Shown: piece by piece, positions 1 through 64,000 of the stretch
Layout of the letters: each line of letters opens with the position of its first letter
Numbering within the stretch: position 1 is the stretch's first letter
Origin: Glutinoglossum americanum
Taxonomy: Eukaryota; Ascomycota; Geoglossomycetes; Geoglossales; Geoglossaceae
NCBI GenBank assembly: GCA_020080175.1
Contig: JAGHQL010000052.1
Span: forward strand, 62,001 to 126,000
Direction of reading: 5' to 3'
DNA length: 64,000 nucleotides
Notes under the pieces: model-generated
What the model was told of the DNA's origin: nothing
Databases searched by the model: none
Seen by the model: the letters and a program-made list of their open reading frames with translations, nothing else
Program-made: the position numbers and the translations under genes

Positions 1-699
1 GATACTAAAAAATATTAAGGCTAGGTTCTGTAGTGCTGGTTTAGTTTCTTTTGATTTATAAGCTGTCATTTCAAGACTAGACATCAAGTTGTAAACTCCT
101 ACACCTACCAGACCTCCTCCTACTGAAGCTGATTCTTAAGTCTCTAAAACATTACATAATATAACTGAGATACTCTTCCAATACAAATTTGTAAAAAACA
201 AGATTACTTACCATCAAGGTAACTCACCAATGTTAATTTTAAATATATCTACTCAGACAGCAAGAAGATTAGAGGTTATAGTACATAATTTCTTACTTGT
301 AAATACCTAGATTCATACCCTTGAAGAGGCTTTAAAAGCCCTTAATAAGTATAAAAGGACTAAAAGAATGCATGTTAGCAAAGGAGGACCAATTGAAGTT
401 GAGAATACTATAGGCATTTTAACTTAAAGGGAGGTAGATGAGCAAGTACAAGCAGAAAAGTATTGTGGGGGTAGTGATGACAGAGCTAGTTCGTCTACCA
501 CTTATCGCTGTGACAAGTGTGGAAAGACAGGACACAATGCAAGAACATGTCAAACTAATACTTAAGTAGTCTAGCTTCCCTAAGTGGCCAAAATTTTGGC
601 CACTTAGAAAAGCTAGGCTGAATGTAGTAATTAGAAAGTCTGAGGGTTGTGAAAAGTTCACCGCTCGGTGATATTCACCGCTTACTGATAAGCGACGTT
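1..699 (+). mobile_element. Pogo-type DNA transposon, 3' part (copy A)
   Basis: This is the C-terminal half of a pogo/Tc1-mariner class DDE transposase, cut by the window edge. Reading across stops it gives the tail typical of fungal pogo elements: a segment like AGLVxxDPxAVxSRLDIKL followed by TPTP, then GGPIEVENTIGIL, and finally a CCHC zinc knuckle (CDKCGKTGHNARTC) at about 510-552. Many in-frame stops show it is dead. The 3' end is placed near 699 because the same sequence ends at the same point in copy B (32476). Copies A and B differ mostly by transitions, consistent with RIP. Confidence 0.85.
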
Positions 700-1632
700 A
701 TGAGTCTTCTTAGTAATGGGCAAGCCAAGCCCGCACCCAAGAATCCACAATACTCACCAACCACCATAAACTTTCTCCAAAACCCGCCTCCAAAGTGTAA
801 GGGAAAACCCACAAAACGCCGATAACTAGTGCCACGACCAAGGGGGTTCTTCGGTAGCTAGGGTCTACTTGATGCACGAGCCAGGCGATCACCCGAGACC
901 TGGTCGTGCAGTTGGCGATCGAAACAAGTGCGCGCTGGCGGGAAGAGCGAGATCGATGTTCCATAGAGCGGGGATCTTTTCGTCACCCCATCCCGACCGG
1001 TGAGCCCACAACAACCCCGTCAGCCCACAATTGCCCCCGCGTCCTCGCTGTTTCCCTCTTTGCCCAGAGAAGGGAGACCAAATAGCGTTAGCTGGGTATT
1101 CTTGGCGTCCAACAGCGTCTTCCATGGAAGCGAGTGGCGGAGGAGCTGACAGGCCTAGACCCGCAGCCCAACATCTCGGGGCCTATGATATCGCCAATGC
1201 ACGCCAACCACGCCCTGCAATGCATCTTGGCGTTCATTTTTATTTGTTTTTTATTTCGCCCCTACTATTGCCTTGCCCTTATATGGCGAGCGCATGGATT
1301 CCCTTCTGCTGTTTCGAGCTTTTCCTCTTGTATCCAGGCGTCTTGGGGCTGTCGTATCTCAGAAGTGGAAGTCTCGCTAGAATAGCGGTAGGAGGTAGTT
1401 ATTGCGTTTCATTATAGAGCTCTTGCTGTTACCTGGTCATTTGAAGGGCGATTCCTCCGAGGACTGATAGGTGGCTCTTCTGATAGGGTGGTTGGGCCTC
1501 GTCCTCCCAACATAGTTCCCGCATACAGGCTCGAAAGGCCAACATTCTACTCCCGCCAAACCCTCTCAAAGAACCGAGTGTGAGTCCCACTTGGGCCCCT
1601 TTCTGCTCGTGTTACACACCGATCTCTATGGT
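700..1632. other. Intergenic, no gene recognised
   Basis: GC content rises sharply after the transposon end. Short open frames on both strands (for example 710-964 on the minus strand) show no family resemblance. This stretch probably holds the promoter and 5' leader of the DUF6536 gene. Confidence 0.5.
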
Positions 1633-4420
1633 ATGGAGGGCCGACCATATGAGGATCCAGGCGGAAGGGGATCGTATACTCGATACGGGGATCCAGGCTT
1701 CGACTGGGTCCCCCTTACAAGGCAGGGCGACGAAAATGAAAGAGGAGGTGGAGCCTATCCTCGATATGCTACAGGCCAGCCGCCAGAGCGATCTCATTAC
1801 GACAGTGATACGTGGTATGACCATGGAGAATACTCGCCGGAGGTCGAACCGCGGGGAGCTGAGTGGTGGGGTTTCCCGGCGTCGCGGGTTGGGGGGAAGG
1901 AAACGGCCTATGAAATGGCTGCTATTCCGTATGAACTCCACATTTTTGACCTCATCGACCTGGGCCGTAGCATTCTGACCAGCCTCCGGTGCAGACAGCA
2001 ACCTGGACCCTACTCTCCACCCTATCGACCACAGGCTAGCAGCAAGAGGCTTAGCAATAGCTCGGCTACGTCATATACCGGCCTTCTACAGCAAGACCAA
2101 AACTCCAGCTATCCCTCAGCTTCTCCCTACGGCGGATCACCAGGCCCACGACGACGCTGGTGGCAAGCACTCCATAGCCTCAGCCAACTCACCAAATTCA
2201 ATTGCTACGCTATCACCTCTACTATTGTGCTACTCATCAACCTGGGGCTAACCATCACGGCGGTAGTTAAACATGGACTAGAGGATGGTATTGGCACGCT
2301 CAGAGAAGGGAGCTGTTCGCAAATAAAAAGAGCGGATGCTAGCGCTCATTATGGGATTAATTTCGCCAGTACACTGTTGCTGGGCGCGAGCAATTATTGC
2401 ATGCAATGTCTGTGTGCGCCGACGAGAGATGAGGTTGATGCGGCGCATAAGGAGAGGGAGTGGCTCGATATCGGGGTTCAGAGTACCAGGAACCTCCGGA
2501 AAATAAGTGGGATAAGGGTTTTCGTGTGGTGGTGTCTTTCGTTGAGTTCTGTGCCCCTGCATCTCCTGTAAGTTTCCCCTCCTCCCATTTCCTGCCTTTT
2601 CCCGCACAGTGGAAAGCTTTCTTTCAGAAAGGCAAACCTTGAGAGAAGACCATATGCTCAGTTATCTCTTTCCGCGCAGGTACAACTCTGCGGTCTTCGA
2701 CATGCTCGCTGCTAACGAGTATAATATCGCAGTCGTGTCGGAGGACTTCCTCACAGGGGCAAAATGGAACACCGCCAACTCTAATGCCTCAAGTGCGATT
2801 CAGAGAATGTGGGAACAGTCCTCGAAATTCGAACGGCTAGATAGGGAGCTGTGCATCAAGGCGTATGGGTCAAGTTTTGTGTCCGACCGGAACGATGTTA
2901 TCGTCGTCTCAGAGAAAACTGATCCCGACAATGCGTTATTGGGCTATCTAGACTGGGCGTACCCTGAGTACCAAAACTCCTGGATCTGCAATACAACCAC
3001 CACCAAATCCCTCCAACTTGAAACTATCCCGATCGAACACTTCGACTGCTCGCCCTCCGTCGCGCTCGAAGGTATAGAGAGCTGGGTCATGGCGGGCGAG
3101 CCCGTCAGCTACTGCCTCAGCCGCCCCGTCGATGAAAAGTGTAGGCTCCAATTCAGCCTACATATCATGATTGTGGTGATCGTTTGCAATGCCGTGAAGT
3201 CAGTATGCATGATTGTCACGGGGAAGTGGGTTACGGGGGAGAAGAAGAAGAAGGGGGATGGGCCGCTGATTGTCGTTGGGGATGCTGTGGCGTCTTTTTT
3301 GGAAACGGAGGATGAGCGGACAAAGGGGATGTGTTTGCTTACGAAGAGGGAGGTCGAGGGGGGTGCGTGGAGGCTGATGCCGGGGCCGAGGAAGTGGGAG
3401 CCGAAGAGGAAGTTTTGGTTTCTGGCGAGTTGGAAGAGGTGGGTGGGGGCTAATGTTCTGTAAGTCGTTTTTCTTGTTTTCCTCTCACCCCTCTCTGCCT
3501 CACGCAGGGGCAAAAAGAAAAAACAAAACCTCCCTTCCGAGAATACACCATACAAACTCTCTCTTCTCCAACTAATCTCCTCCAAAAGCTGCCTCACATC
3601 CCTCGGCCTAATCGGCTACCTCTTCTCCCTCGGCCTGCACCGAATCTCTGTTAGCGAAGACATCGGCTCTCTCTGGCGCCTGGGTTTCGGCACCATAACC
3701 CCCAGCACACTCATCCCGATGAAACTGCATCCCCTCGCTACCAACAGTCTTCTCGCCAACGTGCTCATCGCGAACCTCCCTCAAGCCCTCATGTCGGTGA
3801 TATATCTGAGCTATAACGGGGTATTCACGTGCATGCTCGTCGCGAAGGAATGGAGCCGGTTCGCGGATCAGAGGAGAGGGTTGAGGGTTACAGAACCGAA
3901 GGGCTCGCAGACTTCGTCGCATTTTTTGAGTTTGCCATATGCGTACGCGGCTCCATTGCTTGTTTTCTCGGTTACGATACATTGGCTGGTATCCCAAAGC
4001 ATCTTCCTCGCGCAAATAGTAGTTTTCTCTCCTACTGGACAGCCCAACCCCTCCGTCTCTGTCTCGACATGCGGTTACTCGCCTATCGCCATCATATTCG
4101 CTATGGCCGCCGCTGGTCTACTCGTCGCCTCCAATCTCGCCTTGGGCTTCAGGAGATATCGTGCGGATATTCCCTTAGTGGGGAGTTGTAGTGTAGCGAT
4201 TAGTGCGGCGTGTCATCGCTCGAAATTGGAGGGCCCGGAGATCGCGTATGAGAAGGTCCAGTGGGGGGTTGTTAGGAGGAATGAGGAGGAAGTGGGAAGT
4301 ACGTACGGGCATTGCTCATTTAGTGCGGAGGAGGTGGAGGTGCCAGAGATAGGGGTGTATTATGCGGGAGAATCATCACCAGATCTGCGGCCGGGAGCTG
4401 AAGGGGGTATCTCTTTTTAG
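1633..4420 (+). CDS. DUF6536-family multi-pass membrane protein
   Basis: Three exons, join(1633..2567,2680..3459,3508..4420), give about 875 residues with phases that close exactly. The N-terminal ~180 residues are Pro/Gly/Tyr-rich and probably disordered. Next come a membrane segment (FNCYAITSTIVLLINLGLTI) and the DUF6536 signature: FASTLLLGASNYCMQCLCAP, then REWLDIGV and, across intron 1, LHLLYNSAVF and EYNIAVVSEDFL. More hydrophobic segments follow (around 3160-3210, 3590-3640, 3780-3820, 3950-4020, 4090-4140), and the tail is acidic. Introns of 112 and 48 bp have GTAAGT donors and CAG acceptors. The ATG at 1633 is the first in frame; a further upstream exon cannot be excluded. The family is fungal and its function is unknown; the protein is presumably in a membrane. 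Confidence 0.85.
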
Positions 4421-5244
4421 GATTTTTATAACATTTTAATTGATTGTAGATTCCTCCTTTTATTGATGGGTGCGGTTATGAGCATAGGGCCATATACACT
4501 AGCGTATACCCTCCCACCGCTTTTCCGCGGGGTTCAACTCCGTTGGTATAAACCTATGAGCAACAAGATTGCGAAGCTACAAGATACTATGGACGATATA
4601 AGGAGTCCATGTCAACACTAGAAAGAAGCTGGGCTGGCGATCATTGTAGTATGGGTCGCTAGGCAAGATGGGCTAATTACCGATATAATTAGCTCCAATA
4701 ATGGAGCCTGACAAAGGAAGGAAAGACAGAGCCCTGCAGCAGATCGCTGTATACTAAACAAACACTCTAACCATTAGATTAACTTTGCAGGGCGGAAGCT
4801 CAACCAATGATCACATCGCAGACCAAACGCTTGGAGAGAAGAGCAAAGAGTTGTAGGGTAACCGAGCCAACTAATACGGCGAGTCGAGTCAGCAACGCGA
4901 CAAGCTCCTGGCTCCGCACTCCGCCAAAGCGGAGTCAAAATTTTCATAGCGAGCGACGTCGGCACCAAATCATCGGCGATGGGAGCCAACCAAGAGACTT
5001 GGCTTCTCTGCTAGAAGCTTGGTTTAGCCTTCTCCGTGAGAACTGATGGGCCATCTGGCGAGTGTTGCATCGCTTGCGTGGGGGAGATACCGACAACACC
5101 CGGCGGATATCGCTCAGATTTCATTTCCAAGGCGGTCACATCTCCCTGCAGCCATCCAACCAAGGGGTTTTGCCCGCGGTCAATGCGATGAGGGTATTGT
5201 CCCCAAAAGTAGGCTTCGGTATCAGTCGGTCAACGAGAACTCTG
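4421..5244. other. Intergenic, no gene recognised
   Basis: No coding sequence is supported. It contains a short hairpin (about 4919-4935, CTCCGCCAAAGCGGAG) and, at 4732-4792 on the minus strand, a tRNA-like fragment with a 7-bp acceptor-like stem and a D-arm-like stretch but no T arm, which I do not call as a gene. Confidence 0.5.
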
Positions 5245-5515
5245 ACTTAATTGGTTGTTAGGTATGCTGCTATTTTGCATCACCGTTGTGTAGTATGCCT
5301 TGAAGCGTTGGAGTGATGCGTCTGGCAACATAAGATCGCACGGTGCCGATACCTGTTCGGGCTGTATGCGAGGTATGGTGTCGCTATGGATAAGTGAGGG
5401 CGATTTTCGTCACCTGCGCTGTCCAACGTGTCATGCCGAGCTGTCTGCGGTGGATATGCGTGCCTTTGCCTCTACGGAATTGTTTAAACTGGGTCCATCC
5501 TCGGGACTTGTGTAG
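5245..5515 (+). pseudogene. RBR-type RING1 domain relic
   Basis: A short remnant resembles the RING1 domain of RBR E3 ubiquitin ligases. One frame (about 5279-5335) gives RCVVCLEALE, the first Cys pair of a RING. Another frame (5300-5515) gives CSGCMRGMVSLWISEGDF, then LRCPTCHAELSAVDMRAFAS and ELF, matching the second half of RING1 where residues after the last Cys pair lead to the xLF element. The halves lie in different frames and the central Cys-His ligands are not clear, so this is decayed. No downstream IBR or RING2 is visible. Upstream sequence (about 5050-5240) may be more of the same gene but is too eroded to assign. Confidence 0.5.
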
Positions 5516-6889
5516 AAGCGCCTGCTCTCGGATGTGAGCAACGGACCCGAGTGTCCTAACTCAACCCAGCACCGTCAACGCGCTATCTACCAAGGCGGAG
5601 GTCCTACGCTGTCATGGCTTACCATTAGGATACTGCAGGACTCAAATGTTTTCGAATCTACAGATAATTAGTTCTCTGTTAAATTTGTAAAAGGTGTTCA
5701 TCGACGAGAGGCAATTACAAATCTTCCAATTGTACTTGTGGGCCCAGTTCAGGGAGGATAAGCGTCTGGTCGCCCACAGAGAGGCTAGTGTTATGGTCAC
5801 GGATCTTCAGCTTTAGCTCTCGGATGGTGGTCGTCGTGCTAGGCCTGCGAGAGTCATATCTGAACCATCGATTTTTGTATGACCACCCGTCGAGAGTTTT
5901 TTGAAGGCTGTGACATGCTTGCTGTGGTGGTGGATGACTCGTAATCTCGGTGAATTAGTGTAGAGAGTCAAATAAATGGAGATACCTTCGTCGAGAAATG
6001 TCAGCCTTGTTAGCTGGGGCGGGGTACGGTAGTTATGTATTTTGTACAAACTCTGCACAAAGTTCCAAGTCAAAACGGTATTCGCCTACATGCGAAGACA
6101 TTTCTATCCTTTGCGAAGCTGGCGACAACGCCTCATTGCCAGTGCTTTATTGTGTTGGCTATCACGCATTGGCTCTCACGTGTTGCTGAAACAGTCAGCC
6201 TTGCCTGCTTCGGTGTATTGGGCTAAGGTTCGCGAAGGAAATGCTGCGTTATTTCAAAGCTCCCTTTGTTCTCCAGTAAGAGGTACGCTCCTAACTACAT
6301 GCATATTTTACTTGAAAACATATGGGCGTGAATCATAATGAGAAAGAACTTCTCCTAACCGAACTATTTCTTTCAGACCAATTCCGTCATTATGGTTATG
6401 TTGTTGTTCCCGCCTGTTAACGGAGTATTAACTGTGCACGTTTCCGCGATCTGTTAGTGAATGTTAAGTCGTTTTTCAAAATCATATTGCTTCTTGTGCA
6501 AGGGTAGCCTGATTTCGCTAGATCGTCCCGGTCCTATTCCTCTCCGGTGCCTATAAAACCTATGTCTTGGCTCCATCTAGTTCTATATTTGCCGCTAACT
6601 GCGGAAGGCTTCTCCACGTACTGGTGGCCTTCAGAAGAGCGGTAGCGGAATACATTTGGGGCGATGCAAGACCTAAGACGTTGAGTACGATTTCGTGAGT
6701 AACTTGTTACGGATTTATTTAAGATGATCTTGCACACTGGGGAGGCATAATTTCAACTGGTAGGTAGAAGGATGGTTGGATTAAGCAGGTCATAGGTGCG
6801 GTAGGTAAGCTACCCCCGCCAAGAGAATGACTAATAACTAGCTAATAAAACTACCATTTCCGAAGCATAGAAATTGCCTCCACAGTACC
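5516..6889. other. Intergenic, no gene recognised
   Basis: Moderately AT-rich. Short open frames on both strands (for example 5813-6073 minus, 6042-6338 plus, 6534-6737 minus) show no recognisable domain or splice continuity. Nothing further is supported. Confidence 0.4.
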
Positions 6890-9242
6890 CTATTTTACAA
6901 TCATACCTCCCCACTCGAAGGCACAGAACTCTGCGCCAATAACGGGCTTCTCATTTCCCTGCAGCATAACTTCAACTTGGTTCTCCACTTCCGCATCTGC
7001 AAGCCCCTGCCACTCGCAAGCTGCCCTGGCTTCTATTCCCTTGAAGAGAGCAAAGAGCCTGACAAGCCGATCTGGGCATGGTTGGACCGCGAGCGGCGCA
7101 ACAGTGTGGTACTCGGATGGGCCCAGAAATCTTATCGCAGCATAGTCGTGCTGGAGCAGTTGTGGTGCCCAATATGTGACCATATCCTAAAACCGGCAAA
7201 TATTATATACTTGGGTTACTACTCGACCTCGGTGAAGACCAGAGGCAGAAGCATACTACCTGGAAAGCGTGCTTACCTGCCTTTCCTTGGTGGGAAAGCC
7301 GCATCGTTCCATAAAATTGTCTAGGAACGACGGTAGGTCGTCGATAGACACCATGAAAGTTTTTTGAGATTGATGTGGACCGAACGAGACATCGATTGAC
7401 CCGCTCTGATCATAAAAACCTTCCCAAAAGAGGTAACTAACTTGGTGGCCTTTGTCGGTAGTAATTGTCCCGTTTGGATCCACCCAGACTTGCCATGATA
7501 CGTCTCGAAGGGTTTTCACTTTGTCCAACGAGACGTCCGTTGGGTGTAAATAGGTGAAGTCGAAGCCGTCGCAAAGCCCGAGGCGGACCGTGGTGCGCTG
7601 GCGTTGCCGTGGGTAAAGAGTGATAACGGGTTTACGCACTACAAGCCGCTGGGCTATATGAATCGTGGATTCCTACGGAATTGTCAACGAAAGATAGTCA
7701 ACCCTGTGAGACATGCCGGGTCATAGAGCCAATAACCCTATGGTTATACGATTAGATAAGCCTACATTGCTAATGCCATAGTACTCTAAAGTCTCATCTG
7801 GGAAATGCGGTAATAGAAGTTAGCACAGGCGCGAAACAGCCGCTAGCAAAAATCATCAATGAGCGGGATATATGGATGTTACCAGCTAGAAGCTCCTTGC
7901 CGCAGTAAATAAGTCGTATGCTATCAGCACCAACACGGGTCCTTCGACTTAAGTCCTCCCTGACAGTAGCAATTTTGGTGTTAATCGGTACATTGTTGAG
8001 TATAGTCGTCCCATCAATCCAGCGAAAAAACAAGTTTGCGATATTTGGAGCGGTTTGGTTGCTTCCCTCAACAACAGTAAGGTATAAGGTGTAGCCCTAT
8101 GCCCTCCGTCAGTTTTAGGGCCAATAGGAGATGAGGTATAAGGATGTTGTGTGGCCACTCACGTCACGAACATTATATGACGTGAGGCTTCTTTCTGTTA
8201 GCGCATAGTCAACTTAGAGCTGGCCTCGCGAAGACAGATAGGAAAGTGAACCGAACGATTTTCCAGAATTATTCCACTGAGCGACAGTCTCTGATTTTGA
8301 GCCGGGATAGACGTCCTCTGCTGGATTTGTTCTTTGAAGCCGCCAATAGTTGTTCTGCCAGCAACGTTTCGAAATGAGAGTGAATGGCGGGGAGAGAGAA
8401 CTTGAAGCTGCCAGAAGATCCTATTATCCTCGGCCTGCCGAGCAGAAAAGTAGAGCATGTTACCATCCTCTAGTCTCTTTAGTTTATTGAAGTTCACTCA
8501 CCTGTTGGCGAAGTTTTACTTCCAGCTGTTCAATATCCCTATCTTTTTGTTGGATCTTTGCCTCAAGGTCCCGGGTGTTCCTATCCTGGTCTTGAACCTT
8601 GCTTTCTAGTTGCTGGGTTGTTTCCGTTAGTTGGTGTATAGTGCGATCGTTTTGCTGAAGCCGGGCTCTGAGCTCATAAGCTCGTTGGCCTGCGAAATCC
8701 AGGCGACCTTCCATTTGTTTAGCCCGGGTGTCCTTAGCCCGACCCTCCTCCTCGAGTACTTGAATTCGGGTGCTGAGCTCGGAATCCTGTTGGTCTGTGG
8801 GAGCAAGGGGTTCTCCCAGTCGCTGAGTCCACTGTCGTCTCACCCGTTGGAGTGCATACGCCGACATTTTTCTTTCACTCTCTATGCGCGCATCAGCTTC
8901 GGCTTTTAACCCTACAACACATGCTTTTAAGTCTTCGACTTGAGCCCCTTGCTCTGAAAGCTGTTGGCATGCGTCGTCATGGCGATCTTGCAACTGATTG
9001 ACTCTAGCCGTTCTATTTACGAGTTCCCCCCGTAAGCTAATCGTCGTTCGTCTCTCTCTTTCGAGGTCATCCGATACGGCATGTGAGGCTTCTAGGTCCC
9101 TCCTCAGTTGTAAAACAAGCGCGTCCGATGTAGCCAGTTTCCCTTCTAACTCTGCGACCTGATTCTGCAACTCTTCTGCTATGGCATCTGCTCGGCTGCG
9201 CCGTTTCCAGAAGGGATTCGACGTATGGGCGAGGCCGCTCAT
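6890..9242 (-). CDS. Coiled-coil protein with two ubiquitin-like domains
   Basis: Seven exons, complement(join(6890..7186,7277..7672,7766..7797,7883..8096,8163..8194,8257..8434,8502..9242)), sum to 1890 nt (629 residues) with every phase closing. Residues 1-247 are a long coiled coil rich in Gln, Glu and Arg. A first ubiquitin-like fold (~250-330) runs from LQVLSPRHSLSFRNVAG through RTSIPAQNQRLSLSG to SLTSYNVRDGYTLYLTV. A second (~340-410) runs from LFFRWIDGTTI through VGADSIRLIYCGKELL to LEYYGISNESTIHIAQRL. The C-terminal ~220 residues begin RKPVITLYP and include CDGFDFTYLHP, VSYLFWEG and YWAPQLLQHDYAAIRFL, a module I recall from uncharacterised fungal proteins with ubiquitin-like domains. 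Neither Ubl ends in Gly-Gly, so conjugation is unlikely and an adaptor role is an inference. In each Ubl a 32-nt exon lies at the same place in the fold. The 8257/8256 donor (GTTCGG) is weak. Confidence 0.8.
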
Positions 9243-10622
9243 AATGAGTGAGGTCTCTCACTTTTATCTATTTAATGGAAGGGGTGACACGGCCGGGGAA
9301 TCGCCATCTCCAGACAAGCACGTAACGACAGAAATCTCAGCCTCGGGCGTTCGCTTAACATGACTCCTTGACCAGTGTTAATTGGCGGTTGAGCGACGAA
9401 GAATTTGTTGGCCAAGAAAATTTAGTCTACCGCCGTATCAGGGGAGCCTATTGGCCGCCACCATATGCATATCGGCTCGGCCCCACCAGTCGAACTTTTG
9501 CCTCCTCAGTGCTGTGGAGGGGCACTACTATGCGAGCGTTTATACAGAGTACCCTAATGTAGTATCAATGCTAGCCAGCTATTAGTCACAAGCTTGGCAG
9601 GGGCAGCTTTATTAACGATGCTTTGTTCATTTCAATTCAGCGTACCACAATTTCAGTTTTCAATTCCTTGGATACCGTAATCCACCCCACTGCACCAAAC
9701 CAGCACTTGTGTTTGGGCTGTGTTGTGTCCAGTATTTACGACAACACAGCCATACTAGCTAACCAATAAGTGGTATATTTAGGCTATGGAAGATAGATTG
9801 TCAGCATCAATTTTATATAACAACTGAGTAGCCGAATCACAAATTAATATCGCATATTCACTCTCAAGGAACGCATTACACCCGAGTATGTAGCATAGGA
9901 TAGTGCGTTAGCATAGCTATTTCAGTTATGTTGTGAATTAGGTATCAGTTCCAGTTGAAGACTTAATTGGAGAGGAGGCACTAGTTTGGTAGGCGGAAAG
10001 AATTGTGGTAAGCTAGGAATTAAAAGGAAAAATTATGGTACACGACGAGAAAAATTCAAAAAGAGGTGATACACAAGTTACTCTCCATAAAAAGATTTTA
10101 AGTTGGTTTGCTTACTCACAAATAGTCTCCGATCTAGCCTAGGTTTTCTCTGCACCATTGAAGGGCCTGGGTTGTGGATGGCTTTCATCAACACATTACA
10201 TATACAACCGAGCAGGGGAAGTCACAGTGAATGGAAGCCGAAATTCCCTAACTGGGGAAGAACGAAGAAGGAAAATGTCCTGGAGGAGACTCCATCTTCA
10301 GACTTTTTTGAAGGGGTATACCCTGGCCTGTTTCGCTTCCTGGGGATCTTTTTAAAATTTCATTACTGATAAGGTATTAAAGGTACAGCAAACCAACATC
10401 GCAGAAAACCCTAGAGAGTAGGTAGAAATTACATACGGTAGGGCCGCCCGTGCGCCGCCTTGGCAAAATTAGAACAATGTCATACTTGCACCCAAGCGCC
10501 GCATTGTTCTGATTTAGGGGGATCTCCATCGTTGTTATCGTGGTTGCTCACTTGCGTCAATGGGGTGCTGATTTATGTTTCGGATGGGCAAACACTGACG
10601 ATGGCAGCGCAACTACAGCCAT
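9243..10622. other. Intergenic, no gene recognised
   Basis: Short open frames (for example 9368-9562 and 10103-10369 on the plus strand) have no family signature. The stretch lies upstream of the divergent Ubl gene and downstream of the polymerase gene. Confidence 0.4.
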
Positions 10623-12406
10623 CTAATCAAGCCCCGTTTTCGGAGGACTAGGAGGAACATCCCTATCCTCAACCTTCCACGGCCTCAACACATCTTCCTG
10701 CTTCCTAAACATCTTCCCAATATCCCTTCCCTCACCTCCGCCACCACTACTGCTGCCATCCCCACCAGCTACCTCCATCATATTCACAACCGCTACATTC
10801 ACAATGCTCAAGTCCCAGCCTGACTTCTTCGGGTGTAGTTTGCGGAAGAGAGGGAGGAGGGCTTCGGAGACGAGCTTTGCGGCGAGGTGGGAGGTGGGAT
10901 GTGTAAGGGAGAGGAGGAATGGTGGGGTGGGGCAGGAGCGGGATGTGCGGCCCGACGGGCGGGAACTGGTGTTGTCCGCGTTTGGGAGATGGCGAGGGAG
11001 GGTGCTTAGGCGGAGAGTTCGGGGGTGGGCGATCCAGCGCTTTTTTGGGGTCTGGGAGATTGGGACACCTGTGGTAGCTTCCGCAGGCTGGCCGTCGCTT
11101 GTAGGAGTAGTATCATCGTTACCGGCATCGCCATCATCATTCTCTAGCAAATCCGCGTGCATCCTCCTGATCAAGCTCTGTGCTAGCAAATCAAGCTCCT
11201 TCTTGACTTCTTCCAGCGTGTCCAAACGTCGATAGCTATCCTCGATTGATATCTGCTTCGGCACCTTCCTCGCAAGCACAACCTCAGTGTCGTCGACACC
11301 ATTCAATAATCTCCATACCTTGCCGCCAATACCCTGTGGGACCCCTGGTCCTCCAAGCACATCCTCTAGCACCTCAGGGCCGATGGAAGGAAAACACCGC
11401 ACATGGTGAACGAGAACCTTTTCTTTCGTTTCACCGTCAGCATGACCTGTGGTAGAGCTGGCTTGTTGGCCTAGCACATGATTCCGTAATTTTTGTGCAA
11501 GCTTGGAGCCAATCCCTGGGATTCGGCCGACCTCAAGCGCGTCTAGGAATCCCGTGACATTGCTTTCTCTGAAATTTGCGGAGGGCTCGTAAGGCGGAAG
11601 AATAGTTGTTTGAGCATCGGGTTTGTTTGTTTCACCAGCCAACTTTGCGAGGAGTTTTGAGGTAGATATGCCGACGCTGCATGTATATCCTTTTTCAGCC
11701 CCCAGTTTGTGGCGAAGGTGCTTGGCAAGATGGGACGCAAGTACCAGACGGATGTAGAGGGGGCTGTCTCTGCTGCTACCCGGAGAGGCTGAGGCAGAAA
11801 TTGGCAGCTCGGAGGTTGTAGGTGGGTATGTGTGCCCCGGAAGGTGAAATGCATCATATGCGAAGCCGGTTGTTGGGTCAGTGCGGGAGAGGTGGAAATA
11901 TGAATTACAGGGATCGTTCAAGTTGATGAGCTCCACATTGAAATCTATCATGTCCGTGACGTCCATAAAAACCTAGAGCGGTACGGTGTTAGGGGCGTAT
12001 ATCTCCCAAACAGGTCATCGACTAGGGATATGCCAATGCCGAGATGCATTACCTCATCAAATCCAAGTCTCTCCACCCTCTTACTCCAGGTATACTCCTG
12101 CAAGAAGTTGTAGAGCTTCTTCGAGGCATCGCGGAAAGGCGTCAGGTCTTCACCAAGTAAAATAACAACATCTGGGCATATCTTCCTCGCCTCTCCGATT
12201 GGCCGCATCTTGGAGAGTCCCTGATACCATTTGATTAGATTTCTAGCTCATGGATAGCATAGGGTGTATTTAACAGCTAGGGTGCTTACACGCCTGCGTG
12301 CTTCATAGTTGCACGTAACAGCAAGCCCTTTTTGCTGGACCACAAGAGGAAGTGCCTTCAGTGCGGGGTTCTCATGTTCGAAAACGGAAGCATAGAAACA
12401 ATCATA
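10623..12406 (-). CDS. Y-family translesion DNA polymerase, iota/eta-like (5' end not found)
   Basis: Three visible exons, complement(join(10623..11972,12053..12220,12290..12406)), all in phase 0, encode 544 residues. The fingers/palm start is YDCFYASVFE, followed by LPLVVQQKGLAVTCNYEARRR, KICPDVVILLGEDLTPFR, the second catalytic motif VERLGFDEVFMDVTDMIDF (Asp-Glu metal ligands), SVGISTSKLLAKLAG, and the thumb helix-hairpin-helix VGRIPGIGSKLAQKLR. The little-finger region and a low-complexity Gly/Ser tail follow. The order matches fungal polymerase iota/eta proteins, which act in translesion synthesis. The first catalytic Asp (the D before YD in HFDYD) must come from an upstream exon; I found no such exon between 12407 and about 13100. 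Either a short distant exon exists or the gene has lost its 5' end. The exons shown are otherwise clean. Confidence 0.8.
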
Positions 12407-13720
12407 CTATAAAATGTGAGCCGAATAAACTCATCCGCAAATTTAGTCGCCAAATTATATATGAAGCTCCATCTTGTGGGTAAAGTAAAGGGTCCTGATA
12501 TACAGACATGCCGCTGTAGGGCTCTATAGACTCTTCAAAAAGAATATCTAAGATAGGTAACGAGATACTTCTCCGAGGGCTAGGAAGTAAATCCTCTCCC
12601 AGCGATATCGCCATCTCCAGGGCTGGAGCTTATATCGGGGTTGAACCAAGCTAGAGCAGGACTACCGAACACCGAGGAACAGCGGAAATTGGGTTATCTT
12701 ATCGAGCCCGCTCCTGGAACAAGGGCTACATCTGCTCCGAAGATTGCGCCCCGTGATGGATTTGAAGGAAGATGGCTACCTACATCCTGTAACAAGCAGG
12801 GGGGTCAGCTAACATGAAAATATTCACTCGCAAGAGAGGAGCTGTCTCATACAAAGTGGATGATTACTCGTGCATCATCCCTCCTCAACTCCCTCCACCT
12901 CTTACTCTCCATGCTGGTCATCGTCGTCCAACAAAACGTTGCGACAAGTCTCGTCGCTTAAGATCCAACTACGAGTGTTATCGGCAAATCGGCGTTGCGA
13001 TACTCCGCCTCCGGGCGGGGTCAAAAACCCCACCAAAACATTGCGCCGCACCAACGATAGACGATAGCCTCACGACTGCAGCACTCCATGCAAACTGATT
13101 TTTTTTTACATAGATAGGGTTTCACTTAACTCCAATGATTTAGGTTTGTCTATACAGCTTAGGGTATGATCCTTCGTTATTGTATTCTACCACCAATGCT
13201 GGTGAGTCAAACGCGAAAGCACGTGAGGCAAGGCTGAGACCCACATCATCCAACAAGGTTCTGCCTTATTGCGCGCTCTCCCATACCTTACTCGCTTCGC
13301 CTGCAAAAGTCCTCCCTGATGTCTTTATATTATGGAGGATATTTTTATGCTGGTATTTGTGCTCTTGTATAAATTAATACTGACCAGCTATTAGTCATTA
13401 ATTGGTAGGGGAGCTTAATCAAGGATGCTTGCCCATTTCAGGTCATCATCCTCCTGCCCACCTGTTGAACTTATTCATCGATACGAGAATAGGGACCGTA
13501 CAAACACACAGTTTACCGACTATGAAATCCCGTTCGCGTATTTCTAGAAAAGCCATGCGATAAGATTGAAAACCATTTACGAGAATCAAAGCCTACCCCA
13601 TCCCCTTCCCCTTCCCCGTCTCCCCCGCTCATGTCCTAAATAGTTTGAGACATTTAGGGTTAGGAACTACATTAAGTCGAACCCCTCTCAAGTAGTTTGG
13701 CTGAAGCGCCCGACAGACCT
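12407..13720. other. Intergenic, no gene recognised
   Basis: The stretch should contain the 5' end of the polymerase gene, but no exon encoding HFD was seen. An open frame at 12402-12614 (minus) starts with ATG but does not resemble polymerase sequence. The rest shows no coding support. Confidence 0.4.
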
Positions 13721-14784
13721 TCAGCGTACCGCTGGAGCGCAGCCCAAATTACCACTCACAAAAACCACCAGCACAGCAGCGTACCTTCTCCATCGTTAGC
13801 GACATGTAAATTCCATACCAAATGTCCGCGAATAACTTACGCTGCAGCTGCAGCAAAAACCTCCGGCAGGCGAGCATTGGTGAGGAGACCCACAGATATG
13901 GAGAATGCACACGTATACCCTGCTATCATCCAGAGCCTTGCCTTTGCTGCCTCCACGTTATATAGACTCACGATAGCGCCTATTAGGAGGCCCGCTGCGA
14001 GTGCAACACTAATGGAGGTAACAGCACGCGATACGGAAGTCTCAGAGACGTATGCTATTGATCCATCAGTTGGACCATTCTAATGTATTCTCTCAGTCAG
14101 CGCCACGACACCCTGCCGGTGGAGACCATGCCTGAAAAAAAATCCCCAAGTATTTGTACACGAATTCCGTAAGGCGATTCTGCTCTGCTGCTGGATGAAG
14201 TGCTATCAAGTCGTTCTCGTCGTCGAGCACATGCGCGCTGCGTCCTCCAAGCTTTGGCGCGCGTTGTCCGTCAGGACGATCTAGCCCGTGAAACCAATTG
14301 CGGAAGGCTGTGAGTGTGCGGGAGCTTGGATGGCTGAGGTTTAGGACGGCGTGTTCAAGGATTATAGCCTCTCCTGGGCTCAACTTCGATCAGCGTGCAG
14401 ATTCTAATACTGGGGGCGCATGCAGGTACTCTCACGGTATTCCTTTAGAGTTCCTCTTATCTTCTCCGCAAGTACCATTCTCTCCCTCTCTCGGTGTCGG
14501 TTTTCCAGCGCTGCATTCTGGGCAAAGTCGCTCCAGGACCTGGCGCATTGCTTCGCAACCATGTCACTATCCTTGAGGTCCTCGGCGTCATATCCATCTT
14601 GCTCAGCTTCCAATTCAACCAGTTTGCTTTGAAGATATAGTAGGTTCCTTGATGAGAGTCGGTCAAACCGCCTGTAGATGGCCGCCGACTTGTATTTGTC
14701 GTCGGCAATGAATGCTGCAAGCGAAGGGAAGCCGTTGATGTAGCGCTTTCTCGTGTTTCCAAGCTCGATGTTCTGCTGCATCAC
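13721..14784 (-). CDS. DUF6594-family membrane protein
   Basis: Four exons, complement(join(13721..13784,13841..14079,14162..14373,14436..14784)), total 864 nt (287 residues) in closed phase. The N-terminal part has the DUF6594 pattern: GFPSLAAFIADD, AIYRRFDRLSSRNLLYLQ, LVELEAE, KIRGTLKEYREAIILEHAV. The middle has FRNWFHG and DENDLIAL. The C-terminal part has the paired membrane helices and signature AVTSISVALAAGLLIGAIVS, ARLWMIAGYTCAFSISVGLL, TNARLPEVFAAAAAYAAVLV and VFVSGNLG. Introns are 62, 82 and 56 bp. The 14162/14161 junction (GTGTAC donor) is the least certain; it was chosen because it alone keeps phase. The family is common in filamentous ascomycetes and has no known function. Confidence 0.8.
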
Positions 14785-15357
14785 GCATTCTGATCACACT
14801 GCAAGGAATAGGTTAGGCTTCTCCGGTTGCTGGATAGATGTTGCCAACAGCCTGAAGGGGTCATGCTAGATAATACTCGGCTGGTAGAGCTAGGAAAGCG
14901 AGCGTAATCGTGTTAGAGTTCCACGCGCCAATAGCAAAAGAGCCTCACCGCTTGGCCCCGCTGGTACTAGGTCCGCACGGCTGCCCCTTTGCAGACTCCT
15001 CATCGTTGTGCCATCAGGTCAACTCGGCTTATCTCCGCTCCTTCGTTCTCCACCCTTCTGGTATTCTGAGATAGTGCTTGCTAGTGAGAGCGAGCCTCTG
15101 GCTTTGAGACAACTATCCACACCCACCCAACCAACTCGACGAATGAAGCGGGCGACAAGAGCGCGGCAGAAGGAAAAACCTTGTTAGTATTACTAAATCA
15201 TAATTTGGGATAGCCCACCAATCGCTTTAGCACAAAGTAGCCCTTAGATGAATTAAGAAGCTAATGTATCCCCCAATAAGAGCCTTTGCCTCTGTCTAGC
15301 GGCCTAAATTCACCCTCTACATATACATAACGCGCTCAAGTAGCAGTAATTCCTCGC
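14785..15357. other. Intergenic, divergent promoter region
   Basis: This stretch lies between the divergent DUF6594 and ankyrin-protease genes and probably carries both promoters. No gene or repeat is seen. Confidence 0.5.
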
Positions 15358-17648
15358 ATGCCGTGGATTAGTTTCTCCGGAGCTCAGCTATTACGCGCGG
15401 CGAGAAATGGACAAGAAGATGCAGTGCTAACCTTACTTGAGAGTGGAGGTGATGTTGCCCTTAGGGACTCATCTAAGAAAACCCCGCTGCACTTAGGAGC
15501 CGAAAATGGCCACGAGCTAGTGGTAAAGCTCCTGCTGAAGAAAGGCGGTGACATCACCGCACAAGATTCCTCCAAGGAGACTCCGCTGCATTTAGCAGCC
15601 AGAAATGGCCATAAGTCAGTGGTGCGACTACTGTTAGAGAGGGGGGGCGGTATCACCACAAAGGATTTCTACGGGGAAACTCCGCTGCATCTAGCAGTCG
15701 AGAATGGCCATGAGTCAGTGGTGCGGCTCCTGCTAGAGGACGGAGGCAGTACCAACCTGAAGGGTTACTTCGAGAGAATGCCGCTACATCTAGCAGCCAA
15801 AAATGGCCATGAGTCAGTGGTGCGACTACTGTTAGAGAAAGGAGGCGATNNNNNNNNNNAGCCAAAAATGGCCATGAGTCAGTGGTGCGACTACTGTTAG
15901 AGAAAGGAGGCGATGTCACCGCAAAAAATTTCCACGGGGAAACTCCGCTGCATCTAGCAGCCAAAAATGGCCATGAGTCAGTGGTGCGACTACTGTTAGA
16001 GAAAGGAGGCGATATCACCGCAGAGGATCTCTACGGGGAAACTCCGCTACATCTAGCAGCCAAAAATGGCCATGAGTCAGTGGTGCGACTACTGTTAGAG
16101 AAAGGAGGCGATATCACCGCAGAGGATCTCTACGGGGAAACTCCGCTACATCTAGCAGCCAAAAATGGCCATGAGTCAGTGGTGCGACTACTGTTAGAGA
16201 AAGGAGGCGATAACACCGCAAAGGGTAGTACAGCTCTACGTCACGCGGCAGCTAGTAACAGTAGGAAAGCAATACGTATGCTAACTGAAGGGGGGGCTAA
16301 AATTGCTTCGAGCCTAAACACTGATGGGATGTTCGTTAAAGCACGAGCGACGAGCAGACGGCCGCGGGAGCGCCGCGCTCCGAAAGATGCTGCCAACTCT
16401 AGTCATGCCCTCATAATGAGGTGCGGGAAGGAGCTACCCCTTCTCGTCCGGGGGGTCCCGGTGATATCTTGCCCCGACACCGGATCTGAGGAAAACATCA
16501 TGGCCGAAAGTCTAACGCATCAGCTTGGTTTGCCCATCCAAAAGGAGGCAAAAGACTTGAAATCGTTCGAGATCGGTAACGGAAAAATTGTCCGTGCGAT
16601 TGGCCGCGCAAAAGCGTACTGTACATTCTCGAACGAGCCTCAAACTCGAGTCAAGTGCCGGTTCTATGTGTTTGCCAAATTGGCAACGCCGTTGATAATG
16701 GGGATGAAATTCCTGGATCGTACGGGGACCATGACAAAGCACCAGCATCGCCTTCGGGACCGTCTTAATTTGGCAAACTATATACCCATTGTCAGATCAA
16801 TAGGCGCACCTAAGCGACGGCTGTCATGTTATGTCGGCGGTCAGCATGTTTTAGCCAATGCTGACTCCGGCTCCGAGATCGATATGATGTCGCTTTCACA
16901 TGCCAAAAAAATGGGCTACCAGATTGATCGCCGCCTGGGGTCTCGCAGCCGCGTTATGTTTGCAGATAAGACTACAGCAGACACTCTCGGACAAGTTTGT
17001 TCCGAGGTTGCACTGGGCGACCCTGGTGGGACATCTTATATGCGAACATTTCATGTACTTCCAGGCCTTTCTTGTGATGTCCTGTTGGGCGAGGATATAC
17101 TTTACGAGACTAACGCCTTTTCTTCCTTCGAATCTTCATTTATTAACAGTGGTGACTTGGTAAAGGGCCCCTTTGAGCTCAATCGCCTTATTTGGATGGG
17201 TCGCCTCGAAAAGTTCATTGCTCATTCCGTTTCAAAGCTTAATATTTTCTCAAGAAAATCACAAAAATTAGGTAAATAGTAGACCAGTAACAACTTCCCA
17301 AAAAACACGCTGAAGCCGCCCTGACTCACGTACACAGTTCCGCTAACCACGTACGACGATGATCTGGCTGACAGAGACACTCTGGAGCTTCACCGACGCG
17401 ACCTCGAGATTCAGAGAATCAGAGGTTTGACTGGCCGGGAGCGACTACTGGCCGAGGAGGCGGAAAGGAAACGGACAGAGCAATACGACCGAGATCGGCT
17501 TCTCGCCGCTCACCCCGACCCGCCTGTTTCAACGGCTTTGCCGCAAGCCACCAGAGTTCGGACAAGGCCACCGCCTAGAACCGCCTTGCGCGACGCTAGG
17601 GCCATGCCAACACCATGCCCCCAACGCCGGCACCAGCTACTTAATTAG
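15358..17648 (+). CDS. Ankyrin-repeat protein with two retropepsin-like aspartyl protease lobes
   Basis: Two exons: 15358..17271 (interrupted by an assembly gap) and 17338..17648; the 66-bp intron (GTAAAT...CACAG) joins in phase. The first part is a run of about ten 33-residue ankyrin repeats (TPLHLAAKNGHESVVRLLLE), several of them identical at DNA level. A linker (about 16300-16400) leads to two consecutive retropepsin-like folds. Lobe 1 has the active-site triad CPDTGSEENIM and the downstream LIMGMKFL strand. Lobe 2 has NADSGSEIDMMS and DVLLGEDIL. Both lobes keep Asp-Thr/Ser-Gly, so a monomeric two-lobe protease is possible. The C-terminal exon is highly charged (DLEIQRIRGLTGRERLL, EEAERKR) and Pro/Arg-rich. 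No integrase, reverse transcriptase or LTR accompanies it, so I treat it as a host gene. The reading frame across the 10-N gap is undefined. Substrate and role are unknown. Confidence 0.75.
15850..15859. other. Assembly gap (10 N) in ankyrin array
   Basis: Ten Ns lie within near-identical 99-bp ankyrin units. The frame differs on the two sides, so the gap length is a placeholder and the true repeat number is unknown. Confidence 0.95.
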
Positions 17649-19498
17649 GCCTTGTGGGTTTGGGTTTGGTCACTTATCCTTCCTGTGGTCGGTAAATGTG
17701 CCTTTGACATCACCACAACTGAGAGGTTGCTATGACTGCTATGACTGCTACGACTACTACGATTTTCTGTTCGGTGGTAAACGTTTTTTCTGCTTTCCTG
17801 GGGGGTAATTTTCCCTGAAAATAAAATCCAAAAAAAAATTTTGTATTCAAATTACAATGATTTCATTTTCTCATGTTCCCCCCTCAGCTGCTCGCGTGCT
17901 AAAACGACCCTCCGTCTCACGACTCTGCCTGACCCATCCGCTCCATTGCCTTGCTTCCACCACTCATATTTTAGCAGCACTGATCTCGAACCTCTGCAGG
18001 GCTTGCAGATCAGTGGCAACGAGCCCCCTCCCCCCCGAATTGAAACCTATGACCGCGCCAAAGCTCCAGAGTAGTATTAACTAAATGGGGTAATGTTCTC
18101 GAATATCACTGCTTTTTTCATCCTCTCAGATACAATACCGGTTTCGGCCTGGCTATCTTTCAAGTGGAAAATCTCTCCATTCCCTGGGGCACCTATGGTT
18201 GCGGGAGTCCCTCTCGAATATATTTGCTGTAATCTAGCAGTGCCATGAAATCGCAGTAGTCCTCGTGAACATCCATATTGAAGCAAATACCCCTAGCTAA
18301 ATTGCCCAAGGAATACCTGTTTTCTATGTAAAATCGCTGTTCTTGAGGGGTATAGCTGGCTGTGTTTCCGCCGTGGAGTTTTGGTACTAAGGAATCACAT
18401 CTTGTTTCTATTTTCGAATAAGCTAGTTGCCACATTCAGCCGCGGGGACCTCTAGGAGCTATAAAATAATGTCTGAACTTCCCTACTCTCATTGGGAAGG
18501 AAATTATTTTTCTGAGCTCTGTGGGGCTGATCTAGCGCTTCACGCGGGAAGCGTTTAGACGGTCCCTCCATAAATCTCGTTAGCGAGCGTCTAGACATTT
18601 CCTACCACTTTAGCCGGCGAAAGGCCAAAAACAAGAAATGAACTAATGCTAACATCCTATTCCCGGATTTCTATCAGATCTCTATCCACAAAACGCCGTT
18701 TCGGATGTTTAATACCACTGAATGCGACCTCCGATTTAGGGATGAATAAGGCTGCCTTTGTCATTCATACCGATGAGTCAAATGTGAGCAAGGGTGAAGG
18801 TATAGGTAAGGTGCGGGGTGAGGCACGGATGAGGGGGTGTGCAGACCTTACCACTTATTGGCTGTGATAGCCTATACTTTACCCGCCTCTATATGTTTGG
18901 TTGGGTCGCCTGACATAACTTTCTCCGAGGGGATATCAGGCTACCTCTGAAGCCTTGAGGAAGTGATGTGATGTTCGGTAGAGTATGGTAAGGGTATGTG
19001 TATATATATGTGATGATTACTGGGTTACTGGGCCGCAGGGCAGATAATGGTTCAATTAGTTGTCGTTCCTACGATCACCAGGAGCCTTATTTCGTGTGAG
19101 TTACAACTATATACCGACCCTTCTATCAGTAGATAGCGGCGGATAACTTGAATAGCTTGATTACTATGGGTTGATATCTTTATCCTTTAGCCTTGGTCCT
19201 TGGGTGAAACCTGCCGCTGTAGGTAGCTAAGCTGTAAAGAGTGGGTAAAGAGTGGTTCTAGGAGAGGCGCGATTGATGATTAGGGCGACGGCCCCCTCGG
19301 AGCAACGGTAGGTATGCACGAATGAGGACATTACATCTGGCAGCCGTCTGTGAAATAAAAGGCACAAAAGCAACTAGACACAACGAGCATCAGAAATGTT
19401 GAGGGAGGGTAGGTCCATAATCCTCCAACAACACAAGACCGTCTCATTCACTTGGAATCCCGATCTACTAGCCTAGGAAACCCCACTCTGATCAAAGA
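17649..19498. other. Intergenic region with one uncharacterised open frame
   Basis: Apart from the minus-strand frame at 18193-18435 (listed separately), no coding region is supported. The interval 18860-19490 shows no recognisable gene and leads into the F-box gene promoter. Confidence 0.4.
18193..18435 (-). CDS. Hypothetical protein or gene fragment, 80 residues
   Basis: An ATG-started frame on the minus strand (MWQLAYSKIETRCDSLVPKL and onward) has the composition of a globular domain: RFYIENRYSLGNLARGICF, then MDVHEDYCDFMALLDYSKYI. It has no low complexity and no matching exon was found on either side. I do not recognise the family. It may be the tail of a decayed gene. No function is proposed. 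Confidence 0.3.
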   Translation of the reverse strand: MWQLAYSKIETRCDSLVPKLHGGNTASYTPQEQRFYIENRYSLGNLARGICFNMDVHEDYCDFMALLDYSKYIREGLPQP

Positions 19499-20998
19499 AT
19501 GGATTCTACTGTGCAGCCGAAACTGAAATACGGTCTCAAGTTGGTTGGCCGCACCACCAGCGGCCTCCCCATACCCGGCAACCAAGACCAGCAGCACTTT
19601 CTCCACCCACAGCCTGAGAAGGATGTCGGATGGAGAGAAATTCCAGCACCAAACACATTACAAGGGCTGACCCCAGAGCTCAAGTCCATGATCCTTCATT
19701 TCTTATCAGACTCTAAATCCCTCCTATCCCTCACCCTCGCCTGCCGCTCATTCCACCACATCTACCTCAGTCACCGCAACTCTGTACTCTCCGCCGTCGC
19801 GATTAACTCGATTCATTCCAACGCTATCTCAGATGCTTGGGCGGTGCACGAGGCTTCCAGGATCGTAAAACCTGGCCTGCCCGACGAAGACCCAGTCCCT
19901 GAGTTTCTGGGGACGTTCTATTTCGCTGAAGGACTTCAGGTGAGGGCTGTTGCTGCGCTAACTGACCCGGAGACATCAATTTCGCTCCTCCAGTTCCATC
20001 GGTGGTGCGTGGGGCCGCTGCTGGACGATCTCACTGCGACTCTGCTGTCTGCGCATCCTATCTCTGGGCTCTCCGATCCCAAATTCTCGCCGCTTTCCCT
20101 ATCCGAGATGCGCCGGATAAGCAGGGCGCTGTATCGCTTCCAGCTATACTGCATCCTGTTCAAGGACCAGTGGGTTCCCGGTGGATTGCTCCCGGTGGAG
20201 AGGCCGAGTAAACTGGAATGGAGCGAGGTGTTCCTGGATTACCTGTCTCCGTGGGAGGTAGAGGAGATGTGCTGCGTACACGATTACCTTTACAAGCAGC
20301 TGTGGCCCATGTGGGAGAAGATGGCCTACAACGACGCAGAATTGGGAGAGTACGCCCCTGCGCCCTACTGTGTTAGGAGTAAGCTATTCTGCCTGCTCTC
20401 CTTCTAGTTGGTAACTCCCAACTACACATCGCATGACTCCCTCTCACCCCCCTTTTCCCACTTAGGGTTATAACACTAGCCTTTATTGTCGTGGCTAGAG
20501 AGCCATCGTAGATCGACTGTTGCTTATTTTCACGCAGCGGATCTGAACAACGAGCACATGGCCTATCTCCTATCCCGTGGTCTCCCATTCCTCCAAACCA
20601 TCATTCTCCACGCCCGCATCAACGGCTACGACTCCTACTCCCAACTCATCAGAGATGACCTCTCGATAGACTGGCACCCCTTCACCTACGCTGCAGGGTA
20701 TTACTACCCACACCACGCCTCCAACGGCATCGCAGAGGAATACTCGACCCTCACCTTCCAAGGAGACAATAACGCCGAGGCGCCAAATATAGGCTGGCTA
20801 TGGGCTCATAACTACAAGATGGAATATGATCCTAACAGTCATCTCTACTCACACCTGCGAGCTTGGGGTTACGCCTTGTGGGACAAGGTGAGGCTGGAGA
20901 GGTGGGGGATCCTGTGGGAGGATCCGAGATCGGACATAGTGAGAAGAAATTGGGAGGTGTTGCGGCAGGGGAATGAACTGGAGCAGGGGGGGGCCTGA
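19499..20998 (+). CDS. F-box domain protein
   Basis: Two exons, join(19499..20378,20538..20998), give 446 residues with closed phase across a 159-bp intron. Residues ~55-100 form an F-box: LTPELKSMILHFLSDSKSLL followed by SLTLACRSFHHIYLSHR. F-box proteins usually present substrates to SCF ubiquitin ligases through Skp1. The rest is the acidic, Trp-rich helical region seen in many uncharacterised ascomycete F-box proteins, for example LSPWEVEEMCCVHDYLYKQL and, in exon 2, NNEHMAYLLSRGLPFLQTII and ERWGILWEDPR. The intron is longer than its neighbours here, so a second small intron or a different acceptor remains possible. Substrate unknown. Confidence 0.75.
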
Positions 20999-21343
20999 AA
21001 GGTCGCAGACGAAGAGGCCGAGGGTGTGGTTGAGGGGAGGGACATAGCACTGGACAGAAGGGGGTGAGAACAGGGTGAGTTGGGGGGAGAAGCCGATCAA
21101 GGACTTTCCGTGAGTATCCTAGGATGTTAGTCATCGGTTAAGCAGAGTTAGCTGCTTGGTGTCCCCTGGTAGCCATTTCCTTCATAGCTAGTGCTCTAGA
21201 CGGAATTAGGCTGATTAGGCTGTCTTGAGTTTGTTTGATTTCGGAGAAATTGATTTGGTTGGTTGGGGTTACCCAAGCGGCAATGCGATAGCTAGTGCGC
21301 TCGAGCTACGGTGTTAGCAATGCCATTGGCGCTAAGCATATCC
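20999..21343. other. Short convergent intergenic region
   Basis: The stretch lies between the 3' ends of the F-box gene and the ethanolamine kinase gene and should hold both transcript ends. The first 100 bp remains GC-rich and open on the minus strand, without a family match. Confidence 0.5.
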
Positions 21344-22900
21344 TCACACCTCCTGCGCCCACTTCCTTTCCCTCAACGGCATCTCCTCACCCTTCATGGA
21401 TCGCGTGCTATCCACCTCTGCGCGCCATTGCCTAAATTCTTTCAGGCGGAGCTCCGCATACGCCGCGTAGTCGAAGTCTATTTCGTCCAGAAGCGTGTTT
21501 GCCTGTAGAAGCGCGCAGAGACTCCTAGGAAGGAAATGGGTCAGCAATGTGAAACAAAGTGAAATGAATTAGCGGAGGACACAACCAATAAAAGCCGGGG
21601 ACACCGCGAAAGTTGTCAACCTCATCAAAGAGCCGGCCTACTTCCATCGCTACGTCCTCTTCGCTAGCTTGGAGGACATTGCTGTGAAGACGGTAACTAC
21701 GCAAATATTCGTGTAGAAACGCCCGTCGCACTGAGCGGGTCGGTAAGAGATTATAGTCGCACTCAAAACCGCCCCACTCCGCAAAATGATTGGCGAGATC
21801 GAAAGCGGCAGGGCAGAACGTGGCATGTCTGTCTTCACCGTTAGCGTAGTATCCCTTGCACATAGATATGTCGTGCTGGCCCTGTACTCATAGTCGACAA
21901 AGTGGACAGTCTCAATATCGTCGGCCGGGGAACTTACTTCCCCGCGTGGCTCGATAATGATATTGCCACTGAGAAGGTCACCGTGTCCAAGGACAAGCTA
22001 CAGAAATCAGCCGGAGATACTGGATGTAGGTTTGCGCTTCTATCTGCTCACACACTCAGAGCTCTGTTGGCCCAGCTCTTTTACCAGACGCTCTAGTTCA
22101 TCCTGCAGGCCCTCTCCTCTCGCCTTTTCCATGGGCGTGGTATTTGGAAGAGCAAGAATCCATTTCTGCATGACCGTCCAGATATTCGGCGTAATAGAAT
22201 AGGGCGATATATGATTAATGTCATGCTGGTCGGAACTTGAAGGTGTCTGGAAATTAGTGTTAGTGTATTTTGCCGCATGTTTCACGTTGATAGGAGCGCT
22301 CACACTGGCGACAGGAAGGACAGCATGCCACTCGCCCAGCCGGCGTGCGACGCCGCGCCACATATTTTCTCTGGCAAGGTCTGACGGAGGACAGACATGG
22401 CCACGGACGAACTGATAAGCGTGGCCGTTCTCGAAGCGGGCTAGGAGCGGAGGGGCGAGGTTGTGGCGCGAAAGGATGGAGTGGAATTTGAGTTCTTCTG
22501 CTCCAGGGCGAAGGACGAGTTAGCTTGTATGTACACCAGTCAATTTTCGGTGCTTCTTCCTACTCTCCCGGTCGACCAAGGCGTCCGTGCCCTTGCCATA
22601 CACCCTTAGAAGGACAGCTTCATCGTCAACCTGCTCCTTGGAGAGGCCCGGCCTCTTATTTGCCACCTTGAAGAGCTGTCACTGTGAGGGTATGCTCTAT
22701 TGCAGTCTTGGTAAGAGACTTACAGTGTTTGTCGTGCCCTCTGTCAGTCGTGTGATCTCGACTTCCCCATCTGGATCCTCCCAAGAAGGGAAAATGGCGA
22801 GAATCAGCCGAAGGGCGGATGCACTCGGCTCCAAGGGAGCATATGAGAGGGGGAGATACTGGACAGCTTTAGAAGCTAGGTTCAAGGTGGAGAGAGACAT
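21344..22900 (-). CDS. EKI1: Ethanolamine kinase
   Basis: Six exons, complement(join(21344..21524,21586..21828,21888..21997,22052..22497,22564..22675,22724..22900)), give 422 residues, the usual size for this family, with all phases closed. It phosphorylates ethanolamine with ATP, the first step of the CDP-ethanolamine (Kennedy) route to phosphatidylethanolamine, in the cytosol. N-terminal lobe: ITRLTEGTTNTLFKVANK. Catalytic loop (Brenner-like motif): GHGDLLSGNIII. Metal-binding segment: HFVDYEHATFCPAAFDLANH followed by FAEWGGFECDYNLLP, which is diagnostic for choline/ethanolamine kinases. C-terminal exon: LLDEIDFDYAAYAELRLKEF. The Met at 22900 was preferred over an in-frame upstream Met at 22960 because it gives the family's usual N-terminus. 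Intron lengths are 48-66 bp, with a clear CTAAC branch site in the fourth. Confidence 0.9.
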
Positions 22901-23284
22901 TTGGGTGAGAGACTTTCCTGCGGATGTGTGAGTGCGGAGACCAACTCCGTAAAGCAGCAATGATTCCTAACCCCGCACCACTTACGGTCGTTGCTGCTTT
23001 AGCCTCTCAGTTCGCGCGTCTTAATTTGAACAGTGCAGGACTGATGCCAGTGGCTATGCAACATCGTATCTATCAACAGGTTTTTATTCTACCCTATAAC
23101 TAAGCTTCAGATACTCGCTCGAAAGCATTAAGTTGGCGTTCGGAAACGACTTGCGACACAAGGGGCGGGGGCTATTCCCCATAGCCAAAATCCCCTCCAC
23201 TGCACATGCGGCCCAGCACTAGAACCGAAGTTATTCTAGACACTATCACGAGTCGCAGTTCCAGCCTGGTAGGCAAACAACAGC
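22901..23284. other. Intergenic between two minus-strand genes
   Basis: Holds the ethanolamine kinase promoter and the aminotransferase 3' end. No other feature is seen. Confidence 0.5.
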
Positions 23285-24794
23285 TTAACACCCGTTTGTC
23301 TTTATCTGTGTAAACTCGTCCTCTATCGCCCTACCCACCCGGTCCACAATCTCGTCAACGTCTGCTTCTCGCACAATAAACGGAGGCGCCAGGAGAATCT
23401 GGTCGCCTATCCATCCATCCGCACACCCCGTCGCCGGAAAAACAGCAACATCATATCCTCTTTGCAGGCCTCTAAGGTGGATCTTACTAGCGACTTTTAG
23501 AGCCGGGTCTAAAGGTTCTTTAGACATTTTGTTGGCCACCAGCTCGATACCCCAGAATAGACCACGACCTCGAATGTCTCCCACATTTGGGTGGTCACTA
23601 AGGCGCCTCCGGAGCTGGTACTCGAGGTAGATACCCATGAGGCGGACATTCTCCACTAGACCTTCCTCCTGAATAATATGTTGGACCTCCAATGCAGCGG
23701 CACAGGCAAGGGGGTGAGTCTGGTAAGTCTGGCCGTGTGCGAAATACCCACGCCCTTGCCGTAGGGCAGAGACGACTCGTTCGTTGATAAGCAAGGCGGA
23801 GACAGTTCCGTATCCGCACCCGAGACTTTTCCCGATTGCTGAGATATCCGGAACAACCCCTTCTTGCTCCCAGGCATGCAGAGTACCTATGCGCCCCATT
23901 CCACACATGATTTCGTCAAAGATCAAAAGGGCACCATGGCGATCGCAGACTTCCTTCATTGCCCGAAAGTAGCCAGTAACAGCGGTCGCACAGCCAAGCG
24001 CCTTGAAGAGGCCAGTCAAATTAAGGCGGGCCGCGGATATGGGATACTCAACTTACAGATCCAGCAACTGGCTCAGCAACGAAAGCACAGACGGTCTTCG
24101 GACCAAGTCTCTGGAACTCGTCTTCCAGCTCTCCAGCAAGTCGAGCAACATAGTCCTTAATCTTTTCGCCTTCACGCAAATCACGATAGATATTGCACGC
24201 CGACACCCGAGAGACATTTCCCGGGAGCAGGGGTGCAAAAAGGTCCTTTCGAACCTTAAAGTCACCCATGGATAGCGCAGCGATGGTACAACCATGCCAG
24301 GAGCTTTTTCGTGAGATGAATCGACTTCTAGTTGGTTGTGGCGGTGATAGCTCCAAGAAGTATTGTCTTGCAAGCTTCAGCGCTGCTTCTACCGCCTCTG
24401 AACCTAGGGGCCAGAGTTAGAAAAGCATTCGACGAGCTGGCGCCACAAAACACGAACCTGAGCCGGTAAGCAAAGCCCGCGACATTTGGCCGTGAGTTGA
24501 TTTCACCAAAAAGTCGGCCAGCCGCTCTGCAATTGACGTCTTGAAGAAACCAGGATGGCAGTAGGAAACCTGATCCAGCTGTGCGGCAATAGCTGCTTTG
24601 ACACGAGCGTTTCCATGTCCAATGCTGGATACTGCCGCTCCGCATGAAGCATCAAGGATCTGCTGCCCATCGTCCATCATCAGGTATATGCCCGAGCCAG
24701 ACTTGAGAGTCGGAGTTGAAGCATTGGAAACGTTTTTATAGATGTATCCACTCTCGGTGGTTCCGTCGATGGTAGAGGAAGATGTCCCATTCAC
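23285..24794 (-). CDS. Class III PLP-dependent aminotransferase
   Basis: Three exons, complement(join(23285..24001,24057..24403,24458..24794)), give 466 residues with exact phase. The class III fold is shown by LMMDDGQQILDASCGAAVSS, GSGSEAVEAALKLARQYF, SWHGCTIAALSMGD, VCAFVAEPVAGSALGC, the PLP aspartate segment LLIFDEIMCGMGRIGTLHAW and the Schiff-base lysine in ISAIGKSLGCGYG. The C-terminal domain has FAHGQTYQTHPLACAAALEV and VGDIRGRGLFWGIELV. Such enzymes move an amino group between an omega-amine or amino acid and an oxo acid. The exact substrate cannot be read from sequence; the family includes beta-alanine, GABA, ornithine and diaminopelargonate enzymes, and this one groups by eye with uncharacterised fungal omega-transaminase-like proteins. 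No targeting signal is evident. It is divergent from none of its neighbours, so an operon-like link is not implied. Confidence 0.85.
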
Positions 24795-25088
24795 GAGGTT
24801 CTATTCATTACGGAAGAATGTAAGAAGAGTACGATGAGAGGATAAAAGACAGCAGGGGGGATGAAAGCAGACGAAAGCATCGCATGCGTAAAATTCAGTG
24901 CCCATCCCTAAAGAATTTCTCTCTGCTTTTACTAATAGCTCACGAATATGGATAGCACGCTTAGGAGCAAACTTGCCGTTTCCATGACGGTTGAATGATT
25001 GGTGGTATTGTAGGCTATATTACCGGGTGCTATGCGAGCAATGTGCGGTAGGGTCGAAGTGAGAGTTTAGTGACAATACGGCGCCGTA

Positions 25089-25285
25089 ACCCGCTGTTAT
25101 GGGCACGCGGCGGACATGCAAGTGGGCCCGAATTGAATGAGCGGAATACATGGAAATGCCCTCTATATAAGGAAGGGGCAGCAGACGGCAATCGGGGCTC
25201 CACTCTGCGGCACAGGAACCACTTCTGCGGGAGCATGCATGCTACCGAGCAGCATTTCTGCATCGCCATCACAGCAACTCAACAT
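25089..25285 (+). repeat. Dispersed repeat family R1, copy 1 (central part)
   Basis: Aligns by eye with copies at 25912-26092 and, in reverse, 59450-59640. Shared landmarks are GGCACGCGGCGGRCAT near the start, GGAACCACTTCTGCGGGAGC in the middle and CATGCATGCTACCGAGCAGC near the end. Confidence 0.55.
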
Positions 25286-25911
25286 GATGGCGATGGTCGC
25301 GTGTCCATGCTTGCATATGCTAGCGTGTGCCAGGGATCAATAGAATGCCCTAGGAACGCTCATTTACGTAGCCTTCTCAATATAGCATTGATATATTCTG
25401 TTTTTGATGCCTACATACACTTCGTACTATCATTACATGGCCATTACCCTTTTCCGCCTTGAACCATAACCTACAACGTAGAGCGAGTTCTAAAGGCGAT
25501 ATGTAGGTTAAAGAAATAGATCCTAAACTTTAAACCCGATCGCGCATCGTAGCTTTTAGGTGTTTTTAGAGTCTACTCCGGAACTTACCGACTTGTCCAA
25601 TACCAAGATCCCCGGTATCGGAAGAGACGCCAAAATTTTGCAAACACAGCTCGCGCGGAGAACGCCACAGTTCGATCAGTTGGCTGGGGAATATCGCTCC
25701 AGCGGGTCTAGAACGCTGACGTCCACCACTAATGCAGCCTACGTTATGGGGATCAGTTCCTTCATGCCTCTACATCATACGAAGGATTGCGAGAGAGGTT
25801 CGTTGGGTCTCAGCCATTGCCGTCAGACATAGCTCATTACGCTAACGCCGAAGTCTTAGACGCAACCGCAGGGAGATAACTCGCCAATTACAGAGCTTTT
25901 AGGTGTTACCA

Positions 25912-26092
25912 TCGTGAGCACGCAGCGGGCATACAGGAGAGACTTGACTAATGAAACGAACTGCCTTCTAGAAAGTAAAGGCAGCAAAAGAGCAACCAGC
26001 GATCCTTCCCGGTGCAGGAGCCACTCCCGTGGAAACATGCATGCTGCCGAGCGGCATACCCGCACCTCCATTACAAGAATTTTAACAATTGG
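25912..26092 (+). repeat. Dispersed repeat family R1, copy 2 (central part)
   Basis: Landmarks GAGCACGCAGCGGGCAT, AGGAGCCACTCCCGTGGAAA and CATGCATGCTGCCGAGCGGC match copy 1 and the reverse copy at 59.5 kb. No protein-coding capacity. Confidence 0.6.
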
Positions 26093-26158
26093 CAAATTGA
26101 ACTACGGTCGGCATTGGCCTCGTCATGGTAGCACCATTGGATAACCGGAGCTCGCTTA

Positions 26159-26384
26159 ATGGTGGCTTGGCGATAAAAGCGGCAGGACCCACGGCTTTCC
26201 GATAGAGGATTTGAAAGAAGCAGTCTGCAAGGCAGAGCAAGCAGTTGAGGCCACACCTGAAGGCCATTCAGATCTTGCAGGAAGGTTGAACAACCTAGGC
26301 AATAGGCTCACAAGGCAGTTTGAATAGATAGGGAGGATAGAGGACTTGAAAGAAGCAGTTTACAAGGTAAAATAAGTAATTAAA
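26159..26384 (+). pseudogene. Tetratricopeptide-repeat relic
   Basis: One frame gives WLGDKSGRTHGFPIEDLKEA, then CKAEQAVEATPEGHSDLAGR, LNNLGNRLTRQFE and, after a stop, RIEDLKEAVYKVK. This is the 42-residue TPR unit (LEEAI..A..AV.ATP..HPDRA..LNNLG..L) found at the C-terminus of fungal TPR proteins carrying NB-ARC, patatin or CHAT domains. Only about one and a half units remain, ending where the AT-rich repeat block begins at 26385. No NB-ARC or effector domain is visible upstream. It is a dead fragment. Confidence 0.7.
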
Positions 26385-27415
26385 ATCATACTTGTATTAT
26401 AGTGACTACTGGGTAAGGGTCTAGTCAGCTACTGAATAAGCTGAGAAGAAAGACTAGTTCTAAGAAAGGCTGGTAGAGTATAAAAGAGACTACTCTAGAT
26501 ATAATATACTAAGTAGATGATATATAAATAAAGTCCACAAGGACTCTACTAATGACATTATAAAAAACTCTACATAGAAGTATAGCTAATAGCAAAAGGT
26601 ATGACTGGTAGTAAAAAAACTATATAGGTAGCATGAAAACTCTATATAGAAGTATAGTTAGTAATAGAAGAACTGTATAGGTATTATGAGAGTATTATAT
26701 AAAAGTATAGCTAGTGACGAGAGATATCAAGTCTTTGAGAGCATTGTAAGTACTCAAGGTTTGAAAGAGTCACTCACAAGATTGTCCAAGAGTTTGTAGG
26801 TAGGTTTTGAGCTTAAATAAGTGTTATAACTTAATAGGAGTTCTGGTAGGACATCAGGAGTAGACAGGCTGAATAGTAGAATAGATATAGAGTTACTATA
26901 TAGCTTCTATTAGATAAACTATATATAAGAAGTATATTGACTGATGGAGATTGAAGGGTCAACTCTGTCAGTTAGAAAAGGAGCTTGCAAACTTGGCTCA
27001 AATACAGATGACATGCTGGTCTAAGCTTATGAGCTCTACCCTTTGTAGCTCTACATACCATGATAAGAGGACTACATATATATATAAATAAAGGACCATA
27101 GTTAAGAGACCCACATAGGGTCAATAGATAACTTAGTTATTAGTTAATTAAAGGAAGGCTAGGCGAGCTTTTACTCTCAGATTTCTTAAGACTATTAGTA
27201 TATAAAAAGACTAAAGAGAGCCCAAAAAAAAACCTTATCAGTCAATACTCATAATCATTATAGATAGACTATCAAGACTAATAAAGTTACTTTCTCCATC
27301 ATATTACATAATTAGCTTCCCTTATTTCTTTATGACTGGCTCTTTAGAGCTAGCTTAGTTCTGATACCTGTAGCATCTAACTTTTGTGACCTAGCTTATA
27401 TAAGTAGCCATTATA
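26385..27415 (-). repeat. Minisatellite-bearing element Z, copy 1
   Basis: It aligns along its length with the reverse complement of 31215-31945: both run from TATTATAGTRACTACT through a tandem ~53-bp unit (AACTCTATATAGAAGTATAG and onward) to CTTATATAAGTAG. The solo LTR at 26725-27065 lies inside it. The ends resemble a worn LTR (TG...CA with transitions), but no internal coding region is present, so the class is uncertain. Strand here is relative to copy 2. Confidence 0.6.
26725..27065 (+). mobile_element. Solo LTR, family L2, old RIP-worn copy nested in element Z
   Basis: About 341 bp, matching the young LTR at 29995-30338 from end to end, with many transitions. It is flanked by 5-bp direct repeats (AGAGA/AGAGG). 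A fossil with no internal region. It must be younger than the element Z copy it interrupts. Confidence 0.8.
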
Positions 27416-27430
27416 TATTCTTCTCTTACT

Positions 27431-27902
27431 TGTAAGAACTCTCGATACCAAGGTAATATGAAGGCACTCTGACGTCGAGGGATCTAGGGGGTTCGATAAC
27501 AGTGTGACGTCACACCCTGCAGTGATAACAATGGCTTGCCAACTGGTCTGCATTTAGGTAAGGTTTAGATGTATAAGGACTAATGGATAAACTTGATAGT
27601 TGATAGTTCAGGGCGACTTGATGTTGGCCTAGTTTAGAATGTAAAGTAGATGGAATAGACTTGATTCTAGTAAGCAGGAAATGTAGAAGAACTAATTGCT
27701 AACCTCCAGCGGGAGGCCAGCAAGCCACTTATATACATGACGGGTATTTAATAATAGACTAGACGTCATAAAGTAATAAGGATGTATACTTGCAGAATCT
27801 ATATAGCCATATAAGTAAGTCACCATTTATATAACCTGAGCTAGTTACCCAGCTGTGGAGGCCTTAATAGCCTCGCCGGGTAACTGACTGTAGGTCATGA
27901 CA
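27431..27902 (+). mobile_element. Solo LTR, family L1
   Basis: 472 bp beginning TGTAAGAACTCTCGATACC and ending GGTCATGACA. It aligns with the LTR at 29667-30508. Flanking pentamers TTACT/CTACT are likely target-site duplications. No internal domain lies next to it, so it is a solo LTR fossil. Confidence 0.8.
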
Positions 27903-29458
27903 CTACTGTCTGTCCCTCTCTTACTATCTTCTTTTACCATTCTTTTCTTATGTCATATCATGTAACCAAGGCTACTGTAGCATCATCTGAACCTATATGT
28001 ATATAGCATTTATTTTCTTTTTACAAATCTAAGAAAACTAGATTAAACTCTATTAGTGGTTTCAAACTTTGAGAAGATTTTTTATTTAAAGATAGAACCA
28101 CCTTATTTATGTACGACTTTTTATTTATTTATTTTTCTATCATTTATCTAATATGCTAATATACCTTAATAATTAAAGAGAAAGATCAGCTACTCAAGTA
28201 TATTATTCTTAATAAGAATACTGATTACTGAAAAGAATTCCTGACAGTAGTAAGGAGAATTAAAAAAATAGTAGGAGGCTTGAAGAAAAGGATAGAGGAA
28301 GTTAAGAAAAAGATAGAGGACTTAAAGGAGAGGATAATAAAGACTGAAAAAAAGATAGAGAGGGTTGAGGAGAGAATAGAGGAGTTAAAAGAGAGGATAG
28401 AAGGGTTTGAAAGAAGGGTAGGGGTGACAGAAAAGGTCTTGAGGAATATTATAGGAAAGTTAAATAAGTTGGAAGGTATGATAGAAGTAGAAGTAAGGTG
28501 GTAGTAAGGATGTATAAGGTGATAGAAAAGGTAGTAGAAAAGGGATTAAGAAGAGTGAAGAGAATTGAGAAGAAAGAGAAAAGATAAGAAGAGATAAAGA
28601 GAAAGATAATAGTATTGGAAGAGAAAGTAAAGAAGATAGAAGCTATAGCAGAAAAGTAGCAATGAGAGAAAAAGGAAGGAGATAAGAGTGGTCATGAAGC
28701 AATCTTTTTTGAAGGGAATTTTTTTTTAAATTAATTTTCTAATTTTCATAACTAATTCTCCTTATTTTACTTAATACTAGCTAGCTAACTTAAGCTATGA
28801 GATTTACTTGTATTACTATTCAAAAGCCTTATCTCATAAAAACTCTCTATACAAAAACTATCTTTAGTAAGAAAAAAAGTAATTAACCTAAATATTTTAA
28901 ACTAAGTAACTTGTATCAAGACAGCAAAAGGAACTAGAAAAAGTACTTTAAAGTAGAAGATAATAGATTTTTTTTTTCTTCAAACTCACATACATTATAT
29001 TATTCTTTATATATATTATTCTCTACACTACTACTATCACTTATTCTCTTAGCTACTATATCATCTATCTTCTAATACATTATATCATTTTTTATACATT
29101 CTTATATATTATACTATCTTCTTAATTAATACATATTATCTATCTTCTAATATATTACATTACTCCCTATATGTCTTATATATTCTATCATTCTTACAGC
29201 AATAGACTTGCATTTTTACCAAGTCTATTTTTTTTCTTCAAATAAGATTCAATTAATATAAAGTTTACTGATAATATTACTCTTTGTAGATTTGTTTATA
29301 AGCTAATAATTATACAATATATAATTTTTCTTTATTTATTTATTTTTTTTATCATCTATTTAACTAATAAAGACTTTTTAGTAATTAAAAAAAAGAGAAG
29401 TATCAGTTAAAGGCTTCTTTCACTGAGATAATTTTTGTGGAAATAAAAAGAAGAAAGT
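27903..29458. other. AT-rich, RIP-like sequence between fossils
   Basis: Very AT-rich with T-tracts and short tandem motifs. It contains the purine-rich coiled-coil stretch (28241-28690, listed separately) and two related AT-rich segments (about 28105-28200 and 29320-29420) that look like diverged copies of each other. No intact gene. Confidence 0.5.
28241..28690 (+). pseudogene. Purine-rich tract with a Lys/Glu coiled-coil frame
   Basis: The longest open part (28280-28504) encodes a heptad coiled coil rich in Lys, Glu, Arg and Ile (KKRIEEVKKKIEDLKERI and similar units). Past a stop the same frame goes on with charged residues. The plus strand is almost free of C over 400 bp. It may be a decayed coiled-coil protein gene, or a GA-rich repeat that mimics one. 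No recognised family. Confidence 0.3.
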
Positions 29459-29491
29459 TATAAAAACTCTTGATACTAAGGTAATACAAAG
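29459..29491 (+). mobile_element. LTR family L1, head fragment
   Basis: About 33 bp matching the first 33 bp of the L1 LTR, with only transition differences, joined directly to pogo transposase sequence. Confidence 0.5.
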
Positions 29492-29666
29492 GTGTACAAA
29501 TTTATGATGTATCCGATACTACTCTCCACTTCAGAATGAATGACAGATAATCAAAAGCAGAAACCAGACCAAATATTTGACTTCTAGATAAATTAGAGAA
29601 GGAGGTCCTTATTCAGTATATAATTGACTTAGACAATTGAAGGTTTTCTCCCTGACTGAAGGATAT

Positions 29667-30508
29667 TGTAAGAACTTTCGATATTAAGATGACATGAAGG
29701 TACTCTGACGCTAAAGGTTCTTAGGAGGTTTAGTAATAGTATGATATCATACCTTGCAGTGACAACAATAGCTAGTCACCTAACTTATATATAGATAAGA
29801 CTTAGGTATTTAAAGACTAATAGGTTGACTCAATAGTTTGAAGATAACTATATATCAGTCTGACTTAGAATGCATGGTAGATAGGATAGACTTGATTCTA
29901 GCAGGTAAGAAATGTAAAAGACTGATCGCTGACTTCCTGCTTAGAGGCTAGCAGGTTATATATATATATAATAGTAAATGTATAATAACTAGGATGTCAG
30001 GTCCTAGGGGGGTGCCGCGGGTGCTCGAGGCTCGAGGGGGTCGTTCGGGAGGTCGTCCGTGGGCTCGCGAATGAGTTCTCGAGCTCGAATAGGTGTCACG
30101 GCATGACAGGAGGTCCGGCGGGATGTCAGAGGTAGATAAACTGGGTAGGAAGATGGATATGGGGCCACCGGGTGGCTTCTATTAGATGAACTATATACAA
30201 GAGGTGTGTTGACCGATGGAGGTTGAAGGGTCAACTCCGTCGGTCGGAAAGAAGGGGTTGCGGGCTTGGCTCGAGCACGGACCACATATTGGTCCAAGCT
30301 CGCGAGCTCTACCCCTTGCGGCTCTGTGTGCCGTGACATAGGAGATTATATTGCTATAAGAATACAAGCTTCTAGTATTGACTTCAGAATATATACTTCC
30401 AAAGTTTATATCACCATATAGATGAGACGTCATTGATGTCACATAAACTAATTATCTAGCCATAAAGACTCAGCAGCCTCGCCAGGTAACTGATTGTAAG
30501 TTATGATA
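29667..30508 (+). mobile_element. Solo LTR, family L1, inserted in pogo copy B
   Basis: It starts TGTAAGAACTTTCG and ends GTAAGTTATGATA, flanked by a perfect 5-bp repeat GATAT (29662-29666 and 30509-30513), with pogo reading frame on both sides. About 500 bp belongs to the LTR; the remaining 344 bp plus a duplicated pentamer is the nested L2 LTR. Worn by transitions. Confidence 0.85.
29995..30338 (+). mobile_element. Solo LTR, family L2, young copy nested in L1 LTR
   Basis: 344 bp starting TGTCAGGTCCTAGG and ending GTGCCGTGACA, with perfect TAGGA target-site duplications (29990-29994 and 30339-30343). It is GC-rich, in sharp contrast to its AT-rich surroundings, so it arrived after most RIP here. 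Looks whole as a solo LTR. Confidence 0.9.
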
Positions 30509-31214
30509 GATATAGAAGATATAACTAACACAATTCTTGCATTATATCATGGACTTCTAATCAGTAAGCTTTAGGTGTATCAACTTGTAAAATACACTCT
30601 AGAGCTAAAGACACATTCTTTATATTTCTATGATTACTAAAAGGCTCAATGTGAAGATTTCAAGCTTCTTGAAGTTTGGTTCTAGCATATTGCAAATATA
30701 AAGACTAAATATAGTATTCAAGATAGTAACATCTGAAACTTTGATAAGGCTGAATTTATGATTGGAGTGATTTCTAGTAATATGGTCATTATAAAGACTG
30801 ATTGAAAGAGAAAAAGAAAGAGAATACAGCCTGGTAATTGAAAATAGGTTACTGCTATTGCTTGTATCAATACAGACAGTTATAATATTTCTCCATTTTT
30901 GGTAGTCAAGAGTATGGTTTATCTTACTGATTAGTATACTAAAGGTAACTTACCACACAACTGGGTAGTTAAACTAACTGAAAATAGATAAACAGATAAT
31001 ACAACAGGCTTGAATTGGATTCAATATTTCAATAAACATACTTGTTCTTTAAAGAAAGATAGATACCAGATGTTAATACTCAATAGGCATAAAAGTTATA
31101 TATCTATCAAGTTTGATGAATACTGCAAGACTCATAATATTGTAGCCGTTTGTCTTCCTCCTCATTCATCACACCTAACTCAAATACTTGATGTCGCATG
31201 TTTTGGAGTTTTTA

Positions 31215-31945
31215 AATAGAATTATATCACTACTACTTATATAAGCTGGGCTACAAAGGTTGGATGCTACAGGCATCAAGGCTAAGCTAGCTTTAAGGAA
31301 CTGGTTACAATGGAGTAAGGGAGGCTAGCCACGTGGCATGAGAGGAGAATAGGCCTAATAGTCTTTAATAGTCTATCTAAGGTAATTATAGTATTGACCG
31401 ATGAGGTTCTCTTCAGAACCCTCCTTAGCTTTCTATATATACTAATGACTCTGAGGGGCTCACAGGTAGAGACCTGCCTGGTTCCCTCTATGTATGTATA
31501 CAGACCTCTTGCCCCCAGCTGTGCTTTCATTGGGAAGTCTTTATGATGCTCATGTAGTTCCCTTATTACTGGCCATGCCTTTTGCTACTACTGGTGCTTC
31601 TATATAGAGTCCCTATAATACTTATGCGGTTTCTTCACTACCAGCCGTATTCCTATATGGAGTTCTTATGATGCCCATATAGTTCCTTTGCTGCCAGCCA
31701 TACTCCTATATAGAGTTTCTATAATGCTTATATAGTTCCTTCATCACTAACTATGCTCCCATATAAAGTTCCTTTATAATATTATTGGTAGAGTCTTGCG
31801 AGCCTCATTTATATGTTATTGACTTAGTATATTATATATAGGATAATTTCCTTTATGCTCCGCTGGCTTTTCTTAATGCTAGCTCTCTTTTTTAGATTGT
31901 TTGGTGGCCTACCAGGCCTTTACCTAGTAGTTACTATAATATTAA
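31215..31945 (+). repeat. Minisatellite-bearing element Z, copy 2
   Basis: Reverse-complement partner of 26385-27415, without the nested LTR. It carries about six tandem ~53-bp units (about 31530-31770; CTATATAGAGT, TTATGATGCCCATATAGTTC and similar). It interrupts pogo copy B. No coding capacity seen. Confidence 0.6.
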
Positions 31946-32476
31946 GATACTCTTTCAAGCCAAATTTGTGAAAAACAAAATTGCTTATCATCAAGATAGC
32001 TTATCAATGACAATTTTAAATATGTTTACTCAGACAGTAAGAGGATTAGAAGTTATAGCACATAATTTCTCACTTGTGAATACTTAAATTGATATCTTTG
32101 AGAAGACTTTAAAGGCTCTTAGCAAGTACAAAAGAGCTAAAAGAATACATGTTAGTAAAAGAGGACTAATTGAAGTTGAGAATACTATAGGCATTTTAAC
32201 TCAAAGAGAAGTAAATAAGCAAGTGCAAGTAGAAAAGCATTGTAGGGGTGGTAATGACAGAGCTGGTCCATTGATCACTTATCACTATAGCAAGTATGGA
32301 AAGATAGAATATAATATAAGAACATGTTAAATTAATACTTAAATAGTTTAGTTTCCCTAAGTGGCTAAATTTTTGGCTACTTGGAAAAACTAGACTGAAT
32401 GTAGTAATTAAAAAGTCTGAGGGTTGTGAAAAGTTCAATGCTTGGTAATATTCATTGCTTACTGATAAGTGATATT

Positions 32477-33368
32477 AAATTAATTTTGGAAATAAAGTTA
32501 TTGATCTTAAACTGAATATTCAGATAAGATAATATCTTTACAATATTAAGTAGTACTAGTATCTAATATATTGATTATTTTTTGAGAAAAAGAATCAATT
32601 TAATATTTTTTTTTAAATAATTCTTTTAATAATAAGTTACTAGATCTCTCTGTCCGATCCTCTATCAAACTAACATTGAAAAAAAGTTAATGTAATTTCA
32701 GAAAAATTTGTTTTTATTATTTTAGTCACATATCATTATCCTTTGGTAGGTTTCTAGTATGTCAAGTCAAAGTGTTGGCCCTCAACAGAAGAGGTTGCTA
32801 GTTGTCCGCAGACTAAATACTTCGACAACCCCAGTCATTATTCATGAGCTTTACAACAGGATCAGGTCAGGCTTCTTCCGGGGCTTCTCGGGGTTGGTGC
32901 GAGGCCACCGCTGTGGTTTAGACCGGCTTGCCTCTTTTGATACTCCGTTCATAGGTGTCGGAGCCGAGATGGTGGGATGGTGGTAGTGACTGTTAAGGGT
33001 AAACCCTCGTGTAAATTAGCCGAGTGGTTACCACTCTAAAAGTTTTAGCTAGACACACGTACAACATAACTATGAAGAACACACATTTCTACCTGAACGA
33101 CCTAACAATAGGCAAGTATCACTTGTTTCGTGATCCATATCACCGACTACAAGTTATCTTGCAAACGTAGGCACTCTAGAGACCTGGCAACATTACCCGC
33201 TGCATAATACACAAGAGCACCGTTCCCTAGTCTGCGCGTGTGTTAATGGTAGCTTTGTGTGACATTTTGTATTGCTAGGATTGCGTTCGTATCCCTTGCG
33301 ATTGCTAGAGTGTGTATCTGCTAGGCGAAGATCTAAGTGGCTAGGAGTTATCGTAGAATCAAGGTAGA
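32477..33368. other. AT-rich margin and intergenic region
   Basis: The AT-rich block fades near 32.7 kb. An open frame at 32759-32986 shows no family. A short repeat (32982-33050) is shared with 46.65 kb. The rest carries no supported feature. Confidence 0.4.
32982..33050 (+). repeat. Short dispersed repeat R2, copy 1
   Basis: About 70 bp matching the reverse complement of 46640-46708. The core is GTGACTGTTRAGGGYAARCCC followed by TCGTGTAAATTAGCCGAG and TTACCACTC.AAAAGTTTT. Confidence 0.7.
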
Positions 33369-34845
33369 TTACAATTCATCCTTTCGACTACTCTTCACAA
33401 CTCTGGGTTTCAGCTCTCTCTTCACCATGCTAGTGATAACCTCGTATACCAGTTGCGCGGCAGCCAAGGCTGTGCTCTCTCCCCGATTATCGTAAGCAGG
33501 CGCAACCTCAACGATATCGGCTCCCACTACATTCAGTCCTTCTATGCCCCTTAAAATCCTGATCATCTCTCTTGTCGTCCAGCCACCCGGCTCGGGGGTG
33601 CCAGTTCCAGGCGCCAAACCCGGGTCAATAACGTCGATATCAATACTCAAGTAAGTGGGAGTTTCGGTTCCAATTCTCGCCAAGATTGCCTCAATGATGC
33701 CATTGGGCCCTATCTCATCAATATCGTCGCTAGATAGTCTTAGAAACCCTTGTCTATCATCATCGTCATAGTCGTCCCACCCATCGCCGCCGATCCTGGT
33801 TCTCAACCCTGCATGTACGGATGATCCGTTCAGGATCAAACCTTCATTACTCGCAATCCAGAACATAGAGCCGTGAGTAAAGTCGCTAGTTTGGGAGCGC
33901 CAGCTTTTAGAATATGCTGCCGGGTCCCATGTGTCGAGATGTGCATCAAAGTGCAGAACCGCAATCGGATGCCCATATATCTTATTAAGCGCTCGGAGCG
34001 CTGGCAATGCTACCGAATGGTCTCCGCCCAGCGTAATCAGCTTCGGTTTCCGGTCCTTCCCAATGTCTCTCAGAGTATGGGGACCGCCGGCATATGCCGG
34101 GAGATAGGAGCCGAGCTGTAGGAAAGCTTCAGACATCTGAGTGAGAGCAACAGCATTGTCGAACGGCGTGATCGGAATGTCTCCGCAATCAATAATAGTG
34201 GCCCACGAAGTATATGGATTCATTGACGCACGTGTGTTGAAGCCGCGGAAGGAGGTTTGACGGGAGGAAGCGGCACGTATGGCACGAGGCCCGAAACGCG
34301 CACCTGGTATTTGGAGTTTAGTTAGCCTCCTCCCGAAACATTTGCTTAAAGAGACACAACGATGGCGTTTCGGAACTGGAATTTGGAAAAGAAAGACTGG
34401 ATAATCGGTAAGATAGATTTTTATAGCCCGAGCCCAAAAACAGGTTGAGCACCTCAAAAACCCAATCCAAGGCATCACCTACCAGGCCTATAAGTAACAG
34501 CCGTATCAAACGGCGCTCCAATGATACCGATATCAAACCTCTCTTCCGGATGCGTCAGGCATTTCACATGTCGCTGGTGCGCGAAGGTGGAGATCCCAGA
34601 ATAGCCCAACTAGCATCCCAACCAACATCGCACTTTCATCAGCTTTCATCTTCCTCAATCGGCTGGAACACCCGCGAAATACATACATCAAATCCCCATC
34701 TATCCCTCAATTCATCTCTCTCCTTCTCGTCAACATGCGCAGACGAGAGGACCTCTTCTTGGTGATCATGCGCGGAAACAGAAGGCAGAAAAATAGCTCG
34801 AAGAAAGACGAGGAAAATGTAGAATGCCGGTGGTGATCTCACCAT
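33369..34845 (-). CDS. Secreted agmatinase-family ureohydrolase
   Basis: Three exons, complement(join(33369..34303,34483..34609,34687..34845)), give 406 residues with closed phase. Residues 1-25 form a signal peptide ([18 protein letters not shown] then HDHQEE). The arginase/agmatinase fold is marked by [46 protein letters not shown] and [20 protein letters not shown], which carry the His and Asp ligands of the binuclear manganese site. These enzymes hydrolyse guanidino compounds to urea and an amine; secreted fungal members are usually annotated agmatinase, but the substrate is not proven. The 179-bp intron between exons 2 and 3 is long, and an extra small intron or exon there is possible. 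Confidence 0.88.
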
Positions 34846-35549
34846 CCCTTCCTGTCTTCTATTTTAGTTCCAGGGGTCTATATCCGTCTCTCTGCGGGGA
34901 TAGAAGATGTGGGGGTTTTGTGAAACGACCCCGCACTTCGAGCGGGGAAGCTTGGCATGCCCTGCGGAGAACTCCGTTGGAAAACGTTGCTGCTTTGGCT
35001 GTCGGAGGTCGTCGGGCTCCCCTGGCTGAAAGCGGCGAAATATTACTAACCAGCATGATGCCGAGACCGTGCGCGGCTCTTCACTCTTTCCGAGAATAAG
35101 CACACAACCATGCTTTCTCAGCAACTTGCGTGACGACCCTGCACTATTCATCCTGCGATGCTTACATGTTCCCTGCGCTTGTGGATTCTAGACGGGTTTC
35201 CAGACACCCTGCTACTGACCCCATTCGATTATATCGTCGTTCTGAATGAGCCCCTTCACTGGGATCGCGTCTAGACTGGTGGGTAAGGAAAAGAATAAGT
35301 CAGTCGTTAACCGGGTAGATACGCAAGTCGCGCCCATCGAACAACACCCCTCCCTTGAAACTTTTCGCTTGAAACACGAATAGTGTGGGGGGGTTGGAGC
35401 AAGGGCTGCACTTGGCATTCTGGAAGAGGTATACGAGCTGATCCAATTTCCCGGTTACTTTATATAGCCGCAGTTGCTCCGTATGGCCGGTGGATACATC
35501 ACTTCTTCTATGAGGTACTTTGGAAAGCTTCAGAGGACTTCTATGAGCC
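34846..35549. other. Intergenic, divergent promoter region
   Basis: The stretch separates the divergent agmatinase and glucosaminidase genes. Open frames here (34824-35099 plus, 35300-35743 minus) have no family signature. Confidence 0.45.
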
Positions 35550-38302
35550 ATGCAAGCAATTTTAATTGTCCGCATATTTCTCACGGCGCTTGCTCTGGCA
35601 GGCCTTGGCGTTAGCCTGAGCGATGGATCGGCCTCTTCCGCTCTCGTATCTGTTGCTGGTGACCGGGCAATCATCCCGGGATGGTACATGCAATCGGCCC
35701 AACATGTCTCCAACAGCACAAGTGCTTTGTCACGCGCCGGCACCGATGTCTCTGCCTGGTATCGCGTCTCGCCGAGAGGGACGATTATGGCCGGGCTCCT
35801 AGAGAACGGTATCTATCAAGATTCTAAGCTCTTCTTTTCCGATAACTTGGACACAGAGGTCGACTACTCGGCATTCAACGTGCCTTGGATATACAGAGAG
35901 GAATTCGTGTTGAATCCAGAACCAGGACAGCACTACTTCGTTCAGACCAATGGCGTTACGTCGAGAGGAGATGTATACATCAACGGTGTGCTTATTGCTT
36001 CGAAAGACGTGCAGGTCGGCTCGTACGGTGGCCAAAAGTACGAGGTAACGCAGCATGTCCTACAAGGGAAAAATTGCATCCTTATCACTACCTATCCTAC
36101 TAATTACCTCCGTGACTTTGCCATGGGCTTCGTGGACTGGAACCCTTATCCCCCTGACAACGGCACAGGCGTCTGGCGATACGTCGAGGTCTCTCAAACC
36201 GGGCCAGTTTCGATGTCACCGCCGCGAATTGTGACCGATTTTAAAGACCCCAGTGCTCGCAAAGTCGCAGTCACCATTAAGACGGACGTCTGTAACAACG
36301 GCGGCAAGGCTGTTGACGCGAAGGTTAATGCTATTATTGAGGCCGAAAAAGGGTCGCAGAAAGCCTCTGTTTCCCAAACTGTTAAGCTTCAGCCCGGCGA
36401 GGAAAAGACTGTTTCCATGACGGTTTCGCTTGACGACCCACAGGTTTGGTGGCCCTCCGCATGGGGCGACCAACCTCTCTATAAAGTGCGCGCAGACGTT
36501 TCTATCTCGGGCACTGTCTCTAACGCTACCTCTGATGTTGCGGAAGAGCGCTCGTTTGGGATTAGGCACGTCACTTCATCCGTTAACGCTCATAATGACA
36601 CGGCGTTCGTTGTCAACGGACACCCGTTTCTTGTTATGGGCGCCGGTTACTCGTCAGACATGTTTATGCGCTTCGATCTCAATCGACTGAGAACCCAATT
36701 TCAGTACGTTTTGGACATGGGTCTTAACGCAGTCCGTCTCGAGGGCAAGCAGGAGCATCCCGAATTTTACGACCTGGCTGACCGCATGGGTCTAATGGTG
36801 CTCGCTGGCTGGGAGTGCTGCGACAAGTGGGAGGGATGGACCTACAACGACGAAGCAGACGGGGTGATATGGAATGATGCTGACTATTCGACCGCCAACG
36901 TATCAATGACACACGAGGCTGCTATGATGCAAAACCACCCGAGCATGCTAGCATTTCTCGTCGGCTCCGACTTCTGGCCAGACGACCGAGCAACCAAGAT
37001 CTACGTGGACGCTCTCAATCGCATGGATTGGACAAACCCTATCATTTCATCCGCAGCCAGACGTGGATTTCCGGACCTCCTCGGGCAGTCAGGTATGAAG
37101 ATGGATGGACCCTACGACTGGGTACCTCCGAACTACTGGTACGGCGACGACCTCGGTGCAGCTTTTGGCTTTGGGTCCGAGCTTGGTTCCGGCGTAGGCA
37201 CCCCGGAGCTTGGCAGTTTGAAGAAATTCCTGTCGCCTGAAGACATGAAGGACTTGTGGACTCAGCCTACCAAAGGATTGTATCACATGTCCACCAACGT
37301 GTCGACCTTTTTCGATCGCTCGATCTATAACGGGGGCTTGTTCGCTCGTTACGGCAAGCCCAGTAGTCTCGATGATTATTTGCTCAAGGCGCAGATCATG
37401 GACTTTGAGGCGACCCGTTCTGAGTTCGAGGCGTACGCTGCGCGCAAAAGCGCAAAGCGCCCTTCCACTGGCGTGTAAGTACCACGGCCCTAGAAAGCTT
37501 TCCCGAACGGTCCACTAACTGCTGAGCTTGGAAAAGCATATACTGGATGCTGAATGGCGCTTGGCCCAACCTGCACTGGCAGCTTTTCGACTACTATCTG
37601 AAGCCAGCGGGTTCGTACTTCGGCGTCAAAGTCGGGGCCCGGCCCGAGCACGTCTCCTACGATTACGAGCAGAAGACCGTCTATCTAACCAGCCACTCGC
37701 TCACCTCCCAAGGCTCGCGAAACGTGTCCATCGACCTCATCGACACGACCGGCAAGACCCTCGCCCGAAAAGATATAACCGCCAAAGCGTCGCCAAACGC
37801 CGCGCAGCAGCTGAGCGAAGTCCCCGGGATCGACAAGATCGAAGACGTCGCGTTCCTTAAACTCGCGCTGCGGGACGGCTCGGGCTCGGTCCTCAGCCGC
37901 AACGTGTACTGGCTGCCGCGCAAGAACGACGTCCTCGACCGGGACAACTCGACCTGGTACTACACGCCGGTGGCGGAGTACTCGAACCTAACGGCGCTCT
38001 TCCGGATCGCGCCCGCGTCCGTGGACGTCGCGGTGCCCCCGCCGCAACAACAGGGCAGCACGGTGCGGGCGCAGGTGGTGCTGGAGAACAAGTCGGACGT
38101 GCCGGCGTTCTTCCTGCGCATGAACCTGGTGGCGGGCAAAGGCGGGCCGGACGTCGTCCCCGTCTTCTGGTCGGACAACTACGTCACGCTGTGGCCGCGC
38201 GAGACGCTGAGCGTATCCGTTAGCTTCGCGAGCGTTGTGGGCGAGGTTTTCGTCGATGTCGCGGGGAGCAATGTGGAGGCGAGGTCGGTCAAGGTCTGTT
38301 GA
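35550..38302 (+). CDS. Secreted GH2 exo-beta-D-glucosaminidase
   Basis: Two exons, join(35550..37474,37537..38302), give 896 residues, the usual length of the family, with a 62-bp intron that joins GT|C in phase. Residues 1-~28 form a signal peptide (LIVRIFLTALALAGLGVSLS). It has the GH2 order: N-terminal jelly roll (PWIYREEFVLNPEPGQHYF, GDVYINGVLIA), immunoglobulin-like domain (SAWGDQPLYKVRADV), then the TIM barrel with LDMGLNAVRLEGKQEHPEFY and LAGWECCDKWEGW. The Asp in VGSDFWPDDRA corresponds to the acid/base and the Glu in FGSELGSG to the nucleophile of exo-beta-D-glucosaminidases such as CsxA. C-terminal beta domains follow. It removes glucosamine from the non-reducing end of chitosan oligomers outside the cell, a step of chitosan use or wall remodelling. 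Confidence 0.9.
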
Positions 38303-38415
38303 AGCGGGCGGTGGTGGGGCATGTGGTATGTTGAAAGCATCTAGGGAGCAGAAAGAATAGACTGGGATCGTTCGTTGGAAACTAGAGTAGATTACAGAGG
38401 CTGCAGCCAAAGGGC

Positions 38416-38706
38416 TTAGCGCCCCTCGCTTAGAGAACCCAGCAGCGACCCCAGCCATATGAACATTCTTCCAATCCTTGTTCTTCCGTTGTCGCGCGTG
38501 GCCGTCGTAGGTCCCGCACGTATTCCAGCTCCAACACGCGCGATTTCGCGGGGTTCGTAACCGCGTTGCCGAGCCCTTTTTTTCAAATTGGAGATATTCC
38601 ACTTTGAAACTCCGGTGATCTCCATCGCCTGCTTGGCCGTGAAACCATATTCGGCGAGAGCGCGTGCTTGCGGGCGTGTTCCGACGCCGTATTGCTTGAA
38701 TGCCAT
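38416..38706 (-). pseudogene. N-terminal helix-turn-helix fragment of a Tc1/mariner-type transposase
   Basis: The start, MAFKQYGVGTRPQARALAEY, leads to GFTAKQAMEITGVSKWNISN and LKKRARQRGYEPREIARV, the paired helix-turn-helix of fungal Tc1/mariner transposases. After ARV the expected LELEYVRDLRR continues in a different frame, so a frameshift is present, and no DDE catalytic domain follows. It is a truncated, dead fragment. Confidence 0.6.
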
Positions 38707-41700
38707 GATGTTGTTGGATGGTTAGGATATTCACAGATGTTGAAAGGCTAGAGCACGTTATATGGTGTAGAATAGATTTTATTTCTTGCTAGCTATACGT
38801 GAAAGAACGAGGGTATTCCCAAGGCGTTTTATATGCTCCTTGACGCTACGAATGGGGCAGCCATTGTCAATAGCCTGCTGCCGTATGCCACCACTGCCAA
38901 GAAGCGGCCAAGAGGCTTCCAATGAACTGAACGAAGGAACGCCAAAGTATGACAGTCCCCTTATATATACGGTAGAGCTCATAGTGAGCGTAAAGCAAGA
39001 ATTCGAGTAATGTTTCGTGTTGCAAAGGTGCTAAGCCGAAGGATTGCTGACCACCTCCCTAACCGGGAAGGATATGTGTCATAGCTGAGGGATTGGACGT
39101 CGTGAACACCTCGCATATGATATTTGCGACTATTCTTGGACCCTATGATGTCAGAGGGTGTTGTGGATATGCTGTGGCGCTGCCACATGAAAAGTTTGTT
39201 GTTAGCTTTCCTAATCGGAAAAGGGGGGTAGATCACGTGGGTTACCCCTGACCCCTATTCTGCGGTTCGCGGGGCGAACCCACCAACACATAAGGTGCCT
39301 GGCAGCACCCGCACTCGTAGAACTTCTCTTCTAGCTAGCCAGTCGTTATATAGTCAATTGAATTGATTCTACATACAGTTGTGTGCCTACGTATCCGTGC
39401 CCGCGAAACGACGTCTAGTGACGTCATACATACCGAACTCCTCCACCATACCGCGAGAATCGCCATAGCCTTACAATAGAGGTATGGCCTCGGCCACGGC
39501 CTGGGTCCTCGGGGCCGAATGCTCAAAAGGAGGTGTCATGGCCGATAGGGATTGGTAATATAGCCGCATTGACCACGCGGCTCCGCTAGTTCTCGTTCGT
39601 TTACCCCTTTTGCCTTCTTGGCGCCAAGCCGGAAATATTGCCTCACAAGAACCTTTTGCTCGACCACTTCTGTTGTATGTTAATTGGCTCGATTCTACTT
39701 TGTGGGAGGCCGGGGTCGGTGTTACTATCGGGAGTGGACTCGCCCACAAGATCTTCTTCCACCTTTTTGCATTCTAATTTCTTACAACGTCCCTTCTACA
39801 CAGAGGCTGCGGCAAAAGGACTTACCCTAGCATAGAGCGGTAGGGCGCGTCAGCCACATACAAGCCACCCGGGAGTGCTAACCCTACAACACAATTAGGA
39901 GTTGGCAATTTGACTCTCCATTCTGGGTGGAGTGCGGAGGATAGTCAATGATATGTGTCATATGTTCCACGATCGATTTTCCTAGATCCTAACGCTAACA
40001 TCAGCTATCGTCGGAGGAGGGGTGCGGAATCTTGCAAGATAGCTAACGTAGGATCAAATTAATTAGCGTCCTGCAAGAGTGGCCAAACCCCCATTCCTCT
40101 TAAGCGAAAGATCTGCATGCCAGCAGCCATGCTTGCTGTCATTCTAACCCTTCCATTCCAACATTATCTCCTTGCGGTGATTTTGAATCGACACTACCAA
40201 CGCGCCGTAGTAACCGGATCCGAGATGATGCTAGTCCGCCCGATGGGCTTTAGCCAGGGTCCAAACAGCAGCAAAACCCAATCCTACTTCCATGACATGC
40301 TACGTAGTAAGGTTCAGGGGTTAAGTGCCGCCGATAATGGCCCGCGTGACCTGCGACCTCAAAGCTACGCTGGGGCCGAGGTCCTCGAAAATCGCAACAC
40401 TCGAAAGGAAGAATTTATCGGGTTGAAAGACAGAAAAAGGAACTAGTTGTCGGGTCGTCATGCAGCCTGAATGTGGAGATGACTGACGTGCAGTGTATGT
40501 GGTCGATAAGACGTCTGCAGGACCCAGGCTCGGTGCCAAAAGCGTGCGCATACAGGCAGACCCACGACAATGCCGCTTGCACCCTCAATTTAACGTGAAA
40601 AAAAAAAATTAAAACACCAGGAATTAAATGCGACACTGCGAGCAAGGATTCGTCGAATTAAGGCCTCCAAGCCATCATTCCATACAGGCCCGCCGCCAAC
40701 AGACACGAATCGCACATCCTTCGACCTTTTGTCACTGTAACCCTACAAAACCAGCTTACGCACCCCAACAATCCCCAGCGCATCCCCGGAGCAAAAAAAC
40801 ACCCATGCACCATCGCCATCGGAGAAGGAATGCGCGACAACCCCCCGGACATTGGGCATTCCACACCAAAGCCCAGGACTCGCCCGGGAGTCCCCGCGCG
40901 CAAACTCTCTCCGAGCAAATTCCGCGCCGCGCTGCACGCACGCCGCCCCCCTGCCGCCACGCACGACAGCACCGACGGGGGGATGGCGAATGCCGCATCT
41001 GGAGCTGGGGATCCTGCCGTTTCGGGGAAGGCGCCTCGCTTGGCGGGGGCCCTGACATTTGACGTGATGCGTTCGGCATCGCCCGCGCGCGCCCTGGGTT
41101 GGCTGGCTGGCCGGGGGGGGGGTTGCTATTATCGCTGTTATTTATTATTATTGTTCTACCCCGCCCCGAGTCGATCCCTTTGTGCTCGCCCGCGTGTGCG
41201 CTGCTCTGGCCCCCTGGCGGGTGTCGATCGTGCCATGTCCCTTTGGGAGAACCTCCGCGGCTGGAGGTGCGGTGCAGCTGAGCTTCGCGTGCTGGTGGTA
41301 AGGGGCCGGTAAGGGGTTAGGATTTAGGGGGTGTGCGCTCGCTTCTGGATTAGCTGGGACTTATGGGGTGTGGTTGGTTGAGCGACTGGGGGTGAGTCGC
41401 TTATTAAGCGGAATAGGGGCGCGCGCGATAACGAGGGTGTCCTTGATCCGAGGATGATTACGTTGGCTGAGGGCTTATGGATGATTAACCCATATTAACT
41501 ATTGCTGGGTCGCCACCGCCGGTATGTACGTATCGGTGAAGATGCGTCCGGGTTCGGGGGCATGTTCGCATGTTGGCATGTTCGCCTGTCACTCTCGGTG
41601 CGCTTTTCGCCTCGCTTATCTCGACCTCTTGTCGGTGTTGGTTGAGCGGCTTGAGCGGCTTGAACGGTTTGGGCGGCTTGACGGTGGCTGACACTCCATA

Positions 41701-41820
41701 CCGCTTTCGTCGGCTTACCCCCTTTCTCCCTTCTCGGCATCCCCTGATCGAATCCAACAAGACGTGCTCCGCTGCTGCCTCTTCATCGTTAGCGCAGTGA
41801 TTCCGAATCTACAAGCTCCG

Positions 41821-41871
41821 CTCTAATCTCGAGGGTGGAGATTAGAGTTGAAGCGTCGCTAAAGGCGACGC
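41821..41871. repeat. Two adjacent perfect stem-loops
   Basis: CTCTAATCTC (41821-41830) pairs with GAGATTAGAG (41838-41847), loop 7 nt. GCGTCGC (41853-41859) pairs with GCGACGC (41865-41871), loop 5 nt. Purpose unknown; not at a gene end. Confidence 0.7.
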
Positions 41872-42348
41872 CAATGGGAGCGCAGCGCCGCCGAGATGAG
41901 CCGTGTCGCACGCGGAGCTCCTGTCAAGCCACCAATTAAGTTGGGTTTGCCAAGCTTATCTCGTATAAGCTCCCATCAAGATGCAAACTCAGGGGGCGTG
42001 CGTGCTATTTTCTCGTGGGAGCGGTTGGGCTGCGATCGTGGGGTGGAGCGCTCGCTGTCATTGGGCTGCCGGGTGGCGACCGAGACATCTTTCTGAAATT
42101 GCCATCTGAACCCAGGCCGGTAAAATATCTCGTAATGTTTTTTCCTCGCGTTGGTTTCACCCATGCGCCTTGCTCCGTCATTGGCCATTCCCGCTCGGTT
42201 GCTGCCTTGGACCAACTGGCTCAGGGGGACTCTCCCCGCCTTGAATCCGACGTCGATAGCGCCCACGATTTCTTGGTGGGTTGGCCTTTCTATATAACCC
42301 GAGCTTCAGCTCGTCCCTTTGAGAGAACCTCAAGGACAACGGAGAATT

Positions 42349-42372
42349 CCACCACCACCACCACCACCACCA
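42349..42372 (+). repeat. (CCA)8 microsatellite upstream of galactose oxidase
   Basis: Eight CCA units, followed by a 16-bp direct repeat, ACTGTCTTTATCGCAC, present twice before the start codon at 42462. Confidence 0.9.
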
Positions 42373-42461
42373 CTGTCTTTATCGCACCGGGGGAATCTAC
42401 CGTCACCCATACTGTCTTTATCGCACAGTTGTAGCAAGCCTCGCAGGCCCCCCGCATCGCG

Positions 42462-44935
42462 ATGATGGTGCCAACATGGATGTCCAGCGCTCTGCTGTTC
42501 GTTACCCTCTGCGGAAGAGTAGCCAATGCCCGCACGGTCCCTTTCGTACCTCCGCCTGCAGATCTTTTAGCAGCGGAGAGGATCACCCTTCAACCCCAAG
42601 CCCTTGCGGCTCCAATCGCCGGAGATGCGCTTTCTCGAGCCGGTTGGACAGTCGCCACCGATAGTGCCCAGGGTACACTAGTTGGTGCTAATGTTCTCGA
42701 CGGTAATACAGGATCGATCTGGCATACTCAATGGGACCCGACGAATGCACCGCTGCCTCATACTATAACTATCGATATGAAAACTACATCCTTTGTAGAT
42801 GGCATCACCTACCTCCCACGACAAGACGGCAATTCCAACGGGAATATTGGGCAGCACCAGGTTTTTATAAGCACCGATGGGACGAACTTCAATCTTGTCG
42901 CTTTTGGGACATGGCTCGACGACAACAGTGAGAAGGCGGCGGATTTCGAGACCATTCCAGCACGGTATATTAGAATCGTAGCCCTCACCGAGGCTGGGGG
43001 TCGTGGCCCCTGGACAAGCGCTGCGGAGATTAACGTGTTCGTCTCAAAAAAAACTTCGCATCACGAGGCGGGTGGACAGCGAGCGCAGATAGCTCTCAGG
43101 GTACCCTAGTCCCCGGTAATACTCTTGACTCAGACACTGGAACAATCTGGCATACGCAATGGGATCCAACGAATGCACCGCTACCCCATACTCTAACCAT
43201 AGATATGCAGTCTGCGATCAGCATCGAGGGTATCACCTATCTGCCACGACAAGACGGCAATTCCAACGGGAATATCGGGCAGTACCGGGTCCTTGTGAGC
43301 ACCGATGGGACGAGTTTCAACCAAGTCTCAACCGGAACATGGACCGATGACCCGACCCTGAAGGGCTCGAATTTTCCGTCTGTTAATGCGCGGTTTGTCA
43401 GACTCGTAGCGCTGACCGAGGCTGGGGGTCGCGGCCCTTGGACGAGCGTAGCGGAGATTAACGTCGCTATCCCGGGTGCCTTCGTACCACCGCCAAACGG
43501 CAAAGGACAATGGGGTCCAACCATCAACTTCCCGCTTGTTCCGGTTGCGGCATCCGTTCAGCCCAATACCGGCAAGGTGGTTGCTTGGTCATCCTGGTCC
43601 GCAAAGACGTTCGGCGGAGACGGTGGTTTGACTGTCACGGCCTTATACGACCCGGCTACTCAACGCGTCACCCAACGGGTTGTCACAAATACAGGCCACG
43701 ACATGTTTTGTCCCAGTATCTCGCTAGACGCAACTGGTCGCACCCTTGTTACCGGAGGCGACTCCTCCCAGAAGGCCAGCATTTATACCCCCACCACCGA
43801 TAGTTGGTCGAGCGCGGCGAATCTTCGGATTCCCCGTGGCTATCACGCATCAACTACGTGTTCGGACGGACGGATCTTCACCATCGGAGGATCATGGAGC
43901 GGGGGAGAGGGAGGCAAGAACGGCGAAATCTATAACCCGAAGACGAACGTTTGGAGTCTACTAGGATCTTGCCCTGTTGCACCCATGCTGACCGCAGACG
44001 CGCAAGGTGTCTATCGGGCTGACAATCATGGTTGGCTCTTTGGATGGAAGAGCGGATCGGTATTCCAAGCAGGGCCTAGCCGGGCTATGAATTGGTATGG
44101 CACAGGTGGAAGCGGCTCCCGTCAAGGAGCAGGAAACAGGGCCTCGGACGCAGACTCGATGTGCGGCACCGCTGTAATGTACGATGCCGTCGCGGGGAAA
44201 ATCCTCACCCTCGGTGGCTCTCCCAACTACATCAACTCGGGAGCAACCGCCGCGGCACACGTCATCACGATCGGGAATCCAAACACCACACCCTCGGTCA
44301 CGAGGATCAACGACATGAGTTTTTCGCGCATATTCCACAACTCCGTCGTCCTCCCCGACGGCAAAGTCTTCGTCACGGGCGGCCAATCCGTCGGCGCCCC
44401 GTTCCAGGACTCCAACCTCCAATTCACCCCGGAGCTGTGGGACCCCGCGACCAACCAGTTCACGCAGCTCAACCCCAACTCGATCCCGCGCGTGTACCAC
44501 AGCTTCGCGCTGCTCCTCCTAGACGGCACCGTCATGTCCGGCGGCAGCGGCCTCTGCGACACCTGCTCCGCCAACCACTTCGACGCGCAGATCTTCACCC
44601 CGCAGTACCTGCTCAACGCCGACGGCACCAGGGCCACCCGCCCCGTCATCAACACCGTCTCGTCCTCCAACGTCGTGCCCGGGAACACCGTCACCGTCAC
44701 CACAAACTCCGCCGTCACGGCCATGTCGCTCGTCCGCTACGGCTCCGCTACGCATACCGTCAATACCGACCAGCGACGCATCCCGCTTAGTCTTACGACT
44801 ACGGGGACGAACACTTACCGGTTCACCATCCCTAATGATTACGGTATCGCGCTTCCGGGGTACTGGATGCTGTTCGCCATGGATTCCGCTGGCCATCCGA
44901 GCGTCGCGAAGACTATTCTCATCAGGGGCCCGTGA
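42462..44935 (+). CDS. Galactose oxidase with two F5/8C (CBM32) domains, frame broken between them
   Basis: Signal peptide MMVPTWMSSALLFVTLCGRV. The first F5/8 type C (CBM32-like) domain spans about 42600-43040 and the second about 43070-43480; both contain GITYLPRQDGNSNGNIGQ. The catalytic part is the seven-bladed kelch propeller of galactose oxidase (AA5): the Cys in TGHDMFCPSISLDATG and the Tyr in IPRGYHAST form the thioether cofactor, Trp lies in GGSWSGG, Tyr-His in PRVYHSFALLLLDG and a copper His in ATHTVNTDQRRIPL. A C-terminal Ig-like domain ends ALPGYWMLFAMDSAGHPS. The enzyme oxidises galactose C6 to the aldehyde with H2O2 release, extracellularly. The known Fusarium enzyme has one CBM32; here there are two. 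The reading frame shifts by one at an A8 run (43046-43053) between the domains; no plausible intron covers it, so either a sequencing error or a real break. Confidence 0.85.
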
Positions 44936-45389
44936 GGGGGGAGATTGGATTGGCTAACGAGACATGGGGTTTTTTCTTCAGCGCTATCTTTTAGGGGAAT
45001 AATTGCTCGAACGCCCCGGAATTTGAAATTTTATGTACCTGCCGCTCGTTTCAGGTTTTTTTACTCGAACACACACCCCACAATTTGGAATACACGACAC
45101 CCGGTGCGCTTTACATTCTTTTTAGTTGCCGTTGTAATATCAGATATGCTTTTAAATTGAAATACAGTCGTTACTGCGCATTGCTGCTTATGCTGAAATG
45201 GTGATTCTGGGGCTTGTGATGATTGGAATTAGTGACTTTGCCTTTCATGGGAATCTTGTCGTTACACTGAACGGGCTAAATCATAATCGTGTAAAGGCTA
45301 CAAATGCGTAACTAAGCGCCAAGTTTCTGACCCCTCACCGTTTTGTAAAGCCTAAGCTCTGCCCCATCGAGTCAGCTCACTTAAAGCGT
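44936..45389. other. Intergenic, no gene recognised
   Basis: 3' flank of the galactose oxidase gene, AT-leaning. Nothing else is supported. Confidence 0.45.
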
Positions 45390-46183
45390 TATGCGAGTAA
45401 TCTGAATACATTAATTTTGTGGACTAGGGTTATGTGTTACGACAAGGATATCGTTGATGGTTGCAACTCCCTACGGAAGGTGTACGTCTGGTTCCGTGTT
45501 AAGGACATCGAGAAGAACATTTTTGCCAATGAATCTTCCGCATTCGCAACACCATCTTCACCCTAGTTAACTAATCTCACACAAAACGAAACGCATTCGG
45601 ACAGTCGACATCGCAGACGAAAACGTCGCTTGGACTTTGATTTCTCTAATCCGCCAAATATGCGAATGGGCTCAAACGGAACATAGACGCTTTGTGATTG
45701 AGCATTTGTATAAATGGAGCAACTACAAGAGCCTGAATGCCCGTTGGAGACAGAAGAAAGAGCCAGATCCAAAAGCTAGGCGAGTCCTTTAAGGAAAGGG
45801 AACGGATCTCCTTATTTTTTCAGTCTTGCTCTATACGAGAGAATGGAGGGCGAAATTGTCAGAAAGTTCTCAGAGAGCCAGCTTTTACCGGTTGTTGAAG
45901 AGCTACTTTACCACAGGCGCTCAATTAAAATTCTGCAAAGGTCCATGAGGCACATGGGCACCTAGGGGGATCTCCATTAGTGGAGACTGCAAGTAAGCCT
46001 GCTGAGGAGCATATCGAAGGAGGTGTTGTGGTTTATATGGCTGATCAGGATGTACTGAACGAAAGCGGGTACGAACGGTTGTTTCATTGGGTGGAAGAGT
46101 TCCAGGGAGGAACTCCGGGGGCGCTGACGCAGCCGATTCCGATTAGTGGGTTTCCGGTTAGGTCTGGGAGTTTGAGGCGATAG
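45390..46183 (+). pseudogene. Decayed gene of unknown family
   Basis: Successive plus-strand segments have protein-like composition but lie in different frames. YASNLNTLILWTRVMCYDKD runs to a stop near 45566. Then KRIRTVDIADENVAWTLISL, IRQICEWAQTEHRRFVIEHL and YKWSNYKSLNARWRQKKEPD reach about 45780. REWRAKLSESSQRASFYRLL then KSYFTTGAQLKFCKG follow, and finally a 67-residue frame (45980-46183). The continuity suggests one gene broken by frameshifts rather than chance frames. I do not recognise the family. Confidence 0.35.
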
Positions 46184-47028
46184 ACCTGATTGAAAAGAGT
46201 ATATTCTTGTAATTGTAAGTGTTAGTGGTGTGGCCGAATTACGATCGAATTGAAGGGGTTTTGCGAGTAAAACCTTTCGTTTCCCGCCACCCATCTTACA
46301 GTGTTTTCGTACGGTGTCGCATAGCAGATAGTCTAGAAAATATTCTTGAGTACTTTGTAGACACGGTGCATATTTTCTGGACAGCATTATTTCACTGTCC
46401 GCCCGCGATGGTTGCGCTCTTGTATGTGTCTTTCCCTGCTACCTCGAATCGCGTCTCGAATCTGCCATCGAGAGTTCCGGGTCAATTGCGGGATCTTCCG
46501 TCCGCTAGAGAGAGAGACTGCCAAGAACTTCCGCAATGATACATCACCTACCCCACCCGATCAATGACACTGTTGGGTCGTTCAGGTAGAAAAGTATATT
46601 CTATTAAGAGAGATTTGTTTTGTTGTTTGAGCCTCTAAGAAAACAAAAACTTTTCGAGTGGTAATCTCTCGGCTAATTTACACGAGGGCTTGCCCTCAAC
46701 AGTCACTCACACCACCCCCGTTCCGACAGACACCAAGAAGAGTTGATTTCCCACCATATGAAATACCTCCGCAAAGTTCTGTGCGCACCCTGCTAGTAAG
46801 TCATACACCGTACCCGGTTAGAGGCTTGCGCATGCGCCGTACCCGGTCGGAAGCTTATGCATGAGTATGAAAGGTGGTCTGTGCTTTGCCACGTCAGCCG
46901 CGCTGTGGGGCTCATTCGCTTCCCCACCTTATTTGAACTACAGCACGGCGTATCCAGAACATAGAACCCGAACCCTAGCCTGTGTTTGTTGTTTCCAGCC
47001 GCTAACTAGCGAATCGTCTAAATAATAG
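46184..47028. other. Intergenic upstream of the NLR gene
   Basis: Contains the reverse copy of short repeat R2 (46640-46708) and an imperfect direct repeat around 46808-46865 (CCGTACCCGGTYRGARGCTT). The last 200 bp should contain the NLR promoter. Confidence 0.45.
46640..46708 (-). repeat. Short dispersed repeat R2, copy 2
   Basis: Reverse complement of 32982-33050. It includes the small hairpin GAGGGCAAGCCCTC. Confidence 0.7.
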
Positions 47029-50000
47029 ATGGCGCAAGGCGGAAGTTACTTTAGTGGTAGGAACTATGTATACGGCGGGAACATCGTTCAAGGAAATGTC
47101 AACACATCTGGTGGATCGTATACAGTCAGTAAGTGGATCTATCTAGCCTAACTGGATTGGTTGCATGCTGTGCTAATCCTGATTAGACTTCGGAAGTACA
47201 GATCGTCGGAGAAGAGAGATTCTGCAATGGTTGTCTCCAATACCGTATGAACAGCATCATAATACCAACAAGCTTGACATTCTTAAAGACACTGGGAGGT
47301 GGCTCTTCCAAACGAACACCTTCACTCAGTGGAGAGATCCCAGTGAATCCTCGATACTTTGGCTGCATGGAATTCGTAAGTCTGGAGGCTGATTTCCGAT
47401 GATATCACAACTAGCTAATAAAGCCTTAGCCGGTTCTGGGAAGACCAAGTTAATGTAAGAGCCAAAACTCCAGGACATAGATCCACCACACGGTACGCGG
47501 AATCGCTAAATCGCATACCATCATGCCAGATCAATCGTTGTCGACACAGTCCTTAAGGACGCTGAGACCAAATGCGCTTACTTTTACTGTGCACGTAACA
47601 CTTCTGAACCTGAACGCTCAAATCCAGTGGACATACTCCGCAGTGTTGTGAGGCAAATGTCAACCCCGAGATCAGGGGAGCCTATCCTCGGTCCGACCAC
47701 AGAAATATATGAGAAGCGAGAGAAGAACGGTCATGCGGGTGGAACTCTTGGAATAGAGGAAAGCGTCGAACTCATCACCAGCTTGGCGACCCACCATCCG
47801 CTTACTGTAATCATCATCGATGCGTTAGACGAATGTGATACGAGCACACGATTCAAGTTGTTCGAGGCCCTGGCCACCATTCTTCAGAAAGCTACTAATG
47901 TAGTAAAAATTTTCGTATCTAGCCGTGACGACAAGGATATCGTCCTACAATTGAAGGGCTGCCCAAATCTGTACGTCAGTGCCAGAGACAGTGCGGAGGA
48001 TATCAAGAGATACATCGAGACCGAAGTTAGGAAAGCCATTGACCAGAATCGGCTACTCGGTGGTGACGTTTCCGAAGAACTGGTCCGAGAGATCAATGAA
48101 AAATTGATACAGGGGGCACAAGGCATGTGAGTCAACAGTTTAATTGATCGTAATAGCCAATGTCATTTACTTAGGCTTTTTTTTCTAGGTTCCGCTGGGT
48201 AAGTCTTCAGCTGCAGAATCTCTGCAGCAACAGAGTGAATTTTGAAGAAGACGTTCGAGAGAGGCTTCACAGCCTTCCGCGAGACCTTGCAAGCGCCTAT
48301 TCTGAGATCTACAGGCAAATCTCTGAATCACCGGAGCGAAGCCGGGTGGTTGCGATAAAGACATTTAAATGGATACTCTGCAGCCAAAGGAGTCTGACTG
48401 TCGACGAGTTTCTTGCCGCTGTTGGGGTTGACCCTCAGCAGAAAAACCCTAAGGAGGTCGTCTTAAGCGTCTGTTGCAATCTTGTTATATTCGATTTAGA
48501 AGTGAGGGTCTTTCGGTTCGCACACCTCTCAGTACGAGAGTATCTTGAAGGACGAGGCGACTATACAGCAACGGCAGTGCACTCCTTCGTTGCAGAGAAA
48601 TGTCTACTTATCTGTCTTAGCAATAGCCAGGCTGCAATGACGGCTATATCCTCTGAAGACCCCCTGCACAGATATGCAGTAATGTATTGGGCAGTTCATT
48701 GTCAGAAGAGCGAGGATGGCCGATCTAGGGACAATCTAGGTAACCTATTCCGTCAGTTTACTGGGAAAGGGGGTATCGGGAGTCCATCATTCGATAGTTG
48801 GACCCTATCGGCAACGGCACCTCTCCCCCACTTACGGCGCCCGCTCCGCAGCGGCATTGATGGTAAAATTGCATCAGCGATTAGTTCCCCGGCAAATCCC
48901 ATCTTTGCAGCCTGTATTTGGGGGTTTCCCGAGGTTTTACAATGTGCGTCGAGATCGAAGCCGAACGCTCTGGAGATGACAAATACAGACCATGAGACAC
49001 CTCTACAACTTACAAGTATGTATGGGCAATGCGAAATGGCTCGGTTGCTGCTCGAGGGGGGAGCCAACATAGAATCAATGAATGATCATGGTTGGACGCC
49101 GTTGTGCTGGGCCGCGCAGAGCAAGGACGAGGCCATCACGAAACTACTACTCGAGAAAGGAGCCGATCTAGATTCTAAGGACAAATCTGGTCGGACACCG
49201 CTGTGGTGGGCTGCGTGGAAAGGGAGCGAGGCTATTGCGAAGTTGCTGCTCGAGAGAGGGGCAGATCCAGATCCTAAGGACGAATCTAGTAAGACACCGC
49301 TGTGTTGGGCCGCGTGGAACGGGAACCCGGTCATCGCAAAGTTGCTGCTTGAGAAAGGGGCCGATCCAGATTCCAAGGACGAGTTTGGTCGGACACCGCT
49401 GTGGTGGGCCGCACGGATAGGGAACGAGATCGTCGCAAAGCTGCTGCTCGAGAACGGGGCCGACCCGGGTTCCAAGGATGAATGTGGTCAGACAACGCTA
49501 GAGTTAGCTGTTCAGGAAGGGAGCGAGACCATCGTGAAGTTGCTCCTCGAGAAAGGGGCCAATCTGAATCCTAATGGCGAATCTAGTCGGACACCGCTGT
49601 GGCGGGCCGCGAGGAAAGGGGACCAGGCTATTGTGAAGTTACTACTCGAGAAAGGGGCCGATTCAGATCCCAGGGACGAATATGGCCAGACACTCCTGTG
49701 GTCGACCATGCGTGAAGGGAACGAGGCTATCACGGGGTTGCTACTCGAGCAAGGGGCCGATTCAGATCCCAAGGACGAATATGGCCAGACACTCCTGTGG
49801 TCGGCCATGCGTAAAGGGAACGANNNNNNNNNNCCAAGGACGAATATGGCCAGACACTCCTGTGGTCGGCCATGCGTAAAGGGAACGAGGGCATCATGAA
49901 GTTGCTTCTTGAGAAAGGGGCCGATCCAGATTCCAAGGACGAATATGGCCAGACACTCCTGTGGTCGGCCATGCGTAAAGGGAACGAGGCTATCATGAAG

Positions 50001-50963
50001 TTGCTTCTTGAGAAAGGGGCCGATCCAGACTCCAAGGACGAATCTGGTCAGACACTCCTGTGGTCGGCCATGCGTGAAGGCAACGAGGCCATCACGGAAT
50101 TGCTACTCGAGCAAGGAGCCGACCCAGATTCCAAGGACGAACATGGCCAGACACTCCTGTGGTCGGCCATGCGTAAAGGGAACGAGGCCATCGCGAAGTT
50201 GCTTCTTGAGAAAGGGGCCGATCTGGATTCCAAGGGTGAATATAGCCAGATGCTGTGGTGGGCCGTGGAGGAAGGGAACGAGGCCATGGCGAAGTTGCTG
50301 CTTGATAAGGTGGCCGATCCGGATCCTAGGGACGAATATGGTCAGACACCGCTGTGGCGGGCCGTGCAGGAAGGGAACAAGGCTATTGTGAAGTTGCTAC
50401 TCGAGAAAGGGGCCGATCCGGATCCTAGTGGTGTATATGGTCGGATACCGTTGCGGTGGGCCCCGCAGAGAGGGAGCCGGGCTATCACGGAGCAGCTCCT
50501 CAAGAGAGGAACCCGCGCAGGTCCCGAGGCCAAATATAGTTGGACACCGCTGTGGTGGGCCGCGTTGTCAGGGAACCAGGCTATTGTGAAGTTGCTACTC
50601 AAGAATGGGGCCGATCCAAATTCCAAGGACAAATATTGTCAGACATCCCTGTGGTCGAACTTGTATGGAAAGGACGGGGCCATCGCGAAGCTGCTACTCG
50701 AGAAGGTGGCCGATCCAGATACTAGGGACAAATATGGCCGGACGCCGCTGTGGTGGGCCGCGTGGAAAGGGAAGGAGGCCATCGCGAAGTTGCTGCTCGA
50801 GAAAGGAGCCGATCCAGGTTCCAAGGACAAATATGGTCAGACGCCGCCGTGGCCGGCCGAGTGGAAAGGGAACAAGGCCATCGCGGAGTTGCTGCTCGAG
50901 AAAGGGGCCGATTTAGATCCCAAGGGCGAATATGGTCGGACACCCTGTGGTGGGTCGCATTAG
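47029..50963 (+). CDS. NACHT-ankyrin NLR protein
   Basis: Five exons, 47029..47128, 47187..47375, 47430..47454, 47530..48126 and 48189..50963, with introns of 54-75 bp; phases close up to the gap. The first ~34 residues are Gly/Asn/Ser/Tyr-rich (MAQGGSYFSGRNYVYGGNIV and so on) in place of a folded effector domain. The NACHT ATPase has Walker A HGIPGSGKTKL, Walker B LTVIIIDALDECD and the sensor-like KIFVSSRDD. A winged-helix-like region follows (LHSLPRDLASAYSEIYRQI, FRFAHLSVREYLEG). About twenty 33-residue ankyrin repeats (TPLWWAA..GNEAIAKLLLEKGADPDSKDE) make up the rest, several nearly identical at DNA level. NLRs of this kind sense non-self and can trigger cell death in fungi. A 10-N gap lies in the repeats with different frames on each side. 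The last unit loses one base relative to its sisters (near 50943), so the protein ends within it. Confidence 0.85.
49824..49833. other. Assembly gap (10 N) in the NLR ankyrin array
   Basis: Ten Ns placed between units that are nearly identical over 99 bp. The size is a placeholder and repeat number is unresolved. Confidence 0.95.
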
Positions 50964-51211
50964 AAGGTGAGACCATTGCGAAATTTTATGTGTTTCTATC
51001 CTCGTTTTAAAGATTGTAAGAGTAGGCGATTTTAGAGGATGTAAAGCTGTTTGGGATTCTGACCAATGGGTTTTTTTTCGCAATTTGCAAAATCCAAGAA
51101 CTTTATTCCCTAGCCGGGTCACACTACACTTATGACAGTAAATAGTAGTGTTTCCTTGTTACTAACTTAACCCCTAAGATACGCTATCTATTCGTACTTA
51201 GACTAGATCAC

Positions 51212-51550
51212 TTAATGAATGCAAAAGCTTCGGATAGAAAGTGTTTTGGCTCCTCCTTTCCCGGATACCCTACTGATGGATTCACCATCCATTAGGGCAC
51301 AGATAAAAGAATCGCCTACTAGAGCATACTCGCTACCTTCCTTATGTAATATGATGGGCGTCCCGCAACCGAAAAGTATAGTCACGATATCACCTTCTCT
51401 AACATCAGGTGTAGGAGGACCTGTATACCCCATTCCCGTTTGAAAGAGTGTGCGGCCCTTCATTGAGCCATTGACGTGTTCCCGGTCCATCTCAGCTAAG
51501 CGCATGTCCACAATTCCGTTTGACTGGATATCCTCCCGAAATGGCCTCAT
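51212..51550 (-). pseudogene. HET-domain protein, C-terminal relic
   Basis: The sequence resembles the tail of heterokaryon-incompatibility (HET) proteins: GRTLFQTGMGYTGPP, REGDIVTILFGCGTPIILHK and YALVGDSFICALMDGESI. The N-terminal HET domain is not joined to it. A fossil, convergent with the NLR gene and about 250 bp from its end. Confidence 0.65.
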
Positions 51551-52262
51551 CGTCTCAAACTATTGGAGGTTATGCTCGATATGCGGAAATGGTAGCTAGA
51601 ACTATATAGACTGTGTAAACAATGGATAGGGGTAAATCAATTAAATTGCTCGCAACTACTAGAATGCTAGCTACGTGACATGAAGCTATATAAATGCTCG
51701 GCTGCCCTGCAGCCCCTTTTCCGCAGCTCGCGGCTGCTTCGGCCATCCTGCGGCCACTCCGGCCTTCCTTCGGCCAGCCCGAAACATATCGGTTCCACCG
51801 ATATTGAACGTTCCATGGTAGCTGAGGTGGCGCCGCCACTCAGCTACCAAGGGGACACCCCTTGTGTCCAATAGGGGTACTACGGGGTGGTGCCTGAGCA
51901 TTCCGTAACACAAACTTCGGATATCGCTTGGCTAGTTTACAGCCTTCTTTCAGGAAGCGGAGATTAATGTTGAAAAGTGGCTTGAGAAAGGGCCCTCGGC
52001 CTGACTATGCGATGTTGTGGAGGTATCCCCACTATAAAGAAACCAGAAGCAGAAGGCCCTCCGCTAGTTAGAAAAATGCCTGTGACAAGATCTCTTCTTC
52101 GAGCGATAATCGAGAGTACTCCTTACCCTTGAGGTGGTAGTCTATATCTAGTACAGAGGTTCTAAACAGAACATTCGGTAGCGGAAAGCCTGTCGGGTGG
52201 CTCGAGTCAAAGCCAACAGCTAGTCCTTGATAAGCTTGAGAAATGCAAATATTATTAGGACT
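51551..52262. other. Hairpin-rich spacer between HET relics
   Basis: Contains three consecutive stem-loops at 51786-51864: ATATCGGT/ACCGATAT, GGTAGCTGA/TCAGCTACC with a palindromic centre, and CAAGGGG/CCCCTTG. No HET-like sequence was recognised here, so it may be an insertion. Confidence 0.5.
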
Positions 52263-52640
52263 CTAGGTACCACTAATAAGCCACCACAGGATAAGTGGAT
52301 ATCCATCGCTCAGGGAGCCCCGCCAAACTCCTTCAATGGCGTCGCAGATCACCCCACGTGCGTGGATTGTTGGGTAGTGCAAAGAAAACGGATCGTTCCC
52401 GAAAAACAAGTTCGGAGCCTCTGCAAGCGTTATAGGCATTGCGGTGGAGGGGATTCTTCCGCCTTCGCCCTCCAACCAGGCACCCATGAAGGAAGCTTCG
52501 TGCCGTTTGTCTCTTGTTCTGCGCGATCACGGCAGGCAGCGTCACCAAGGATATCAAGACTGCCAGTCAGCCGAATGCGGGTCAGAGCGAAGTCGGTGTA
52601 AACAGCTTCAACAGATTTTTGTAGTCCGGAGCAGGGTGAA
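52263..52640 (-). pseudogene. HET-domain protein, middle-region relic
   Basis: Minus-strand pieces resemble the middle of HET proteins: SVEAVYTDFALTRIRLTGSL, DILGDAA, KLPSWVPGWR and HARGVICDAIEGV. It is broken in a few places and is a fossil. With 51212-51550 it probably represents one former gene. Confidence 0.6.
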
Positions 52641-53555
52641 GGTTTGAATCTCGGGCGAGGCCCATTGAGGAAGAAATGTGATCTCGATGGTTCGAACACT
52701 GGAGCGTGGAAGTTTTAGAGAAGTTTAAACGGCAAACGGTCGCCACTCCTCCAAGGGACTAACTACTCCGTATAAGTTCCCGTCTATTTTTTACGCGATC
52801 TAGATCGACAATCCCACTTTTCACCTTTGCGAAAGGTTTAACCTACAGTGTTACTAGGAGGCTATGTGGTACGACCGAGCAGAGCTACAGGGGAAACCTT
52901 TGCGACAAGCTCACATTCTATTGAACGAGGTCCTAGGGACGAGTATATAGCATTAGCTATCGAGTTCTTAACGAAATTCATAGTGCTATATACATGACGC
53001 TCGAGATACCAACGAAAATAAAAAGGACGGAACCAGCTGTCTCCGAGCCGTGTAAACGCCATAGTGCATATCTAGACGGGGTATGAAAATGCAAACGATG
53101 AAACTTTTCATATAGACTAAACTAAATCCTACGTTCCGGGGATGGACTCCGGAATATCCGACCGCTTTCCAAGACCCGAAAGTGGCTTGGGCCTCATCTC
53201 CACTCGAAACGGATGGGTGGATGGCGGCCGGGTTGAGTTCGTTTTCATATCGTCTCCTTTCGGGGGGGTTCTGTCGACCAACTCCAGGGATGGTCGACTG
53301 CTTCACGCCATGACGGGTTCTGAAACCAAGCCCAACCCTGTCGTTTTGACCCCCGCGAGAAAAGCTCGAACAAAGTCAGGCCTGGTGCGATGCCGTTTTT
53401 TCCCTCTGAGCATAACCCAATACCCTTCTCAATCCGCGCGCCAGCGTTCGCAACCATCCGTCCCCTTCAAATTCTCCGGACCGCCTGAATTCCCCGTTAA
53501 TGCATCTCGCTACCCTGTCTAGCCCCTCTTTCAGGTTAAAGGTTATCCAAGGTCC
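52641..53555. other. Intergenic, no gene recognised
   Basis: Short frames only (for example 52862-53062 minus and 53142-53522 plus), with no domain signature. Confidence 0.4.
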
Positions 53556-55274
53556 TCACTGGTCTGCCGTGGCCGCCCCCGCCGAGATGATAACCGCCCT
53601 TTCCTTAGCCTGTTCGAAGCCTTTGTTGTTCGCGAGCTCGACCAGCTCGTCGCACATCCGCGATCGATCGAATAAGAACTCCAAAGTCGCTTCCTTTATC
53701 CTGTCGGTCGTCTCGCCCTTCCAATCGCAATTCGGTTCGCAAGCCTTGAGTGAGTCGAAAGAGCGCAGATGTAATCTCTCTCCATTCTCCTGGTTGAGCG
53801 CAAATACGGTGCACGATTTCTCGATTCGCCATTCAGCTTCTCTGTATACACGAATGCTCTTGGCTTCCATGAGACAGTTTGTGCTTTCCCCGTCCCATAA
53901 GAACTGCGTCCCAACCAGAAAAAAAGGATGCACAATTCCCTTATCTGCCGCCTTTGCCGCGCGCCAAAACCCAAGGTAGAGTTCATGGTGAGTATGTCCC
54001 GACAGGGCCCCGGGGATTCGAGCGCGAGTAATACGGTTGAAGTCGTGGCCGGTAAACACCATCCACTCCGCGTCGACCGGGACTATGTCCTCCGCGCTCC
54101 TGTTCCCGGCCTCGCGGATTACCTCGTCGAGATCCTTGGCCCGAAGATATTCCCAAACCCAACGCGGGATCGCCGTCTTCCCGGGTCCGCAGGCGCACAC
54201 AACCTCAGCCAGCGTAAGTGTCCTGGAGGCATTGTTGAGAACGATCGCAAAGGGAGATTTCTCTGGCTGTGTGTCTCCAAACTTCGGGCTAAATATCCAG
54301 TAACATACCCTGACGAGCGCGGCCACCGCCTGGCAGCTTATCCATATGGCTGATGCCTTGTTAGACGCGAGGGTTACAACAGCGTATTGGCAGATATACG
54401 CCGTGACCAACACCACGGACGTCAGCAGCGTGAGCACTCTTAGAGGCCATTTCTGGAGAAATGTTGTATCCCCTTGCGCGTGCAACACATCTCCGTTTCC
54501 GACCCTACACTGCAGCAAATTCAGCCTCTTGACTGCTTTCTCCCCAGTAATCTCCTCCCCCATTAGCGCCTTCCACTTCGCGGCCGTAAGCTGGCCGCCC
54601 GGCCGCCGTGTCTGCCATGAGAAGTGCAAGGGAATCGCAAACAGTATCACCAGTGACACGTGCATTCCCAGCGTCGCGTAGATGCGCACCCAGTTCCATG
54701 GTGCATCGATGACCAGCAACAGCCAAGCGGTAACCCCTGCGCACACGCTCCCAAAGAAGTGTAGCCAGATGTTTTGGCTCCACGCTGTTTCACTTTCCAG
54801 GTTCCCCAGACTCATCAAAGTGAACCCTGTCAACCGCCGGCCTCCCTCCCCACCAGGGCCGGCACCCCAGAGACTACCCACGGTAACCAACGGTGTACTC
54901 TCCGGGCTTAAATACTGCTTCCCTTTCTCGATGAGAATCTCTCGCGCGCCGAACTTGACGGTCACGATATCGCAGTCTACGATCTTCTTATTGGCAGCTG
55001 CTTCTAGCGCCGTGTAGCCGAAGAGCCCGCGAATCGAGTCTAGGCTAAATCCGGTGGCGCGACAGCGTTCACGACCAAGGGATATTTTGAGGGCCGATTT
55101 CACCATCCCGAGGACTCCGAGGAGCGAAAGCGTCGAGACGGCGAGGTTGCCATAGCCCAGGTGGGTAGCCAGGGCGTTGCATTCGACGGAGCTGGTACAG
55201 AAGAGGCCGGCGAGGGCAGCGATGTCTTGGGTGCCGGAAGCGATGGCTTGGGCGACGGAACCGGAGGGGGCCAT
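53556..55274 (-). CDS. Multi-pass membrane protein, uncharacterised fungal family
   Basis: A single uninterrupted frame of 572 residues. The N-terminus has the pattern GTQDIAALAGLFCTSSVECN and then GYGNLAVSTLSLLGVLGMVK, which I recall from a family of uncharacterised ascomycete membrane proteins. At least five hydrophobic helices are visible: ~45-65, NIWLHFFGSVCAGVTAWLLL (~170-190), IYATLGMHVSLVILFAIPL (~200-220), LTLLTSVVLVTAYICQYAVV (~285-305) and AIWISCQAVAALVRVCYWIF (~315-335). The C-terminal ~230 residues look soluble and are Cys/Trp-containing. The ATG at 55274 is favoured because the family motif begins a few residues later. No catalytic motif is recognised and no function is proposed. 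Confidence 0.75.
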   Translation of the reverse strand: MAPSGSVAQAIASGTQDIAALAGLFCTSSVECNALATHLGYGNLAVSTLSLLGVLGMVKSALKISLGRERCRATGFSLDSIRGLFGYTALEAAANKKIVDCDIVTVKFGAREILIEKGKQYLSPESTPLVTVGSLWGAGPGGEGGRRLTGFTLMSLGNLESETAWSQNIWLHFFGSVCAGVTAWLLLVIDAPWNWVRIYATLGMHVSLVILFAIPLHFSWQTRRPGGQLTAAKWKALMGEEITGEKAVKRLNLLQCRVGNGDVLHAQGDTTFLQKWPLRVLTLLTSVVLVTAYICQYAVVTLASNKASAIWISCQAVAALVRVCYWIFSPKFGDTQPEKSPFAIVLNNASRTLTLAEVVCACGPGKTAIPRWVWEYLRAKDLDEVIREAGNRSAEDIVPVDAEWMVFTGHDFNRITRARIPGALSGHTHHELYLGFWRAAKAADKGIVHPFFLVGTQFLWDGESTNCLMEAKSIRVYREAEWRIEKSCTVFALNQENGERLHLRSFDSLKACEPNCDWKGETTDRIKEATLEFLFDRSRMCDELVELANNKGFEQAKERAVIISAGAATADQ

Positions 55275-56541
55275 CGCGGTATTTTCTTCTCAACTAGTCT
55301 CCTCTTTTTCTCTGCGCTATCTTATCATGCGATACCTAAAGGAGGAACCTTTAAGAGGTCGCTACCATCAACAATTCGGCAGCAAGTAGTTTGAGTTGAG
55401 TTGAGTTGAGGTTAGGTTAGCCCGTCTCCGAACAAGCCGCGACCAATAGGAAGGATCCAACATGACCAACTCTGTGGTCGAGCGTTTGCGTCTATACGCG
55501 GCTTGCCGTTTTAAAGTCAGCTGAGCGAGTGCCTAAAAGCCCGAACTTGCCGCCAAGTTGCCCGAGTTAGTTCTAGCCGCTGCTTTTAGTTTTCGCAAGG
55601 CCGATAGGCATTTCACATCCGCAAAGCCAAAATTAGCCCGGAAGCTAGGCCGCTAAATCTCAGGCGCATGTCAGGGACGTCATTAAAGCGGCGACGACCC
55701 ACTATCACTTTTTATCGTGGACCTCACTCCAAAGATCTAGCTAATATGATGTTGACTTTTAGAATACTTAAAAACGCAAAGTATTTCTGGCATTGAAATA
55801 AATTATGCGGAAAATTCGAATCGATAACTTGGCTTGGAAATTAGAAGCTAATTCATTATATGTTAGATAAATAAAGTACCGTAAGTATGTATACTCTTCG
55901 TACACACGTCCCAACCGTTACAAAGTAAGCCCTTCTCTACAATTATGTCCCTAACCACGGCGTTGCAATTGCAATCCTATCCTTTACCCTGTCTTCCTTA
56001 TCTAGTAACTGTAGTTGTAAATCCGGTTTTTTTCGCTCATGTGTCCGAGCGCCTTACTTCCTGGGTTTCGTCACGATTCCTCCGCGGAATTATAGGTTTG
56101 GCGTCAACATTGTCGGGTGTCGGCGAGTCCACATCGGGGAGTATTGCATTAGGACCAGGTGCTGCTGCGCAATTTTGGGGTAGTGCTGGGACGCGTCATC
56201 ACGCCAGGTCGCCATTGAGGGTGTGTTGCCGTAAGCTGCGGTGGAATGTCAGGCCGCCTTAAATGCACAGTCAGGGCGATGCCCACCTCTTCTCGAGATT
56301 CGCTCGCTTTGATCCTACACGCGGTTCTACGACTACAGTTGCTTACTCTTGCTGTGTGGCCTGCTCAGACTTACAGTTCTCACAGAATACGCCCCCAGCA
56401 TCAATGAGAGATATGGCTCAGACATTGTTTTAAAAACCTAATCATTCGCCGATGTACGGTGATCTCTGATAAAATCAAAATAATAGCTACCGAAAGACTA
56501 CTTCCAAAACAAGCACATTCAGAAGAACCATTCCTCGTCAA
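55275..56541. other. Intergenic, with a GAGTT microsatellite
   Basis: A short GAGTT tandem run lies at about 55390-55412. An open frame at 55945-56262 (plus) has an ATG but no family match and a low-complexity end. Nothing else is supported. Confidence 0.45.
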
Positions 56542-57951
56542 TTAGACTAGACCGATGTCGGCAGCAGCGAGGCAGAATTCCATGAAGCCTGCGGCAGTGT
56601 CGATCACATTTTGCTGAAACTCTATCTTGGTTGGATAGAAGTTTGTGGGATGCCCAAACTCCATAGTGAAGCCATAGACTTTGTTAAGGGATGGATTGAC
56701 TTGGAAGCGGCTGAAGGCGTAGTCCTCGCTACTACCTGAAGTGGCATAGAGGCCAACAGCCTGTTCAGGTGTGTAGGAGCGTCCACCAACACTAACCATC
56801 GCACTCGTAACACGACTTGCCGCAGTCTGGATGTTTCCCAAGTCGGTTTGTGTTATCCATTCCTTGTAATCATTCACGCCCAAAACGCCACGTTTTCCGT
56901 CCCAAGAGGGATTGAGAAAATTTTGTGTGGGATCGGCCCCCTGATCGTCATCGTCGCCCCAGCTATAGAGCATATCGCCGGCCGCAGAGTGGATATCAAC
57001 ATACCAGCGAATGCGAGGATATGTGTCGAACACCCAAGCGACGTTACGTGTCTCAGGTTCAGAGAAGGCTGTGGTGCCGTGGAATGTCTCGTCGCTCGGG
57101 TCTTCCGAAGCCAGGGAAATGCTATTAGCGATACTTGGGTCGAAGTGGAGACGGAAGTCCCAGAGAAAGTTGTAATTGCGATTGATATCCACACCGATGG
57201 AGAAATCATCGCCGGGGATGGCACTCGCAGGGTTGCGGTTCTTGCGCCAAAGCGAATCAGTTTGTTGATCAAAGCGGACTCCATCAGGGTTGACCAGGGG
57301 AAGGAAGACGATGCCGGTAGAGAGGACTCGTAGAACATCCGCATTAGAGAAGGAGCGTGCCCCGTAGGTGAGACCGGTGCCGTGTTTCTGAGCATATAAC
57401 AAGTCGGCGATGAAGTAGATGAGATTATCAGGGCCGCCACGCTCGCGGGCGTGGACACCGGCGGTGAAGTATACATGATATTCATCATTGCACGAACCCC
57501 CTACAAGGCCACCAAGCCCACTGGAGCCTTCATAGGTTTTGTTAGGAACGCAAAAGGTGGAAATGTGGTACTCTCTGGCCAGGCCCTTGATGGCAGAATT
57601 GATTTCACCGACATTCATAATGCCGCCGAGATCATGATTTACGCCATCAGGGCGGGAGCCTAGTCCCCTAGGTGCACGCTGCCCACCGTGGAAACGATCA
57701 CCACTACCAATGGTTTCCTGGGCAGAGCGGTCGTCAGACACACCATCGGACAGGATGTCGACACGTGTGTCGTCTTTTTTCAACTCGTCATATTGTTTCT
57801 GGGTGAGCAATGCTGCCAAAGCGTGGCCGCCTTCTGCGGTGGATGTAGCGCGGGGCCTGCAGCCGAAATCGTAGGGCCGCGTACGTACTATCTCTCGTAG
57901 CTCTTCGATACTTCCAGCATGTATGGAAACTGCCAGACGTTTGGATGCCAT
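56542..57951 (-). CDS. M14-family zinc carboxypeptidase
   Basis: An intronless frame of 469 residues. The M14 catalytic domain starts near residue 105 (VGEINSAIKGLAREYHIS). The zinc ligands are the His and Glu of AGVHARERGGPDN and the His of WYVDIHSAAGDMLYSWGDD. Substrate-contacting residues lie in PLVNPDGVRFD and GVDINRNYNFLWDF, and the general-base Glu is in YGFTMEFGHPTNFYP. It removes C-terminal residues from peptides. It lacks a signal peptide; the first ~100 residues may be a propeptide-like or regulatory part (SIHAGSIEELREIV, LTQKQYDELKKD). HARER in place of the usual HAREW is a slight departure. Probably intracellular; substrate unknown. Confidence 0.88.
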   Translation of the reverse strand: MASKRLAVSIHAGSIEELREIVRTRPYDFGCRPRATSTAEGGHALAALLTQKQYDELKKDDTRVDILSDGVSDDRSAQETIGSGDRFHGGQRAPRGLGSRPDGVNHDLGGIMNVGEINSAIKGLAREYHISTFCVPNKTYEGSSGLGGLVGGSCNDEYHVYFTAGVHARERGGPDNLIYFIADLLYAQKHGTGLTYGARSFSNADVLRVLSTGIVFLPLVNPDGVRFDQQTDSLWRKNRNPASAIPGDDFSIGVDINRNYNFLWDFRLHFDPSIANSISLASEDPSDETFHGTTAFSEPETRNVAWVFDTYPRIRWYVDIHSAAGDMLYSWGDDDDQGADPTQNFLNPSWDGKRGVLGVNDYKEWITQTDLGNIQTAASRVTSAMVSVGGRSYTPEQAVGLYATSGSSEDYAFSRFQVNPSLNKVYGFTMEFGHPTNFYPTKIEFQQNVIDTAAGFMEFCLAAADIGLV

Positions 57952-59344
57952 AGTGCAATTTGTTAAGAGATTTCGCTGATTTATGAAGATCTGAACGGCG
58001 GTTGCGCTAACAAGGTGTTGAATGAATGGAAGTGTTTAGAAAATATGGGCGGAGAGGAGTTCTAATAAACGGGGTGGGGGAGTCAGAAGTGATTGTCCAG
58101 ATAGGGCTGCATTCTGCTCAACCCGGCTCAGCCCTTCAGCCCGTCAGCTTGATGTCGGAGAGTTTACCAATAGGCGGAGAGACATGACAGTGTAGGACTG
58201 ACCGTGGTAGCCTGGGGCGTTATTGGGGGGGTGCTCGAGGTCAGGTGTCGCGCGCCCGCCCCACAGACAAGAGGTAAGCTTGGGTTGCCAAGTCTCTAGC
58301 CAGAACGATTTTGGACAGCCGCTCCTTGGCTTCTATTTTCTCTTCCCTTCTAGACCGCGAAAACTGGGGTGGCTCCACCGCAAGCGGCCGTGAAGGCACA
58401 TGCATCCAGTTCGAGAAGAGACCAGTGGTGGCGAAAGTGGAACGATGTCCCGATATGGAGGAGAGTAAATTAGGACGAATTAGGCTCAGCACGTCCAGGT
58501 GATTATGCCGGAGTAGAACGACTCTACCGTGCTGCTGCCGGCAGCTTGCGCGTCAAAGAAAGGGGTTTGGCACATGCTGCCACCGCCAAGGCCACCGCTG
58601 AGAGGTTATTGAGCACTCGACGGCAAAATAGCGGGGTATGAGGGCCACATATATGAGATCAAATCCAACGTGAGCCAGAAGAATCTATGGTAAGGCTCCA
58701 CGCCAAGTGCCAAGAACGAAGGGTCCACCGCCGCCTCCCAACTGGGAAGTTGCATGCGACACAGCTGAAAGAATGGATGCCATCGACAACACCCAAGCAT
58801 AGAAGCTCAGCCCGCCGCTAGAAGTGCCACCAGTTTACAATCTCTCTCCACCGCAAAGTGTTGTTTTCTAGGCTACGCTTATAGGAGGAATCTAGTAGTA
58901 GATACAGAGCGGAACGATAGGTATAAGAATAGTCGATCGATCATATCAAAGATGCCCTCAGCAAGGCAGCGGAAGAACACACCGAGTTTTTACGTTCCCG
59001 GGGCCGCTACAGGGCATCCCTATCCACCGACAGACCACACCGCAAGAATGCCGATCGCTGTCGGAATCTAGCATTCTTGCTCAACGGCCGGCGAAGTCGT
59101 GGGGCTATCCCTTTCTCCCCTCCTAGATCCCTGCTGAGCTGAAAGGAAGCTCTTGGCCGTGGCCCAGCGCTGGCCGCGTGCCATGGCCGGTGACCGGACG
59201 GTCGAAGTTCTGGCATCCCGGCCGGTTCGCGGAATATTCCATGGGGTCTTCCACGACGCTGTCATGGGGACCCTTTCGGCTGCCCGGCTCCTAATCCTTT
59301 TCCTTCTTGTATTTGCTATGTCCGAATAGGCAATATCTCTGTTC
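57952..59344. other. Intergenic, no gene recognised
   Basis: 5' flank of the carboxypeptidase gene followed by sequence with only short frames (58241-58492 minus, 59007-59216 minus). No domain signature. Confidence 0.4.
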
Positions 59345-59775
59345 TTTAGGCTCTGTGATAGCTAAATGCCTTGCGGGCGGCACTGAGACATAATCTCAAG
59401 GGGGGCCGACTCGGCGGCGGTCTTACCCCGCTTTTCAGCTGCAGGATTGCTAAATAAGTGCTGAGAGTTACTGTAGTGGTGGTGCGGGTATGCTTCTCGG
59501 CAATATGCATGGTTCCGCGGGGGTGGTTCTTGCATTGCATAGGGGCTTTCTCCGGTCGCGGGATCGCTGCTTGCTGCTCTCGCTTGTGTGAGGTGCGTTT
59601 ATTCAATACGAGCCTATTTTACACGCCCGCTGCGTGCTGATAACAACAATAAGTAGCTTGCTTCCTGCTCTTTCATTACAATAAGCATTTATTAAGCAAT
59701 CAGATGAAATTCAATTCTACTGCCAGCCTATATACATGCCCGTAGCTGTGGCCTCTTATTAACCGCCGCTTCTTA
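59345..59775 (-). repeat. Dispersed repeat family R1, longest copy (copy 3)
   Basis: Read on the minus strand it runs from GGCCACAGCTACGGGCATGT through CAGCACGCAGCGGGCGTG and CCATGCATATTGCCGAGAAG to GCCGCCGAGTCGGC and GGCATTTAGCTATCAC. Its outer parts match 61730-62175, its centre matches 25089-25285 and 25912-26092. No coding capacity; no clear terminal inverted repeats. Confidence 0.7.
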
Positions 59776-60805
59776 TAAGTGTAATGCATACTCATTCCGA
59801 GCTCGAATGAATGCTAGCTATCATGGCCAAGACGTGGTAGTGACGAAAAAGAATGGTGGTAAAGCATGTAGCTGACATCCCACAAATCATTAGAATTCGC
59901 GACACATTCCTGCAAGAAGTTTCTTGCTTTATGGATTCACGCTAGGCGAACTTTAATGCCTGACACCTAGTACGAGGTGCCGCGACATGAACTTAGTTTT
60001 GCCTTAGCTATGCCCGGGCTCATAGAGTCAGCCAAGCATTGGCTATCCGGTGGTGGCGCGGGGCGGCGTGGGCACTAGCACGAAATCCCTCCTCGGCCTC
60101 CCACAACAACCCCGCATCCCAAAAGCTGTCTTTAGCGCGGCTGCGGCGGATCGCATACCCGGGTTCTTGGAGACCGTGGACAAGAAAGCAGGTAACCGCT
60201 CTCAGGTCCGCGTCATAAATTCTTCCTAGCGTGCCGCCATCCGGACAAGGATACAGAAAAAGCTTTTAATTCGACTACCTCACAACTTTATCTAGGTACA
60301 TGCAAAAACGGCTCATCCGGGGAAGCTTCGCGGGATCCTGAAGCCGGCCATGTAGACACGGTAATAGGGTAGGGTCCCATCTTTGTCCCCCTTTCTTCTT
60401 GTCTGTTTGACTAAGAGATATAGGGGTTTGGTGCCTATGTGTTTCGTTGCGTTGGCGTGAATGAATTCTAGCGCGGCGATTAGGCGTCACCCTCTTTGAC
60501 TGTGCATTCTTTCTTACCAGAGCGGCGAGATCAAAGAGTTAGCATGGGCAAAATATCTGAACCAATGGCCGTAGGGTTGGAGGACCGCTGAACACTGTCT
60601 AGTTTCTCCGCTGGCAAGGCATAGTACAACTGCTACGAAACAAAAGCACAGTTAGTAGATAAAAGAATTTACTAATGGTACACCGAATGGCTCATATTAG
60701 CTTCAATGACCTGGTCACAATTCTAGGTATGCCTCTGATAGCTTCGGGAGTCTTGGCTGGGTTTCGGGTCTTGAAACTCCGATACCACCAATGCACGCAT
60801 TATCT
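59776..60805. other. Intergenic, no gene recognised
   Basis: One plus-strand stretch (about 60080-60230) has protein-like composition (SLLGLPQQPRIPKAVFSAAA) but no start or continuation. Nothing else is seen. Confidence 0.4.
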
Positions 60806-61500
60806 TTAGTTTATTCCAAGACGAGCTCTCGCTTCAGTCTTCCAGCAAGGCCCCCCGCCTATCACTGTCAAACCCCACATTTCTCTCCGTCTCTCTAATC
60901 CCCCACAGCTGATCAACCCCCTGCTCAAGGACCCACACAACCCCCCGCACCGCTCTCCCATGCAAAGCCTCATGCGAACTCCTCTCATCCTCACCATTCT
61001 CCTCCACCAGGGGATACACCATGTCCAACTCACTTTATTCGTAAACTGCGTCATTTAAATCCTTGCACAAACCTCCTCCCTCTCCATACCAAATCTCTCC
61101 CCCCAAAACACGTTCAGTCTGGTGCGCAAGATAAATGCTGGGGCGCTGATCCAGAATGTGGCTCCATCTTCTTGGAGTCCGTGATGGCAGATTGTGATCA
61201 AGGAAAGGAGGGCTTGGAGAGACATGAAGGCGGCGGTGCCTGTGCGGTTGGGGGAGTTGGAGGCGGAGCTGAGAATGCGCGAGGCGAGGTCAAAGTCGAT
61301 GGAGGGAGGTGGAGTCGTAGGTATTGGAGGATGATCCCAGGAGTGGCCACGGTGTACCCAGTCTTTCTGGGCGATGTCGTTAATGACGAGGTAAAGGCTA
61401 CGCTAGGAGCGGAAGGGACAGAGAGAATCGGGGAGAGCGATCCAGGAGTGCAGGCAGCCGTGGCCTGGTGGAATCCGTGAAACTCATCTCTGGAGTGCTT
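60806..61500 (-). pseudogene. Uncharacterised gene or gene relic
   Basis: A long minus-strand frame without its own ATG (about 61415 to 61060) reads YLVINDIAQKDWVHRGHSWD, then FDLASRILSSASNSPNRTGT, AAFMSLQALLSLITICHHGL, and ATFWISAPAFILRTRLNVFW. A second frame (61028 down to about 60834) reads LDMVYPLVEENGEDERSSHE and GVVWVLEQGVDQLWGIRETE. Both look like real protein, but I found no donor/acceptor pair that joins them in phase, and a stop lies just upstream of the first. Either an intron was missed or the gene is broken. Family not recognised. Confidence 0.35.
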
Positions 61501-61729
61501 ACCTCCGGCAATATTCTCTCCCTCGGTGGGGGTAGCTTGCTGCTGTCTACTGCTAGTAGCGAAGGCCAATAGATGGGGGGATGCCCTCGTGGAGATAGCC
61601 TGTACCTGAAAATCGCGGTGAATCTGTTCCCTTCCCAACATCCCTTTGTTTCGGACGCATCCCAAGCAACCAGCTTCACCACACCTCCAGCGCCCTGCAA
61701 CTGTTCTGAGATGTGGCCTTCGTGTGTAT

Positions 61730-62175
61730 GATATTGAAAGGTCACGGCTGCGGGCATGTAAATAGGCTAGGCAATATATTGAATTAGAACTAACTTCTTA
61801 ATCAAATGCTTAAGTAGAATGAAGAGCGGAAAGTGTTAGAATTAATTAGTTAAGCATTCTGGAAGTGTCGCGATACTTCTATTAGTAATGTGGCGATGGC
61901 TTCACCATCGCTGTCACTATCGCCACCCCGCGTGGCATTGCCACACAAGAAGTATATATACAGCACCCGCCCTAGATAGCCTCAGAATTAAGCAAGAAAT
62001 CTACAGTCCATTCTATACACAAGAACTGACTCTATTCTTCCCGCTGCGCGCTCTATAACCAACAGAAAGCAAGCTGCTTATATAGTAGTTTTGCTGCTCG
62101 GAAATAGAGGAATAATGCCGCCGAGTCGGCTTCCCACAGGGCTATGCCTCAGCAATGCCTATGAGGCATTTAGTT
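61730..62175 (+). repeat. Dispersed repeat family R1, copy 4, split by a solo LTR
   Basis: The flanks of the LTR (61730-61833 and 62065-62175) align with the two outer parts of copy 3: GGTCACGGCTGCGGGCATGT, CAAATGCTTAAGTAGAATGA, GCAAGCTGCTTATATAGTAG, GCCGCCGAGTCGGCTTCCC and GGCATTTAGTTATCA. The central part present in copy 3 is missing here. Confidence 0.65.
61834..62064 (+). mobile_element. Solo LTR, family L3, inserted in repeat R1
   Basis: 231 bp starting TGTTAGAATTAATTAG and ending CTATAACCAACA, flanked by perfect GAAAG direct repeats (61829-61833, 62065-62069). The short length and TGTTA...AACA ends suggest a Copia-type LTR. A fossil with no internal region; looks whole as a solo LTR. 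Confidence 0.85.
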
Positions 62176-64000
62176 ATCATGACGTAAAGGAATGACCTAT
62201 GAGAAGGAAAGAAAAGGGTCAGGATCAGGATTAGGATCTGAAGGATTAGGATCCGAAAAGGACCCTTATATCGTTGATATCACGGTAAGTCCCATGGTAG
62301 GCTCCGAGAAGATTCGGCCACTGGCCATATAGCAGAGATGCTACCTTTCAACATATAAGTGGTATAAGGAGCGGCCTTGTGGTACGCGTCCCACTCACCA
62401 CCATCAATTCTTTTCGCCAGAACCGCGGTTGGGCGGGTAATTTCTGGTCTCTTCGGTCGATGAAATGGACGGAATGTTATTGTAGTGTGTAGACGGCCGC
62501 GCTCAGCATGCTAAGGAATTCCCGCTGCCTATTGCCAAGCCAAAGCAGTGCAACAGGAAAAACGAGAGAGGCTGTGTAAGAAATTAGGGCATTTTTTGAG
62601 TTTTATTTTTTAATGAACACCGGCCATATGGGTACCATATGTGACAGATGCCGCACCTCCTTAGGTCTCGCTGTTTTTAGATGCGGAGCTAAGCGGTAGC
62701 CTCGTCGCAGCTTGCATCTCCTTATTGCGATACGGAATTTAATTAAAAGCGGCGATAGGTGATGCTTATCTGGGTTCCGCTAGTTCTCGATATTACCTGC
62801 CACTACTGAATCTATCTATTTGTCTATCTCTACGGTTTACTTCTAATTGCCGATCATTGTCTGCTTCACCTGTCGCTTTATTGTCTATCGCGCATCAATT
62901 TCGTTGTTGCGGCCGCTTAACGGAAGGTGCCATGCGGCAGCATGCATGTTCTCGTTTGGTATGTCACACACCTAGCCATACTGTATTGCCGATGAGAAGT
63001 CTACTCCTACCTAGTCCTACCAGTCTATTCTACCGTCCCAGCTTGTCTTCCTTTTTGTCCCAAAGTGGTGGTGACAAAATGAGCAAACTAAAAGCCTCAA
63101 TGCTCGGGAAAGAAAAGTAGATGATCGCAATGTCCAAGGGATTTACCCTAAAATACCCTACAGTAAGTTAGCAGCGGACACAATGAATCCGTAACTTTAT
63201 TGACCTGGCCCCCATGTGTAACGGGACCCTGTTCTTATTTTAAATCCCCTTGATGTGGATGACCAGATCCAACCCACGATGTTGCACTACCTGTCCCACG
63301 AAGCTTTTGAGAATCCTTCTCACTATTATGTGAGTATAATGTATCTATAAGAAAATAGAGACACTATGGTTAGAAACTAGGGAATTTCCAGGCTTATTCT
63401 TCTTCAAAATCCTTCCACTTTCTCTTCCTCCTCCCCACCGCCTACTCCCGGAAGCCACTAGCATTCAAAAACACTCAAAAGTACTAATACCCTACAACTG
63501 TCCGGTACATCTAGAGGACTCTTTTTGGGACTCTCTTTGAGAGATGTCGGTGAGTGGGGTGACAGTAGGCCCGCAATGAAGACCGCGATTGTGCGTTAAC
63601 TATGCTGAAGGCCTTGGGGTCCTTGTCGCACCCTCGAATCCTCGAAGCCGCTTCTATTTATCTAGTAAGAATACATTTATAAGTCTCTTAAGCAGCAGTT
63701 AACGAGGACCCGAAAAACCTAATCTAAAAGGAGATAGAACGAAGATCTTCAGGAATTGCGTACCAGGCCCAAGCGCATATTTGAGCTTCATTTCTCCTAG
63801 CGTTCAAATACTCTCGACCGTCTTTATTCTATGGGCTTACTAGTAATATACTTAACTGGAGGCCTGGTGTGGCAGGACGACAGGCCTCCCTGGGGGAAAC
63901 CCATGGCATCATCCATGTAGTAGGCCAAAGGAGAGCCCCTCAGCTTTGTAGGGAGGTTGTGAATTGCACTGCGATCAGCTGGGCGAGATGGTTGGGGTGC
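62176..64000. other. Intergenic to window end, no gene recognised
   Basis: Only short frames are present (62857-63120 plus shows no family). No repeat or RNA gene was recognised up to the window edge. Confidence 0.4.

What the first reader, a model, noticed from the sequence alone, without database searches (positions are those of the whole stretch)
16380..17271. Ankyrin protein ending in two covalently linked retropepsin-like lobes
Retropepsins act as dimers, each subunit giving one Asp. Here two retropepsin-like domains, each with Asp-Thr/Ser-Gly and a matching Leu/Met-Gly strand (LIMGMKFL, DVLLGEDIL), sit in one chain behind an ankyrin array. This could make an intramolecular, pepsin-like protease directed by ankyrin recognition. 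No LTR, reverse transcriptase or integrase lies nearby, and the frame is open.
Basis: partly seen in the sequence, partly recalled or inferred. Interest (0 to 1): 0.75.

Follow-up and report, generated by a model that had tools for sequence, protein, structure and literature searches.

The report
Fungal ankyrin protein with twin protease lobes
A fungal gene joins a string of ankyrin binding repeats to two matching halves of a retrovirus-type protease in a single chain, so it may be a self-contained protein cutter aimed by its repeats, but no activity, structure or close relative could be shown.

Summary
The frame 15882-17279 ends in two lobes matching Pfam Asp_protease_2: 41.5 bits in two stretches; lobe 1 passes the curated cut-off alone, lobe 2 does not. 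Both keep the clan AA signature at identical spacing: 41 and 73 residues from Asp to the two later Gly motifs. A profile of the two lobes finds DDI1 proteases first in the PDB. The gene is larger than reported: 10 N interrupt the ankyrin array, and a 66-base intron (17272-17337) probably leads to a charged tail ending at 17648. No reverse transcriptase or integrase was among the families seen nearby (25 of 28 shown).

Most likely it is a single-chain retropepsin pseudo-dimer steered by ankyrin repeats. Pairing of the lobes, catalysis and targeting are inferred: AlphaFold without relatives failed (pLDDT 31 and 40), and no close homologue was found, in collections not meant to hold fungi. Tandem lobes in one chain are not new: a Sphingobium plasmid protein has two such stretches plus PDZ. 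I rate it a new variant of a known kind.

The parts
15358..15849 (+). first part of the ankyrin array, from ATG 15358 (first start codon after an in-frame stop) to the assembly gap; 4 complete 99-base units counted
15850..15859 (.). assembly gap (10 N) inside the ankyrin units; true length and unit number unknown
15860..16301 (+). second part of the ankyrin array (3 complete units counted, two of them identical over 99 of 99 bases) and, by eye, a degenerate end cap
16302..16394 (+). linker between ankyrin cap and lobe 1, basic by eye
   Evidence: no Pfam match
16395..16754 (+). retropepsin-like lobe 1: Asp-Thr-Gly 16476-16484, Ile-Gly 16599-16604, Ile-Met-Gly 16695-16703
   Evidence: PF13650 26.6 bits for 16302-16760, cut-off 24.3
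16773..17150 (+). retropepsin-like lobe 2: Asp-Ser-Gly 16863-16871, Leu-Gly 16986-16991, Leu-Leu-Gly 17082-17090
   Evidence: for 16761-17276: PF09668 19.2, PF13975 19.2 and PF13650 18.2 bits, all below their cut-offs
17151..17271 (+). end of the exon after lobe 2
   Evidence: no Pfam match
17272..17337 (+). probable 66-base phase-1 intron: GTAAAT donor, CTGAC 12 bases before its end, ACAG acceptor
   Evidence: inferred from consensus and frame, no RNA evidence
17338..17648 (+). probable last exon: charged tail, probably helical (by eye)
   Evidence: open in phase with exon 1; best of six frames but codon score slightly negative, -0.065; no Pfam match

Best explanation
A host gene of a filamentous fungus encodes an aspartic protease, probably intracellular, in which two retropepsin-type lobes in one chain pair with each other, each giving one Asp, to form one active site. 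The ankyrin array in front binds the target and brings it to the site; the charged tail may add dimerisation or a partner. Shown: two complete lobes with intact signature motifs at equal spacing, joined to ankyrin repeats in one open frame. Inferred: the intramolecular pairing, catalysis, targeting by ankyrin, location in the cell, and the last exon.
For: Two stretches of PF13650 in one chain. Identical motif spacing in both lobes and lobe-lobe similarity above all 2000 shuffles. A profile of the two lobes finds DDI1 chains first (best E 0.0006), ASPRV1 later (0.28), among PDB chains; with one bacterial lobe added, DDI1 at 5.4e-9. 39 residues lie between Gly 134 of lobe 1's last motif and Leu 174, where the DDI1-like part of lobe 2 begins, which I judge ample for pairing; a single-chain tethered HIV protease dimer is named in a title in the reference list of PMC3185513 (passage only). 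Both lobes read without stops in the best-scoring of six frames. The ankyrin units vary mostly at unit positions 3 to 12, the finger region by my recall.
Against: No usable structure: AlphaFold pLDDT 31.3 for the pair and 40.2 for lobe 1 with lobe 2 as the only other row; Foldseek with the latter gave 0 matches at E 0.001 or below and no aspartic protease in the 50 rows printed of 136. Lobe 2 alone is below every Pfam cut-off. BLASTP of lobe against lobe E 0.26. phmmer of the pair against the PDB found nothing significant; DDI1 homolog 2 was third at E 1.7. The codon score of lobe 1 (0.009) is below that of every training gene (0.030 to 0.248, scored on themselves). Lobe 1 has Pro just before its Asp, where retropepsins usually carry another hydrophobic residue (recalled). 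No close homologue to test conservation. No RNA or activity data.
Confidence: 0.45

Rival explanations
1. The lobes fold as retropepsins but no longer cut: a pseudo-protease used as a peptide-binding or dimerising module of an ankyrin scaffold.
For: Pro before the Asp of lobe 1; low scores of lobe 2 alone; in the one bacterial tandem protein read, lobe 2 has Asp-Leu-Gly, by eye, instead of Asp-Thr/Ser-Gly, so tandem lobes can drift.
Against: Both lobes keep Asp, Thr or Ser, Gly and both later motifs at equal spacing.
Confidence: 0.27
2. The active enzyme is a dimer of two chains, lobes of one chain pairing with lobes of a second, as in dimeric retropepsins, with the tail as dimeriser.
For: Retroviral, DDI1-like and Lpg0085-like proteases become active as dimers of two chains (PMC11313796, passages); the probable last exon is charged and may be helical.
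Against: Two complete lobes in one chain make a second chain unnecessary; no test was possible.
Confidence: 0.17
3. A captured or decaying retroelement protease fused by chance to an ankyrin gene, without a function of its own.
For: Retropepsins in fungal proteomes can come from unmasked transposons (PMC8778642, passages, which also says their number does not correlate with LTR retrotransposons and that domestication is plausible); PMC11105155 counts these Pfam families as transposon-related (passages).
Against: No reverse transcriptase or integrase among 25 of 28 families shown for 75 frames; no direct repeats of 60 bases or more other than ankyrin units in 8-26 kb; open frame, best of six; two lobes rather than one.
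Confidence: 0.08
4. An artefact of assembly: unrelated ankyrin and protease genes joined.
For: An assembly gap lies in the ankyrin array.
Against: The gap is inside the array, 535 bases before lobe 1; the stretch 15860-17271 is unbroken and in one frame.
Confidence: 0.03

Closest known systems
Bacterial tandem Asp_protease_2 plus PDZ proteins (read here: WP_013039112.1, Sphingobium sp. SYK-6 plasmid pSLPG)
   Same: Two Asp_protease_2 stretches in one chain joined to a protein-binding domain; its first half matches both fungal lobes, E 1e-5 and 6e-4. Bacterial aspartyl protease plus PDZ proteins are named as functionally uncharacterised in PMC6411480 (passages).
   Different: PDZ behind the lobes instead of ankyrin in front; Asp-Leu-Gly, by eye, in lobe 2; bacterial.
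DDI1 proteases (PF09668; MEROPS A28 by recall)
   Same: Best PDB matches of the lobe profiles.
   Different: One lobe per chain, dimer of chains; PF09668 at 24.0 bits is below its cut-off of 26; no ubiquitin or UBA domain listed in 15882-17276.
Pepsin family A1
   Same: Two lobes in one chain, one Asp each.
   Different: No pepsin model listed at E up to 1; lobes of about 120 residues with equal spacing.
Fungal NLR proteins with ankyrin arrays
   Same: Ankyrin units with high internal similarity, as described for fungal NLR repeats (PMC9815663, passages).
   Different: No NACHT or NB-ARC listed in 15882-17276; the enzyme part is behind the repeats.
LTR retroelement proteases
   Same: Same signature (gag-asp_proteas PF13975 at 40.2 bits, cut-off 28.2).
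   Different: No polymerase or integrase seen nearby; two lobes.

Membership tests
Retropepsin-like, Pfam Asp_protease_2 (PF13650) | score above the curated cut-off of 24.3 | tested here: met
   41.5 bits for 16302-17276; lobe 1 alone 26.6; lobe 2 alone 18.2, below it
Retropepsin-like, Pfam Asp_protease_2 (PF13650) | Asp-Thr/Ser-Gly and hydrophobic-hydrophobic-Gly in each lobe | tested here: met
   both lobes, 73 residues apart in each
Retropepsin-like, Pfam Asp_protease_2 (PF13650) | proteolytic activity with two Asp in one site | not testable with these tools
   no usable model, no assay
Pepsin family A1 | two lobes in one chain, one Asp each | tested here: met
Pepsin family A1 | match to a pepsin model | tested here: not met
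   of aspartic families only Asp_protease_2, gag-asp_proteas and Asp_protease listed at E up to 1
DDI1 (PF09668) | score above the cut-off of 26 | tested here: not met
   24.0 bits
DDI1 (PF09668) | one lobe per chain, with ubiquitin or UBA domains | tested here: not met
   two lobes, neither domain listed in 15882-17276
LTR retroelement | reverse transcriptase and integrase beside the protease | tested here: not met
   75 of 81 listed frames in the first 35 kb; 25 of 28 families shown, none of these kinds
Fungal NLR | NACHT or NB-ARC domain in the protein | tested here: not met
   not listed for 15882-17276 nor among 25 of 28 families shown for frames around it; the 10 N gap cannot be read
Bacterial tandem Asp_protease_2 with PDZ | two Asp_protease_2 stretches in one chain | tested here: met
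Bacterial tandem Asp_protease_2 with PDZ | PDZ domain | tested here: not met
   none listed at E up to 1 in 15882-17276 or 17325-17645

The most novel reading that the evidence does not exclude
A kind of eukaryotic protease in which a fast-changing ankyrin array recognises a non-self or regulated partner and an attached single-chain retropepsin cuts it: a recognition protease of fungal immunity or incompatibility that needs no NACHT switch, and a living parallel to the step from dimeric retropepsins to two-lobed pepsins.
Probability: 0.15. Interest if true: 0.8.

Novelty: new variant of a known kind. Interest (0 to 1): 0.5.

Why it matters
Pepsins are usually assumed to come from the doubling of a dimeric ancestor like retroviral proteases (PMC2642776, passages). 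A chain with two near-equal retropepsin lobes that does not match the pepsin model would show that such doubling happened more than once and can be studied in a living protein, and would add a directed protease to the fungal repeat proteins.

Tried and rejected
Structure: single-sequence AlphaFold of 16383-17276 gave pLDDT 31.3, pTM 0.19; lobe 1 with lobe 2 as the only other row gave 40.2, pTM 0.33; Foldseek with that model gave no match at E 0.001 or below. I draw nothing from these.

Homologues: tblastn of the two-lobe protein found none in phages and plasmids at E up to 1. Pattern scans with the protein or the lobe alignment found no relative in viral contigs or genome contigs; two more viral scans, one with the bacterial tandem protein and one with an alignment led by its lobe, also found none. 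None of these collections is meant to hold fungal genomes, so absence says little. NCBIfam: none at E up to 1. PHROGs: one family of unknown function, E 0.14 for the pair and 0.032 for lobe 1.

Plasmid matches: 31 records, best E 0.4, 20 listed. I fetched 4 of 31 (L002 to L005; L002 and L005 carry the same protein accession), scanned only the L002 protein with Pfam, and dropped the Sinorhizobium match L004 by eye because its frames do not look like proteases.

Papers: searches (some listed only a part of what they found: 25 of 35, 10 of 24, 8 of 89). None of the listings showed an ankyrin protein with tandem retropepsin lobes; only open-licence papers are held. PMC3828140 passages gave nothing of use. 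No paper was read whole. From recall and not from any call: I believe tandem retropepsin-like proteins occur in other filamentous ascomycetes; not verified and not used.

The idea that ankyrin units are under diversifying selection: some close unit pairs differ by many amino-acid changes and few silent ones (15742 against 16005: 0 silent, 11 not), but units are not independent, seven are few (only units with a full [TM]PLHL motif and 33 codons were counted), and the positions were chosen after looking; kept as a hint only.

Full report
Observation. The window looks like DNA of a filamentous fungus by its gene content (DUF6536, DUF6594, an NPHP3_N/ankyrin NLR-like gene; that the two DUFs are fungal is recalled) and a probable intron; no own genome is held. 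The open frame 15882-17279 begins in an ankyrin array and ends in two lobes. Pfam finds Asp_protease_2 in two stretches, 41.5 bits for 16302-17276, 26.6 for lobe 1 alone and 18.2 for lobe 2 alone against a cut-off of 24.3; gag-asp_proteas (40.2, cut-off 28.2) and Asp_protease (24.0, cut-off 26) also match; no pepsin model is listed at E up to 1.

Both lobes are complete. In the protein from 16302 (P0001), Asp 59 is followed by Ile-Gly at 100 and Ile-Met-Gly at 132; Asp 188 by Leu-Gly at 229 and Leu-Leu-Gly at 261. The distances are 41 and 73 residues in both. The global alignment score of the lobes (48) was not reached by 2000 shuffles (maximum 38), and none of 20000 shuffles of the protein held two signatures, though 86 held one (the pattern was written after seeing the sequence). 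Against this, BLASTP of lobe against lobe gave only 9 residues at E 0.26, identity is 18%, and phmmer of the pair against the PDB gave nothing significant, with DDI1 homolog 2 third at E 1.7 behind a ribosomal protein and an RNA polymerase subunit. A profile of the two lobes searched in the PDB finds DDI1 proteins first, E 0.0006, and ASPRV1 at 0.28.

Gene anatomy. The array is cut by 10 N at 15850-15859, so the number of units is unknown; the first part reads from ATG 15358, the first start codon after an in-frame stop. The two parts lie in different frames as deposited; I take the N run as a placeholder of wrong length, so this is no sign of mutation (inference). Seven complete units of 99 bases were counted, four before and three after the gap; two are identical. 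After lobe 2, a GTAAAT donor at 17272, a CTGAC and an ACAG ending at 17337 bound a 66-base phase-1 intron; the frame goes on to a stop at 17646-17648 with a charged tail. The lobes' frame has no stop and the best codon score of six; the values, 0.009 and 0.066 bits per codon, are low beside the training genes (0.030 to 0.248, scored on themselves), and lobe 1 is under the lowest of them. The last exon is also the best of its six frames but slightly negative, -0.065. So the last exon is probable, not shown.

Surroundings. Of 81 stop-to-stop frames of 90 or more residues that start in the first 35 kb (frames crossing the N gap were not listed), 75 were scanned; six, three overlapping the gene and three at the far end, were left out. 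No reverse transcriptase or integrase was among the 25 families shown of 28 matched. Ungapped direct repeats of 60 bases or more in 8-26 kb are only the ankyrin units. Upstream on the other strand lies a DUF6594 frame.

Relatives. None was found in phages, plasmids, viral contigs or prokaryote genome contigs with the natural sequence or the lobe alignment. A consensus of the lobes found weak matches on plasmids (31 records, best E 0.4), among them a Sphingobium protein whose 400 residues hold two Asp_protease_2 stretches, 57.3 bits, and a PDZ domain. Its first half matches both fungal lobes directly, E 1e-5 and 6e-4. By eye it has Asp-Ser-Gly in lobe 1 and Asp-Leu-Gly in lobe 2. So two retropepsin-like lobes in one chain, joined to a binding domain, exist elsewhere; the ankyrin version is a variant of that.

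Mechanism. The simplest reading is a single-chain pseudo-dimer with one active site, steered by the ankyrin array. Equal, complete lobes and 39 residues between Gly 134 and Leu 174 fit. A Pro before the Asp of lobe 1, the low score of lobe 2 and the lack of a model or orthologues leave a non-cutting binding module as the main rival. The ankyrin units vary mostly at unit positions 3 to 12: the summed amino-acid types there are 33 of 67, the highest of 33 rotations (positions chosen after looking), which fits a recognition surface. Fungal NLR repeats are described as highly variable, under positive selection, and similar inside one array (PMC9815663, passages). A Colletotrichum study lists PF13650 beside ankyrin, NACHT and caspase domains among strain-specific genes (PMC5915685, passages), a lead and no more.

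Verdict. Observation confirmed; interpretation partly supported; new variant of a known kind; interest 0.5.

Noticed in passing
47510-50963: A fungal NLR-like gene: NPHP3_N and GPIID winged-helix matches followed by a long ankyrin array of 99-base units.
   Followed up: partly
15850-15859 and 49824-49833: Both assembly gaps of the window (2 of 2, 10 N each) lie inside ankyrin arrays, so unit numbers of both genes are uncertain.
   Followed up: no
26001-34000: AT-rich block, GC 0.27 to 0.40 against 0.47 to 0.57 in the other 2-kb steps, with short tandem repeats; could be a mutated repeat region.
   Followed up: no
14404-14784: DUF6594 frame on the minus strand upstream of the ankyrin gene.
   Followed up: no
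16005-16202: Two neighbouring ankyrin units are identical over 99 of 99 bases, a sign of recent unit copying.
   Followed up: partly
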